The translations under genes were made by a program, and so were the position numbers. DNA of 52,694 nt, from NCBI GenBank assembly GCA_002070275.1, contig MWCY01000020.1:1-52694 (forward strand), read 5' to 3'. This document shows, piece after piece, positions 1 through 52,694 of this stretch; the first letter of the stretch is position 1, and every line of letters begins with the position of its first letter. Source of the DNA: Candidatus Hydrogenedentes bacterium ADurb.Bin170 (GTDB lineage Bacteria; Hydrogenedentota; Hydrogenedentia; Hydrogenedentales; CAITNO01). Under the pieces are notes generated by a model that was not told where the DNA came from, did not search any database, and was given only the letters and a program-made list of their open reading frames with translations.

Positions 1-1
1 C

Positions 2-4612
<4,611 letters not shown>

Positions 4613-4638
4613 TTCCTGAACCCTGAGATGCATTAAAA

Positions 4639-4669
4639 GAGCCGCCGGATTTTAAAGGTCCGGCGGCTC
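4639..4669 (+). terminator. Hairpin between convergent genes
   Basis: A perfect 11-bp stem (GAGCCGCCGGA / TCCGGCGGCTC) with a 9-base loop lies 26 bases after the stop of the surface-protein gene and before the end of the convergent pseudopilin gene. There is an A-rich stretch before it but only a weak T-tract after it, so it may serve both directions. Confidence 0.65.
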
Positions 4670-4754
4670 ATCCTCTTCTATGCAGGCCTCGTGCCTGTAA
4701 AGCCACTTTACAGCTGGTCGGTCTGCCCGTCTGTTAAAATTTTGCGCCTGAAAA

Positions 4755-5753
4755 TCAGTTGTTCAGGTTCAGGAAAAGTCCCAGAACTGTGGCAGCACTC
4801 GGCAATACCGGCGCCGTGGCTCCCTGATCCCGTGGCGGGTTGCTGCTGTCGGCAACATAACGGATAAATTCCACATGACCGTCCATGAAAAGAACGTTGC
4901 AACCGCCGGGTACATGGTTGAAAAACTGAACCTCTGTTGCCATCAGATCAAGCATAAGCCATACTGTGCTTTGTGCCATGGCGGAGGCAGCAGGATTGTT
5001 GATGTCTGTAATGAGAAAACGCTCAATGCCTTCCCGGACACGATAGACTGTGTCGGACTGACCGCCACCGCAGCCGTAGCCCGCAGGCACACGGATATCT
5101 TTGTCGGCAATGCGCATCATGGCAATTCCAGGCTCTGAACTGGTAATCGCCGGGATGGCTGATTCCAGAAGACTGTTTACCGCATGCCCCAGTTGTGCTG
5201 TGGAATAGCCGTCGGGCGGGACATTAAAGCCGAAGGCGCCTGCTCCGGCAGCGAGCCAGCTGAAATTGGACAGGGGTTCCGGGGGTATGACCGGATCGGC
5301 GAGCCGATCAAGTACCCAGCCGAAATAGCAGTAACTGACGCCCATGACATAGTTCCTGCCCGGAAGTTGGATGATATAGTCGCCCTGGTCATTTTTCAGT
5401 TTGGCGACAGTTTCCACAGGATCCGAAGGGCAGATGGCGATAGACGGGTCGGTCAGATATTCCGGGTAAATGTCGCTGACCTGCGCGCACGCCTGCAGCT
5501 CAACGCTGCTGAAAGAGCCGGGGAAGTCCGTGCGCTGGGGATTTGCTGTCTGCATGTGCGGATAAAGACCGCCCCGGGATTCGCCGGAATACATCTTGTA
5601 GACAAGCCCCCATTGCTTCAGATTATTCTGGCAGCTTGAGCGACGGGCTGCCTCCCGGGCCCGGGCAAGTGCCGGCAGAAGGATCGCGGCAAGAATGCCG
5701 ATGATCGCAATCACAACCAGCAGCTCAATAAGAGTAAATCCTTTTCGTTTCAT
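4755..5753 (-). CDS. Prepilin-type N-terminal cleavage/methylation protein (DUF1559, pseudopilin-like)
   Basis: 332 residues. The N-terminus is a class III signal: a short basic leader, then [19 protein letters not shown], with Glu5 of the mature protein present. It should be cut and methylated by a prepilin peptidase and inserted in the inner membrane, with the C-terminal part in the periplasm. The C-terminus has the DUF1559 signature [11 protein letters not shown]. The conserved His lies ten residues before the DG pair, a slight variant of the H-X9-DG motif. Such genes are strongly expanded in Planctomycetes, Lentisphaerae and Hydrogenedentota and are thought to be linked to a type II secretion or pilus-like machine; the role of individual members is not established. 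A good ribosome site (AAGGAG) precedes the ATG. No secretion genes lie next to it. Confidence 0.9.
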
Positions 5754-5859
5754 TACGAGTGCTCCTTATCAGTTAAGTGACCTCTTTATAAAAAAAAGAA
5801 CATGCTGTCGGGTGATCAAAACGAATAAGGGGCTATGAAACAGTGCATGCCCTATAATC

Positions 5860-5888
5860 AGTATAGCACGGCAATAAGCGCTTTGCAA
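5860..5888 (-). promoter_or_regulatory. Putative sigma70 promoter of the pseudopilin gene
   Basis: Reading the reverse strand: TTGCAA, 17 bases, TATACT. It lies about 105 bases upstream of the start codon at 5753. Confidence 0.5.
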
Positions 5889-5988
5889 TGGTTTTGCCTT
5901 CAGGCGCAGGCTGAAAATTAGAGCGAAAGAATCTGCAAAAAGCAGTATCCGGTTATCTGAATTTGCCTTGCCTTTTTTCACAGTTCAG

Positions 5989-6018
5989 TTGATGTGTCCC
6001 GGGGTGATTTGTTACAGT
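5989..6018 (+). promoter_or_regulatory. Weak candidate promoter of iorAB
   Basis: TTGATG, 18 bases, TACAGT, about 85 bases before the iorA start. Each box matches four of six consensus bases, so this is only a candidate. Confidence 0.3.
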
Positions 6019-6101
6019 AGCGCTTTCCAACATGGCTCCTGAACAGGGGCATTTCCATTATTTTTCTGAACTTCTGAACCATCAGGCTGTGAGAACCCGA
6101 C

Positions 6102-7697
6102 ATGACCAAGGACTTGGAACCGCAGTTGTTGAGTGGAAATCAGGCAGTCGCTCTGGCGGCACTGCATCTGGGGGTTTCGCTGGGAGTCGGCTATCCCGGC
6201 ACGCCTTCCACTGAAATACTTGAAAACTTTTCTCTTATCGGAGGGCGCGCACAATGGTCACCCAATGAAAAAGTGGCGCTGGAAGTGGGGATCGGTGTTG
6301 CCTACGGCGGTGGCCGGACACTGGTGACCATGAAGCATGTGGGCGTGAATGTGGCAGCCGATCCGCTGTTCACTGTCGCCTACACAGGGGTTCGGGGCGG
6401 ACTTGTTCTTGTGTCTGCTGATGATCCGGGCATGGGTTCCAGTCAGAATGAGCAGGATAACCGTCGTTTCGCCGTTGCCGCCAGCGTCATGATGCTGGAA
6501 CCGTCGGATGCCCAGGAAAGCTATGATTTTCTTTTCGAGGCTTTCCGGCTTTCCGAGAAATGGCAGCTGCCTGTCCTGTTTCGGATGACCACCCGTGTAT
6601 GCCATTCCAGAGGGATTGTGAGACCTCACGCACCGGCAATCCCGGATATGGATCCCGGTTTTGTCCGCGATCCCCGCGCTTATGTCATGATTCCGGGCTA
6701 TGCCCGCCTTGCCCATAAGCGCATGCGTCACAAAATGAATGAGATTCAGCAGTGGAACGAAAGTGCTGATCTTAACCGTATTTATGAGGGCGACCCGTCG
6801 CTGGGTATTGTCACATCGGGCGTTTCTTTTCTGCATACCCGCGAAGCAGCGCCGGAAGCTTCTGTTTTAAAACTGGGGATGACGTATCCGCTTCCGATCG
6901 AAAAGATCCGGGCTTTTGCGAAGACAGTGGATCGCCTGCTGGTGATCGAGGAAAACGATCCCTATCTGGTGGAAGCCTTGCGGACGGCGGGCATCCCCTG
7001 CGAAGGCAAGGCGGAGATGTATCGTTTTGGCGAGCTGAACATTACCCGGGTGAAGCGGATTGTTACCGGGGATCTCACGGATGAAACGCCGCCCCCTCCG
7101 GGCAAGCCGCCCCAACTCTGTCAGGGCTGCCCGCATCGAATGGCTTTTGCCGTGATGAAAAAATTCAGCTGCATTATTGCAGGTGATATCGGCTGTTACA
7201 CGCTGAGCGTGCTGCCGCCCTTTGAAACGCTGGACACCTGTGTCTGCATGGGCGCCAGCCTGGGCGTCGGGCTTGGGCTCCGTCACACGCTTCCTGCCGA
7301 AGAAGCACGTCGTGTTGTCAGTGTCATCGGTGACAGCACATTCGCCCACAGCGGTCTTACCGGTGTTGTTGAGATGGTTTACAATCCGCCGGAAACGGGG
7401 CATGTTCTTGTGATTCTGGATAACGGCACCACGGCGATGACAGGCATGCAGGAGCATCCGGGCACAGGCCGCTCTATGGATCATCAGCAGACGGGCAAAC
7501 TCGTCTTTGAAAACGTGATCCGTTCCATGGGTGTGCCTAATGTGCATGTGGTGAACAGACCGCAGGATTTCGAAGCGGTTTTCCGGGAATCTCTGGCGAA
7601 GAATGAACTTTCCGTGATCATCCTCAGGAAGGTCTGTTTTCTTGCCGAACCTAAACTCGCTCAATATGAAGCGGCAACCCGAAGCAGCAAGGACTGA
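6102..7697 (+). CDS. iorA: Indolepyruvate:ferredoxin oxidoreductase alpha subunit, lacking the ferredoxin domain
   Basis: 531 residues. IorA with IorB oxidatively decarboxylates aryl-pyruvates from aromatic amino-acid transamination to aryl-acetyl-CoA, reducing ferredoxin. Visible: the N-terminal domain (GYPGTPSTEI; KHVGVNVAADP; DDPGMGSSQNEQDNR), the family motif QLCQGCPHR (about 345), and the thiamine-diphosphate domain with GDIGCYTLS, GDSTFAHSG and ILDNGTTAMTG (the GDS...N Mg-TPP site). The C-terminus stops shortly after VIILRKVCFLAEP. The usual C-terminal double 4Fe-4S domain with CxxCxxC motifs is absent, so the protein is shorter than typical members (about 580-640). iorB follows after one base, so the pair is an operon. 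The start has only a weak ribosome site. The family assignment is firm; the loss of the Fe-S domain is directly visible. Confidence 0.92.
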   Translation: MTKDLEPQLLSGNQAVALAALHLGVSLGVGYPGTPSTEILENFSLIGGRAQWSPNEKVALEVGIGVAYGGGRTLVTMKHVGVNVAADPLFTVAYTGVRGGLVLVSADDPGMGSSQNEQDNRRFAVAASVMMLEPSDAQESYDFLFEAFRLSEKWQLPVLFRMTTRVCHSRGIVRPHAPAIPDMDPGFVRDPRAYVMIPGYARLAHKRMRHKMNEIQQWNESADLNRIYEGDPSLGIVTSGVSFLHTREAAPEASVLKLGMTYPLPIEKIRAFAKTVDRLLVIEENDPYLVEALRTAGIPCEGKAEMYRFGELNITRVKRIVTGDLTDETPPPPGKPPQLCQGCPHRMAFAVMKKFSCIIAGDIGCYTLSVLPPFETLDTCVCMGASLGVGLGLRHTLPAEEARRVVSVIGDSTFAHSGLTGVVEMVYNPPETGHVLVILDNGTTAMTGMQEHPGTGRSMDHQQTGKLVFENVIRSMGVPNVHVVNRPQDFEAVFRESLAKNELSVIILRKVCFLAEPKLAQYEAATRSSKD

Positions 7698-7698
7698 C

Positions 7699-8220
7699 AT
7701 GGATACGCGTATAACTAATGTTGTGATTGCAGGGCTGGGCGGTCAGGGTGTGATCCGTGCCGCCAATATTCTTGCGGAAACGGCATTTCGTGCCGGGCTG
7801 GATGTGAAGCAGGGCGAGATACACGGGATGAGTCAGCGTGGCGGGTCGGTAACCAGTGATATCCGTTTCGGTGAGAAGGTATACAGCCCCATGGTTCCGG
7901 ACGGCTGTGCGGATTATGTGCTGGTGATGCATCCTACTCAGGAGGACAATAACCGCCATCATCTCAAAGAAGGCGGTAATTTTATCAGCGTGACCCGGCT
8001 TTTGGGAGAAGGGCAAAGCAAGATTTCCGATCTGGACAGCGATGATTCCACGCCGGTGACAGAGCGGAACTGCAATATAGCGCTTCTCGGCATACTGAGT
8101 GTATTTCTTTCTTTTGATGATGCTCTCTGGGAAGCGGCCATATGCGCCAACCTGCCTGCCCGGGTGCATGCCGATAATCTGGCTGTTTTTGCTTATGGCA
8201 AGCAGCTGGCGGTGCGCTAA
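7699..8220 (+). CDS. iorB: Indolepyruvate:ferredoxin oxidoreductase beta subunit
   Basis: 173 residues from the ATG at 7699, which has AAGGA nine bases upstream; an in-frame ATG at 7642 inside iorA is less likely. This is the POR-gamma fold subunit, with N-terminal VVIAGLGGQGVIRAANILAE and EIHGMSQRGGSV, both hallmarks of the CoA-binding gamma domain of 2-oxoacid:ferredoxin oxidoreductases. It pairs with IorA to form the cytoplasmic enzyme. There is no Cys cluster here, so it does not supply the Fe-S centres missing from IorA. A strong terminator follows. Confidence 0.93.
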   Translation: MDTRITNVVIAGLGGQGVIRAANILAETAFRAGLDVKQGEIHGMSQRGGSVTSDIRFGEKVYSPMVPDGCADYVLVMHPTQEDNNRHHLKEGGNFISVTRLLGEGQSKISDLDSDDSTPVTERNCNIALLGILSVFLSFDDALWEAAICANLPARVHADNLAVFAYGKQLAVR

Positions 8221-8255
8221 AAAGGCAGGTATTCACTTTTTGTCATTGAATGCAC

Positions 8256-8287
8256 AGGCTTCTCCTGAAAAAGGAGAGGCCTTTTTT
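8256..8287 (+). terminator. Rho-independent terminator after iorB
   Basis: An 11-bp stem (one G-U pair), a GAAAA loop and a run of six T. It ends only six bases before the first mutL ATG, and its 3' arm carries an AGGAGAGG sequence that resembles a ribosome site. Confidence 0.88.
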
Positions 8288-8292
8288 ATGGT

Positions 8293-10272
8293 ATGATTAA
8301 GACCATGCTGGAAAAATCCGACATAGCCCCGATCCGAATTCTGCCCGACACGGTCGCCAATAAAATCGCTGCCGGTGAGGTGGTGGAACGCCCTGCTTCG
8401 GTAGTGAAGGAGCTGCTTGAAAACGCGCTCGATGCAGGAGCGACGCGGATTATTGTCCGGCTTGTGGCGGCAGGCCGCAGGCTGATTGAAGTGCAGGATA
8501 ACGGACATGGCATGTCTGAAGAGAATGCGCTGCTTGCCGTAGAACGCCATGCCACCAGTAAAATCCGGGAAGCGCAGGATCTGGACTCCATCCTTTCGCT
8601 GGGATTCCGTGGCGAGGCACTGGCGAGCATATCAGCCGTATCCCGGTTTCTGCTGATTACCCGCCGGGAAGGAGATGAAAGCGCCACACAGCTGCGCATC
8701 GACGGCGGAATCCTGCGTGAAGTATGCCGCACAGGAGCGCCTGTGGGCACCCGCATATCGGTCGCCCGCCTCTATTTTAACACGCCGGTTCGCGCCAAAT
8801 TTCTCAAAGGAATCACGACGGAGCTCAACCATTGTATTGACGTGGTGCAGCGGCATGCTTTTGCCTGTGCCGGGGTCGGGTTTCAGCTGTTTCATAATGA
8901 GCGTCTCCTTCTCGATGTGCCCGAGCACGCTTCGCTCCGGGATCGCACTGCTCTGATCTGGGGCTTGTCTTTTGTGCAGCATATGGTTGATTTGACGGGA
9001 GAACAGGATGGTTTTTCTTTTCACGGACTGATAGGCAGTCCCGAGCTGAACAGGGCAAGCCGGTCACATCAGCTTTTTTATGTTAACAGGAGGCCTGTTT
9101 CCAATCCTTCCATGCTCTACGGTTTTCAGCGCGCCTATCAGGGCCTCCTGACGGTGGGGCGGCATCCTGTAGGGATTGTTCTGGTGGATATGAATCCCCG
9201 GTTGGTGGATGTGAATATCCATCCGGCGAAGCGGGAAATACGTTTTCGTGATGAGAAACTTGCTCATGATGCCGTGCAGCAGGTGGTGCGCACCTGCCTG
9301 GAGAAATACCAAAAGCAAGAGAGCACAGCGGGAAAATCCTTTGTCAAAGAACCGTTTCCGGATAGAGAGAGCCTGAAAGAATCCCGGGCTTTTGAGGTGT
9401 CGACAGAATCAGAGAAAGAGCGTGCAGATTTTGCCCCGGAATTGCCGTCACTCCGGAAAGAGCCGCCCGCGCCTCACAGATCGGAAGACAGCGAAGCATA
9501 TCCTTCCGGGGTGCATGCTGAGCCCTTCTGTGCGCCGCCGGAAGCGGAGGCAGCTTCTCCGGACGATGTTCCCGATGCCGTAATTCCGCTTGTAGTACCG
9601 GAGCCTGCTGTCCCGGCAACCGGATTGGAAACACCGAGACAGGAAGAATTTGAAAGCCTGGTTCCGCAGGGTTATTTTGAAGCAATTGAGCAGCTGGGCG
9701 ATGCGCCTATGCAGCTCTTTGACACCTATCTGCTCGTGCCTGAAGACAAGCGCCTCCTGATCATAGACCAGCACGCCCTCCACGAACGTCTGAACTATGA
9801 TGCCCTTCTGGAGCAGCTGGCTAAACCGGAACCGCCTTTGCAGCAGATTGCTGTGCCTGTAGTGTTCCAGGTGACCCCTGCGCAGGTGCCACTGCTTGAA
9901 ACCTACCGCTCTGTCTTTGCGTCCATCGGTATTGAAGTGGAACCTTTCGGAGAGACAACCTTCCAGATAGGTGCGGTTTGTCCGCTCTATGAAGAAAGCA
10001 AAGTTCCCGATGTCCTTTTTGCATTGCTGGATCATTTGGGTCGCCAGACTCTTTTTGATCCTGAGTCCGTGCGCAATGAATTGCTCCGTACAGCATCGCG
10101 TGCCTGCAAGGCGTCCATCAAGGCAGGCGATCGATTGAGCATAGAAGAGCGGCGCAGCCTCCTTGCCGGATTCCGAAAACTGCGCCCGCCTTATACCTGC
10201 CCCCACGGGCGTCCCATCATTGTGGAGCTGACACGTTATCAGATGGAACGCAGTTTCAGGAGAATCCAGTGA
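8293..10272 (+). CDS. mutL: DNA mismatch repair protein MutL
   Basis: 659 residues. MutL couples mismatch recognition by MutS to strand removal. The N-terminal GHKL ATPase shows ELLENALDAGA, DNGHGM, RHATSKI and LGFRGEALASI. A charged, Pro-rich linker (about 340-460) follows, then the C-terminal dimerisation domain. This has a nuclease-type motif DQHALHERLNYD (from D492; the last acidic residue is Asp where Glu is usual), an ACK motif and CPHGRP (C636), so it is probably an endonuclease-type MutL. MutS is not in the window. The start is uncertain: ATG at 8293 or 8305. The upstream codons ATG GTA TGA (8288-8296) overlap the 8293 start. It is followed by miaA with a 4-base overlap. Confidence 0.97.
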   Translation: MIKTMLEKSDIAPIRILPDTVANKIAAGEVVERPASVVKELLENALDAGATRIIVRLVAAGRRLIEVQDNGHGMSEENALLAVERHATSKIREAQDLDSILSLGFRGEALASISAVSRFLLITRREGDESATQLRIDGGILREVCRTGAPVGTRISVARLYFNTPVRAKFLKGITTELNHCIDVVQRHAFACAGVGFQLFHNERLLLDVPEHASLRDRTALIWGLSFVQHMVDLTGEQDGFSFHGLIGSPELNRASRSHQLFYVNRRPVSNPSMLYGFQRAYQGLLTVGRHPVGIVLVDMNPRLVDVNIHPAKREIRFRDEKLAHDAVQQVVRTCLEKYQKQESTAGKSFVKEPFPDRESLKESRAFEVSTESEKERADFAPELPSLRKEPPAPHRSEDSEAYPSGVHAEPFCAPPEAEAASPDDVPDAVIPLVVPEPAVPATGLETPRQEEFESLVPQGYFEAIEQLGDAPMQLFDTYLLVPEDKRLLIIDQHALHERLNYDALLEQLAKPEPPLQQIAVPVVFQVTPAQVPLLETYRSVFASIGIEVEPFGETTFQIGAVCPLYEESKVPDVLFALLDHLGRQTLFDPESVRNELLRTASRACKASIKAGDRLSIEERRSLLAGFRKLRPPYTCPHGRPIIVELTRYQMERSFRRIQ

Positions 10273-11216
10273 AGTGCGCTGTTGCTGTGGTGGGACCCAC
10301 CGGTTCGGGCAAGACTGCTCTGGCACTCGAGGTGGCGGAGCGGCTTCGGACAGAAATTATTTCTGCTGACTCCATGCAGTTTTATCGGGGCATGGAGATC
10401 GGCTGTGCCGCTCCTTCAGCAGCGGAGCAGCAACGGGTTCACCATCATTTCGTTTCTTTTCTCAATCCGGACGAAGATATGGCGGCAGGCAAATATGAAG
10501 GGCTTGCACGTCGACGGGCGGAAAAACTGCTGCAGTGCAATGCGCTGCCCGTGCTCTGCGGCGGCTCAGGTCTTTATATCAATGCTTTCAAGGATGGTCT
10601 GTTTCCCGGACCTGCACGGGATCAGAGCATTCGCGATCGGCTTCGTGCGCGTGCCTGTGAGGAGGGGACAGAAGCGCTCTACGCGCAGCTTCAGGAAGTC
10701 GATCCGGACTATGCGGCGCAGCTGACAAGCGCCAACGATCTGGTGCGTATTGTCCGGGCGCTGGAGGTGCATGAGCTGACGGGGCGCCCCTTTTCTCTGT
10801 GGCATCAGGCACATCAGCACCAGGCGGATAAATGGGAAGTATTACAGGTGGCACCTGACTGGGACCGGGAAGTGCTGTATGCACGGATCAATCATCGCGT
10901 GCAGGAGATGATCGATGCCGGATGGGTGGACGAGACTCAGAGGCTTATTGCGTCGGGCTACGAAAAGGATATTCACCGTCTGAAAGCGCTGGGCTACAGA
11001 GAAATTGCTGCGTATCTCCGGGGAGAGAGCAGCCTGGAGGAAGCGGTGGAAGCCGCCCGCATGCATCACAGACGGTATGCGAAAAAACAGCTGACTTGGT
11101 TCCGTGCGGACAAAGGGATTCACTGGCTTCCATGCTGTCCCGCTTCCGGTATTGCGGCAATGGCGGATCAGGTGATGGATCTGATCAGCCGGCGATTCCC
11201 GCATTACGGAACATGA
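10269..11216 (+). CDS. miaA: tRNA dimethylallyltransferase
   Basis: 315 residues, GTG start overlapping the mutL stop (GTGA). MiaA transfers an isopentenyl group from DMAPP to N6 of A37 in tRNAs that read codons starting with U. Visible: the P-loop GPTGSGKT (9-16), the SADSMQFYRGMEIG substrate motif, LCGGSGLYI, and the C-terminal LGYREI and RRYAKKQLTWFR motifs. The length is normal. The mutL-miaA pair is common in bacteria. Its last 32 bases overlap the convergent DUF486 gene. Confidence 0.97.
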   Translation: MKCAVAVVGPTGSGKTALALEVAERLRTEIISADSMQFYRGMEIGCAAPSAAEQQRVHHHFVSFLNPDEDMAAGKYEGLARRRAEKLLQCNALPVLCGGSGLYINAFKDGLFPGPARDQSIRDRLRARACEEGTEALYAQLQEVDPDYAAQLTSANDLVRIVRALEVHELTGRPFSLWHQAHQHQADKWEVLQVAPDWDREVLYARINHRVQEMIDAGWVDETQRLIASGYEKDIHRLKALGYREIAAYLRGESSLEEAVEAARMHHRRYAKKQLTWFRADKGIHWLPCCPASGIAAMADQVMDLISRRFPHYGT

Positions 11217-11538
11217 ACCAGGCTGCAGCAGCAAGGCAGAGGGACGCCCAGAGGAAATCGAGGCGCAGCGGTTCGCGCATGTAGACCACCGCGAAAAGCG
11301 CAAAAATGCCCACGCTGATAATCTCCTGCATGACCTTCAATTGACCCAGCGAAAATTGTGTGTGCCCGATGCGATTTGCCGGAACCTGAAGGCAATATTC
11401 AAAAAAAGCGACACCCCACGCAAGCAAGATAACCCAGGGAAGAAAACGACCTTTCATATCCTTCAGATGCCCGTACCAGGCATAGGTCATGAAAAGATTG
11501 GAGGCGCATAAAAGGAGTATGGTGTAGAGTTTGGGCAT
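11185..11538 (-). CDS. DMT-family small membrane protein (DUF486)
   Basis: 117 residues with four predicted membrane helices. Characteristic stretches are FMTYAWYGHLK, FFEYCLQVPANRIGH and QLKVMQEIISV, which match the DUF486/COG3169 family, a short relative of drug/metabolite transporters with unknown substrate. An AGGTG ribosome site precedes the ATG. The 3' end overlaps the end of miaA on the other strand. Confidence 0.9.
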   Translation of the reverse strand: MPKLYTILLLCASNLFMTYAWYGHLKDMKGRFLPWVILLAWGVAFFEYCLQVPANRIGHTQFSLGQLKVMQEIISVGIFALFAVVYMREPLRLDFLWASLCLAAAAWFMFRNAGIAG

Positions 11539-11602
11539 AAGACACCTGTGCTGCAGTTTAAGATGTGATTAATGAAAGTACTCGTCAAGAGAGGAGTTTC
11601 AA

Positions 11603-11638
11603 CAAAAAAAACGGCTGTTCGGAGTCCGGCTCTGCCGG
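11603..11638 (-). terminator. Weak terminator candidate for the beta-helix gene
   Basis: On the reverse strand a small CCGGC-AGA-GCCGG hairpin is followed, after 14 bases, by a run of eight T. The distance to the T-run is longer than usual. Confidence 0.3.
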
Positions 11639-11646
11639 AAAAGATA

Positions 11647-13026
11647 TTATTTTTCTTTTAACCGCATTGCCCGGAAATCCTTCCTGCTGTGAAGCGACCT
11701 TCTGAATCCGGAATCTTCGGGCGAGCCGAGGTTGCCGTGAATGTGGACGCGATTTTTCTTCGCGTCACACTCGATGCGTACTTTACCATTCATCAGATTG
11801 TCTGTAACAATGGCGCGTTCCACATCTTTTCCCAGTTTGATCTGGGGTTTGTTTTCAAGAAACTCGTTGCCGGAAAGCACCACACTGCCGCCCAGCACTT
11901 CGATGGAAGGCAGATCGGCGGGAACCCATTTGTCATCTTTCTGCTTGTGCCCCCACTGCATGAAGGTGCAATTGCTGAAGCCGACTGTGCCGACTCCGTC
12001 GATGAGGGCGTTGCGGCAGCCGGGCCCCCAGAAGGCGCAATTATTAAAGCGTACGGTGCCCCGGTGTGTTTTTTCCACCCGGATCATGGTCGGGTTGGGC
12101 CCGCGAAATGCTACAAATTCACCGTTCGTAATGAGAATGCCCATAGGCTCGCTGTCTTCCACCAGCAGGGCGGTGTGACAGTCGTCGGCGCCGATGCCCA
12201 GAAAATTGCCGTTGGTGGCACCGTTTTCCGTTTTGATGAACTGATAGCCCACGTTGTACCCGAAACAGAAGGTATTCAGGACATAATGCCAGTCCGTTTT
12301 ACCGAAGAGGAACCCCGTGCCGTGTTCTTTTTGCCATTGGTAGACAGGCGTATTGATAGTCCACCAGGGGTTCCAGTGCACATTTTCCACTCTGCCGATG
12401 TCGTAGATGGTGTCTATGAAGAGCCCTGTGCGGATGGGCTGACCGTGAATATTACGGATGAGTGCGCGCTGGTTCCTGGATGCATCAATGCCCAGATAAG
12501 GGTTCAGCAGTTCCATATCGATCAGTGCCGGGTTGTTGCCACGCATGGCAATGGTCCAGGGGTACGGTGTGGGAGCTTCCGCATCAGGAAGCTGATCGGG
12601 GTAGTGGATGCAGAAGCCCTGCAGTGTGCTGCTGCCTTCCAGGGTAATAAAAGGGCTGCCCTCTTCACTGCCTGCGCCGCCCACGGGTTCCAGAACACTG
12701 CCGAATACAGGAAGCTCTGAGTCTTTTTTATCCCGGATTCCGGCATGGGCAGGCGCATAGTGAAAAGTGCCCTTAAGTGTTACATTGGCGGGAAGCGTCA
12801 GCGAGGCTTCAAAACGAAATCGGCCGGCAGGTACTTCAACGGTGCCTCCGGAAGCGGCAGCTGCCTCGTTAAGTGCCTGCTGAAAGGCGGCGGTATTATC
12901 CGAAAGGCCGTCCCCCTTGGCGCCATAGTCCATCACAGACCGGGAATAAGAGGCGGATCCGGCGGGAACTTGTGCATCGGTACTTTGCAGCAGTGGAGAG
13001 AGGCAGAACAGAAAAGCGTAGAGCAT
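11647..13026 (-). CDS. Exported right-handed beta-helix protein, pectate-lyase superfamily
   Basis: 459 residues. An N-terminal signal peptide (about residues 1-19) is followed by the superfamily opening VMDYGAKGDGLSDNTAAF and GGTVEVPAGRF, the start of a Pectate_lyase_3 type parallel beta-helix. The rest shows short repeated beta-strand turns (IEVLGGSVVLSGNEF, for example). Such proteins bind or cleave polysaccharides; I cannot assign a substrate. The N-terminal signal implies export to periplasm or outside. The gene stands alone on the reverse strand between miaA/DUF486 and scpA. Confidence 0.85.
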   Translation of the reverse strand: MLYAFLFCLSPLLQSTDAQVPAGSASYSRSVMDYGAKGDGLSDNTAAFQQALNEAAAASGGTVEVPAGRFRFEASLTLPANVTLKGTFHYAPAHAGIRDKKDSELPVFGSVLEPVGGAGSEEGSPFITLEGSSTLQGFCIHYPDQLPDAEAPTPYPWTIAMRGNNPALIDMELLNPYLGIDASRNQRALIRNIHGQPIRTGLFIDTIYDIGRVENVHWNPWWTINTPVYQWQKEHGTGFLFGKTDWHYVLNTFCFGYNVGYQFIKTENGATNGNFLGIGADDCHTALLVEDSEPMGILITNGEFVAFRGPNPTMIRVEKTHRGTVRFNNCAFWGPGCRNALIDGVGTVGFSNCTFMQWGHKQKDDKWVPADLPSIEVLGGSVVLSGNEFLENKPQIKLGKDVERAIVTDNLMNGKVRIECDAKKNRVHIHGNLGSPEDSGFRRSLHSRKDFRAMRLKEK

Positions 13027-13122
13027 GGCGGGTATTCCTTTGGTTGCAGTAAAACGTCATAAACATACCTGTACCGCACCGATAAAATCAATGTTGAGCG
13101 AAATGTGCCGTGTCCCGGGCGG

Positions 13123-13152
13123 TTGTGTTTTACCGGCTTAAAACGGTATGAT
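13123..13152 (+). promoter_or_regulatory. Putative promoter of scpA
   Basis: TTGTGT, 18 bases, TATGAT, about 65 bases upstream of the scpA start. Confidence 0.4.
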
Positions 13153-13218
13153 GAAGGGGCGGGAGAGAAGTATTCTGATCAATAAATGTTTGCGTGACAT
13201 CAGTGGAAACGAGAGCTC

Positions 13219-14064
13219 ATGACTGATTTGTCTGTTGAATCTGTTGAAAATAGCGGGGCAGGTGATACCGGCTCCGATGACGGTGCCTTCAGCCTGGATT
13301 CCATGCGCCTGCAGCTGGATCAGTTTGAGGGCCCTTTTGAAGTGCTTCTTTATCTGATTAAAGAGCAGGAAATAGATATCTTTGATATTCCCATTCTTCA
13401 AGTAACCCGGCAATATCTCAGTTTTCTTGACATGCTCCGTACGGAACAACTGGATGTTGCCGGCGATTTTCTTATTCTGGCGGCTACGCTGATTCAGATC
13501 AAATCGCGCATGATCCTGCCTGCTGAAATGGAGCAGGACGAAGAAGAGGATCTGGAAGAAGAAGATCCCCGCCTTGATCTGGTCATTAAATTGCTGGAAT
13601 ACAGAAAATTCAGGGATCTGGCACATCTTCTGGGCACCATGGAGGAGAGGCAGGGGGATCGCTTCGGCAGACGGGTCAAACCGGTCTATATTCCCGACGA
13701 AAATGAAGAGGATGCTTTTGAAGTCAGCCTGTATGACCTCATGAAATCCATTCGCGGCATGCTCCGTTTTCTTATGGGAGAGATACAGCACCGTGTCACG
13801 CTGGAAGAGGCGTCTGTTGATGAAAAAATCGCACGGCTGGAAAATCTGCTGGAGATGCGGGAGAGCGTTTCCTGGTCGGATCTGCGTCAGGAATGCCGCA
13901 GCCCGCTGGAGCAGGTCTGTTTTCTTCTCGCCATTCTTGAGATGTGCCGGATGCATCGCCTGAGAGTGCGGCAATACGCCTCTTTCGGCGAGATACGTCT
14001 CTTTGCCCACGACGGCGCGCTTCCTGAGAGCCCGGAGCCGGAAGAAAATGTGGCAGTTCTTTAG
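13219..14064 (+). CDS. scpA: Segregation and condensation protein A
   Basis: 281 residues. ScpA is the kleisin that bridges SMC heads and binds ScpB in the bacterial condensin complex. Visible family features: LDQFEGPFEVLLYLIKEQ near residue 30, DIPILQVTRQYLSFL, LAATLIQIKSRMILP, the acidic linker that follows, and the C-terminal winged-helix end. There is an N-terminal extension of about 28 residues. scpB is not next to it, which is unusual because scpA and scpB are often neighbours. The stop overlaps the start of the YraN-like gene by 17 bases, so the two are probably coupled. Confidence 0.95.
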   Translation: MTDLSVESVENSGAGDTGSDDGAFSLDSMRLQLDQFEGPFEVLLYLIKEQEIDIFDIPILQVTRQYLSFLDMLRTEQLDVAGDFLILAATLIQIKSRMILPAEMEQDEEEDLEEEDPRLDLVIKLLEYRKFRDLAHLLGTMEERQGDRFGRRVKPVYIPDENEEDAFEVSLYDLMKSIRGMLRFLMGEIQHRVTLEEASVDEKIARLENLLEMRESVSWSDLRQECRSPLEQVCFLLAILEMCRMHRLRVRQYASFGEIRLFAHDGALPESPEPEENVAVL

Positions 14065-14431
14065 GAAAGAACGTAAGCCCTGGCTGCTTGCGGAGGATCT
14101 GGCGGCACGGCACCTGAAGAAGCGTGGTTACGCTATTCTTCACCGCAATCTCTGGCTTGATCGCTTTGAACTGGATATTGTGGCGCAAAAAGGGGATACA
14201 GTGGTTTTTGCCGAAGTGCGTTCCCGGAGTGATGCCAGTTCAACCGCACCTCAGGAGACGATTCAACAGACCAAACGCCGTCACCTCAGAGAGGCGGCGC
14301 GCCGTTATATTTCCCGGTATGGTGAAGGGGACTGCTATTATCGTTTTGATGTAATCGCCATTGTGATGCCTCCCGGAGAAAAGCCGGTGGTGACGCATTT
14401 TGAAAATGCATTCGGGATGGAGGAGTGGTGA
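14048..14431 (+). CDS. YraN-like endonuclease-fold protein (UPF0102)
   Basis: 127 residues from the ATG at 14048, which has GGAAG upstream; an in-frame ATG at 14003 would extend further into scpA. Motifs of UPF0102: LAARHLKKRGYAILHRN, ELDIVAQKGDTVVFAEVRSR (the D-ExK-like nuclease core) and the later RFDVIAI. The family has a restriction-endonuclease-like fold and is linked to DNA processing, but its role is not settled. Confidence 0.9.
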   Translation: MWQFFRKERKPWLLAEDLAARHLKKRGYAILHRNLWLDRFELDIVAQKGDTVVFAEVRSRSDASSTAPQETIQQTKRRHLREAARRYISRYGEGDCYYRFDVIAIVMPPGEKPVVTHFENAFGMEEW

Positions 14432-14503
14432 GGATGTGTTCCCGCTGATGTTGCAGAGAAGGATTCAGGATTGCGGCGACTCAAGCCAAAGGAGAAGACT
14501 TGC

Positions 14504-16552
14504 ATGCTTATGTGCCTGACCCTGCTTTGTTGTGCGGCATCTGCCGCCGTATCCACAGGAGAGCATCTGTTTCTGGATGCCGATGCTGCGCAGAGAGCAG
14601 GGCGCTTTGCTGATGCGGGACGGCTTTTTGAACAATGCGCGGAGAGTTCGGAAGATCTGATGCCCTATGCCTGGTCACGGCTGGGGCAGTTGTATGTGCT
14701 GAGCGGCAGAGGAGAAGAAGGGCTTGCGTTATACGAACGTGTCCTGAGCCGCTTTCCGGAAGGGCCCTGGGTGCGTCTGACAAAAGTGCGTCAGGCCGAT
14801 GCCTTTACCAGAATGGGGCGTCGGGAAGAGGCGCGTCAGGCTTCTGAAGCGGCTTTTCAGGGTTTGTCGGTTCATCCGTGGTTTATGAGCGATGCCGCCT
14901 GGCAGCATGCAGAAAACTGTCTGGCACTTCCGGAACACCGGAGAGAGGCATACCGGTTTTATCGTCACATTGCTGAAACGACACTGCTTGTGGCGCTGCG
15001 AACAAAAGCCACTGAGTTTCTGCTGCAGTCGTCCGATGGTGAAGACCGACTGTATGGAATTTACGGGCTTATTCGATCAGGTAATATCACCGATGCCCGG
15101 AAACGCTGGAATCTGGAGAAAAATCCGGAATCTGGTGCTTTTTCAAAGCCGGAGCAGACGGTACTGCTGGATCAGTTCTGCTGGGACACAGGAATGCCTT
15201 TTGAAGAACGGCTTCGCCGTATTGAAGATCTTCTTCGGCAGGAGTCCGGCAAGTTCGAATACAGAGTGTGGCTGATGCTTGTTCTTCGCGAGCAGGCACT
15301 TGCCGGGAACACGGCAGCAGCTGAAGAATTTGCCGCTTTGCTCGTCCGGCACTTTCCTGAGGGCAGAGACGGGGGCGACGGATACTGGTGGCTTTCCGAA
15401 CGCTTTGAAAAGGCAGGGGATACTGCTGGTGCCGACCGCATGTACAAACGCCTTACTGAAGCGTGTCCGGGGCATGTTCGTGCTCCCCGATCCCGGTTTA
15501 ATCTAGCCAACAGAGCCCGGATGGAAGGAAAAAGAGAGGCTGCCCGTTCCTTATATGAACTGCTCGGCGAGGAACATCCCTACACACCTTTTGCGGCGGA
15601 AGGCTATTACCGATGTGCCCGGATGGCTCATGATGCAGGGAATGCAGTGCTGGAGCGTGAGGGATTACAACGGGCGGCTGCGACAGGTATAGAGTATTTT
15701 CATGCCCACAGAGCGCGCTATTTTCTCGCACAGCGTTTCCCGGAAGAAAAGCAGACCGGTGCCCGGATTCAGAGCGCACCGGGACAGCCTTTTTTAATCG
15801 GCGCCCCCTGTCCTGACGAAACGGAGGCGCCTTTGCTTCAGCCGCTGATTTCATCAACTCCCGCCTGGCGGCGCATCCACTTTCTGGGCAGAAATGGGTT
15901 GGAGGAAGGGGACTGGGAGGCGCTGGATCTGATTATGAACAGTGCGCCTTCGTTAAAAAAACTGTGGTTTCCAGTCATCGCCGATGCGGGCTTCATGCGC
16001 ACACTCTTCCAGTATCTTCCCGGCTCCGATACGGATGAGTCCGGCAGGATACCTGAAACGATCAGGCGCCGGCTGGACTATCCCCGGGCTTACTGGGATC
16101 TTGTGGTGCCTGTTGCCAAGGAACTGAATCTGGATCCATATCTCATTCTGGCAGTAGCGCGTCAGGAAAGCGTATTTTGCGCCACCATCATGTCTCACGC
16201 CGGCGCCACGGGCGTGATGCAGCTGATGCCGGCGACAGCCGACTGGCTTGCCCGGGTGGATAGCCGTATTTCACAGAGTCAGGCGGCTAATCTGAAGTCA
16301 CCGGGCAATTCCATTCGCCTGGGCGCTGTTTATCTGGAGCGCATGCTGAAGTGTTCGGAGGGGAATGTGATTTATGCGCTGGCATCATATAATGCCGGGC
16401 CGGGTAATTGTGATAAATGGCGCGCCCGTTTTCCGCAGGCAGATCCGGAAGATTTTATGGAAGCCATTCCCTTCACAGAAACAAGAGACTATGTGCAGAA
16501 AGTAATGGCGAACTATGCGGCATACCTCTCACTGTACCCGCCTGTGCGCTGA
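14504..16552 (+). CDS. Exported soluble-type lytic murein transglycosylase with TPR-like N-terminal region
   Basis: 682 residues from the ATG at 14504 (AGGAG nine bases upstream); a TTG at 14471 is less likely. A signal peptide ends near ASAA (about 13). Residues 20-450 are helical, TPR-like repeats as in Slt70 superhelices. The C-terminal SLT domain contains ILAVARQESVF with the catalytic Glu at about 555, GVMQLMPATA, and LASYNAGPGN. It should cleave the MurNAc-GlcNAc bond of peptidoglycan in the periplasm, leaving 1,6-anhydro ends. It is followed 76 bases later by the ceramidase-like gene. Confidence 0.93.
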   Translation: MLMCLTLLCCAASAAVSTGEHLFLDADAAQRAGRFADAGRLFEQCAESSEDLMPYAWSRLGQLYVLSGRGEEGLALYERVLSRFPEGPWVRLTKVRQADAFTRMGRREEARQASEAAFQGLSVHPWFMSDAAWQHAENCLALPEHRREAYRFYRHIAETTLLVALRTKATEFLLQSSDGEDRLYGIYGLIRSGNITDARKRWNLEKNPESGAFSKPEQTVLLDQFCWDTGMPFEERLRRIEDLLRQESGKFEYRVWLMLVLREQALAGNTAAAEEFAALLVRHFPEGRDGGDGYWWLSERFEKAGDTAGADRMYKRLTEACPGHVRAPRSRFNLANRARMEGKREAARSLYELLGEEHPYTPFAAEGYYRCARMAHDAGNAVLEREGLQRAAATGIEYFHAHRARYFLAQRFPEEKQTGARIQSAPGQPFLIGAPCPDETEAPLLQPLISSTPAWRRIHFLGRNGLEEGDWEALDLIMNSAPSLKKLWFPVIADAGFMRTLFQYLPGSDTDESGRIPETIRRRLDYPRAYWDLVVPVAKELNLDPYLILAVARQESVFCATIMSHAGATGVMQLMPATADWLARVDSRISQSQAANLKSPGNSIRLGAVYLERMLKCSEGNVIYALASYNAGPGNCDKWRARFPQADPEDFMEAIPFTETRDYVQKVMANYAAYLSLYPPVR

Positions 16553-16628
16553 GCGGTATTTGCATCTCTCTGTCCCGGTGGCAATAATAAGCACAATGAC
16601 CAGACTAAACCACGGATTGGAGCATTTC

Positions 16629-17990
16629 ATGAAGAAGCTGTTAACTGCCGGATTTCCTCTTTTTGTATGCATCCTGACTGTTGCGTACAGCGCAGGTACT
16701 TTTGCGCAATCAGGCGGTTGGATGGCCGGAGTGGCGGCGACAGATATTACGCCGGATGAACCGGTCTGGATGGCGGGGTATGCGTCCCGAGTACATGCCG
16801 CGGAGGGCGTGCTGCTCCCGCTGCAGGCAAAAGCGCTGGCACTGCAGGATCAGCAGGGCAACCGCGGGTTGATCTTAACTGCCGATGTGGTCGGCGTGTC
16901 GCGGGAAACGTCGGATCAGATTTTTTCTGCATTGCAGAAAGCGCTCGGACTTGAACGGAAGGAAATGGTGTTCAGTTCCTCACACAGTCACAGCGGGCCG
17001 GTTGTCGGAAATTCTCTTCGGTGCATTTATCCTTATGATGACGAAGAGGCGCGCAAGCTGGACCGTTATACGGAAGCGTTTATTGACAAAATAATTAATC
17101 TGGGAAAACAAGCCTTCGAAAACATCCGGCCTGCCATTCTTTACAGCGGAAATGGCATTGCCCGCTTTGCCGTCAACCGGCGCAACAATCAGGAAGGGGC
17201 GCTGAGTTCATTCACAGCGCTGGAAGGGCCGCAGGATCATGCCGTGCCTGTGCTGAAAGTCAGCGGTGAAGACGGGCAGCTGTATGCTGTCCTATTCGGT
17301 TATGCCTGTCATGCCACCGTGCTCGATGGGTATCTGTGGTCGGGCGATTATCCCGGTTTTGCTCAGAAAGCGCTGGAAGATCGCTATCCCGGAACAACGG
17401 CGCTGTTTTTTGCCGGGTGCGGTGCAGACATGAATCCGCTGCCCCGCCGGCAGATTCCGCTTGTGCAGCAATACGGAGAAACCCTCGCTGCCGCTGTGGC
17501 TGCACAGCTGGAAGGTGAAATGAAACGCCTGGATCCGGTACTAAAGACGGGGTACAGTGAAACCACGCTGGATATGCTGCCTCCGCCTGAGAAAGAGGAA
17601 CTGGAAAAGCAGGTGGCGACGACAAGCGGGTACGAACAGAGGTGCAGTCTCCAACTTCTCGAATCGCTCGAAAAGAACGGGAGTTTGCCCGTCAGCTATC
17701 CCTATCCCCTTCAGGCGTGGAAACTGGGCGGGCAGGGCTTTGCCATGCTTTCCGGCGAGCCGGTCGTGGAATATGCCATTGCCCTGAAAGAGTCACTGGG
17801 GCAGGATCTGTTTGTCATGGGGTATGCCAACGACTATGTGTCCTATATTCCTTCCGAGCGTATCAGAGAAGAAGGCGGGTACGAAGGCTGCAAGTCCCAG
17901 ATTATTTTCGGACTGCCCAACTGCTGGGCGCCGGGACTGGAGGAAAAGATCCTTTCCGGCATGCGCTCCCTTGTTGAATCTCTTCACTAG
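16629..17990 (+). CDS. Exported neutral/alkaline ceramidase-like hydrolase
   Basis: 453 residues from the ATG at 16629 (GGAG upstream); an ATG at 16515 lies inside the previous gene. A signal peptide (about 1-26, ending TFAQ) is followed by the Ceramidase_alk N-terminal domain: GVAATDITPDEPVWMAGY, LTADVVGVSR, and the zinc/active-site motif SSSHSHSGP. Later motifs are ACHATVLDG and FFAGCGADMNP. Many bacterial members lack a proven ceramide substrate, so only zinc-dependent amidase/hydrolase is inferred. It lacks the usual C-terminal immunoglobulin-like domain and is short compared with true ceramidases (about 650). It probably acts outside the cytoplasm. Confidence 0.88.
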   Translation: MKKLLTAGFPLFVCILTVAYSAGTFAQSGGWMAGVAATDITPDEPVWMAGYASRVHAAEGVLLPLQAKALALQDQQGNRGLILTADVVGVSRETSDQIFSALQKALGLERKEMVFSSSHSHSGPVVGNSLRCIYPYDDEEARKLDRYTEAFIDKIINLGKQAFENIRPAILYSGNGIARFAVNRRNNQEGALSSFTALEGPQDHAVPVLKVSGEDGQLYAVLFGYACHATVLDGYLWSGDYPGFAQKALEDRYPGTTALFFAGCGADMNPLPRRQIPLVQQYGETLAAAVAAQLEGEMKRLDPVLKTGYSETTLDMLPPPEKEELEKQVATTSGYEQRCSLQLLESLEKNGSLPVSYPYPLQAWKLGGQGFAMLSGEPVVEYAIALKESLGQDLFVMGYANDYVSYIPSERIREEGGYEGCKSQIIFGLPNCWAPGLEEKILSGMRSLVESLH

Positions 17991-18089
17991 CCTTTTGTTT
18001 GGAACAGGGTAATTCTTAGTATTCACAACTGCGCACCGTTGTGTGTCCGCAAAGAAAATAATAAATATGATATAGACGTTTGGTATATG

Positions 18090-18098
18090 TGTTATAAT
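18090..18098 (+). promoter_or_regulatory. Extended -10 promoter of the sensor kinase gene
   Basis: TGT followed by perfect TATAAT in a very AT-rich stretch, about 117 bases upstream of the start codon. There is no good -35 box, as often with extended -10 promoters. Confidence 0.5.
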
Positions 18099-18172
18099 AT
18101 CAGTAAACTAATTAACGTGAATAATGAAATAAGAAAATACAGATGTTGTTTTCAATAGGTCGATAAGTTGTA

Positions 18173-18189
18173 TCTCAGCCTGGCTGAGA
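18173..18189. promoter_or_regulatory. Palindrome TCTCAGCC-T-GGCTGAGA in the kinase leader
   Basis: Perfect 8-base arms around one T, 25 bases before the kinase ATG and just upstream of its ribosome site (AGGAAAGG). It could be an operator or a small leader hairpin. Confidence 0.5.
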
Positions 18190-18214
18190 ATCGTCGGCAG
18201 GAAAGGATCGGGTT

Positions 18215-20671
18215 ATGGCAAAAGAAAGTACACATCCTGTCGGGAGCGGGTGGCTGAAGTACTTCCTGAACAGGGACGGGCTGATGCTGGGCAGCGGCAT
18301 GTTTCTGGAACTGCTCCTTTCCATTTCAGCGCTTCTGATTCGTTCGGCCATGTACTCATCGGGAGAAGCCTTTCGTGCTTTTTTTTCGTTTATTTCCCCT
18401 TCCCAGTTGTTTCTTATTAACAGCTGTATCGGTTTTTTTGCCGCGACGTTAATCGCTGCCGGTCTGATAAAACTGGCATACAGGCTTCGAATTACAGTGA
18501 ACGCGCGATACTGGGTCTATGTTGCCAGTGGCTTGTTCATTGTGTATCGTTCCTTTGATATTCTCCAGTCCTACCGCTGGCAAGCAATTGGGACATTTCT
18601 AGGAACTTCCCAGCCCGTAGACCTTTATATTTCCAATGTACTGCTTGTTTCGAGTTGTTTGTCGCTGCTGATCGGGCTGGTTCGCGCACTGCTTGATTCG
18701 GACCTTGCCAATAAAACGCTTGAAAGCCAGAATACGGTACTCATCTATCAGATTCATCAGCTTCAACGTCTGGAGGAAAACGCCCGAAAAAACGAAACGC
18801 AATTGACCGTTCTGTTGAACTCCATTTCTTCTCCCATCTTTTTTACGACTGTGGACGGTATTATTCTGGCGTGCAACGATACGTTTGTAAGGCTTTTCGG
18901 CAAAGGGGAAACGGATCTGAAGTCCAGGCATTTGCGTGATGTGCTTCCATTTCATCTTTTTCTGCAGGGAAAAAACTGTGCTGAGGAGGTGGCTGCTTCA
19001 GGCGAAATGCAGTTCTTTAAGGGAAAACACCGGGATCGAGTCTATGAATGTACGATGTATCCTGTGGTGGTGTACTCCGGAGAGATCAGCCATATTTGTA
19101 CGCTGGCGCTGGATATTACCGAGAAATTGCGTGCGGAAGAGGAACTGCGTCTTCTGGAAGCGGCTGTATCCAATACAGCGGAAAGCATTATGATTACCGA
19201 CACGGAAGGAGAGATTAAATACGTCAATCCCGCCTTCGAAATCATGACCGGGTACACAGCACAGGAAACAAAAAACCGACCGTCTTCTTTTTTGGGGGAT
19301 CAGTCGCAGACTAAAGTATCCTTTCGTGAGATGTGGCGTACGTTGCAGCAGGGTCAGGTATGGCGAGGCATATTTTTAAATAAGCGTAAAGACGGTTCTT
19401 CTTATGAAGAAAAGGCAACAATTTCGCCCATAACTGATGAGCAGGGGTGCATCACCCACTATGTGGCTGTTAAGCGCGATGTTTCTCAGGAACAGCAAAT
19501 GGAGCAGCACCTGATTCAGATTCAGAAGATGAAAAATCTGGGCCTTCTTGCCGGCGGCATTGCTCATAATCTGAATAATGCCTTGACCATCATTCTGGGG
19601 CGGAGCGAACTGGCACTGGAATTAATGGCTGCAGATGAACCTGCACGGGAAAGCATAGGAGTGGTTATACGGACAGCTCAGACCTCCTCGAAACTGATCA
19701 AACAGATATTGACATTTGCAAAGCAAAATTCCAAGGAAGCGGAAGTGGTAAAAGTGGGACCTTTGCTTCAGGAATCTATCAAGGTCATGCGTTCCTGCTT
19801 CCCTACAAACATCACCATTCACGAGAACATAAATGCTTTGAATGCACTTGCACTGGTGGACCCCAATGAACTGCAGCAGATTGTCGTTAATCTTCTTGAA
19901 AATTCGCAGCATGCCCTTCAGCCTGACGGCGGCAGCATAGATATTTCACTGGATCTCATTGATCTGGAGGAAGTGACGCCTACCCTGACCGGCAATTTAC
20001 CTTCGGGAAGATATTTGCGGTTTACAGTGTCCGACACAGGGCATGGTATGGATCCGCAGGTGGCGGAACACGCCTTTGATCCTTTTTACAGCACTAAAGA
20101 TGTGGGCGAAGGGATGGGACTCGGTCTTTCTACTGTGCATGGGAGTGTGAAGCGCGTTGGCGGAGGCATCAGGCTGTACAGTTCACCGGGTGCGGGCACT
20201 ACGATAGAAATTTTCTGGCCTGAAGAAAAGATGCGCCCTCTTAAACCTGCTTTTGCAGTTGAGTCAAAGCCGGATGGGAAAGGAATTTCCGTCCTGGTTG
20301 TGGATGATCTTCAGGATATTGTGGAAATGATGGTGGTAGGCCTGAAAAGTTACGGATTCCAGGTCAAGATATTTTCGGACAGTGCCAGTGCGCTGGAATT
20401 TATGGAGCAGGATCCGGCAGCCATTGATATTGCGGTACTGGATTATATGATGCCTAAAATGAACGGCATAGAGCTGGCTAAAAGACTGCGAGCGTTCAAA
20501 CCGGATCTGCCTTCTGTTCTGCTCAGCGGTTATCGCATGGATGTAAGTGATGGAGAGGCGAAGGAGGTTGGCTTTGTTGCCATTCTGTCCAAGCCTATTC
20601 TGATTGAGGAGCTTGCCCGCACTCTGGTTCGGTATGCAAAGACCTCTGATCAGGAACCGCCTGTCGTCTGA
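18215..20671 (+). CDS. Membrane-bound hybrid sensor histidine kinase with PAS domains
   Basis: 818 residues. About four membrane helices (residues 25-175), a short coiled coil, two PAS domains (about 200-310 and 315-430; the second with ITDTEGEIKYVNPAFEIMTG), then a HisKA/HATPase core. The phosphorylated His is H451 in GGIAHNLNNALTIILG, the HNLNN variant of the HDFNN kinase class. ATPase motifs are VNLLENSQHAL, DTGHGMD and GEGMGLGLS. A C-terminal receiver domain (about 690-805) has VLVVDD and the phospho-acceptor D743 in AVLDYMMPKMNG. It senses an unknown signal at the inner membrane. No separate response regulator or DNA-binding output lies nearby, so it either feeds a distant partner or acts through its own receiver. 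Confidence 0.94.
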   Translation: MAKESTHPVGSGWLKYFLNRDGLMLGSGMFLELLLSISALLIRSAMYSSGEAFRAFFSFISPSQLFLINSCIGFFAATLIAAGLIKLAYRLRITVNARYWVYVASGLFIVYRSFDILQSYRWQAIGTFLGTSQPVDLYISNVLLVSSCLSLLIGLVRALLDSDLANKTLESQNTVLIYQIHQLQRLEENARKNETQLTVLLNSISSPIFFTTVDGIILACNDTFVRLFGKGETDLKSRHLRDVLPFHLFLQGKNCAEEVAASGEMQFFKGKHRDRVYECTMYPVVVYSGEISHICTLALDITEKLRAEEELRLLEAAVSNTAESIMITDTEGEIKYVNPAFEIMTGYTAQETKNRPSSFLGDQSQTKVSFREMWRTLQQGQVWRGIFLNKRKDGSSYEEKATISPITDEQGCITHYVAVKRDVSQEQQMEQHLIQIQKMKNLGLLAGGIAHNLNNALTIILGRSELALELMAADEPARESIGVVIRTAQTSSKLIKQILTFAKQNSKEAEVVKVGPLLQESIKVMRSCFPTNITIHENINALNALALVDPNELQQIVVNLLENSQHALQPDGGSIDISLDLIDLEEVTPTLTGNLPSGRYLRFTVSDTGHGMDPQVAEHAFDPFYSTKDVGEGMGLGLSTVHGSVKRVGGGIRLYSSPGAGTTIEIFWPEEKMRPLKPAFAVESKPDGKGISVLVVDDLQDIVEMMVVGLKSYGFQVKIFSDSASALEFMEQDPAAIDIAVLDYMMPKMNGIELAKRLRAFKPDLPSVLLSGYRMDVSDGEAKEVGFVAILSKPILIEELARTLVRYAKTSDQEPPVV

Positions 20672-20786
20672 TTTTTAAAACCTGAAATCGTTCCTTTTTT
20701 CTCCGGGCGGTACAAAGGAGAATACACTGATTCTTCTGATCATATCCGGGGGCTGGCGCCACGGCATAGGCGTATTGTTGCGCCTG

Positions 20787-20795
20787 TGCTATAAT
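20787..20795 (+). promoter_or_regulatory. Extended -10 promoter of the lipoprotein gene
   Basis: TGC followed by TATAAT, about 115 bases upstream of the GTG start at 20910; no good -35 box. Confidence 0.5.
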
Positions 20796-20909
20796 TCCCT
20801 GTAAAAACACTCATTTGCAGCATGTTTTTTCGTGCCGTTGGCGGCTTTTGCGCTGATCCCGACAGCAGATGCTTCCGATTTCTGCAAAACATTCAGGGAA
20901 AAAATAATC

Positions 20910-22022
20910 GTGAAAAAAAACTGTTTTCTTCTGATGGCAGCAACAGTGCTCCTGGTGTCAGGATGTTCCGCCCGGCGCCCTCTGGCACACTCAGATATTC
21001 TTCAGCAGTATGAGCGGCCTGCTGTCAGTCTCAGTATCCCTCAGGAAAAGATAACGGTTGCCGTGTCGCCTGTACGGCAGACCCTGCAGATCGGGGGCAC
21101 GATGACTGCAGTGCTGGGTGCCGGTATCAGTGCCCTGCAGGACGGGCACTATGCACGGCGTATTGAAGAAGTGCTCGGCGAATATGACTTCGGTAAAGTC
21201 CTTGCCGACCGGCTCACAGCTGCACTGGAACAGGTGTTCCCTTCTCCGGCAAAAGCGATCGGTGCGCCCGGCTCGACCGCCGGTTTTCACAGTATTCAGG
21301 CGGCAAGAAAAGCCCGGCTGCAGGGGCTGCAGAAGCGCGGTTTCGATGCGGTGCTGGATCTTGAAAGTCTCTATGGCATTTACGGAGCCGAGGGGTTGCT
21401 GGCGATCAGGCTGAAGGGCGAGCTGATTGATCTCAAAACGGGGAATCGTTTATGGCGCAATGATATCACTGCCTATACCCTTGACCTGTATGAAGGAAGG
21501 CGCTGGCGGGATCCGATGGAACGGCTTAGTCCAAACCTGATGTCGCCCCGGTTCAGCTCCGATCGGGACGCCGTGGAACAATGGCTTCGAAATGACGGGG
21601 AAGCGCTGCGCCGGGCTTTTGAATTGGCGGCGGCGCAGCTCGCAGAAGCCTTTTTGTGTGATCTGGGCGCCGGTGAAAGTGCCGGCGGTTGTGCGCTTTT
21701 GGGAACCAACGCTTTTCTTGACGGTAAATATGAGGCAAGCCTCTCCTATTTCCGGCGTGCCCGGGCTTTGGCGCCTGAAGATCCTGCCATTGCAAACGGG
21801 CTGGTGCTCGCATTGTTTCACACCGGCGCCCGTGAGCAGGCGCTGTCTCTTGCAGAAAGCGCGCTTGCAACGGCACCCGATTATCTTCCTCTCTGCTATA
21901 ATCTCGCCTGGTGGTATGGTGTCGTGCTGAAACAACCGGAGCCGGGGCAGCGTTACTATGACCAGTCTCTTTCGCTTGGTGCGCACCCTGCGCGCCGTCT
22001 AAAACGTGCGTTTATGCACTAA
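20910..22022 (+). CDS. Predicted lipoprotein with TPR-like C-terminal region
   Basis: 370 residues from the GTG at 20910, chosen because AGGGAA lies nine bases upstream and the product then begins with a textbook lipoprotein signal: KK, hydrophobic core, LVSGC with Cys19. An in-frame GTG at 20832 would add 26 unlikely residues. The mature protein has a first domain with GGTMTAVLGAGISALQDG and LADRLTAALEQVF, somewhat like periplasmic lipoproteins that test for activity of secretion or curli-type systems. A tetratricopeptide-like end follows (about 255-365: LGTNAFLDGKYEASLSYFRR, ALFHTGAREQALSLAES). I do not recognise the family. It should be membrane-anchored on the periplasmic side. menB follows after 12 bases. 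Confidence 0.75.
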   Translation: MKKNCFLLMAATVLLVSGCSARRPLAHSDILQQYERPAVSLSIPQEKITVAVSPVRQTLQIGGTMTAVLGAGISALQDGHYARRIEEVLGEYDFGKVLADRLTAALEQVFPSPAKAIGAPGSTAGFHSIQAARKARLQGLQKRGFDAVLDLESLYGIYGAEGLLAIRLKGELIDLKTGNRLWRNDITAYTLDLYEGRRWRDPMERLSPNLMSPRFSSDRDAVEQWLRNDGEALRRAFELAAAQLAEAFLCDLGAGESAGGCALLGTNAFLDGKYEASLSYFRRARALAPEDPAIANGLVLALFHTGAREQALSLAESALATAPDYLPLCYNLAWWYGVVLKQPEPGQRYYDQSLSLGAHPARRLKRAFMH

Positions 22023-22034
22023 CAGGAATATGTC

Positions 22035-22862
22035 ATGACTTCCATCATTCACTGGCAGCCGGCAGGCACTTATCAGGAAATTCTTTATGCGAAAGCGGAA
22101 GGAATAGCCAAAATCACGATTAACCGGCCCCATCGGCACAATGCTTTCACGCCTCTGACTAATGATGAAATCAGTGACGCCCTCCGGGACGCGCGCTTTG
22201 ATTCGTCTGTGGGTGTGATTATCCTGACCGGTATGGGCGAGCGTGCCTTTTGCAGCGGCGGCGATCAGAAAATAAGGGGAGAGGCAGGGTATGTTGATGG
22301 TGCTTCCAATCAGGAACGGCTGAACGTGCTGGATCTGCATCGGCAAATCCGCACCTGCCCGAAGCCTGTCATTGCCATGGTTGCCGGCTATGCGATAGGC
22401 GGCGGAAATATCCTTGCCATGGTCTGTGATCTGACCATTGCCGCAGACAACGCCGTCTTCGGTCAGACCGGTCCGAGGGTCGGTTCTTTTGATGCCGGGT
22501 ACGGGTCGGCACATCTTGCCCGCATGGTGGGTCAGAAAAAAGCCCGGGAAATCTGGTTCCTCTGCCGCCAGTACAACGCACAGCAGGCGTTGGAGATGGG
22601 GCTTGTGAACACAGTGGTTCCGCTGGCGGAACTGGAAAAAGAGACGGTGCAGTGGTGCCGTGAGATTATGCGCAATTCTCCGACGGCTTTACGCTTTATC
22701 AAAGCGGCAATGAATGCGGATGAAGACGGTCAGGCGGGACTGATGGAACTTGCAGGAAACGCCACCAGCCTCTTTTATCGCTCGGAAGAAGGGCAGGAGG
22801 GGCGAAACGCCTTTCTTGAAAAAAGAGATCCCGACTTCAGCCGCTTCCCCAGAAACCCATGA
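22035..22862 (+). CDS. menB: 1,4-dihydroxy-2-naphthoyl-CoA synthase
   Basis: 275 residues. MenB closes the second ring in menaquinone synthesis, converting o-succinylbenzoyl-CoA to 1,4-dihydroxy-2-naphthoyl-CoA. It is a crotonase-fold enzyme. MenB-specific signs, beyond the general enoyl-CoA hydratase pattern, are [31 protein letters not shown] and the C-terminal [20 protein letters not shown]. No other men gene is in the window. It follows the lipoprotein gene closely and is probably read from its transcript. Confidence 0.95.
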
Positions 22863-22901
22863 AATAACCGGAGCTGCTTTCGGACGAATCATCATGAACG
22901 G

Positions 22902-22930
22902 TTGAAGCGAAAGTCATATTCCAGTATTAT
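22902..22930 (+). promoter_or_regulatory. Putative promoter of the trpCFBA operon
   Basis: TTGAAG, 17 bases, TATTAT. The start would be near 22937, giving a leader of about 89 bases before trpC. I see no Trp-rich leader peptide and no terminator/antiterminator pair in it. Confidence 0.5.
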
Positions 22931-23025
22931 AACGAGAGCACACAAGGCGCACCGTTACGTCTTAACCCTCCACTCCGGACACAGATTCACATCGCTTCGG
23001 GAAAACAGGAAAAGTACAGACTGCC

Positions 23026-23808
23026 ATGATTCTTGATGAAATTGTCAATCATAAAAAAGAAGAGATCCTGCTGCGCAAAACAGCTACATCCCTGCGGGAG
23101 CTGGAAGAGCAGTTTGCCGGTATGCCGGCGCCGCCGGACTTTCGTGCCGCCCTGCGCAAGCCCGGTATCAGCGTGATTGCAGAAATAAAACGCAGATCCC
23201 CCTCCCGGGGAGATATCCTGCCCGGGGTGGATGCTGTGGAGATTGCGGTGGTGTACGAGCAGGCAGGCGCAAGGGCGCTCTCTATTCTCGTCGACAATAA
23301 ATATTTTGGCGGCTCGCTGGCGGATCTGAGCAAAGTCGGCAATCATACAGGGCTGCCCTGCCTGTGCAAAGAGTTCATTATCGATCCCTATCAGATTTAT
23401 GAGGCCCGGGCTGCAGGTGCAGCGGCGGTGCTGCTTATTGTCCGGATTCTTACAGACAATGCGCTGCGTTCCTTTCTCTCGGAGATAGAGGGGCTGGGGA
23501 TGGCGGCACTGGTGGAAACGCACAATGAGGAGGAAGTGAAGCGGGCGCTGGATGCCGGTGCGTCGATTATCGGCATCAATAACCGGGATCTTGACACACT
23601 GGAAGTGGATATTGAGACGACGTTCCGTATGAAAAGTCTGGTGCCCGGCGGCAATATTCTGGTGAGTGAAAGCGGCATTAAAACCCGGAAGGAAGTCAAA
23701 CTTCTGGAGGCGTCGGGTGTGGATGCCATACTGGTTGGTGAGTCTCTCCTCACAAGCCGCAATATTCGCGAAAAACTGGAATCGCTGCTCCATGACCCTG
23801 AGGATTAA
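23026..23808 (+). CDS. trpC: Indole-3-glycerol phosphate synthase
   Basis: 260 residues, a (beta/alpha)8 barrel converting carboxyphenylaminodeoxyribulose phosphate to indole-glycerol phosphate. Motifs: VIAEIKRRSPSRGDI (catalytic Lys), ALSILVDNKYFGGS, LCKEFIIDPYQIYEARAAGA, GINNRDLDTLEVD, and SESGIKT near the end. It is the first gene of a four-gene block; trpE, trpG and trpD are not here. It overlaps trpF by 17 bases. Confidence 0.97.
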   Translation: MILDEIVNHKKEEILLRKTATSLRELEEQFAGMPAPPDFRAALRKPGISVIAEIKRRSPSRGDILPGVDAVEIAVVYEQAGARALSILVDNKYFGGSLADLSKVGNHTGLPCLCKEFIIDPYQIYEARAAGAAAVLLIVRILTDNALRSFLSEIEGLGMAALVETHNEEEVKRALDAGASIIGINNRDLDTLEVDIETTFRMKSLVPGGNILVSESGIKTRKEVKLLEASGVDAILVGESLLTSRNIREKLESLLHDPED

Positions 23809-24418
23809 AATCTGCGGCATTACAACTCTGGAAGATGCGCTGGCGGCGTGTGAAGGCGGTGCCGATGCACTGGGCTTTGTGCTGGCACCGGAAGCAAAAA
23901 AGCGCAGTCGTTATATTGAGCCGGAAGCCGCCGCTGCCATTATCGGAAAACTGCCGCCTTTTATTACAACAGTTGCCGTTGTGGTCAATGAGACCGAAGA
24001 GAGACTGAAGCAGCTGCTGAAGGTCTTCGATATGTTGCAGTTGCACGGAGAAGAATCTCCGGAGATATGCCGTCATCTCGGCAGATATGCCTTTAAGGCC
24101 TTTCGCCCGGGCCCCGGGTTCACAGCGGATCTGCTCAGAACCTGGCCCGGAGACTGCTGCCTTCTCGACAGCTGGGTGCCCGGAGACCGGGGCGGTACCG
24201 GTGTTACAGGCGACTGGGCAATGGCAAAGCAGATTGCAGCATTTAAAAAGCTGATACTCGCCGGCGGGTTGACGCCGGAAAATGTGGGTGATGCCGTCAG
24301 GGCAGTGCGCCCTTATGCGGTCGACGCTTCAGGATCTCTTGAAGCATCACCGGGAAAGAAGGATCATGAACGAATCCGTCAGTTTATCAAAGCGGCAAGA
24401 GCAGCCGCCCATGCCTGA
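23792..24418 (+). CDS. trpF: Phosphoribosylanthranilate isomerase
   Basis: 208 residues from the ATG at 23792; a longer in-frame ATG at 23666 lies deep in trpC. Opens [13 protein letters not shown] with the catalytic Cys in KICGIT, then [25 protein letters not shown]-type strand, [29 protein letters not shown] and [15 protein letters not shown]. It isomerises phosphoribosylanthranilate just before the TrpC step. trpC and trpF are separate genes here, not fused as in E. coli. Confidence 0.96.
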
Positions 24419-25601
24419 TGCCCGGGGCAGATATGGCGTTTTCGGCGGGAAATATGTGCCGGAAACGCTGATGTACGCACTGGATCAGTTGGAAGAGGCG
24501 TTTTTGAATGCCCGGCAGGATGCCGCTTTTCAGAAAGAACTTACACAGCTCCAGCAGCAGTATGTGGGGCGGCCGACGCCGCTTTATTTTGCCGGGAGGC
24601 TGACCCGACACCTGGGCGGTGCCCGCATTTATTTCAAGCGGGAAGATCTTGCGCATACGGGTGCCCATAAAATTAATAATGCCCTCGGTCAGTGCCTCCT
24701 GGCGAGAAGCATGGGGAAGCCGCGGGTCATTGCGGAAACAGGGGCAGGGCAGCACGGTGTCGCCACTGCCACCGCCGCAGCGCTGCTCGGGCTTCAGTGC
24801 GATGTCTACATGGGTGCGGAAGATATGGAGCGGCAGCGTTTGAATGTGTTCCGCATGCAGCTGATGGGAACGCGGGTGATTCCTGTCACTTCAGGATCCC
24901 GGACACTGAAAGATGCCATCAACGAAGCGCTGCGCGACTGGGCTGCTCAGGTGGAGCGTACGCATTATGTGCTGGGTACAGTGCACGGGCCTCATCCTTT
25001 CCCTCTGATTTGCCGCGAATTTCAATCCATTATCGGAAAAGAAGCACATGAGCAGATTCTGAAAGCCGAGGGGCGTTTGCCCGATATGATGATTGCCTGT
25101 GTTGGCGGTGGTTCCAACGCGCTGGGGCTGTTTCATCCGTTTTTAAAAGAAGAGGATGTACGCCTGATCGGTGTGGAAGCGGGGGGAATCTCTCTTGTGC
25201 CGGGCATGCATGCCGCACGCTTTGCCGGAGGAACGCCGGGAATGCTTCAGGGGGCTATGAGTTATGTGCTTCAGGATGAGAACGGTCTGATAGGCAGGAC
25301 GCACAGTGTGTCCGCCGGACTGGATTATGCCAGCGTCGGACCGGAGCATGCCTGGCTGCATGATAGTGGCAGGGTTCATTATACCCATGTGAGCGATCAG
25401 GAGGCATTGGATGCGTTTCAATTGTGCAGCCGCCTCGAAGGAATTCTTCCGGCACTGGAAAGCGCTCATGCGGTTGCGGAAGTGATTAAGCAGGCTCCGG
25501 CATTATCTCCGGAAAAAATCATTGTTATGAATATGTCCGGCAGGGGCGATAAAGATGTTGAGCAGGCGGCGCGTTTTATTCTCGCCGGGGAGGAGGCGTG
25601 A
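24366..25601 (+). CDS. trpB: Tryptophan synthase beta chain
   Basis: 411 residues from the ATG at 24366, which overlaps trpF by 53 bases and has GAAGGA very close upstream; an in-frame ATG at 24411 that overlaps the trpF stop is an alternative. TrpB condenses indole with serine using PLP. Motifs: [35 protein letters not shown] with the PLP lysine, [34 protein letters not shown] and [16 protein letters not shown]. This is the TrpB1 type that works with TrpA, the next gene. Confidence 0.97.
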
Positions 25602-25602
25602 T

Positions 25603-26409
25603 ATGAACAGAATAGCACAGCGCTTGGCGGCACTGAAAGAGCAGCAGGCGGCGGCATTCATTCCTTTTATCACGGGCGGCGATCCTGATTTGTCCGGAAG
25701 CGAAGATATTGCGGTGACGCTGGCAGAACAGGGGGCGGATATCATTGAATACGGTGTGCCCTATTCCGATCCCGTAGGCGACGGCATTGTGATTCAGGAG
25801 GCTTCTTTGCGGGCACTGGCACAAGGAGTTACGCTCAGGAAAATTCTGGCTTCTGTTGAACGCATCCGGAAAAGAAGTGATGTGCCTCTGATGCTTTTCA
25901 GCTACTTGAATCCCATTTTAAGCTACGGCGTGGAGCGTTTCGCCCGTGATGCGGCGGCGGCAGGTGCAGACGGCGTGCTGTGTGTGGATCTGCCGCCTGA
26001 TGATGCGGAAGACTACCGGAATGCGCTCAAAGCGAACAATCTCGAATCAATTTTTCTTGCAGCGCCAACAAGCACCGATGCCCGGCTGCAATTTATAGGC
26101 AGTGCTACGGGCAGCTTTGTTTATTACATATCCAGACTGGGTGTAACAGGCGAGCAGGCAGCACTCAGCACCGGGCTGGCGGCAGCAGTCGCACGGGTTC
26201 GGGAGCAATGCGGCAAACCGGTGGCAGTGGGTTTCGGCATTTCCACGCCGGAGCAGGCGCATGAAGTAGCCGGAGCAGCCGAAGGCGTTGTGGTCGGCTC
26301 CGCAATTGTCCGTCTGATAGCACAAAAGGCGGGTGCACCTGATATGCTCCGGACTGTTGCGGAATTTGCACGGCATCTTGCTGAAGCAATAAAAAAAGGC
26401 AATATCTGA
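25603..26409 (+). CDS. trpA: Tryptophan synthase alpha chain
   Basis: 268 residues; the ATG at 25603 lies one base after the trpB stop, with GGAGG upstream. TrpA cleaves indole-glycerol phosphate to indole, which is channelled to TrpB. Visible: FIPFITGGDPD, the catalytic Glu in IIEYGVPYSDP, the catalytic Asp in DPVGDG, DLPPDDAED and VGFGISTPEQA. The usual ADGP motif reads GDGI here; both catalytic acids are kept, so activity is expected. Confidence 0.96.
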   Translation: MNRIAQRLAALKEQQAAAFIPFITGGDPDLSGSEDIAVTLAEQGADIIEYGVPYSDPVGDGIVIQEASLRALAQGVTLRKILASVERIRKRSDVPLMLFSYLNPILSYGVERFARDAAAAGADGVLCVDLPPDDAEDYRNALKANNLESIFLAAPTSTDARLQFIGSATGSFVYYISRLGVTGEQAALSTGLAAAVARVREQCGKPVAVGFGISTPEQAHEVAGAAEGVVVGSAIVRLIAQKAGAPDMLRTVAEFARHLAEAIKKGNI

Positions 26410-26457
26410 TGTACGGACTGGCAGAAATCTTTCGGGAAAGCAACTGCAGAGCCTTTT

Positions 26458-27165
26458 ATGAAAACAAATGATACGATAATGCCCTCAGACAGACCAGCCA
26501 TTGATGTCGAAGGGCTGCCCCGTGAGCGCCTGGAAAAAGTGGGAGCCGCAGCATTAACTGATGCCGAGCTGCTCGCTGTGATTCTGAGCGGCGGAAGCGA
26601 TGAGCAAAAGGCGCTGGAACAGGCAAGACTGCTTCTGGACTCCTTTTCTATTCTGCAGCGTATGGGCAATGCAACGGTGAGCGAAATACAGTATGTATCA
26701 GGCATCCGAAAAGAACAGGCAATCGCAATTAAAGCGGCCTTTGAGCTGGGAAAACGCATGGCTGAATATAAGCGGCATCCCGGCACCTGTATTCAAAGTG
26801 CGAAGGATGTAGCCGATATGCTCATGCCGGAATTCCGGACCTACGAGACGGAACGGCTGATTTGTCTGGAAATGTCCACCAAGAACGAAGTGCTTGCCCG
26901 CCATGACATCAGTATGGGCGGTCTGGACGGAACAAGTGCGCATCCCCGTGATATTTTCTGCACACTGGTGCGGAACCGTGCTTCCGCAATGATTATTGTG
27001 CATAACCATCCGAGCGGCAATGCACAGCCCAGCCAGGCGGATATACAGATTTCCCAAAAGCTCTGCAAAGGCGCGGAATTGCTGGGCATACGCTTTCTTG
27101 ATCATATCATCATCGGTGACGGCTCTTTTGTAAGCCTGAAAGATCAGGGGCTGCTGAAAGGCTAG
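26458..27165 (+). CDS. radC: RadC-family JAB-domain protein
   Basis: 235 residues. N-terminal UPF0758 helix-hairpin-helix part (LPRERLEKVGAAALTDAELLA; SGIRKEQAIAIKAAFELGKR) and a C-terminal JAB/MPN metal-binding domain with the motif HNHPSGNAQPSQADI and a later GDGSFVSLKDQGLL. The name RadC is historical; the family's role in repair is doubtful. It lies 48 bases after trpA and may be read with it. Start codon choice is uncertain because the ribosome site is weak. Confidence 0.92.
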   Translation: MKTNDTIMPSDRPAIDVEGLPRERLEKVGAAALTDAELLAVILSGGSDEQKALEQARLLLDSFSILQRMGNATVSEIQYVSGIRKEQAIAIKAAFELGKRMAEYKRHPGTCIQSAKDVADMLMPEFRTYETERLICLEMSTKNEVLARHDISMGGLDGTSAHPRDIFCTLVRNRASAMIIVHNHPSGNAQPSQADIQISQKLCKGAELLGIRFLDHIIIGDGSFVSLKDQGLLKG

Positions 27166-27219
27166 ACGGAATTCTGATTTACTGGCGGCTGTGCTGTGCC
27201 GTGAAAGGAAATTATTGTC

Positions 27220-27870
27220 ATGGATGCTCCCTTCAGCGGATGGCAGGAAGGTCTGCGTTACTATCTTCCGCTTTTTATCCTCGCACTTGCCGCAACGGTT
27301 GTCCTGTGGCGGCTGCACTGGCAGTGGGCGGCGCTTCCTTTCTGGTTTGCCGCTTTTTTTGTTCTTTTCTTCTTTCGCGATCTCCCGAGGCAAAGTGATG
27401 CGGATTCTTCCACGCTCATTTCTCCTGCCGATGGTACTGTGGTCGCCATAGAGGATCTGGAAGAATCACCGCACTACGACGGGCCGTGCCGGCGTGTGTC
27501 CATTTTTATGTCTGTCTTTAATGTGCATGTTAACCGGGCACCTTTCGACTGTACAGTGCGGGATGTCCGTTATGCACCCGGCGCTTATATAAATGCCATG
27601 AAAAAAGAAGCGAGCAAGATCAACGAATCCAATGCTCTGTGGCTTGACACACCGCATGGTTCCGTGACGGTGCGGCAGATTTCCGGAGCCATTGCACGTC
27701 GCATTGTCTGCCGTGCGCAGCCGGGCAAATCATTGACACGCGGCGAAAAATTCGGCATGATTAAGTTCGGCTCCCGTGTGGAAGTGTATCTTCCGCCCGA
27801 AACAGAAGTGCTGGTTTCTCTCCAGCAAAAAATCAAATCCGGCGAGACGCCGTTGGCGAAATTCCAATGA
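27220..27870 (+). CDS. psd: Phosphatidylserine decarboxylase proenzyme, short (PSD-A) type
   Basis: 216 residues. It decarboxylates phosphatidylserine to phosphatidylethanolamine. A hydrophobic N-terminus (about 13-52, ending FFFRD) is followed by LISPADGTVVAIED, VSIFMSVFNVHVNRAP and the self-cleavage site KFGSRVEVYLPP, where the Ser after Gly becomes the pyruvoyl group. This compact form is common outside enteric bacteria. AAAGGA lies upstream of the ATG. It overlaps pssA by four bases (ATGA), so the two steps of PE synthesis are coupled. Confidence 0.95.
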   Translation: MDAPFSGWQEGLRYYLPLFILALAATVVLWRLHWQWAALPFWFAAFFVLFFFRDLPRQSDADSSTLISPADGTVVAIEDLEESPHYDGPCRRVSIFMSVFNVHVNRAPFDCTVRDVRYAPGAYINAMKKEASKINESNALWLDTPHGSVTVRQISGAIARRIVCRAQPGKSLTRGEKFGMIKFGSRVEVYLPPETEVLVSLQQKIKSGETPLAKFQ

Positions 27871-28802
27871 CTCCTTCACTTTTTCAGAAAAATCGCACTC
27901 CCCGCCGCTTTCTCCGCATTAATGTGGTGGCAAGCATTCTGACTACCATGAATCTGTACATGGGCACGACCAGCATACTGGCAAGCATCGGTCAGGAATT
28001 TCAGTGGGCGGCAACATGTATCCTGCTGGCAATTCTCTTCGATACCTTTGACGGATTTGTTGCACGGCTCACGCACAGTGTGTCCGACTTCGGCAAGGAA
28101 CTGGACAGTCTCTGCGATATGGTTTCCTTTGGTGTCGCCCCTGCTGTGCTCGTGTTCATGGCGTATCTGCCGCCCGATGCACATCTCCCCCTGTCGCCCC
28201 GAACGGAATCTATTGTCGGTATGACAGGATCGTACATGGCTATCATTTTTGTTATCTGTGCGGCATTGAGGCTGGCACGCTTCAATACCTGGCATGCCGG
28301 GCGTTCGGATTTCTTTATCGGGCTGCCGTCTCCGGCAGCTGGAGGTACCCTTGCGGCTTTTGTACTCTTCCTTTTATATTTTGAGAAAAGCCTCAATGCT
28401 CATGCGCTGGGATCACTTGCCTATGTCGCTCTGGGACCGACTTCCGTTTTTCTCGCTTTCCTGATGGTCAGCTCCGTGCAGTATCCCAAAAACAGGCTGA
28501 AGACATTTCTTTTCAAACCGCGTCATGCATTTCAGGCGCTCGCTATAACAGCGTTTTTTATTGGGATCATTCATTACGCCATGGTCAAAAGCGTGTCTCT
28601 TGTGCTGTTTCCGCTGGCATGCCTCTATGTCCTGTACGGGCTGGGGGATACCTTGTATGGCAAAGTGACGGGCCGGGAGCCGTCGAATATCGCCAGAGAA
28701 GACATGGAAGCACCTGAAAATGACGACGTCACGGAGGTCGGCCTTCAGGCAGAAGGGGAGGAAAACGAAATCTCCAGTGGCGACTCCCTCGCCTCCTTTT
28801 AG
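27867..28802 (+). CDS. pssA: CDP-diacylglycerol--serine O-phosphatidyltransferase
   Basis: 311 residues, integral membrane protein with about seven hydrophobic segments. The CDP-alcohol phosphatidyltransferase signature is complete: DTFDGFVARLTHSVSDFGKE, then LDSLCD, with all conserved Asp residues. It makes phosphatidylserine for the adjacent Psd. The last 45 residues are acidic and polar (APENDDVTEVG and onward), longer than the usual family end. It may share a transcript with psd. Confidence 0.95.
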   Translation: MTPSLFQKNRTPRRFLRINVVASILTTMNLYMGTTSILASIGQEFQWAATCILLAILFDTFDGFVARLTHSVSDFGKELDSLCDMVSFGVAPAVLVFMAYLPPDAHLPLSPRTESIVGMTGSYMAIIFVICAALRLARFNTWHAGRSDFFIGLPSPAAGGTLAAFVLFLLYFEKSLNAHALGSLAYVALGPTSVFLAFLMVSSVQYPKNRLKTFLFKPRHAFQALAITAFFIGIIHYAMVKSVSLVLFPLACLYVLYGLGDTLYGKVTGREPSNIAREDMEAPENDDVTEVGLQAEGEENEISSGDSLASF

Positions 28803-28880
28803 TTTTTTCTCCGATGCGCCACGTCTCTAAAATTAACTCTTTTCTTGTTTACTATGCTTAACGAATGATTAGACCTGTCC

Positions 28881-28909
28881 TTGCTTATACGGAGAATAAA
28901 CAGCATAAT
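28881..28909 (+). promoter_or_regulatory. Candidate promoter of nifJ
   Basis: TTGCTT, 17 bases, CATAAT. The transcript would begin near 28917, giving a leader of about 170 bases that carries the hairpins described next. Confidence 0.4.
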
Positions 28910-28935
28910 ATGCGTATTCCCGCAACCTGACAGGT

Positions 28936-28983
28936 GCCCCTGATCTGCTTTGCAAAAAAGCAGATCGATATGGGGGCTTTTCT
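28936..28983 (+). terminator. Terminator-like hairpin in the nifJ leader, with an alternative pairing
   Basis: Inner perfect 10-bp stem GATCTGCTTT / AAAGCAGATC around a GCAAA loop, extended by GCCCC / GGGGC across a small bulge and followed by TTTTCT. The first bases, CCCCTGATC (28937-28945), can instead pair with GATCAGGGG (28987-28995), which would break the hairpin. A palindrome ACCTG-A-CAGGT lies just before (28926-28936 region). It may terminate psd-pssA, or act as an attenuator for nifJ. Confidence 0.55.
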
Positions 28984-29085
28984 GCTGATCAGGGGAAAAT
29001 AATTTCTCTTTTGCAGAAAAAAGCGGGCAAACCTCTTGATACCTGATCAATGCAGTGCTACGACCTACAGATTGGAGTTAAAAAC

Positions 29086-32000
29086 ATGACCAGACCGATG
29101 CGTACCATGGACGGTAATGAAGCGGTTGCAAATGTAGCTTACCAGGTAAGCGAAGTGGCAGCCATTTACCCGATTACCCCTTCTTCGAACATGGGAGAAT
29201 GGGCGGATCAGTGGATGTCTGAAGGCAGGCCCAATATTTGGGGAACGGTGCCTACTGTAGTTGAAATGCAGAGCGAGGGCGGCGCTGCCGCAGCCGTTCA
29301 TGGCGCACTGCAGACAGGATCCCTGACAACTACTTTCACGGCATCGCAGGGTCTGCTGCTCATGATTCCGAGCATGTTTAAAATCGCAGGCGAGCTGACC
29401 CCTGCCGTATTTCATATAAGTGCCCGTACCCTGGCGACCCATGCGCTGTCCATTTTCGGCGATCACAGTGACGTCATGTCCGCCCGCAGCACCGGATTCG
29501 GTATGCTTGCCTCCGGTTCCGTCCAGGAAGCCCAGGACATGGCGCTGATTGCCCATGCAGCCACCCTGGCAGCCCGGATACCCTTCATGCACTACTTCGA
29601 CGGTTTCCGTACGTCCCACGAAGAAAACAAAATTGAAGTGCTGCAGCCCGCCGACATGCGTGCCATGATTGATGACCAACTGGTCTTTGCCCACCGCATG
29701 CGCGCAATGTCGCCGGATCGTCCCGTGCTCCGCGGTACTGCCCAGAACCCCGACGTGTTCTTTACCGCCCGCGAGGCCTGCAATCCTTTTTATGAAGCCT
29801 GCCCCGCCATTGTGCAGCAGACCATGGATAAATTTGCTGCCGTAGTCGGCCGTCAGTATCACCTTTTTGATTATATCGGCGCTCCAGATGCGGAGCGGGT
29901 GATTGTGCTTATGGGTTCCGGAGCGGAAGCGGCAGCGGAAACCATTGATTATCTCGTGCAGAAAGGCGAGAAAATCGGTGCCGTTATTGTGCGTCTCTAT
30001 CGTCCGTTCTCCGCAGCCGCCCTTCTTGCTGCCTTCCCGAAAACAACGAAAGTGATCGGCGTTCTTGACAGGACCAAAGAGCCCGGAGCCGCAGGCGAAC
30101 CTCTGTTCATGGATGTTGCCACTGCTGTTACGGAAGCAACGATCAACGGCAACTCTCCCTTCGCAGTGCTGCCCCGCATTATCGGCGGTCGTTATGGTCT
30201 TTCCTCCCGCGAATTTACTCCTGCCATGATCAAGAGTATTTTTGACGAGATGCGCAAAGAGGAGCCGAAACGGCGCTTTACTGTCGGTATTAACGACGAT
30301 GTTTCCCATACCAGTATTTCCTATGATCCCTCCTTCTCCACGGAGTCGCCGGAAACCACCCGTGCGCTCTTCTACGGTCTGGGTGCGGACGGCACTGTGG
30401 GCGCCAATAAAAACTCCATCAAAATTCTTGGTGAAGACGCAGGTTTCTATGCGCAGGGCTATTTTGTGTATGACTCGCGCAAGTCCGGGTCCATGACCAC
30501 ATCTCACCTGCGTTTCGGGCCCAAGCCCATCCGGAGCACCTATCTGATTACCCGTGCGAACTTTGTCGCCTGCCATCAGTTTTCTTTCATGGAGAAATTT
30601 GATGTGCTGCGCTGCGCCGATGAAGGCGCTGTATTCCTGCTGAACAGCATCTACGGACCGGATGAGGTCTGGGATCATCTGCCGAAGACAGCCCAGCGGC
30701 AGATCATTGAGAAGAAACTTAAATTCTTCATTATTAACGGCTTCGAAGTGGCAAAAGCGGCCGGTATGGGCGGACGTATCAATACCGTCATGCAGACCTG
30801 CTTCTTCTATATCAGTGGTGTGATGCCGCAGGCGGCTGCCATTGAAGCGATTAAAACCTCCATTAAAAACACCTACGGCAAGCGGGGCGACACCATTGTT
30901 CAGAAGAACTGGGCCGCTGTGGATATGGCAGTGGAACATCTGCATGAAGTGAAAGTGCCCGGCACCGTAACCAGCACCTTCGATATCCGCCCCGCAGTGC
31001 CCGCCCATGCTCCGGAATTTTTGCATGAATTCACCGCTGCCATTCTGGCGGAAAGCGGCGAGACCCTTCCGGTAAGCAAAATGCCCGTAGATGGTACCTT
31101 CCCCACAGGGACGACCCAGTGGGAAAAGCGGAACATTGCCCTTGAAATTCCTGAGTGGGACGAAGAGATCTGTATCCAGTGCGGTAAGTGCGCTCTCGTG
31201 TGTCCCCACGGCGTAATTCGCGCCAAAATTGTGGAAGAAGAAACCCTGGCGGATGCGCCTGAAGGCTTTAAGTCGGCGCGCGCCAAATGGAAAGAATTCG
31301 CCGATAACCGCTATATCATGCAGATTGCCCCGGAAGACTGCACAGGCTGTGCGCTCTGTGTCCAGGCGTGTCCGGTGAAAAATAAACAGCAGCCCAAGCT
31401 GCGGGCGATCAATATGGTGGAACAGGCGCCCATCCGTGACCGGGAGAGAGAACGCTGGAATTACTTCCTGTCACTGCCCGAAGTGGATCGTGGTGCCGTC
31501 AAGATGAATCTCGTAAAAGATGTTCAGCTGCTGCGGCCGCTTTTTGAATTCAGCGGTGCCTGTGCAGGCTGCGGCGAAACACCCTATGTGAAGCTGATTT
31601 CCCAGCTCTTCGGCGATCGCCTGTATGTCGCCAATGCCACGGGCTGCTCTTCCATTTACGGCGGTAATCTGCCGACCACGCCCTGGGCTTTTAATGCGGA
31701 CGGACGCGGCCCGGCGTGGAACAACTCCCTCTTTGAAGATGCAGCGGAGTTCGGGCTCGGGATGCGTGTGACCATTGACAAACAGAAAGAATTTGCTGAA
31801 GAACTGGTCAAACGGCTGGAAAGCCAGATCGGCGGAACCCTGGCTGCTGAACTTCTCAGCGCTGAACAGAAAACCGAAGCAGGCATTCAGGCGCAGCGCG
31901 AACGGGTTGCAGCACTGAAGGAAAAACTGGCGGCCATCGGCACTGGTGAAGCCAAAGTGCTTGCCCATGTGGCGGATTTCCTGGTGCGGAAGACGGTGTG

Positions 32001-32664
32001 GTCCATGGGCGGTGACGGCTGGGCGTATGACATCGGCTATGGCGGTCTGGATCATGTTATTGCTTCCGGCAAAGACATCAACCTGCTTGTGATGGATACG
32101 GAAGTGTATTCGAATACGGGCGGGCAATGCTCCAAAGCCACGCCGCGCGGTGCCGTCGCCAAGTTTGCGGCAGGCGGAAAGCCCGGCTCCAAAAAAGATC
32201 TGGGACTTATTGCTATGACTTACGGCAACGTTTATGTTGCGCAGATTGCCATGGGTGCCAATGATTCCCATACAATCCGTGCCATTCTCGAAGCTGAAGC
32301 CTATGAAGGACCTTCCATAGTCATCGCCTACAGTCACTGTATTGCTCACGGCTACAATCTGGTGATGGGTCTCGAACAACAGAAAAATGCTGTCCAGTCC
32401 GGTCACTGGCCCTTGTACCGCTTCAATCCTGCACTGAAAGCGGAAGGCAAGAATCCCTTCCAGCTCGACTGCAAAGAGCCGGCGCTGGATCTTGACAAAT
32501 ACATTTATAATGAAACACGCTATAAGATGCTGACGCTCAGCCAGCCCGAACTTGCGGCTTCCCTTCTGGAAGGGGCAAAAGAGGACGTGGCTGCCAGATG
32601 GCGCCTCTACAGCTATCTTGCGAAGATGGAGTTTGGTTCCGAAAACGAGACCGCGGTTGAATAA
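29086..32664 (+). CDS. nifJ: Pyruvate:ferredoxin (flavodoxin) oxidoreductase, single-chain
   Basis: 1192 residues from the ATG at 29086 (GGAG eight bases upstream; the ATG at 29050 is less likely). Converts pyruvate and CoA to acetyl-CoA, CO2 and reduced ferredoxin. All domains of the homodimeric enzyme are present in order: N-terminal pyrimidine-binding domain (AIYPITPSSNMGEWAD; QGLLLMIPSMFKIAGEL), the gamma domain (KSGSMTTSHLRFG), a two-cluster ferredoxin domain (CIQCGKCALVCP from C696; CTGCALCVQACP from C752), and the TPP domain (CAGCGETPYVK from C826; NATGCSSIYGG; GDGWAYDIGYGG) with the further cluster Cys in SHCIAHGYN. Length is typical. It is the central step of anaerobic carbon flow; a DHODH-like gene follows. 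Confidence 0.98.
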   Translation: MTRPMRTMDGNEAVANVAYQVSEVAAIYPITPSSNMGEWADQWMSEGRPNIWGTVPTVVEMQSEGGAAAAVHGALQTGSLTTTFTASQGLLLMIPSMFKIAGELTPAVFHISARTLATHALSIFGDHSDVMSARSTGFGMLASGSVQEAQDMALIAHAATLAARIPFMHYFDGFRTSHEENKIEVLQPADMRAMIDDQLVFAHRMRAMSPDRPVLRGTAQNPDVFFTAREACNPFYEACPAIVQQTMDKFAAVVGRQYHLFDYIGAPDAERVIVLMGSGAEAAAETIDYLVQKGEKIGAVIVRLYRPFSAAALLAAFPKTTKVIGVLDRTKEPGAAGEPLFMDVATAVTEATINGNSPFAVLPRIIGGRYGLSSREFTPAMIKSIFDEMRKEEPKRRFTVGINDDVSHTSISYDPSFSTESPETTRALFYGLGADGTVGANKNSIKILGEDAGFYAQGYFVYDSRKSGSMTTSHLRFGPKPIRSTYLITRANFVACHQFSFMEKFDVLRCADEGAVFLLNSIYGPDEVWDHLPKTAQRQIIEKKLKFFIINGFEVAKAAGMGGRINTVMQTCFFYISGVMPQAAAIEAIKTSIKNTYGKRGDTIVQKNWAAVDMAVEHLHEVKVPGTVTSTFDIRPAVPAHAPEFLHEFTAAILAESGETLPVSKMPVDGTFPTGTTQWEKRNIALEIPEWDEEICIQCGKCALVCPHGVIRAKIVEEETLADAPEGFKSARAKWKEFADNRYIMQIAPEDCTGCALCVQACPVKNKQQPKLRAINMVEQAPIRDRERERWNYFLSLPEVDRGAVKMNLVKDVQLLRPLFEFSGACAGCGETPYVKLISQLFGDRLYVANATGCSSIYGGNLPTTPWAFNADGRGPAWNNSLFEDAAEFGLGMRVTIDKQKEFAEELVKRLESQIGGTLAAELLSAEQKTEAGIQAQRERVAALKEKLAAIGTGEAKVLAHVADFLVRKTVWSMGGDGWAYDIGYGGLDHVIASGKDINLLVMDTEVYSNTGGQCSKATPRGAVAKFAAGGKPGSKKDLGLIAMTYGNVYVAQIAMGANDSHTIRAILEAEAYEGPSIVIAYSHCIAHGYNLVMGLEQQKNAVQSGHWPLYRFNPALKAEGKNPFQLDCKEPALDLDKYIYNETRYKMLTLSQPELAASLLEGAKEDVAARWRLYSYLAKMEFGSENETAVE

Positions 32665-32721
32665 TCTGCCGGTGCTTTTGTCGGTACAGTTGAGTATAAA
32701 AACCCAAACCTGCAAATCCGG

Positions 32722-32736
32722 CACGCCCCGGGCGTG
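32722..32736. promoter_or_regulatory. Palindrome CACGCCC-C-GGGCGTG before the DHODH-like gene
   Basis: Seven-base arms around one C, ending four bases before the GGAGGAGG ribosome site. It may form a small hairpin that affects translation, or be an operator. Confidence 0.4.
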
Positions 32737-32757
32737 ACACGGAGGAGGAAAAGATAC

Positions 32758-33756
32758 ATGGATCTGCGTACAAATTACCTGGGCATGGAACTGAAAAATC
32801 CCATCGTTGTGTCCCCGTCTCCCCTTACGGAAAATTTGGACAACATGAAAAAGATGGAGGATGCCGGAGCAGCCGCCATCGTCATGCATTCCCTCTTTGA
32901 AGAGCAGATTACCTTCATGAGCGAAGATCTCAACGAAAACCTGCAGCAGGGAACAATGAGCTTTTCCGAAGCGCTCACTTTCTTCCCTGAGGAGCAGGAT
33001 TATAAGATGGGTCCTGATTCCTATCTGGAGCATATCCGGAAGGCAAAAGAAATGGTGAACATTCCTGTGATCGGCAGCCTCAACGGCGTGAGCGTCGGCG
33101 GCTGGCAGGATATAGCCACCAAGATCGAGCAGGCAGGCGCTGATGCCCTCGAACTGAATGTGTACTATATTCCGACCAACCCCGAACAGGATGGCCCGCA
33201 CGTTGAAAATCTGTATCTGGATCTCATGCGGGAAGTCAAAAAAGCGATCACCATTCCTGTTGCCGTCAAGATCGGGCCCTATTTCAGCTCCACCGCCAAT
33301 ATGGTGCAGAAACTGGATCAGGCAGGTGCCGACGGACTGGTTATGTTCAATCGCTTTTATCAGCCTGACCTTGATCTGGATAACCTTGAGGTCAAGCCCG
33401 ACCTCACCCTCAGCTCTTCCTGGGAATTGCGCCTGGCATTGCGTTGGGTAGCCATTCTGTACAGCCGCATTCAGGCGGATATGGCGATCACAGGCGGCGT
33501 GCACACCGGAACAGATGCGCTCAAAGCAATGACGGCAGGAGCGAAAGTCGCAATGATGACCTCCGCCATTCTCCGTAAGGGAATTGACCACATCAATACG
33601 GTGCTTGCCGAGATGACACAGTGGATGGAAGCCCATGAGTATGAATCCATCGCTCAGATGCAGGGCAGTCTCAGCCAGCGCAACTGCCCGAACCCGGCAG
33701 CCTTTGAACGCGCCAATTACATGAAAATCATTACCTGCTATACACCGAACGCATAA
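32758..33756 (+). CDS. Dihydroorotate dehydrogenase-like FMN protein
   Basis: 332 residues from the ATG at 32758, which has a very strong ribosome site (GGAGGAGG, nine bases). TIM-barrel, DHODH-like family: MDLRTNYLGMELKNPIVVSP at the start, VIGSLNGVSVGGW, ADALELNVYYIPT, IPVAVKIGPYFSS and TGGVHTGTDALKAMTAGA (phosphate/FMN-binding end). This subgroup is not the pyrimidine enzyme: it often sits next to pyruvate:ferredoxin oxidoreductase, and its reaction is not established. The conserved active-site Cys/Ser loop of true PyrD is not obvious. It is 93 bases after nifJ and ends in a strong terminator. Confidence 0.9.
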   Translation: MDLRTNYLGMELKNPIVVSPSPLTENLDNMKKMEDAGAAAIVMHSLFEEQITFMSEDLNENLQQGTMSFSEALTFFPEEQDYKMGPDSYLEHIRKAKEMVNIPVIGSLNGVSVGGWQDIATKIEQAGADALELNVYYIPTNPEQDGPHVENLYLDLMREVKKAITIPVAVKIGPYFSSTANMVQKLDQAGADGLVMFNRFYQPDLDLDNLEVKPDLTLSSSWELRLALRWVAILYSRIQADMAITGGVHTGTDALKAMTAGAKVAMMTSAILRKGIDHINTVLAEMTQWMEAHEYESIAQMQGSLSQRNCPNPAAFERANYMKIITCYTPNA

Positions 33757-33781
33757 GTGGTTTTCTACACGATCAATCCTG

Positions 33782-33819
33782 CCCCGGTCATGACGTTGTC
33801 ACGGCCGGGGTTTCTTTTT
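33782..33819 (+). terminator. Rho-independent terminator after the DHODH-like gene
   Basis: A 13-base stem (one A-C mismatch and one G-U pair) with a GTT loop, followed by TTTCTTTTT. Confidence 0.92.
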
Positions 33820-34064
33820 GCTGCTGCTGCTGCGCCTTATTGAAGTCTGGAGAGCGCCGGAAAATGCACAACAGATATAACGGCACGCTCTTTTCCTCCA
33901 TCCCCCCAGAAAATCCGCTTTCTCACCCGGCAGACACCATTTCCGGTGGCTGACTTTTCCCGAGAAGGTGTAAGTCCATGCGCTCAAAAAGATTTCGCCG
34001 GTTCTTCTCCTTCCGGCTTTCATGCTACACTCTTCTTTGTGCGTATTTTTGTCCTAGGGAGAAC

Positions 34065-35174
34065 ATGGCTATGCTGCCCTTGCCTCGACTTCTGCTTTTC
34101 TTCTTTGCTTCTGCTCTTTTATGTCTGCCGTCTCTAGGTCCACTGTCAGCGCAGAGCACGCCCTATCCGCGCGAACACTGGGAAGAAGCGTCTCCGGAGG
34201 CAATGGGTCTGGAGCGCGATGCGCTGGACAAGCTTGCCGCTTACATGGAGGGGGACGGTTGTGTGATCCGCCACGGGCGCATGGTATACCGGTGGGGCGA
34301 TCCGACCCGGCGGGGTGATGTAGCATCGGCATGTAAGCCCTGGATCAGTTTTTTCCTTTTTCTGGCTCTGGAGGAAGGGCTTTTAGAGAGTCTTGATATG
34401 CCTGCTCATCACTACAAGCCCTGTCTGGCGGAGATCAACGCCGAATTGGGCTATAAAGACCGGGGCATTCTGATGCGACATTTTGCCACACAAACCTCCT
34501 GCTACGGAGTGAGGGAAACACCGGGTACCGCTTTCGATTACAACGACTGGCAGACGGCGCTTTTTGTTGAGATTCTTTTCCAGCAAATTTACAAAGTGCC
34601 GCCCGATGGTTACGACGGGCACATTCTTTTGCCACGTCTGACCGAAAAACTTCAATGTGAGGATTCACCTACATTCTATGCCTTCGGTCCTCAGGACAGA
34701 CCGGGCAGGCTCGCCGTGTCGCCCCGCGATTTCTGCCGTTTCGGTTATCTTTTTCTTTGGGGAGGACACTGGCACAGCGGACGCATTCTTGCCGGGGAGC
34801 ATATCCGGAAATTGACCACACAGCCCCTGCCTGCTGCATTGCCCCGCACCCGGGCGCAGGAAGCGGCGCTCTGTGAAGGTGCGCGCAGTCATGGGTCACA
34901 GCGTATCCCTGACGACCAGTGCGACCATGGGGGCAGCTACAGCTGGATGTGGTGGGTGAACGGTGTGGATCGGGAAGGCAGGCGCTACTGGTGTGATGCG
35001 CCCGACGATACCTTTGCTGCGCTGGGGCACAAAAACGGGATGCGCGGTATGGCGGTAATCCCGAGCCTCGACATTGTTTTTTCCTGGAACAATACCCGTC
35101 TTGGCACGCTGCCCGAAAGTTCCGATGTCCTGAATGATGCCTTTCGGTATCTATGTTCTGCTGTGAAGAACTGA
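34065..35174 (+). CDS. Exported serine hydrolase, beta-lactamase/penicillin-binding fold
   Basis: 369 residues from the ATG at 34065, which has AGGGAGAA just upstream; an in-frame ATG at 33978 would place a basic stretch before the signal. Signal peptide about 1-29 (ending SAQS). The class C beta-lactamase-like (COG1680) active site is seen as SACK (S88, K91) and YND (Y159). The third motif may be HKNG near the end (about 326). Such proteins act as esterases, peptidases or transpeptidase-like enzymes; resistance should not be assumed. Substrate unknown. It stands alone between a terminator and the convergent Ser-rich gene. Confidence 0.87.
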   Translation: MAMLPLPRLLLFFFASALLCLPSLGPLSAQSTPYPREHWEEASPEAMGLERDALDKLAAYMEGDGCVIRHGRMVYRWGDPTRRGDVASACKPWISFFLFLALEEGLLESLDMPAHHYKPCLAEINAELGYKDRGILMRHFATQTSCYGVRETPGTAFDYNDWQTALFVEILFQQIYKVPPDGYDGHILLPRLTEKLQCEDSPTFYAFGPQDRPGRLAVSPRDFCRFGYLFLWGGHWHSGRILAGEHIRKLTTQPLPAALPRTRAQEAALCEGARSHGSQRIPDDQCDHGGSYSWMWWVNGVDREGRRYWCDAPDDTFAALGHKNGMRGMAVIPSLDIVFSWNNTRLGTLPESSDVLNDAFRYLCSAVKN

Positions 35175-35285
35175 TATCTTTTTAAAAAAGAAATGCCCGG
35201 CTTTCCTTCAGACTTGCCTTTTCCCTTTGCGCAGGACCCTTGCTTAATGGACAGCGCAGCATGCCAAAGGCGTAATTAATCTTCC

Positions 35286-36011
35286 TTAGTCATCGGATCC
35301 CCAGCTATTCCAGTCGGAACTGCCGAAGGTAGAGGAGGTTGAGGCAGGAGGCGTGGAAGAGCCGAAACTGCTTGAATAAGTGGAAGGGGAAGAATACAGG
35401 GACGAGCCGGAGGCGGAGTTCTTTTTGGAAGTGCTAGTACTTCCAGAAGAGCCGAAGCCGCTTGAATAAGTGGAAGGGGAAGAATACAGGGATGAGCCGG
35501 AGGCGGAGTTCTTTTTGGAAGTGCTTGTGGTTTCTGAAGAGCCGAAACTGCTTGAATAAGTGGAAGGGGAAGAATACAGGGACGAGCCGGACGAGTTTGA
35601 GCTGCTGGAGTTGCTGGAGTTGTCTGAGCTGGTGCTGCTGTTGGAATGCCAAAGCGTGGAGGACGAGGCAGTGGAAGAAGATCTCTTTTTATCGTGCGCA
35701 TCAATGGTGGGGTGGCGTTCACCATAGACCCACGTGCCGGTTTTTGTATTGTAGGTATCCTGTGAGCCATCAGAATTTCTGAATCCAAAGGTATGCTCGC
35801 CGGTTTTTGTATTGTAGGTATCCTGTGAGCCGTCAGGATTTCTGAATCCAAAGGTATGCTCGCCCCTTGATAAGTTATAGGTGTCGTAGGAGCCATCAGT
35901 ATTCCTGTACTGATGGATGATTTCTATGCCCGGCTTGTAGTCCTCTGCCCACACGCCTGCCGGGCAGACAAACAGGACGAAGAGAAAAATCGAAGTGACT
36001 GCAGTTCTCAT
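35286..36011 (-). CDS. Exported serine-rich tandem-repeat protein
   Basis: 241 residues from the ATG at 36011 (AAAGGGG upstream). Signal peptide about 1-22 (ending VWA). Next come near-identical 21-residue repeats built on TFGFRN-x-DGSQDTYNTKTG (about residues 50-95, preceded by a diverged copy). The rest is Ser-rich with a 30-residue repeat containing SGSSLYSSPSTYSS and FGSS, present three times. No known catalytic domain. I do not recognise a family; the composition suggests a flexible, secreted or surface-exposed protein. Confidence 0.8.
   Translation of the reverse strand: MRTAVTSIFLFVLFVCPAGVWAEDYKPGIEIIHQYRNTDGSYDTYNLSRGEHTFGFRNPDGSQDTYNTKTGEHTFGFRNSDGSQDTYNTKTGTWVYGERHPTIDAHDKKRSSSTASSSTLWHSNSSTSSDNSSNSSSSNSSGSSLYSSPSTYSSSFGSSETTSTSKKNSASGSSLYSSPSTYSSGFGSSGSTSTSKKNSASGSSLYSSPSTYSSSFGSSTPPASTSSTFGSSDWNSWGSDD
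35361..35600. repeat. 90-bp tandem repeat in the Ser-rich gene
   Basis: Copies begin at 35361, 35451 and 35541 (the last is partial) and are nearly identical at base level, which points to recent duplication. The period is 30 codons, so the frame is kept. Confidence 0.9.
35754..35879. repeat. 63-bp tandem repeat in the Ser-rich gene
   Basis: Two almost identical 63-base units encode the 21-residue TFGFRN/DGSQDTYN repeat. Confidence 0.88.
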
Positions 36012-36346
36012 GAAATACCCCTTTCGGTTAAAGTTCCGCTTAGCCCAGTGCGACGGTGTTGTTTCACTGTTTGCCCTATTATAACACACTGATATATGGA
36101 ATGCTACAGAAATGACGCCAGGACAAGTGTACTGTTTTGCCAAAGGAGCTGCCCAGGCAGAACGGCGAGGAAGGTATGTACCAACTGGGCTGAAGTGCAT
36201 GCTTCATGCGACATGCCGCTTCTTTTCACTTTGAAAAAGGGTGTTTCAAAAGCAAATCAGTTCGGCTCGAAAAGATAATTTCGAAGTGGCATGTCCCTTC
36301 AGGTAGAATATACTTGTTCTTTCGAAAGCTCAGGGATCTTGTGAAA
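36012..36346. other. Intergenic region between divergent genes
   Basis: 335 bases. Besides the reverse extended -10 promoter it holds small hairpins such as GCATG-CTT-CATGC (near 36198-36210). I compared it by eye with common riboswitch consensus cores and found no match. No convincing gene. Confidence 0.5.
36078..36086 (-). promoter_or_regulatory. Extended -10 promoter of the Ser-rich gene
   Basis: On the reverse strand TGT followed by perfect TATAAT, about 67 bases before the start codon. Confidence 0.5.
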
Positions 36347-36895
36347 ATGCTGACCGTTACCATCAGAGGTCTTATCCAATCCGAAGAATCGGGCGTGCCA
36401 AGCGTCATTCTTACGAGCAGCGATGATGTGCTTCTGATTTCCATCGGCGTTGCCGAAGCGGCTTCCATCCAAATGGCGTTGGAAGGGAAAAAACTGCCAC
36501 GGCCCATGACCCATGACCTGATTGAGAATCTATTAAGTGGTCTGCATGCCATGCTCCGATCCGTGACCATTTATAAAATCCAAAATTCAACCTTTTATGC
36601 TTATCTCAGCGTTGAGCAGCGCAATGACCAGGACGACGTGATTCAGGAATTGCGCATTGATGCGCGACCCAGCGACGGCATTGCGATCGCTGTTCGTGTC
36701 GGCTGTCCGGTCTACGTTGCAGAAGACGTGATGAAACAGGCTGGGCTTCGCGCCGATTTCTTTTTCGGTCAGTTGGATCTGAATCAGAAGGTTGAAGAAG
36801 AGAACAATATTTTCTTCATCGAGGACTTCGATCTCGATATGTTTGACGACGAAGATGACGACGACGAAGATGACGACGAAGGCGGCTTCCGCTGA
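36347..36895 (+). CDS. Bifunctional-nuclease (BFN/DUF151) domain protein with acidic tail
   Basis: 182 residues from the ATG at 36347; a GTG six bases earlier and longer in-frame starts are possible, but the domain begins here. BFN family motifs: VTIRGLIQSEESGVPSVIL, LLISIGVAEAASIQMAL, RPMTHDLIENLL and IDARPSDGIAIAVRVGCPVYV. Plant and bacterial members have been reported to have nuclease activity, but the bacterial role is poorly known. The C-terminal 30 residues are extremely acidic (a run of about 13 Asp/Glu from DMFDDED onward), which is not part of the domain. Confidence 0.88.
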   Translation: MLTVTIRGLIQSEESGVPSVILTSSDDVLLISIGVAEAASIQMALEGKKLPRPMTHDLIENLLSGLHAMLRSVTIYKIQNSTFYAYLSVEQRNDQDDVIQELRIDARPSDGIAIAVRVGCPVYVAEDVMKQAGLRADFFFGQLDLNQKVEEENNIFFIEDFDLDMFDDEDDDDEDDDEGGFR

Positions 36896-36942
36896 GGCGG
36901 TTTCCGGCTGTCCTGCCTGTTTTTCAGGATTCAGTGTTAACG

Positions 36943-36982
36943 CCCGCACACCCTTTTTGTGCTCCGGTGGGGCGGGTTTTTC
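36943..36982 (+). terminator. Terminator after the BFN gene
   Basis: CCCGC and CACC pair with GGTG and GCGGG across a small internal loop, followed by TTTTTCT. Confidence 0.65.
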
Positions 36983-37024
36983 TAACCATCCATGTAACAA
37001 AGATTGAAATACAAGGGAAAAAAC

Positions 37025-37855
37025 ATGACAAGAGAGTATCTGCCGGGAACTGAAATTGAGATTATCCGACAGGTTGAGCGCGGTAAAATCAAGCATATCC
37101 TTTTTGACTTTGATGGAACAATCAGCCTGCTCAGAGAAGGCTGGCAGGGGATTATGGCGCCTGTCTGCGTGGAAATGATCTGCGGCAGTACAGAGCCTAC
37201 CGACCAGATCCGCGAAGAAGTCAATGTCATGATTGACGAGACAACGGGTATTCAGACGATTTTTCAGATGCAGCGCCTTCAGGAAATGGTGCGTGCTCAC
37301 GGGCTTGTGCCCGAAGCCGAAATCAAGAGCCCTGAAGCCTATAAAGAGGTGTACAACGACAGACTCATGGTTCCGGTGCGAGAGCGGATAGCCGCCATCA
37401 AAAGCGGAGCGCGTACCCGGGAATCCTTTACCGTCAAAGGGTCGCTGCGTTTCCTCGAGCTGCTCTCCCGACTGGATGTGACCATGTATGTTTTCAGCGG
37501 AACCGACCGGGACGATGTGCGCAATGAAGCATCCTGTCTGGGCGTAGCCGATTACTTTAATGAAATCTGGGGAGCTCTTCCCAGCGTGGAAGAATATTCA
37601 AAAGAAAAGATCATCCGGGAAATTATCAGTCAGCATCATCTGGAAGGCCCGCAGGTTCTTGCCATCGGTGACGGTCCCGTAGAACTGCGTAACGTTCGGG
37701 ATGCCGGCGGCATTGCGCTGGGCATCGCATCCGATGAAGTCAATGGGGAGGGCTGGGACGAGTCCAAGCGGGATCGCCTTCTGAAAGCCGGTGCAGATAT
37801 GCTGGTGCCTGATTTCAAAGAGGCGGAACAACTGGTGGAATATCTTTTCCCCTGA
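37025..37855 (+). CDS. HAD-superfamily phosphatase
   Basis: 276 residues from the ATG at 37025 (GGGAAAAAAC upstream). HAD motif I is FDFDGT with both Asp; motif II is VFSGTD; the lysine is in the SKEKII region; motif IV is AIGDGPVELRNV. A helical cap sits between I and II (about residues 40-150). The C-terminus describes a sugar- or nucleotide-phosphatase type fold (GIALGIASDE). Substrate unknown. It is 119 bases before guaB and has its own terminator upstream, so it may start a transcript of its own. Confidence 0.88.
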   Translation: MTREYLPGTEIEIIRQVERGKIKHILFDFDGTISLLREGWQGIMAPVCVEMICGSTEPTDQIREEVNVMIDETTGIQTIFQMQRLQEMVRAHGLVPEAEIKSPEAYKEVYNDRLMVPVRERIAAIKSGARTRESFTVKGSLRFLELLSRLDVTMYVFSGTDRDDVRNEASCLGVADYFNEIWGALPSVEEYSKEKIIREIISQHHLEGPQVLAIGDGPVELRNVRDAGGIALGIASDEVNGEGWDESKRDRLLKAGADMLVPDFKEAEQLVEYLFP

Positions 37856-37891
37856 GCACAGATGCGGCAGACGCCGCTTTGCGCTGCCTGT

Positions 37892-37921
37892 TTTACCTCT
37901 TGTGCCAAACTGGTTTATACT
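37892..37921 (+). promoter_or_regulatory. Putative promoter of guaB
   Basis: TTTACC, 18 bases, TATACT, about 53 bases before the guaB start. Confidence 0.4.
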
Positions 37922-37974
37922 TAATCCCTCACAGATCTTTGCGACTACAGAACTGGAACATTTATCGAGGCGGT

Positions 37975-39447
37975 ATGACTTCTCAAAACAATATTCAGGA
38001 CGGACTTTCTTTTGATGATGTGCTTCTTGTGCCTGCACGATCTGCTTACACCCCCCGTGATGTGCAGATCCAATCACGGCTGACCCGTACACTGGGGCTG
38101 AATATTCCGCTGCTCAGTGCCGCCATGGATACGGTCACCGAATCCAAGCTTGCCATTTCCATCGCCCAGGAAGGGGGGATGGGCATTATCCACAAAAACC
38201 TTTCCGCTGAAGAACAGGCGGAAGAAGTGGATCGCGTCAAGCGCTCTCAAGCCGGGATTATTACCGATCCTTTTACGCTGCGTGCCGATCAGAAACTCAG
38301 CGATGCCGAAGCGCTTATGTCGCGCTATCATGTGTCCGGAGTGCCCATCACCGACGAGACCGGTTATCTGGTAGGGATTCTGACCAACCGGGATCTGCGC
38401 TTTGAAGAGGATATGAACGTTGCCATTTCAACCATCATGACGCCCCGCGAACGACTTATTACCATGCCGCCGAATACGGACATGGAATCGGCGAAAAAAC
38501 TCCTTCACAAGCACCGTATCGAGAAACTGCCGCTTGTCGATGATGGAGGGCGTCTGGTAGGGCTGCTGACGATCAAAGACATCATGAAAGCCAGGGACTT
38601 TCCCAATCGCAACGCTGACGCCATGGGCAGACTGCGCGTGGGTGCGGCACTGGGTGTCGGTGATGACGAGATGGAACGGGCAAAAGCGTTACTTCAGGCC
38701 GGTGCGGATGTACTTGTGCTTGACTCCGCCCACGGTCATTCAGAACTGATTATCGAAATGGTGCGGCAGATCAAGCGCTCCTTCCCCTCAGCACAGCTCG
38801 TTGCAGGCAATATTGTTACTGCCGAAGCGGCGGAAGATCTTATTGACGCCGGGGCCGATGCTGTAAAAGTGGGAATCGGGCCGGGTGCCATCTGTACCAC
38901 CCGGGTGATTGCCGGAGTCGGCGTTCCTCAATTGACCGCAATCCTGAATGTCGCTTCTGTCTGCCGCGAGGCGGATATTCCTGTCATCGCCGATGGCGGC
39001 ATCAAGTATTCCGGCGATATTGCCAAGGCAATTGCCGCCGGTGCTGACAGCATTATGATCGGCAGTCTTTTCGCCGGCACCGAGGAAAGCCCGGGCGAAA
39101 AAGTTCTTTATGAAGGCAGAACCTATAAACTTGTTCGCGGTATGGGTTCACTCAAAGCCATGCAGCGCGGGAGCAAGGCGCGCTACATGCAGTTCGAAAC
39201 TGATGCGTCAAAACTTGTGCCGGAAGGCATCGAAGCGCGCGTTCCTTACCGCGGAAATCTAGCCAATTATGTCTTTCAGCTGATGGGCGGACTCCGTGCC
39301 GCCATGGGGTACTGCGGCTGCAAAGACATCCCTTCCATGCAGCGCAAAGCACGCTTTGTACGCATGACTTCCGCCGGAATCCGGGAAAGTCATCCGCATG
39401 ATGTAACGATTACCGAAGACGCTCCCAACTACCAGATACCTTCCTGA
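37975..39447 (+). CDS. guaB: Inosine-5'-monophosphate dehydrogenase
   Basis: 490 residues from the ATG at 37975; the upstream ATG at 37879 lies in non-conserved sequence. Oxidises IMP to XMP with NAD, the committed step to guanine nucleotides. Motifs: [25 protein letters not shown], a CBS pair (about 95-205; VSGVPITDE and IEKLPLVDD), the catalytic Cys in [43 protein letters not shown] and the mobile flap YRG. Length is normal. guaA follows after 25 bases, so the pair forms the XMP-GMP operon. Confidence 0.97.
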
Positions 39448-39472
39448 CTTTCAGGGAAGAAGGACCTGTTTT

Positions 39473-40729
39473 ATGCAAAACAGTCTGAAACCTATTGTTG
39501 TTTTGGACTTCGGCAAGCCGGACGGCATGCAGCTTGTGAGGCGTCTGCGCGAGAAAGAAGTCTATACGCTGATCCTTCCGGCCGCCGCTGACGTACAGCT
39601 GCTGCAGCAGATTACGCCTGCCGGATTGATATGCTTCGGCGCGGATAAAGCAGAGCAGATTCCGCCGCGTATTGCGGCGCTGGGACTGCCTTCTTTCAGC
39701 ATTGCCGCAGATGAAGAGCCGACGCCGGAACTTTTTGCCTTTGCCGCATCCTGCTGCGGCGAATCGGTTCCGTGGAACATGGAACGCTATGCCTCTTTCA
39801 TGCTGGAGGATATCAGGCAGCGCGTCGGGTCACGGAAGGTACTTTGCGGACTGAGCGGCGGCGTTGACTCCTCCGTTGTTGCCGCGCTGATTCATCACGC
39901 AATCGGAGATCAGCTGACCTGTGTGCTTGTCGATACCGGGCTGCTTCGTAAAGGGGAAGCCGATCTTGTACGTGAAGTCTTTGAGGGCACATTCAAAACG
40001 AAACTGATCTGTGTCCGGGCAGAAGATCGTTTTCTCTCTGCGCTGAAGGATGTTACCGAGCCTGAACAGAAAAGAAAAATCATCGGCGCCCTCTTTATCG
40101 AAGTCTTTGAAGAAGAAGCGAAGAAACTGGGACATATGGACTTTCTGGCGCAGGGCACGCTCTATCCCGATGTCATCGAAAGTTACCAGGCGGCGGCAGG
40201 CGCATCGGTGGCAGTCAAAAGCCATCACAATGTGGGTGGTCTTCCTGAGCGCATGCAGATGGCGCTTCTCGAACCGGTGCGCGATCTTTTTAAGGATGAG
40301 GTGCGCGCCCTGGGCAAGGTACTCCAGCTCCCCGATATGCTGGTGGGAAGGCATCCTTTTCCCGGTCCCGGGCTCGGTGTACGCTGCGTGGGCGCCATCA
40401 CAAAAGACCGTCTGGACACCCTTCGCCAAGCCGATGCCATCTTTATTGAGGAAATCCGCAATGCCGGGCTGTATGATCAGATCTGGCAGGCACTCGTCTG
40501 CCTGCTTCCGGTGAAAAGTGTGGGAATTAAAGATGGAAAACGTGTCTGGGAAGAAGTATGCACGCTCCGGGCGATTAATTCTGTTGATGCCATGACGGCA
40601 CAGCCCGCACTGCTGCCTGCCCCGCTGCTCACGAAAACAGTGGAACGCATCTGCACTGAAGTACCAGGAGTCAGCCGGGTTCTTCACGATATAAGCCCTA
40701 AGCCGCCTGCCACGATCGAGTGGGAGTAG
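39473..40729 (+). CDS. guaA: GMP synthetase with a degenerate, shortened glutamine amidotransferase domain
   Basis: 418 residues; normal GuaA is about 510-525. AAGGA lies nine bases before the ATG. The ATP-pyrophosphatase and dimerisation parts are complete: LSGGVDSSVVAA (P-loop from about 127), LVDTGLLRKGE, QGTLYPDVIES, SHHNVGGLPERM, HPFPGPGLGVR and the C-terminal PPATIEWE. The N-terminal part begins as a GATase domain (IVVLDFGKPDGMQLVRRLRE), but where GICYG with the nucleophilic Cys should be it reads LPSFSIAADEEP, and then joins directly to the domain end (ELFAFAASCCGESVPWNME). About 105 residues, including the His-Glu pair, are missing with no frameshift. Either ammonia is used directly or a separate amidotransferase supplies it. 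Assignment firm; mechanism inferred. Confidence 0.92.
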   Translation: MQNSLKPIVVLDFGKPDGMQLVRRLREKEVYTLILPAAADVQLLQQITPAGLICFGADKAEQIPPRIAALGLPSFSIAADEEPTPELFAFAASCCGESVPWNMERYASFMLEDIRQRVGSRKVLCGLSGGVDSSVVAALIHHAIGDQLTCVLVDTGLLRKGEADLVREVFEGTFKTKLICVRAEDRFLSALKDVTEPEQKRKIIGALFIEVFEEEAKKLGHMDFLAQGTLYPDVIESYQAAAGASVAVKSHHNVGGLPERMQMALLEPVRDLFKDEVRALGKVLQLPDMLVGRHPFPGPGLGVRCVGAITKDRLDTLRQADAIFIEEIRNAGLYDQIWQALVCLLPVKSVGIKDGKRVWEEVCTLRAINSVDAMTAQPALLPAPLLTKTVERICTEVPGVSRVLHDISPKPPATIEWE

Positions 40730-40915
40730 GAGCGGGCCGGTCGGCAGGCATAGAGCACTGTTCCAGCCCCAAAAGCCTGTGCATTTCTGTGCCTGGAAGG
40801 TGAACAGACAAGGGCAGTCCCCCCCTTTTCTCTGCGTAAATTTTCCTTCTTCCGGGATTATTGCGGAAAAAAAGCCCCTTTTGTCTCCAGCGTCAAAAAA
40901 CAACTGTCGGTAAAG

Positions 40916-40945
40916 TTGACAACTCCTGTTTTTTTCTGATAAACT
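40916..40945 (+). promoter_or_regulatory. Promoter of the tRNA-Gly/tRNA-Lys unit
   Basis: Perfect TTGACA, 18 bases, TAAACT. It lies 15 bases before the tRNA-Gly 5' end. The preceding 186 bases after guaA hold no gene that I can support. Confidence 0.65.
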
Positions 40946-40960
40946 ATGCCAACCAGTTGA

Positions 40961-41035
<75 letters not shown>

Positions 41036-41055
41036 TTTTTTTTTCACCCCCGGAG

Positions 41056-41131
41056 GGGCCGTTAGCTCAGTCGGTAGAGCAGGTGACTCTTAATCACAAG
41101 GTCACTGGTTCGAATCCAGTACGGCCCACCA
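41056..41131 (+). tRNA. tRNA-Lys (anticodon CTT)
   Basis: 76 bases with encoded CCA. Acceptor GGGCCGT pairs with ACGGCCC; T-loop GGTTCGAATCC; anticodon CTT at 41089-41091. It starts 20 bases after tRNA-Gly. Confidence 0.97.
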
Positions 41132-41146
41132 CTATGGTATGCTGTC

Positions 41147-41192
41147 AGGCGGGGCGGGCGTTTCAATCCGTCCGCCCCGCCTGTTTGTTTTT
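41147..41192 (+). terminator. Strong terminator between tRNA-Lys and tRNA-Leu
   Basis: AGGCGGGGCGG pairs perfectly with CCGCCCCGCCT, with three more weaker pairs and an 8-base loop, followed by GTTTGTTTTT. It closes the Gly-Lys tRNA unit. Confidence 0.92.
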
Positions 41193-41245
41193 ACCATGCC
41201 CGCCCAGAGGGCAATTACAGGAAAATGCCTGATTTTGATCCCATC

Positions 41246-41330
41246 GGGCGAGTGGCGGAATTGGCAGACGCGCTGGACTTAGGATCCAGTATCGCAAGAT
41301 GTGCGGGTTCAAGTCCCGCCTCGCCCACCA
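41246..41330 (+). tRNA. tRNA-Leu (anticodon TAG)
   Basis: 85 bases with encoded CCA and the long variable arm of class II tRNAs. Acceptor GGGCGAG pairs with CTCGCCC; anticodon TAG at 41280-41282 in the loop CTTAGGA. It ends 30 bases before the tig ATG. Confidence 0.97.
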
Positions 41331-41360
41331 GTGTAAACCTTTTGGAAGAGAGTACGATCC

Positions 41361-42872
41361 ATGACAGAAAAAGACGTTGATGCAATGGAAACATCTGAAC
41401 AGGAATCCACAGCCGCGGCAGTAGCCGAACCGGATGAAACGGGCGAAACTGACGAACGCCTGGTCGCTGACGTGGAGCAGGACGATTTCGACTGGAAAAA
41501 ACCGCCTGTCTTTGACATTGCACATAAAGAAGATTGTGTATGCGAAGTTAAAGTGACGATTCCTGCTGAAAATGTCATGGCTGTTCTGGACAATGTTTAT
41601 AACGAAATGAACGACGGCGTGCAGGTGCCTGGTTTTCGCCGGGGTAAAGCGCCGCGCAAACTGCTTGAGAAAAGGCTCGGCAAATATGCGCACAGTTCAG
41701 CCATCGAACAGCTGACCGATGCCGCCGCCAAAAGGCTTGTTCTTGAGAGCGGACTGCGCCCGGTATCTACAGCCGAAGTAACCGGTCTGGAAGACAAAGA
41801 ACAGCTGAATGATCAGGAAGACCTCGTTTATACGATCACTTTTGAAGTGCCCGGCACCTGTGCGCTTGCTGATCTGGCAGAAATCGAGCTCGAGCGCCCC
41901 GAATACGAGGTTTCCGAGGAAGCACTCGAATCCAGCATTAACAATATTCGTACCCGTTTCGGCCGATTTGAGCCGCTCGAAGACGGCGTTGCTGAAGAGG
42001 GTGATCAGGTTGTAATCGATTTCAAAGGCACTATAGACGGTGAGGCCTTTGAAGGCGGCAGTGCTGAAGGCTATCCCTATATCCTCGGAAGCAAGCGCTT
42101 TGATGAAAACATGGAAGCCGCCATGGTCGGGAAAAAAGCGGGTGATACAGCAACGGCGGAAGTGGTATTCGCCGATGATTATGCCGCCGCTGAAGTTGCA
42201 GGAAAAACCGCTCAGTTTGAGATCAGCATCAACGAGATCAAGCGGCGGGTACTTCCCGAGCTCAACGACGAGTTCGCTAAAAAAGCAGGCCATGAGTCTA
42301 TGGAAGTGATGCGCGAAACTACGAGGAAACGGCTGGCGGAAACAGCCGACGAAGAGATCGGGCATCTCCTTGAAGAACAGGTGATGCAGAAGTTGGTTGA
42401 TGCCAGTACCTTCGTCCTGCCTAAAGGACAGATTCAAAAATTTATCGACGCCGAGCGTGCATCTATTTTAGAGCGCATGCGCCAGCAGCACATTTCCGCC
42501 GAAGATATGGAGCGGGAAGAAGAAAATATCCGGGAAGCCTCCGAAAAACAGGGGCTCTTCAGCCTGAAAGCCATGTATGTCATTGATGCGCTGAGCGAAC
42601 AGGAAAAAATCGAAATAGTCGAGCAGGACTTCGATGATTATGCACGCCAGTTCGTACAGGGCGACAATGCCGAGCAGCTTGAAGCTTTCCGCGCTTATTT
42701 CCAGAGTGATGACATGCGCAGCTCCACGGAACACCGCATTCTCTACAGCAAAACTCTGAAAGCCGCCATTGCCAAATGCAAAATCAAGGTCGTATCGCCT
42801 GAAGAGCTGAGCAAAAAAGAAGCGGAAGCGGATACGGACGATGCGGCAAAAGAGGAAAACAACGATGCCTGA
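41361..42872 (+). CDS. tig: Trigger factor
   Basis: 503 residues. Ribosome-bound chaperone with peptidyl-prolyl isomerase activity. Residues 1-45 form an acidic extension not typical of the family. The ribosome-binding domain follows with [19 protein letters not shown], then the FKBP domain ([20 protein letters not shown], about 214-300) and the helical C-terminal arms. The ribosome site is GGAAGAG, rather far from the ATG. tRNA-Leu lies directly upstream and clpP overlaps the stop, as in the common tig-clpP-clpX arrangement. Confidence 0.96.
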
Positions 42873-43530
42873 GTTCCCGCTGTCTGGTTTAAATACGATC
42901 CGTGCCGCTCTGGACATGAGCGATCCCAAGCCTGTGTCCCCTGAAGCCGTCACGATTTACCAGCAGACAAGCCGCGGCGAAAGAGCCTATGATATCTTTT
43001 CCAGGCTCCTCGAAGACCGCATCATTTTTCTCGGATATCCCATTGATGATGCAGTCGCCAACTATATCATTGCTCAGATGCTCTTCCTGGAAGCGGAAGA
43101 CCCTGATAAACCTATCAATATCTATATCAATTCACCGGGCGGAAGCGTTACTGCGGGACTTGCCATTTATGACACCATGCAGTATATCCGCCCGGAAATC
43201 ACCACCATTTGTATCGGACAGGCTGCCAGCATGGGGGCGGTTCTCATGGCGGCGGGAACAAAAGGGCGGCGCTTCGCTTTGCCTTATTCCAGGTTTCTGC
43301 TCCATCAGATCATGGGCGGCGTGCGCGGGCAGGCAACCGACATCGACATTCAGGCGCGCGAAATTGTGCGTATCAGTGAAATGACCGATGAAATTCTGGT
43401 GCGGCATACCGGACAGCCTCTCGAAGTAATACGAAGAGACAGCGACCGCGATTTTTTCATGGGAGCTGAAGAGGCAAAAGAATACGGCCTCGTCGACGAA
43501 GTCCTGCACAGACTGCCTACAGGCGCCTGA
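42865..43530 (+). CDS. clpP: ATP-dependent Clp protease proteolytic subunit
   Basis: 221 residues from the ATG at 42865, overlapping the tig stop by eight bases, with AGAGGA upstream. Serine protease of the ClpP family: [20 protein letters not shown], catalytic Ser in [10 protein letters not shown], catalytic His in YSRFLLHQ, and an Asp in [10 protein letters not shown]. The N-terminus is slightly longer than in the E. coli enzyme and is probably processed. It should form the tetradecamer that works with ClpX, encoded next. Confidence 0.96.
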
Positions 43531-43618
43531 GAGACCCGTCGCAGCGCCGCACGCTTCCGGAAAGCACTGCTGTAAACGTGCTCCTGTAAAGGCTGTCCGC
43601 CAGCAGCACTATATATTG

Positions 43619-43647
43619 TTGACAAAAAGCCGCGAAACTGCTATAAT
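43619..43647 (+). promoter_or_regulatory. Perfect consensus sigma70 promoter of clpX
   Basis: TTGACA, exactly 17 bases, TATAAT. Both boxes match consensus completely. The start would be near 43654, about 61 bases before the clpX ATG. Confidence 0.92.
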
Positions 43648-43714
43648 TACACTCTATGTTGTGGTTGTTGTCTGTTCGTTGCGTTCTTTAAATGAAGCAG
43701 AGGAGGCACATTTC

Positions 43715-45001
43715 ATGGCTTCACAGCAAGGCTCACGCCGCAAAGGGCCTACATGTTCTTTCTGCGGGAAGTCCCACGCAGAAGTCAATAAACTGATTGC
43801 TGGTCCGGATGTGAACATCTGTGACGAATGTGTTTCCCTGTGCATTGATATTGTGGCTGCAGATCAGGGGCGCATCAAAAAACGCAAAGCGTCTCATGTG
43901 CCCACACCCCAGGAAATCAAGGACTTTCTCGATCAGTATGTGATCGGTCAGGATCAGGCGAAACGCATTTTATCGGTCGCCGTACATAACCACTATAAGC
44001 GCCTCGCCGCTGATTCTGAAGTGGACGGTGTGGAACTGCAGAAAACCAATGTGCTGCTTATCGGCCCTTCAGGGTGCGGCAAAACGCTTCTTGCCGAGAG
44101 CCTGGCACGCATGCTTGATGTTCCTTTCGCCATCGTTGATGCCACCACCCTGACAGAAGCGGGCTACGTCGGTGATGACGTTGAAAATATTGTGCTTAAG
44201 TTGCTTCAGTCTGCCGATTTTGATCATGAACGCGCCGCGACCGGGATTATTTATATCGATGAAATCGACAAAATTGCGCGTAAAAGCGATAGCCCTTCCA
44301 TCACCCGTGATGTGTCCGGTGAAGGGGTGCAGCAGGCACTGCTGAAGATCATTGAAGGGACTGTTGCCAACGTGCCTCCCCAGGGCGGGCGCAAGCATCC
44401 TCAGCAGGAATGCGTTCAGGTCGACACACGGGATATTCTTTTTATCTGCGGGGGCGCCTTTAACGGGCTCGAGCAGATCATACGAAAGCGTACCGGCAAT
44501 AATGCTATCGGATTTAACGCCGAAATTAAGTCTAAAGACCGAAAACGGCTTGGCGATATCCTCGCACAGGCACGGCCGGAAGACCTAATCTCTTTCGGTA
44601 TGATCCCCGAGTTTTCGGGTCGGATTCCCGTGATTGCTACTTTGTACGATCTTACCTCCGATGATCTGGAAAAAATTCTGACTGAACCGAAAAACGCACT
44701 TATCCGGCAGTATCAGAAAATGTTTCAGATGGATAACGTTGAACTGCAGTTTCAGCCTGAGACCATCAGGGCAGTTGCGGAAAAAGCGATTTCCCTCGAA
44801 ACAGGTGCGCGGGGCTTGCGTGCCATCCTCGAAGAGGCGATGCTTGATCTTATGTTTGAGATTCCCAGCCGCAAAGATATTAAAGAAGTCATTATGACTC
44901 CCGGTGCCATACTCAATCGGGAAGAACCTATTGTGGTTTACGAGCAGGAAAAACGGAAAAGCGCGCCGAAAAACCAGAACAGCAGCTCCGCATCCGCATG
45001 A
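43715..45001 (+). CDS. clpX: ATP-dependent Clp protease ATP-binding subunit ClpX
   Basis: 428 residues from the ATG at 43715, with AGGAGG eight bases upstream. Unfoldase that feeds ClpP. Visible: N-terminal zinc domain (CSFCGK and CDECVSLC), Walker A GPSGCGKT, pore loop GYVGDD, Walker [12 protein letters not shown] loop (GRKHPQQE), the ClpP-docking IGF loop in NAIGFNAE, and the arginine-finger/sensor-2 region ETGARGLRA. Length is normal. It has its own strong promoter, separate from tig-clpP. Confidence 0.98.
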
Positions 45002-45152
45002 TTTCCTGATTCCGCCCGACAGCTCCGCCGCCCGTGCGCCTGCCTTTTCAGTCAGCTGTTTCCTGATAAGGGTACAGGTATATCTCTGCGGCCAGACACC
45101 GGAGAAGCGGGAAGCCACCTTTTTCTTCTGCGTTTGCGCTGAGAAAAGACTG

Positions 45153-46094
45153 TCAGGAGCGTTCCAACTGGAAGCGGGCAAAGAGCGGGGCATGATCACT
45201 GAGGGGCGTTTTCCCGTCGGCATAATAGAAATCGGGGTCGTCCTGCTGCCAGTGGAGCACCTTCATGGCGCATCCCTTTCCGGGGCGAAAGAGGATGCGG
45301 TCGATTTCTTTGCTGACAGGTCCGTTGAATTCATCGGATGCATCACGCAGATCCAGGGTCTCTTTAATCCAGTCGAAGACATAGACCTTGGGATTGTCTT
45401 TGTGCTTTTCCTTGTCTTCCGGTCCGCGGCTGGGCCTCATATTAAAGTCACCCAGAATAATGACGCTGTTTTCCGGAGGGGATTGAGCATTGACAAAGTC
45501 GACGATTTCTTCACCCTGTCCTTTGCGTGCCGCCAGCGCTTGAGGGCTTCCGCCTGCTTCGATATGGGTAGTATAAACATCGAGGGTCATAGCTCCCGCC
45601 TGATACCGACCGAGGAGTACTCCTTTGGACGCAGGGCGATTCTGAAATTCGCCGCAGGTGTCGAAATTAATATTGTCCGTACTAATAAGCGGGAGTGATG
45701 AAAGAAGGGATAATCCGCTTCCCACTAATTTGAGAGGGTGCTTCAGGGTGCCGTGAAAAATCTTGGAGGAGTGTTCCGCTGCTGCCCAGGCACGGCGGTA
45801 GTCCTTGAAGCATTCCTGCAAGGCACAGATATCGAAGCGGTTGAGGAGCGGGGAGATGTGGGCGAATTTGTTTTTTGTTTCATCGAAGAGAGGCCGTGCC
45901 TGCACGTTATAGGTGCAGATAGTAAAGACGACCTCCTCGGCGTCACTGGGAAAAGGGGAGCGGGTCTGGTCGGTCGTTTCCACAACGACTTTTCCCCAGC
46001 GCATCGCCAGTACTGCAGCGGCTGTGATGATGAACAACAGCAGCGTAATTCCGATCCTGCGAAACAAAGTACTCCGGGAGAGATTGGATTTCAT
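45153..46094 (-). CDS. Endonuclease/exonuclease/phosphatase-family protein, membrane-anchored
   Basis: 313 residues. One N-terminal membrane segment (about 12-31) and an exported EEP domain: ICTYNVQ, ALQECF (metal-binding Glu), YTTHIEAGG, IILGDFNMRPS and the terminal LSDHAPL with the catalytic His. Substrates of this family range from DNA to sphingomyelin and inositol phosphates. The N-terminal anchor favours an extracytoplasmic phosphodiesterase, but the substrate is unknown. It is the last of four reverse-strand genes. Confidence 0.88.
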   Translation of the reverse strand: MKSNLSRSTLFRRIGITLLLFIITAAAVLAMRWGKVVVETTDQTRSPFPSDAEEVVFTICTYNVQARPLFDETKNKFAHISPLLNRFDICALQECFKDYRRAWAAAEHSSKIFHGTLKHPLKLVGSGLSLLSSLPLISTDNINFDTCGEFQNRPASKGVLLGRYQAGAMTLDVYTTHIEAGGSPQALAARKGQGEEIVDFVNAQSPPENSVIILGDFNMRPSRGPEDKEKHKDNPKVYVFDWIKETLDLRDASDEFNGPVSKEIDRILFRPGKGCAMKVLHWQQDDPDFYYADGKTPLSDHAPLFARFQLERS

Positions 46095-46182
46095 TATTCA
46101 TTTCCGTAGCTCAGACGTTTCCGCCCGGCAGTCAGTCCTGAAATAATGACTCTCCCGGAGTTTGACCGGTTTCAACTGACTT

Positions 46183-46686
46183 TCACATTAAAAATTTTTC
46201 CCAATGGATCACTTCTTCCAAAGGACGCTTTTCGGGAGTGGTTTCATCATTGGAATAGCCCAGCGCAATAATACTCACCAGTTTGATTTCAGCAGGGGCG
46301 CCCAGAAGCTGTTTCATGGCGGCGCCATATTCTTTTTTCTCGCCGTCGATCCAGGCACTGGCAATACCGAGGGCTGTTGCCGCCACAAGCATATTCTGTG
46401 TTGCGGCGCATCCGTCTTCGAGGTAAAAGGGGCTGTCCTTGCAGAGCACAGCGATGGCGGCGGAAGCGCTGGCAAGGTGTTTTCCGTATTCCGCCAGGTC
46501 TGCCATTTTCTTCAGCATGTCTCTGTTGGTGATGATGACAAACTCCCAGGGCTGGATATTGATTGCCGTGGCGGCAACACGTCCGGCATCAGCAATGGTC
46601 TCCAGTGTTTCTTTGGAAATGGATTTTCCGGGTTCGAATTCCCGAACGGTACGCCGAAGGCGCATGGCTGTGAGGGCATCCATCAT
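46183..46686 (-). CDS. Nitroreductase-family flavoprotein
   Basis: 167 residues, a small FMN/NAD(P)H oxidoreductase. Motifs: RRTVREFE near the N-terminus, TAINIQPWEFVII, ATQNMLVAATALGIASAWID and ALGYSNDETTPEKRPLEEVI. The AAAGGA ribosome site precedes ATGATG; either ATG could be used. The physiological substrate of such enzymes cannot be read from sequence. Confidence 0.92.
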   Translation of the reverse strand: MMDALTAMRLRRTVREFEPGKSISKETLETIADAGRVAATAINIQPWEFVIITNRDMLKKMADLAEYGKHLASASAAIAVLCKDSPFYLEDGCAATQNMLVAATALGIASAWIDGEKKEYGAAMKQLLGAPAEIKLVSIIALGYSNDETTPEKRPLEEVIHWEKFLM

Positions 46687-46756
46687 GATACATGTCCTTT
46701 CTGTTTCCGGTTCGCAAAGAACCTGTCTATTGGATGATCATCAGGACACAGCGGAC

Positions 46757-47656
46757 TCAGGGGCTGACCTCCTTTGCCTCGCCTTTGTCCAGATAAAGAA
46801 TCAGATCTCTTCCCGACGCACTGTGCCGGGAGATGCTCAGTACCCGGTGATCAGGATCACCGACCTGTGTATCCACATAGTTTTCCGCTGATTTCTGGTC
46901 GTCAAAAATTTCTATGTTGATGTTTTCATAGTCATCATACCGGGCGCGGAGCTGCCTGCCCAGTTCCTCCACATCGGCACGCCTGCTTTCGGGAGGCACG
47001 ACGCCGACCAGTCCTTTTAGAGTGGAGACGGCATGATCCAGTTCCTCCACCATCTCCGGGCTGCGGCCCCATTCGTGCAGGATGGTAAGGGAAGCAGGCT
47101 CTGCAGGGGCGCCGCTGTCCGCTTCTTCCGGCACCTGTCCTCCGTCATCGGGCAGGAAGGAGGCACCGCTCTGCTCCGGTATTACGGGCGTGTCCTTTTC
47201 CTCCATGCCCGGTACCGCCTGAAGAAGTCCGCGGATAATACCGATGCCCGGCCGGGGGATGTGCGTGGTATCCGGGATTCCGAATTCTTTCTGGATGAGG
47301 TAAAGGCGCTGTACTTCCTCGCGGAGTACGCGGTTTTCTTCCTGCATATCCGCCATGATGTGGTTGATCATGAGATCCAGGGTGGACTGGAGCATGCGCA
47401 GTTCATCCCGGACGACCTGAATCTCCAGAAGGACTTTATCGAGAGGGTCTGTCGGCGCTTTCGCTGCGTCCTCGCCTGCTGCATCAGGCACCAGATCGGG
47501 CTTTGCCACCTGTTCCGGCGAGAAGACCCGCACTTCCACTTTAGAGGAAGGAAACGTGTCACTGCTTTTCTTTGTTTCTGCCGCTGTTCCGGAAAACGCC
47601 GCAAGCAGCATCAGAGTCAGCAGGAGAAACATCGGATTTAAGGCATTCTTAACCAT
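46757..47656 (-). CDS. Exported coiled-coil protein, family not recognised
   Basis: 299 residues from the ATG at 47656, with AAGAGG upstream; an ATG at 47686 would put extra charged residues before the signal. Signal peptide about 1-25 (ending GTAAE). Residues 70-125 form a predicted coiled coil (VLLEIQVVRDELRMLQSTLD and EENRVLREEVQRL). A Pro/Glu-rich linker follows, then a second helical segment with an alternating charged C-terminus. No known domain seen. Probably periplasmic. Confidence 0.75.
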   Translation of the reverse strand: MVKNALNPMFLLLTLMLLAAFSGTAAETKKSSDTFPSSKVEVRVFSPEQVAKPDLVPDAAGEDAAKAPTDPLDKVLLEIQVVRDELRMLQSTLDLMINHIMADMQEENRVLREEVQRLYLIQKEFGIPDTTHIPRPGIGIIRGLLQAVPGMEEKDTPVIPEQSGASFLPDDGGQVPEEADSGAPAEPASLTILHEWGRSPEMVEELDHAVSTLKGLVGVVPPESRRADVEELGRQLRARYDDYENINIEIFDDQKSAENYVDTQVGDPDHRVLSISRHSASGRDLILYLDKGEAKEVSP

Positions 47657-47758
47657 CACTTCGGAAACCTCTTTTCTGAGTAACATACAGGACAGGGTAA
47701 ATTAATCCGCTGAGCTTTTTTTTGGGAAATACCGCGGATGCGTCCGGGCGGAAAACAG

Positions 47759-48469
47759 TTACAGCAGCCGGGGAACCAACTCGAGAAATCGGTCCCAGGA
47801 AGGCAGCAGATAATCAGCACGGGTGCTTCCGGCATAACGGGCATTGACAGCTGTGATCAGAGCTGCTTTTGCGTGCACCTGATGGGCGCCGGTGATATCG
47901 GTGGGCTCGAGATCGCCTATATGAAGCAGCTCGTGAGGCGCGATGCCGAGCCGATCGGCAATGGATACATACATGCGCCGCTGGGGCTTTGCGGCTCCTG
48001 TCTCATCGGAAAAATTCAGGGCGCTGAAATAGGAAAGAAAACCGGCATTATCCAGCAGGATGCGCAGGTTTCTGCCCGGACTGAAGCCCGTGTCGGAGAT
48101 AAGGGCGACGGGTACCCGCTCTGATGCGACACGAACGGCATCAAGCGCCCGGTCGATGGGAACGGGCGGATACTGCAGAATGGCGTCACCGAAGCATTGG
48201 GCAAGTTGTTTCAGGATTGTTTCATCGGCATGTACGTTCAATTGCCGGCAGCAGAGCTGTGCCGCGTCGTGGGGAGTGAGTGTGTGCTGCGTGTCCAGAT
48301 GATTGCGCATAAAAAATGCCATGGTTCTGCGCAGTGCTCTGTCGGCATCCTGTTCCGGCGCGCCTGTTGCTTCCACGAGCCCGCGCAGGCGCAGCCCGTG
48401 CCGCTCCTCTCCTTGTGCATCACGGAAGAGGGTTCCCCAGAAATCAAAAGTTACGGCGCGTATATACAT
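47759..48469 (-). CDS. HAD-superfamily hydrolase
   Basis: 236 residues from the ATG at 48469; an in-frame ATG at 48532 is less likely because the domain begins MYIRAVTFDFWGTLF (motif I, with Trp replacing the second catalytic Asp of the usual DxDGT pattern: D-F-W-G-T). Motif II ALISDTG, motif III lysine AAKPQRRMY and motif IV HIGDLEPTDITGA are present. The DxWGT form is common in the haloacid-dehalogenase-like branch, so it is probably active; substrate unknown. Confidence 0.86.
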   Translation of the reverse strand: MYIRAVTFDFWGTLFRDAQGEERHGLRLRGLVEATGAPEQDADRALRRTMAFFMRNHLDTQHTLTPHDAAQLCCRQLNVHADETILKQLAQCFGDAILQYPPVPIDRALDAVRVASERVPVALISDTGFSPGRNLRILLDNAGFLSYFSALNFSDETGAAKPQRRMYVSIADRLGIAPHELLHIGDLEPTDITGAHQVHAKAALITAVNARYAGSTRADYLLPSWDRFLELVPRLL

Positions 48470-48587
48470 GATTGCTCTGAATTTGGTATGGTGTATTCGG
48501 GCTGTCCAGTGCTGGGCGGATGCACCCGGCACCGACAGAGGACTATAATAGCATCATTGCTGTGACCGACAAAAAAGGAAAAGACAC

Positions 48588-50714
48588 ATGCCCGCTTTTG
48601 CACTGCGCCCAGGCAGTATTGCCACACTCATCTGCCTTCTTGGGTTTATTTCGCCGACTCTTTCATCCACCGCCGATTACGGTGCTGCTGTGGAGACAGT
48701 GATAGAGCATGACGACGGTGAATGGCTCTGGTTTCATCCCCGTGCGGCGGCGGCACCCGGTTTTGGCAGAGATGGTGCCCCTGCCGTGGTCATGACCCTT
48801 CAGAAACATCTTCAGATTTCAGACTATTACTCAGGTCTTTACGCGCTGTACAGTGATGATCTGGGCGGCAGCTGGACAGGTCCGGTGGAAATACCGGAGC
48901 TGGCATGGCGTGACGGCCCGGGCGGCACCACGATTGCGGTCTGTGATGTGACCCCGGGCTGGCATGCGCCGACAGGGAAAGTGCTGGCGCTGGGTGCGCA
49001 GATCTGTTACAGTCCTGACGGACGACAGGTTGCGCAGGAGGAGCGCTTCGATCAGACTGCCTATGCCGTCTATGATCCGGCGAAAAAAAGCTGGACTTCC
49101 TGGAAAATTCTGGAAATGCCGGATGATCCTAAGTTTCACTGTTCACGCAATGCCTGTTCCCAGTGGCTGACTGAAGATAACGGAGACCTGCTGGTGCCAC
49201 TTTATTATGGAGCGGCGGGGCAGTCGGATTACAGCGTGACCGTCGCCCGATGCCGTTTTGACGGTGAAACACTGCGTTACCTCTGTCATGGCACAGAAAT
49301 GACAGTGCCCGGCGGGCGGGGTCTTTGCGAGCCCTCACTGATCCGTTTTCAGAACCGTTATTATCTGACGCTGCGCAATGATGCCCGGGGCTATGTTGCA
49401 GTGAGCGATGACGGGCTTCATTTTGAGGTGCCGAAGATATGGCGTTTTGATGATGGTGCCGAGCTGGGTTCGTACAATACACAGCAGCACTGGCTTGCCT
49501 CCGGCGATACGCTCTATCTGGTCTATACACGGCGGGGAGCGGATAACGATCATATCATCCGGCACCGGGCGCCGTTGTTTATGGCACAGGTGGACACGGA
49601 ACGGTGTTGTGTGATCCGTCAAAGCGAGCGTGTGCTGATTCCGGAGCGGGGCGCAGCCATGGGCAACTTCGGCGCATCCGCCATGACAGAATCGGAGGCG
49701 TGGGTGACGGTGGGCGAAGGGGTGTGGAACGATGACATGCGGAAAAGAGGGGCAAAAGGAGCACTGCTTATTGCCCGGATCGAATGGAACAGCAGCAGGG
49801 AGAATCAGCAGATGAAAGCAGCGGAAGTGCTGGCGGCATCTCTTGAGCCGTGCGCTCAGAAACCTTTTATCACTACCCTTTTCAGCAAAGAGCCGCTGGT
49901 CTGCTGCGGCACATCCTGGTATTGTGCTGCTTCGCCCGGCTTGCCGGAGAAACTGGTCATTATGCCGGTGCTTAGACCTGAAGGGATAATCCGGATGGAT
50001 ACCGGGGCATCACTGGAGTATCAGTATGAAGAGGCGGAAGGGAAGGGCGGCATGGTGACTGTACCGCTTAAGAGCTGCAGGGATCTGCAGCAGGGGATCT
50101 GCATTCAGTGGGGCGAAAATCGCTGGCAGAAAAACATGGATCAGTTCGCAGAGGATAATCTGAACAGAACACCTATGCGGGGCGGTATGCTGATGACAGG
50201 CAGTTCCACGGCACGCATGTGGGATGTGGAGCGCTGTTTCCCGGGCAGACAGGTGCTCAACCGGGGTTTCGGCGGATCCTGCTACCGCGATCTTTTCCGC
50301 TTTGCCGACGAGGTGATTGCTGGGCATCGGCCGGATACCGTAGTTATTTATGACGGCGATAACGACATTGCCGGGGGGCTTACGCCTGTCCAGACAGCAG
50401 CAGACTGCCGTGCATCGGTGGAGCGTATCCGGGCACTGCTTCCGGACAGCCGGATTATCGTGCTTGCAACCAAACCAAGCCGCTCCCGGTGGAACCTGCA
50501 CGAAGCCATGTTCGCTTCAAATGCTGCCATCGCACAGCAGCTGAGTGCTCTGCCAAATGTGCAGTTCCTCGATCTTATTCCGCTGATTATGGACGGTGAA
50601 GGCATGCCTGATCCGGTGTGCTTCAAGGAAGATGCGCTCCATCTGAACGATGAGGGGTACCGCCGCTGGAGTGCTGCTCTAGAGAAGTATCTGCCCGCAG
50701 AAAAAAAAGAGTAA
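48588..50714 (+). CDS. Exported sialidase-like protein fused to an SGNH/GDSL hydrolase
   Basis: 708 residues. A signal peptide (about 1-28) is followed by a BNR/Asp-box beta-propeller: SDDLGGSWTG (Asp-box), CEPSLIRFQNRYYL, and AGDTLYLVYTRRG-like blades up to about residue 400. After a linker comes an SGNH hydrolase with catalytic Ser (S540 in MTGSSTARMW), GFGGS (oxyanion Gly), DGDNDI (Asn), and DALHLN (D682, H685). All four SGNH blocks are present. Such fusions could remove an O-acetyl group and then act on the same sugar, but the substrate (sialic acid or another glycan) is not proven. A second SGNH gene follows after 27 bases. Confidence 0.86.
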   Translation: MPAFALRPGSIATLICLLGFISPTLSSTADYGAAVETVIEHDDGEWLWFHPRAAAAPGFGRDGAPAVVMTLQKHLQISDYYSGLYALYSDDLGGSWTGPVEIPELAWRDGPGGTTIAVCDVTPGWHAPTGKVLALGAQICYSPDGRQVAQEERFDQTAYAVYDPAKKSWTSWKILEMPDDPKFHCSRNACSQWLTEDNGDLLVPLYYGAAGQSDYSVTVARCRFDGETLRYLCHGTEMTVPGGRGLCEPSLIRFQNRYYLTLRNDARGYVAVSDDGLHFEVPKIWRFDDGAELGSYNTQQHWLASGDTLYLVYTRRGADNDHIIRHRAPLFMAQVDTERCCVIRQSERVLIPERGAAMGNFGASAMTESEAWVTVGEGVWNDDMRKRGAKGALLIARIEWNSSRENQQMKAAEVLAASLEPCAQKPFITTLFSKEPLVCCGTSWYCAASPGLPEKLVIMPVLRPEGIIRMDTGASLEYQYEEAEGKGGMVTVPLKSCRDLQQGICIQWGENRWQKNMDQFAEDNLNRTPMRGGMLMTGSSTARMWDVERCFPGRQVLNRGFGGSCYRDLFRFADEVIAGHRPDTVVIYDGDNDIAGGLTPVQTAADCRASVERIRALLPDSRIIVLATKPSRSRWNLHEAMFASNAAIAQQLSALPNVQFLDLIPLIMDGEGMPDPVCFKEDALHLNDEGYRRWSAALEKYLPAEKKE

Positions 50715-50741
50715 GGCAGGGACAGGACAGAAAAGAGTGCT

Positions 50742-51983
50742 ATGAATATGCTTCGCCGTCTTCTGATCAACAGCCTGCTTGTGCTGTTTTCGCTTACCCT
50801 GACCGTGCTAGCCGTCCTCGGCGCAGACCGGCTGCTTGGCATTCTGAAAGCGCCGCCTGATCTGCCCAAGTGGGTGGAGCTGAACTTTCCGGCGGGAGAT
50901 GAACAGCACTACAGCACCTCAGAATTCAGTTATGATGTGTATATCAACAGCCTCGGACTCCGCGACCGGGAATTGCCCAGGGAACGGGGGAAAGCCTTTC
51001 GGATTGCCGCTATCGGCGATTCCTATACCTACGGCTGGGGCGTGAATATAGAAGATTGCTGGACGAGTCTGCTGAACGAGCATTTTCGGGAAGCAGGGGA
51101 GACTGTGGAAGTGATCAACCTCGGCAAGCCCGGGCAGGGACCGCCGGAGTATGCCGCACTGGCGGAAAAAGCCATTCCGCTGCTGCGCCCCGATCTGGTG
51201 CTGGTTTGCATGCTTCAGGGCAATGATATCAGGGGAGTGGGACCGGAGCCCGATGCGCTTCCGGCGCCGGATTTTTATGAAAGGGTACGTCGCTGCTTCC
51301 CCAATACGACACGGCTGGTGCGTGATTTGCAGCGGGAGCGGGAGTATACGGGCCGCAGCCACCTTGCCATGCCTCCCGGACGGAGCACAGCGGAAGATAA
51401 CCGCCGCTGGATGGCAAATACGGCGCATGAAATTTATGAAAAATACAGCGATGAAGAAAAAGCGCGCTTCGATTCTTTTGAAGAGCCCGTGCGCACTGCT
51501 TTCATGCAGGGCGATCTTAATGCTTATATGGTCAATCTGTCCGTGCTGAATCCGGATTTCTATATTATGACCATGGATCTGGAGGACGCCTGGACTGAAA
51601 CCTGTATCAGCCGGGCTGCACACGCATTATCACGCATACGGAAAGTTGCCGAAGACTACGGTGCCCGTACAGTGGTCGTTGCCATGCCCGAAGGACCTTA
51701 TGTAAATCGTGCGGCACTGGAAGGCATGCGGCGTATCGGGCATAACATGCCTGAGTGGCTTCTGCAGACGGATGCCATGGACAAAACGATTGAGACTGCA
51801 GCAACACGGGCAGGGCTGCCCTGTTACAAAGTGACCGATGCGTTCCGTAAAGAAATAGATCGGTCCGATCTTTATTTTCCGCTGGACGGACACCCCACCG
51901 CCGCCGGGCATCTTCTTTTTAAAGAAGCCTTTCTTCCTGCCCTGGAAAAACTTATTGCCGGACAGAAAAAAGGCGGACAATAA
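50742..51983 (+). CDS. Membrane-anchored SGNH/GDSL hydrolase
   Basis: 413 residues with an N-terminal membrane segment (about 8-28). SGNH blocks: IGDSYTYGWG (Ser), NLGKPGQGPPEY (Gly), MLQGNDI (Asn) and LDGHPTAAGH (Asp-His). A region of about 120 residues inserted between blocks III and V is not recognised. Members of this group act as O-acetylesterases or lipases on exported polymers. It probably shares a transcript with the upstream sialidase-like/SGNH gene. Confidence 0.88.
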   Translation: MNMLRRLLINSLLVLFSLTLTVLAVLGADRLLGILKAPPDLPKWVELNFPAGDEQHYSTSEFSYDVYINSLGLRDRELPRERGKAFRIAAIGDSYTYGWGVNIEDCWTSLLNEHFREAGETVEVINLGKPGQGPPEYAALAEKAIPLLRPDLVLVCMLQGNDIRGVGPEPDALPAPDFYERVRRCFPNTTRLVRDLQREREYTGRSHLAMPPGRSTAEDNRRWMANTAHEIYEKYSDEEKARFDSFEEPVRTAFMQGDLNAYMVNLSVLNPDFYIMTMDLEDAWTETCISRAAHALSRIRKVAEDYGARTVVVAMPEGPYVNRAALEGMRRIGHNMPEWLLQTDAMDKTIETAATRAGLPCYKVTDAFRKEIDRSDLYFPLDGHPTAAGHLLFKEAFLPALEKLIAGQKKGGQ

Positions 51984-52134
51984 AGCATAGCCTGCGGCGC
52001 GGGGCAGAAACGGCTGTGTCTGACTCCGGAAACTGAGCGCAAAGTGCGGCGAGAACGATTCCAGGTTCTGCAGGATTTCTCCCGGCACAGTCAGAGCTTC
52101 CTGATGCGCCAGATAACGACAGGGGGCGGACAAC

Positions 52135-52175
52135 AAAAAAATACCGGTACTGCCTGTTGCGGCAGTACCGGTATT
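52135..52175 (-). terminator. Strong terminator of the reverse-strand surface-protein gene
   Basis: A perfect 15-bp stem with a 6-base loop; on the reverse strand it is followed by a run of at least six T. It lies 24 bases beyond the stop codon at 52200. The other direction has no T-tract. Confidence 0.93.
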
Positions 52176-52199
52176 GCATTCAGAACCGGAAATAGGGGA

Positions 52200-52694
52200 T
52201 CAGATTTTCTTGCGCAGGGCGCTGCCTGCAAGAAGTGTGCTCAGGCACAGACCCAGAAGCAGCCAGTCACCCAGCAAGGCTTTTGTCGATGTCCGCAGAT
52301 CTTTGGATTTGCAGCCGCAGCCTGATCCGGTGTTGCTGTCTTCACCTTCGATCACAGATTCGCCTTCGGTCACGGGCTCCCCTTCGATTACGGGTTCACC
52401 TTCGATTACGGGTTCACCTTCGACCGGCGTCTCACCTTCAACCGGCGTCTCACCTTCGACAGGAGTTTCGCCTTCGACCGGTGTCTCGCCTTCAACCGGT
52501 GTCTCTCCTTCAACCGGTGTCTCACCTTCGACGGGCGTCTCGCCTTCTATGGTGGAGTCATCGGCGATAGGAGCAACCTTGCGAAGCCAGGGATAGCCGT
52601 TATTACGGTTCGCCCGCGCGATAATCCAGATTGTGTCAAAGTCCCATCCTTCATAGCAGGACGGATCATAAGGGTAGGTCATTTCTGCAGTGGT
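52200..52694 (-). CDS. C-terminal end of a surface protein with VEGE repeats and a Cys-Gly-Cys membrane anchor (5' part outside the window)
   Basis: The frame is open through the window edge, so this is the last 164 residues of a longer protein. The visible start (TTAEMTYPYDPSCYEGWDF and GYPWLR) looks like the end of a GLUG-motif repeat, a known beta-structured element of surface proteins. Then come seven PVEGET hexapeptides and four diverged units (PVIEGE, PVTEGE, SVIEGE). The tail has GCGCKSK, a hydrophobic span (about 20 residues) and a final RKK. This repeat-Cys-helix-basic arrangement is typical of proteins in Hydrogenedentota and resembles a C-terminal sorting or anchoring signal; the enzyme that would process it is not known here. 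Confidence 0.82.
   Translation of the reverse strand, partial: TTAEMTYPYDPSCYEGWDFDTIWIIARANRNNGYPWLRKVAPIADDSTIEGETPVEGETPVEGETPVEGETPVEGETPVEGETPVEGETPVEGEPVIEGEPVIEGEPVTEGESVIEGEDSNTGSGCGCKSKDLRTSTKALLGDWLLLGLCLSTLLAGSALRKKI
52353..52549. repeat. 18-bp tandem repeat coding for PVEGET
   Basis: Seven 18-base units (about 52415-52540) with mostly third-base differences, flanked by four shorter or diverged units. Base changes between copies keep the peptide, suggesting selection on the protein. Confidence 0.88.

Follow-up and report, generated by a model that had tools for sequence, protein, structure and literature searches.

The closest described systems to a bacterial leader with competing pairings are the attenuators and riboswitches of the Rfam cis-regulatory families. 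In an attenuator, formation of the terminator is settled before or during transcription of its 3' arm, and the known riboswitch classes retain the nucleotides of their binding sites widely. At promoters, class I activators occupy positions such as −61.5 and −82.5, as described for CRP of Escherichia coli. The gene of interest here, nifJ, encodes pyruvate:ferredoxin oxidoreductase (PFOR), the enzyme that connects pyruvate with acetyl-CoA in anaerobes. A long leader of a comparable kind precedes hsp18 of Clostridium acetobutylicum; as described in the available portion of that report, it is 149 nt in length and has extensive predicted structure, with a function proposed, not shown, by its authors (PMC9045289). 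The Rex operator of Staphylococcus aureus is given, in the accessible part of its source, as TTGTGAAW4TTCACAA (PMC2883068). We found no account of PFOR control in Hydrogenedentota, and the portions available to us of the literature on PFOR riboswitches or leaders, on riboswitches of Hydrogenedentes and on nifJ structured RNA held nothing on the leader described below.

That leader is a predicted 170-nt sequence before nifJ in a contig of 52,694 nucleotides from Candidatus Hydrogenedentes bacterium ADurb.Bin170, the whole of which is referred to as the window. Like attenuators and riboswitches, it has overlapping alternative pairings; unlike them, it has no Rfam match, its elements stand in the wrong order, and a conserved aptamer sequence was not found. 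It resembles the hsp18 leader in being long and in having extensive predicted structure, and differs from it in belonging to another gene and another phylum and in having some conservation of pairs within its genus.

The nifJ Gene, Its Promoter and Its Start Codon

The nifJ gene occupies positions 29086–32664 of the plus strand (TIGR02176, 1818 bits against a cut-off of 911), between a phosphatidylserine synthase gene on the 5' side, which ends at 28802, and a dihydroorotate dehydrogenase-like gene on the 3' side. A putative Shine-Dalgarno sequence, GGAGT, is at 29074–29078 on the same strand, and a GGAG- or AGGA-type motif was present 6–16 nt 5' of the start in 25 of 25 PFOR leaders. An in-frame ATG at 29050, 36 bases 5' of the nifJ start, occurs in both genomes of the genus and might add a 12-residue extension to the nifJ product; in the sister genome, four codons of this stretch are changed, two of them silently, and one codon is inserted in frame. 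We rejected ATG 29050 as the start of nifJ, as no Shine-Dalgarno sequence was seen before it by eye and the starts of the relatives agree with ATG 29086.

A sigma-70-like promoter, TTGCTT-17-CATAAT, can be read on the plus strand at 28881–28909, with the −35 hexamer at 28881–28886 and the −10 hexamer at 28904–28909. It was missing from the list produced by the consensus promoter scan. Both hexamers are identical in the sister genome, the spacer differing in part. Across the order, 25 of 27 examined PFOR genes had an NATAAT-type −10 upstream, and for L026, one of the two without it, the available upstream sequence was just 70 nt long. The nifJ transcript would start near 28916, 170 nt 5' of ATG 29086.

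Predicted Structure of the nifJ Leader

The leader (28916–29085, plus strand) folded at −55.0 kcal/mol, with z-scores against shuffled sequences of −4.28 and −4.33 in two runs, and of −3.46 for the interval 28917–29095. Folding z over the contig had a mean of −0.38 (sd 1.19), and the z of the leader was reached by only 3 of 584 plus-strand 170-nt windows, those at 28891, 41041 and 52021, the first of which overlaps the leader and the second a tRNA. Two exact Watson-Crick helices of at least 9 bp occur in the leader, which was equalled by 0 of 200 shuffles. We conclude that in this species the modelled structure exceeds chance.

In the minimum fold of the leader alone, a closing helix termed P1 (CCCGC at 28919–28923 with GCGGG at 29023–29027, p 0.64) encloses the P2 hairpin (ACCT-GAC-AGGT, 28925–28935), hairpin A (GCCCCTGATCTGCTTT..AAAGCAGATCGATATGGGGGC, 28936–28977) and hairpin B (TTTTCTGC..GCAGAAAA, 28978–29020), all on the plus strand. 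Hairpins A and B were robust in the predicted fold; P1 and P2 were not. Hairpin A is terminator-like, with an energy of −24.1 kcal/mol on its own, and is followed directly by TTTTCTGC, in which the supposed T-tract amounts to four T (28978–28981) that are absorbed into hairpin B, whose outer stem has p 0.99. The terminator scan, which as described excludes bulged stems, did not list hairpin A. An alternative helix, P3, would pair CCCCTGATC (28937–28945) with GATCAGGGG (28987–28995), which are exact 9-bp complements on the plus strand. Forcing P3 in this species gave a fold 13.2 kcal/mol above the minimum, and forcing it while nested with hairpin A, P1 and P2 cost 14.2 kcal/mol; its first six pairs are compatible with the part of hairpin A that is kept in the sister. 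A possible pseudoknot between the loop of hairpin A and 29008–29014 was also spotted by eye.

Another rival pairing, of 28931–28935 with 29041–29045, had p 0.29 in the leader alone, against p 0.64 for P1. When 60 nt of the gene were added, the minimum fold dropped P1 and P2 in favor of this pairing (−72.0 kcal/mol, versus −70.4 kcal/mol when P1 and P2 were forced). The modelled exposure of the Shine-Dalgarno sequence was equal in both states, at 0.25 and 0.26.

All the sequence elements that the original prediction had named at this locus were recovered. The plausible promoter that it placed about 170 bases upstream corresponds to TTGCTT-17-CATAAT, with a predicted start near 28916 and a leader of 170 nt. 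The terminator-like hairpin is present at 28936–28977, though with a tail of just four T, as are the alternative 9-bp pairing, the palindrome ACCTG-A-CAGGT, which is P2, and the recurrence of CCTGATC, whose second copy is at 29042–29048. Folding the leader, as had been suggested, gave a strong fold (z −4.3) with several hairpins.

Conservation of the Leader in a Sister Species

The comparison within the genus was of two leaders, from this species (G000) and one sister (G001), that share 63 percent identity when aligned. Full-length leader DNA was found in these two genomes only, in one copy each, among 68 genomes of the order. A short second match, to the stretch 28982–29016, occurs near a contig end (G000:C23:157-190, 86 percent over 35 nt, E 0.0026). 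The possibility that the leader is a repeat or mobile element was rejected, given its full-length presence in only the two genus genomes of the 68 and the absence of any matching phage record at E 1e-5.

When the 24 pairs of P1, P2, P3 and the core of hairpin A were compared with G001, 18 were identical, four had two-sided compensatory changes (one in P2, one in P3 and two in hairpin A), none had one-sided changes and two, both at helix ends, were broken. Four of the five P1 pairs are identical and the innermost is broken, so that P1 has no covariation. In P2, one A-U pair is replaced by G-C and the remaining three pairs are identical. Only the upper part of hairpin A (28943–28965) is kept, with its two two-sided changes and one broken end pair, and by eye its lower stem, GCCCC/GGGGGC, and the TTTT are missing from the sister. 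In P3, one C-G pair is replaced by U-A (CCCCTGA/TCAGGGG here, TCCCTGA/TCAGGGA in G001), and the sister version belongs to the minimum fold of that leader with p 1.00. Hairpin B was absent from the helices listed for G001.

The count of four two-sided changes depends on manual alignment of P3 and of one gap in hairpin A. With the MAFFT alignment, in which P3 is not included and one hairpin A pair is lost to the gap, the pair counts were reached by 131 of 500 shuffles. The G001 leader itself was not unusually stable (z −0.63) and has no helix of at least 8 bp. The comparison of the two sequences suggests that the pairings are partly kept in the sister, on evidence that is thin. The covariation that the original prediction proposed to look for in nifJ leaders of relatives was seen in part in the one sister, and no homologous leader was found beyond the genus. 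Within the genus, the fold of the leader is probably under selection while its sequence changes fast.

PFOR Leaders in Other Genera

Predicted PFOR leaders were 119–207 nt long in 16 other genomes of the family and 88–233 nt over 25 leaders of the order. Three loci (L027, L029 and L030) had been dropped before folding, as the match did not begin at residue 1 or the protein was a distant relative, and two (L016 and L026) for the missing −10. The average folding z of the 25 leaders was about −0.9, with six at −2 or below. Leaders from outside the family were folded singly, and the comparison with coding control windows covered the genera of the family. Genus g2, which has one genome, was omitted from that comparison and from some shuffle tests; L008, a near copy of L007, was omitted from these as well as from the cross-genus pairs and the dyad scan described below. 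Aligned within genera and scored against column shuffles, the leaders had an alifold z lower than that of each of the 10 coding controls from their own genomes in five genera of the six, with values of −1.90 (g1), −1.81 (g3), −3.37 (g7), −4.70 (g6) and −1.38 (g5); the genus without excess leader structure was g4 (−0.18). The control windows had a mean z of −0.45 (sd 1.03, n = 60).

True covariation is scarce in the leaders of other genera; in the three genomes of g7, for example, a two-sided change was found in 1 of 51 pairs and 10 pairs were broken or gapped in one sequence. No sequence similarity was detectable between the leaders of different genera, and a covariance model of the two leaders of this genus had no significant match in 27 other PFOR loci (best E 0.29), in which an aptamer core conserved across genera was likewise not found. 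A fold common to the genera was rejected after 78 pairs among 13 of the family's 17 leaders gave a mean z of 0.48. The best cross-genus pair, L001-L006, was equalled in 0 of 100 trials when both leaders were shuffled and in 1 of 100 when L001 was kept; it was not counted as significant because 78 tests were made. Runs of at least five T, counted as runs alone, occurred in 9 of the 25 PFOR leaders of the order, including L003, L005 and L006 of the family. Pairings of CCGG loops were spotted by eye in leaders of other genera.

No Rfam family was found in the nifJ leader at the gathering threshold, and the three matches obtained (E 2.5–4.9) were far under their gathering scores. A known riboswitch class was ruled out by this missing match.

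A Palindrome at a Fixed Distance from the −10

Upstream of the −35 hexamer, centered at about −61.5, is a palindrome, TTGTTTACTATGCTTAACGA (28845–28864), that is a putative regulator-binding site. It matches 12 of 14 positions of a consensus, TTGTTNAG-N4-CTNAACAA, drawn by eye from these same promoters, and is the sole site in the window with at least 11 matches. The best match to the consensus within 110 bp upstream was centered exactly 49 bp before the −10 in nine of nine genomes of g1, g3 and g4. Sites in g1 and g3, six genomes in all, matched at 12–14 of 14 positions, far above shuffled sequences (p ≤ 0.003). The three g4 genomes gave matches at 8–9 of 14 positions that were not above shuffles (p 0.09–0.75), so that the g4 site is backed by position alone. 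The three genomes of g7 had their best match exactly 70 bp before the −10 (10–12 of 14, p 0.027 or less), which is 21 bp, or two helical turns, further upstream than the 49-bp site. Genus g2, too, had its best match at 70 bp, where the score did not exceed chance, and no convincing site was found in the other 12 promoters (g5, g6 and other families). A dyad scan that made no use of the consensus ranked the 49-bp center top, 4.2 sd above the mean of 86 centers in 16 promoters of the family, and the 70-bp center third (1.9 sd).

A genome-wide regulon was rejected as there was no enrichment of the palindrome, with 111 sites at up to three mismatches versus 116 for a reversed-pattern control. Near matches among ribosomal protein genes (L141) and at L139 also led nowhere. 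Three of the seven Rex-like genes examined, those of G000, G001 and G003, also carry the nifJ palindrome (11–12 of 14), some 100 bp ahead of the stretch encoding the DNA-binding domain (at about 200–219 in L155, and in the upstream regions in L157 and L159). The Rex-like protein of G000 matches NF003995 (Rex) with 192.6 bits. Among six ordinary rex genes, a match of 11 was seen once, lying over the promoter. These 13 genes came from 19 Rex-domain places in the family and were split into Rex-like and ordinary by eye. A second, more or less perfect palindrome around ACCTACCGGTAGGT was seen by eye upstream of seven of seven Rex-like genes (L155, L157, L159, L161, L163, L164 and L166), and might be their own autoregulatory site. 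This genome encodes two Rex-type proteins and, above the cut-off, two Crp-type proteins.

The nifJ palindrome resembles Rex operators in its TTGTT/AACAA ends, in its location upstream of an anaerobic redox gene and in its second occurrence before a Rex-like gene. It differs from them in being 20 bp long, two bases longer, with the form TTGTTNAG-N4-CTNAACAA, and in its activator-like upstream position. The 18-bp Rex-type pattern, TTGTGAA-N4-TTCACAA, was not found, the better copies having an AG-N4-CT center. It might be a redox operator of an unfamiliar type.

Other Features of the Window

A strong terminator-like inverted repeat, AATACCGGTACTGCC..GGCAGTACCGGTATT, at 52140–52175 falls in the 170-nt interval with the strongest folding score of the contig (z −6.0); it has an A run before it and is possibly a terminator for minus-strand genes. 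Short tandem repeats at 52310–52500 seemingly encode Gly-Glu-Pro/Thr linkers on the minus strand, after which a Cys-rich, membrane and basic tail resembles a C-terminal sorting signal, both as judged by eye. An ORF at 35286–36200, also on the minus strand, encodes a Ser-rich protein whose internal repeats are of the SGSSLYSSPSTYSSSFGSS type.

Discussion

The promoter hexamers, the palindrome and its spacing, the strong predicted folding and the pairs kept in the sister were all computed directly. The account of them that we prefer, and to which we would give about an even chance of being right, is an activator-type promoter followed by a structured, fast-evolving 5' UTR that acts on mRNA stability or translation. 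The sigma-70-type promoter at 28881–28909 would drive nifJ, and the palindromic site at about −61.5, a typical class I activator position, may bind an activator. The 170-nt leader would form several hairpins, with P1 as the probable closing helix, and its general job might be to shield the mRNA at its 5' end and to govern the start of translation. Condition-dependent regulation would act mainly at the promoter, which we consider the more likely place of control.

The original prediction had instead proposed an attenuator, in which hairpin A terminates transcription and CCCCTGATC/GATCAGGGG antiterminates. A strong hairpin followed by TTTT is present, and the short tail alone is not decisive, since a strong, GC-rich, terminator-like hairpin at 4639–4669 on the minus strand (window 4591, z −4.2) by eye likewise seems to end in a short TTTT. 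As read from the sequence, however, the geometry of the leader is wrong for a transcription attenuator. The 3' strand of P3 lies beyond the would-be termination point (28978–28985), and P3 cannot decide terminator formation because this strand is transcribed after hairpin A and the TTTT. An upstream partner for the GCCCC arm was not found in 28916–28935, the stretch before hairpin A. The sister lacks the GC-rich stem base and the tail, as judged by eye, hairpin B absorbs the TTTT, P3 carries a cost of 13–14 kcal/mol, and hairpin A is not among the terminators that the scan, which does not take bulged stems, listed. Together these points make the attenuator highly improbable. The riboswitch that had been suggested alongside it was likewise not supported, there being no Rfam family and no detectable conservation of sequence beyond the genus. 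A conformational switch that works without a terminator, its two exclusive folds responding to a ligand, a protein or the ribosome and acting on translation or decay, is a better candidate, and we still think it unlikely. The folds proposed for it are P3 versus the long hairpin A, or P1 and P2 versus 28931–28935 with 29041–29045. The core of hairpin A and P3 both have two-sided changes, yet the minimum fold of each species uses one of them, and P1 is near its rival in the leader alone, with the rival slightly ahead once 60 nt of coding sequence are included. Against this, P3 is far above the minimum here and can form its first six pairs alongside the kept part of hairpin A, G001 lacks the near-balance (P1 p 0.96, P2 p 1.00), the modelled Shine-Dalgarno exposure does not change and a conserved binding-site sequence was not found.

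Another possibility is that the structure is incidental, the leader being a long spacer whose strong fold is functionless and whose pairings in the sister are inherited or due to chance. The undetectable similarity of sequence between genera is consistent with this, as are the 19 of 25 PFOR leaders, the sister's included, that fold at z above −2, and the ease with which shuffles matched the pair counts from the MAFFT alignment. The 24 pairs with four two-sided and zero one-sided changes, and the five of six genera whose leaders lie under all their coding controls, argue against it, and on balance we judge incidental structure to be somewhat unlikely. At the other extreme would be a regulatory leader RNA peculiar to PFOR in Hydrogenedentota, with an architecture that is selected while its sequence is turned over completely between genera, and with two conserved exclusive folds that operate jointly with a redox-regulated promoter; this we consider quite improbable. 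We return to the activator-type promoter with a structured 5' UTR, for which the best description of the RNA is a structured leader with modest conservation at the level of the genus.

These findings narrow the question of how nifJ may be controlled, in that its leader appears structured, yet not arranged as an attenuator. The upstream palindrome, at its fixed distance, offers a direct target for finding the regulator.
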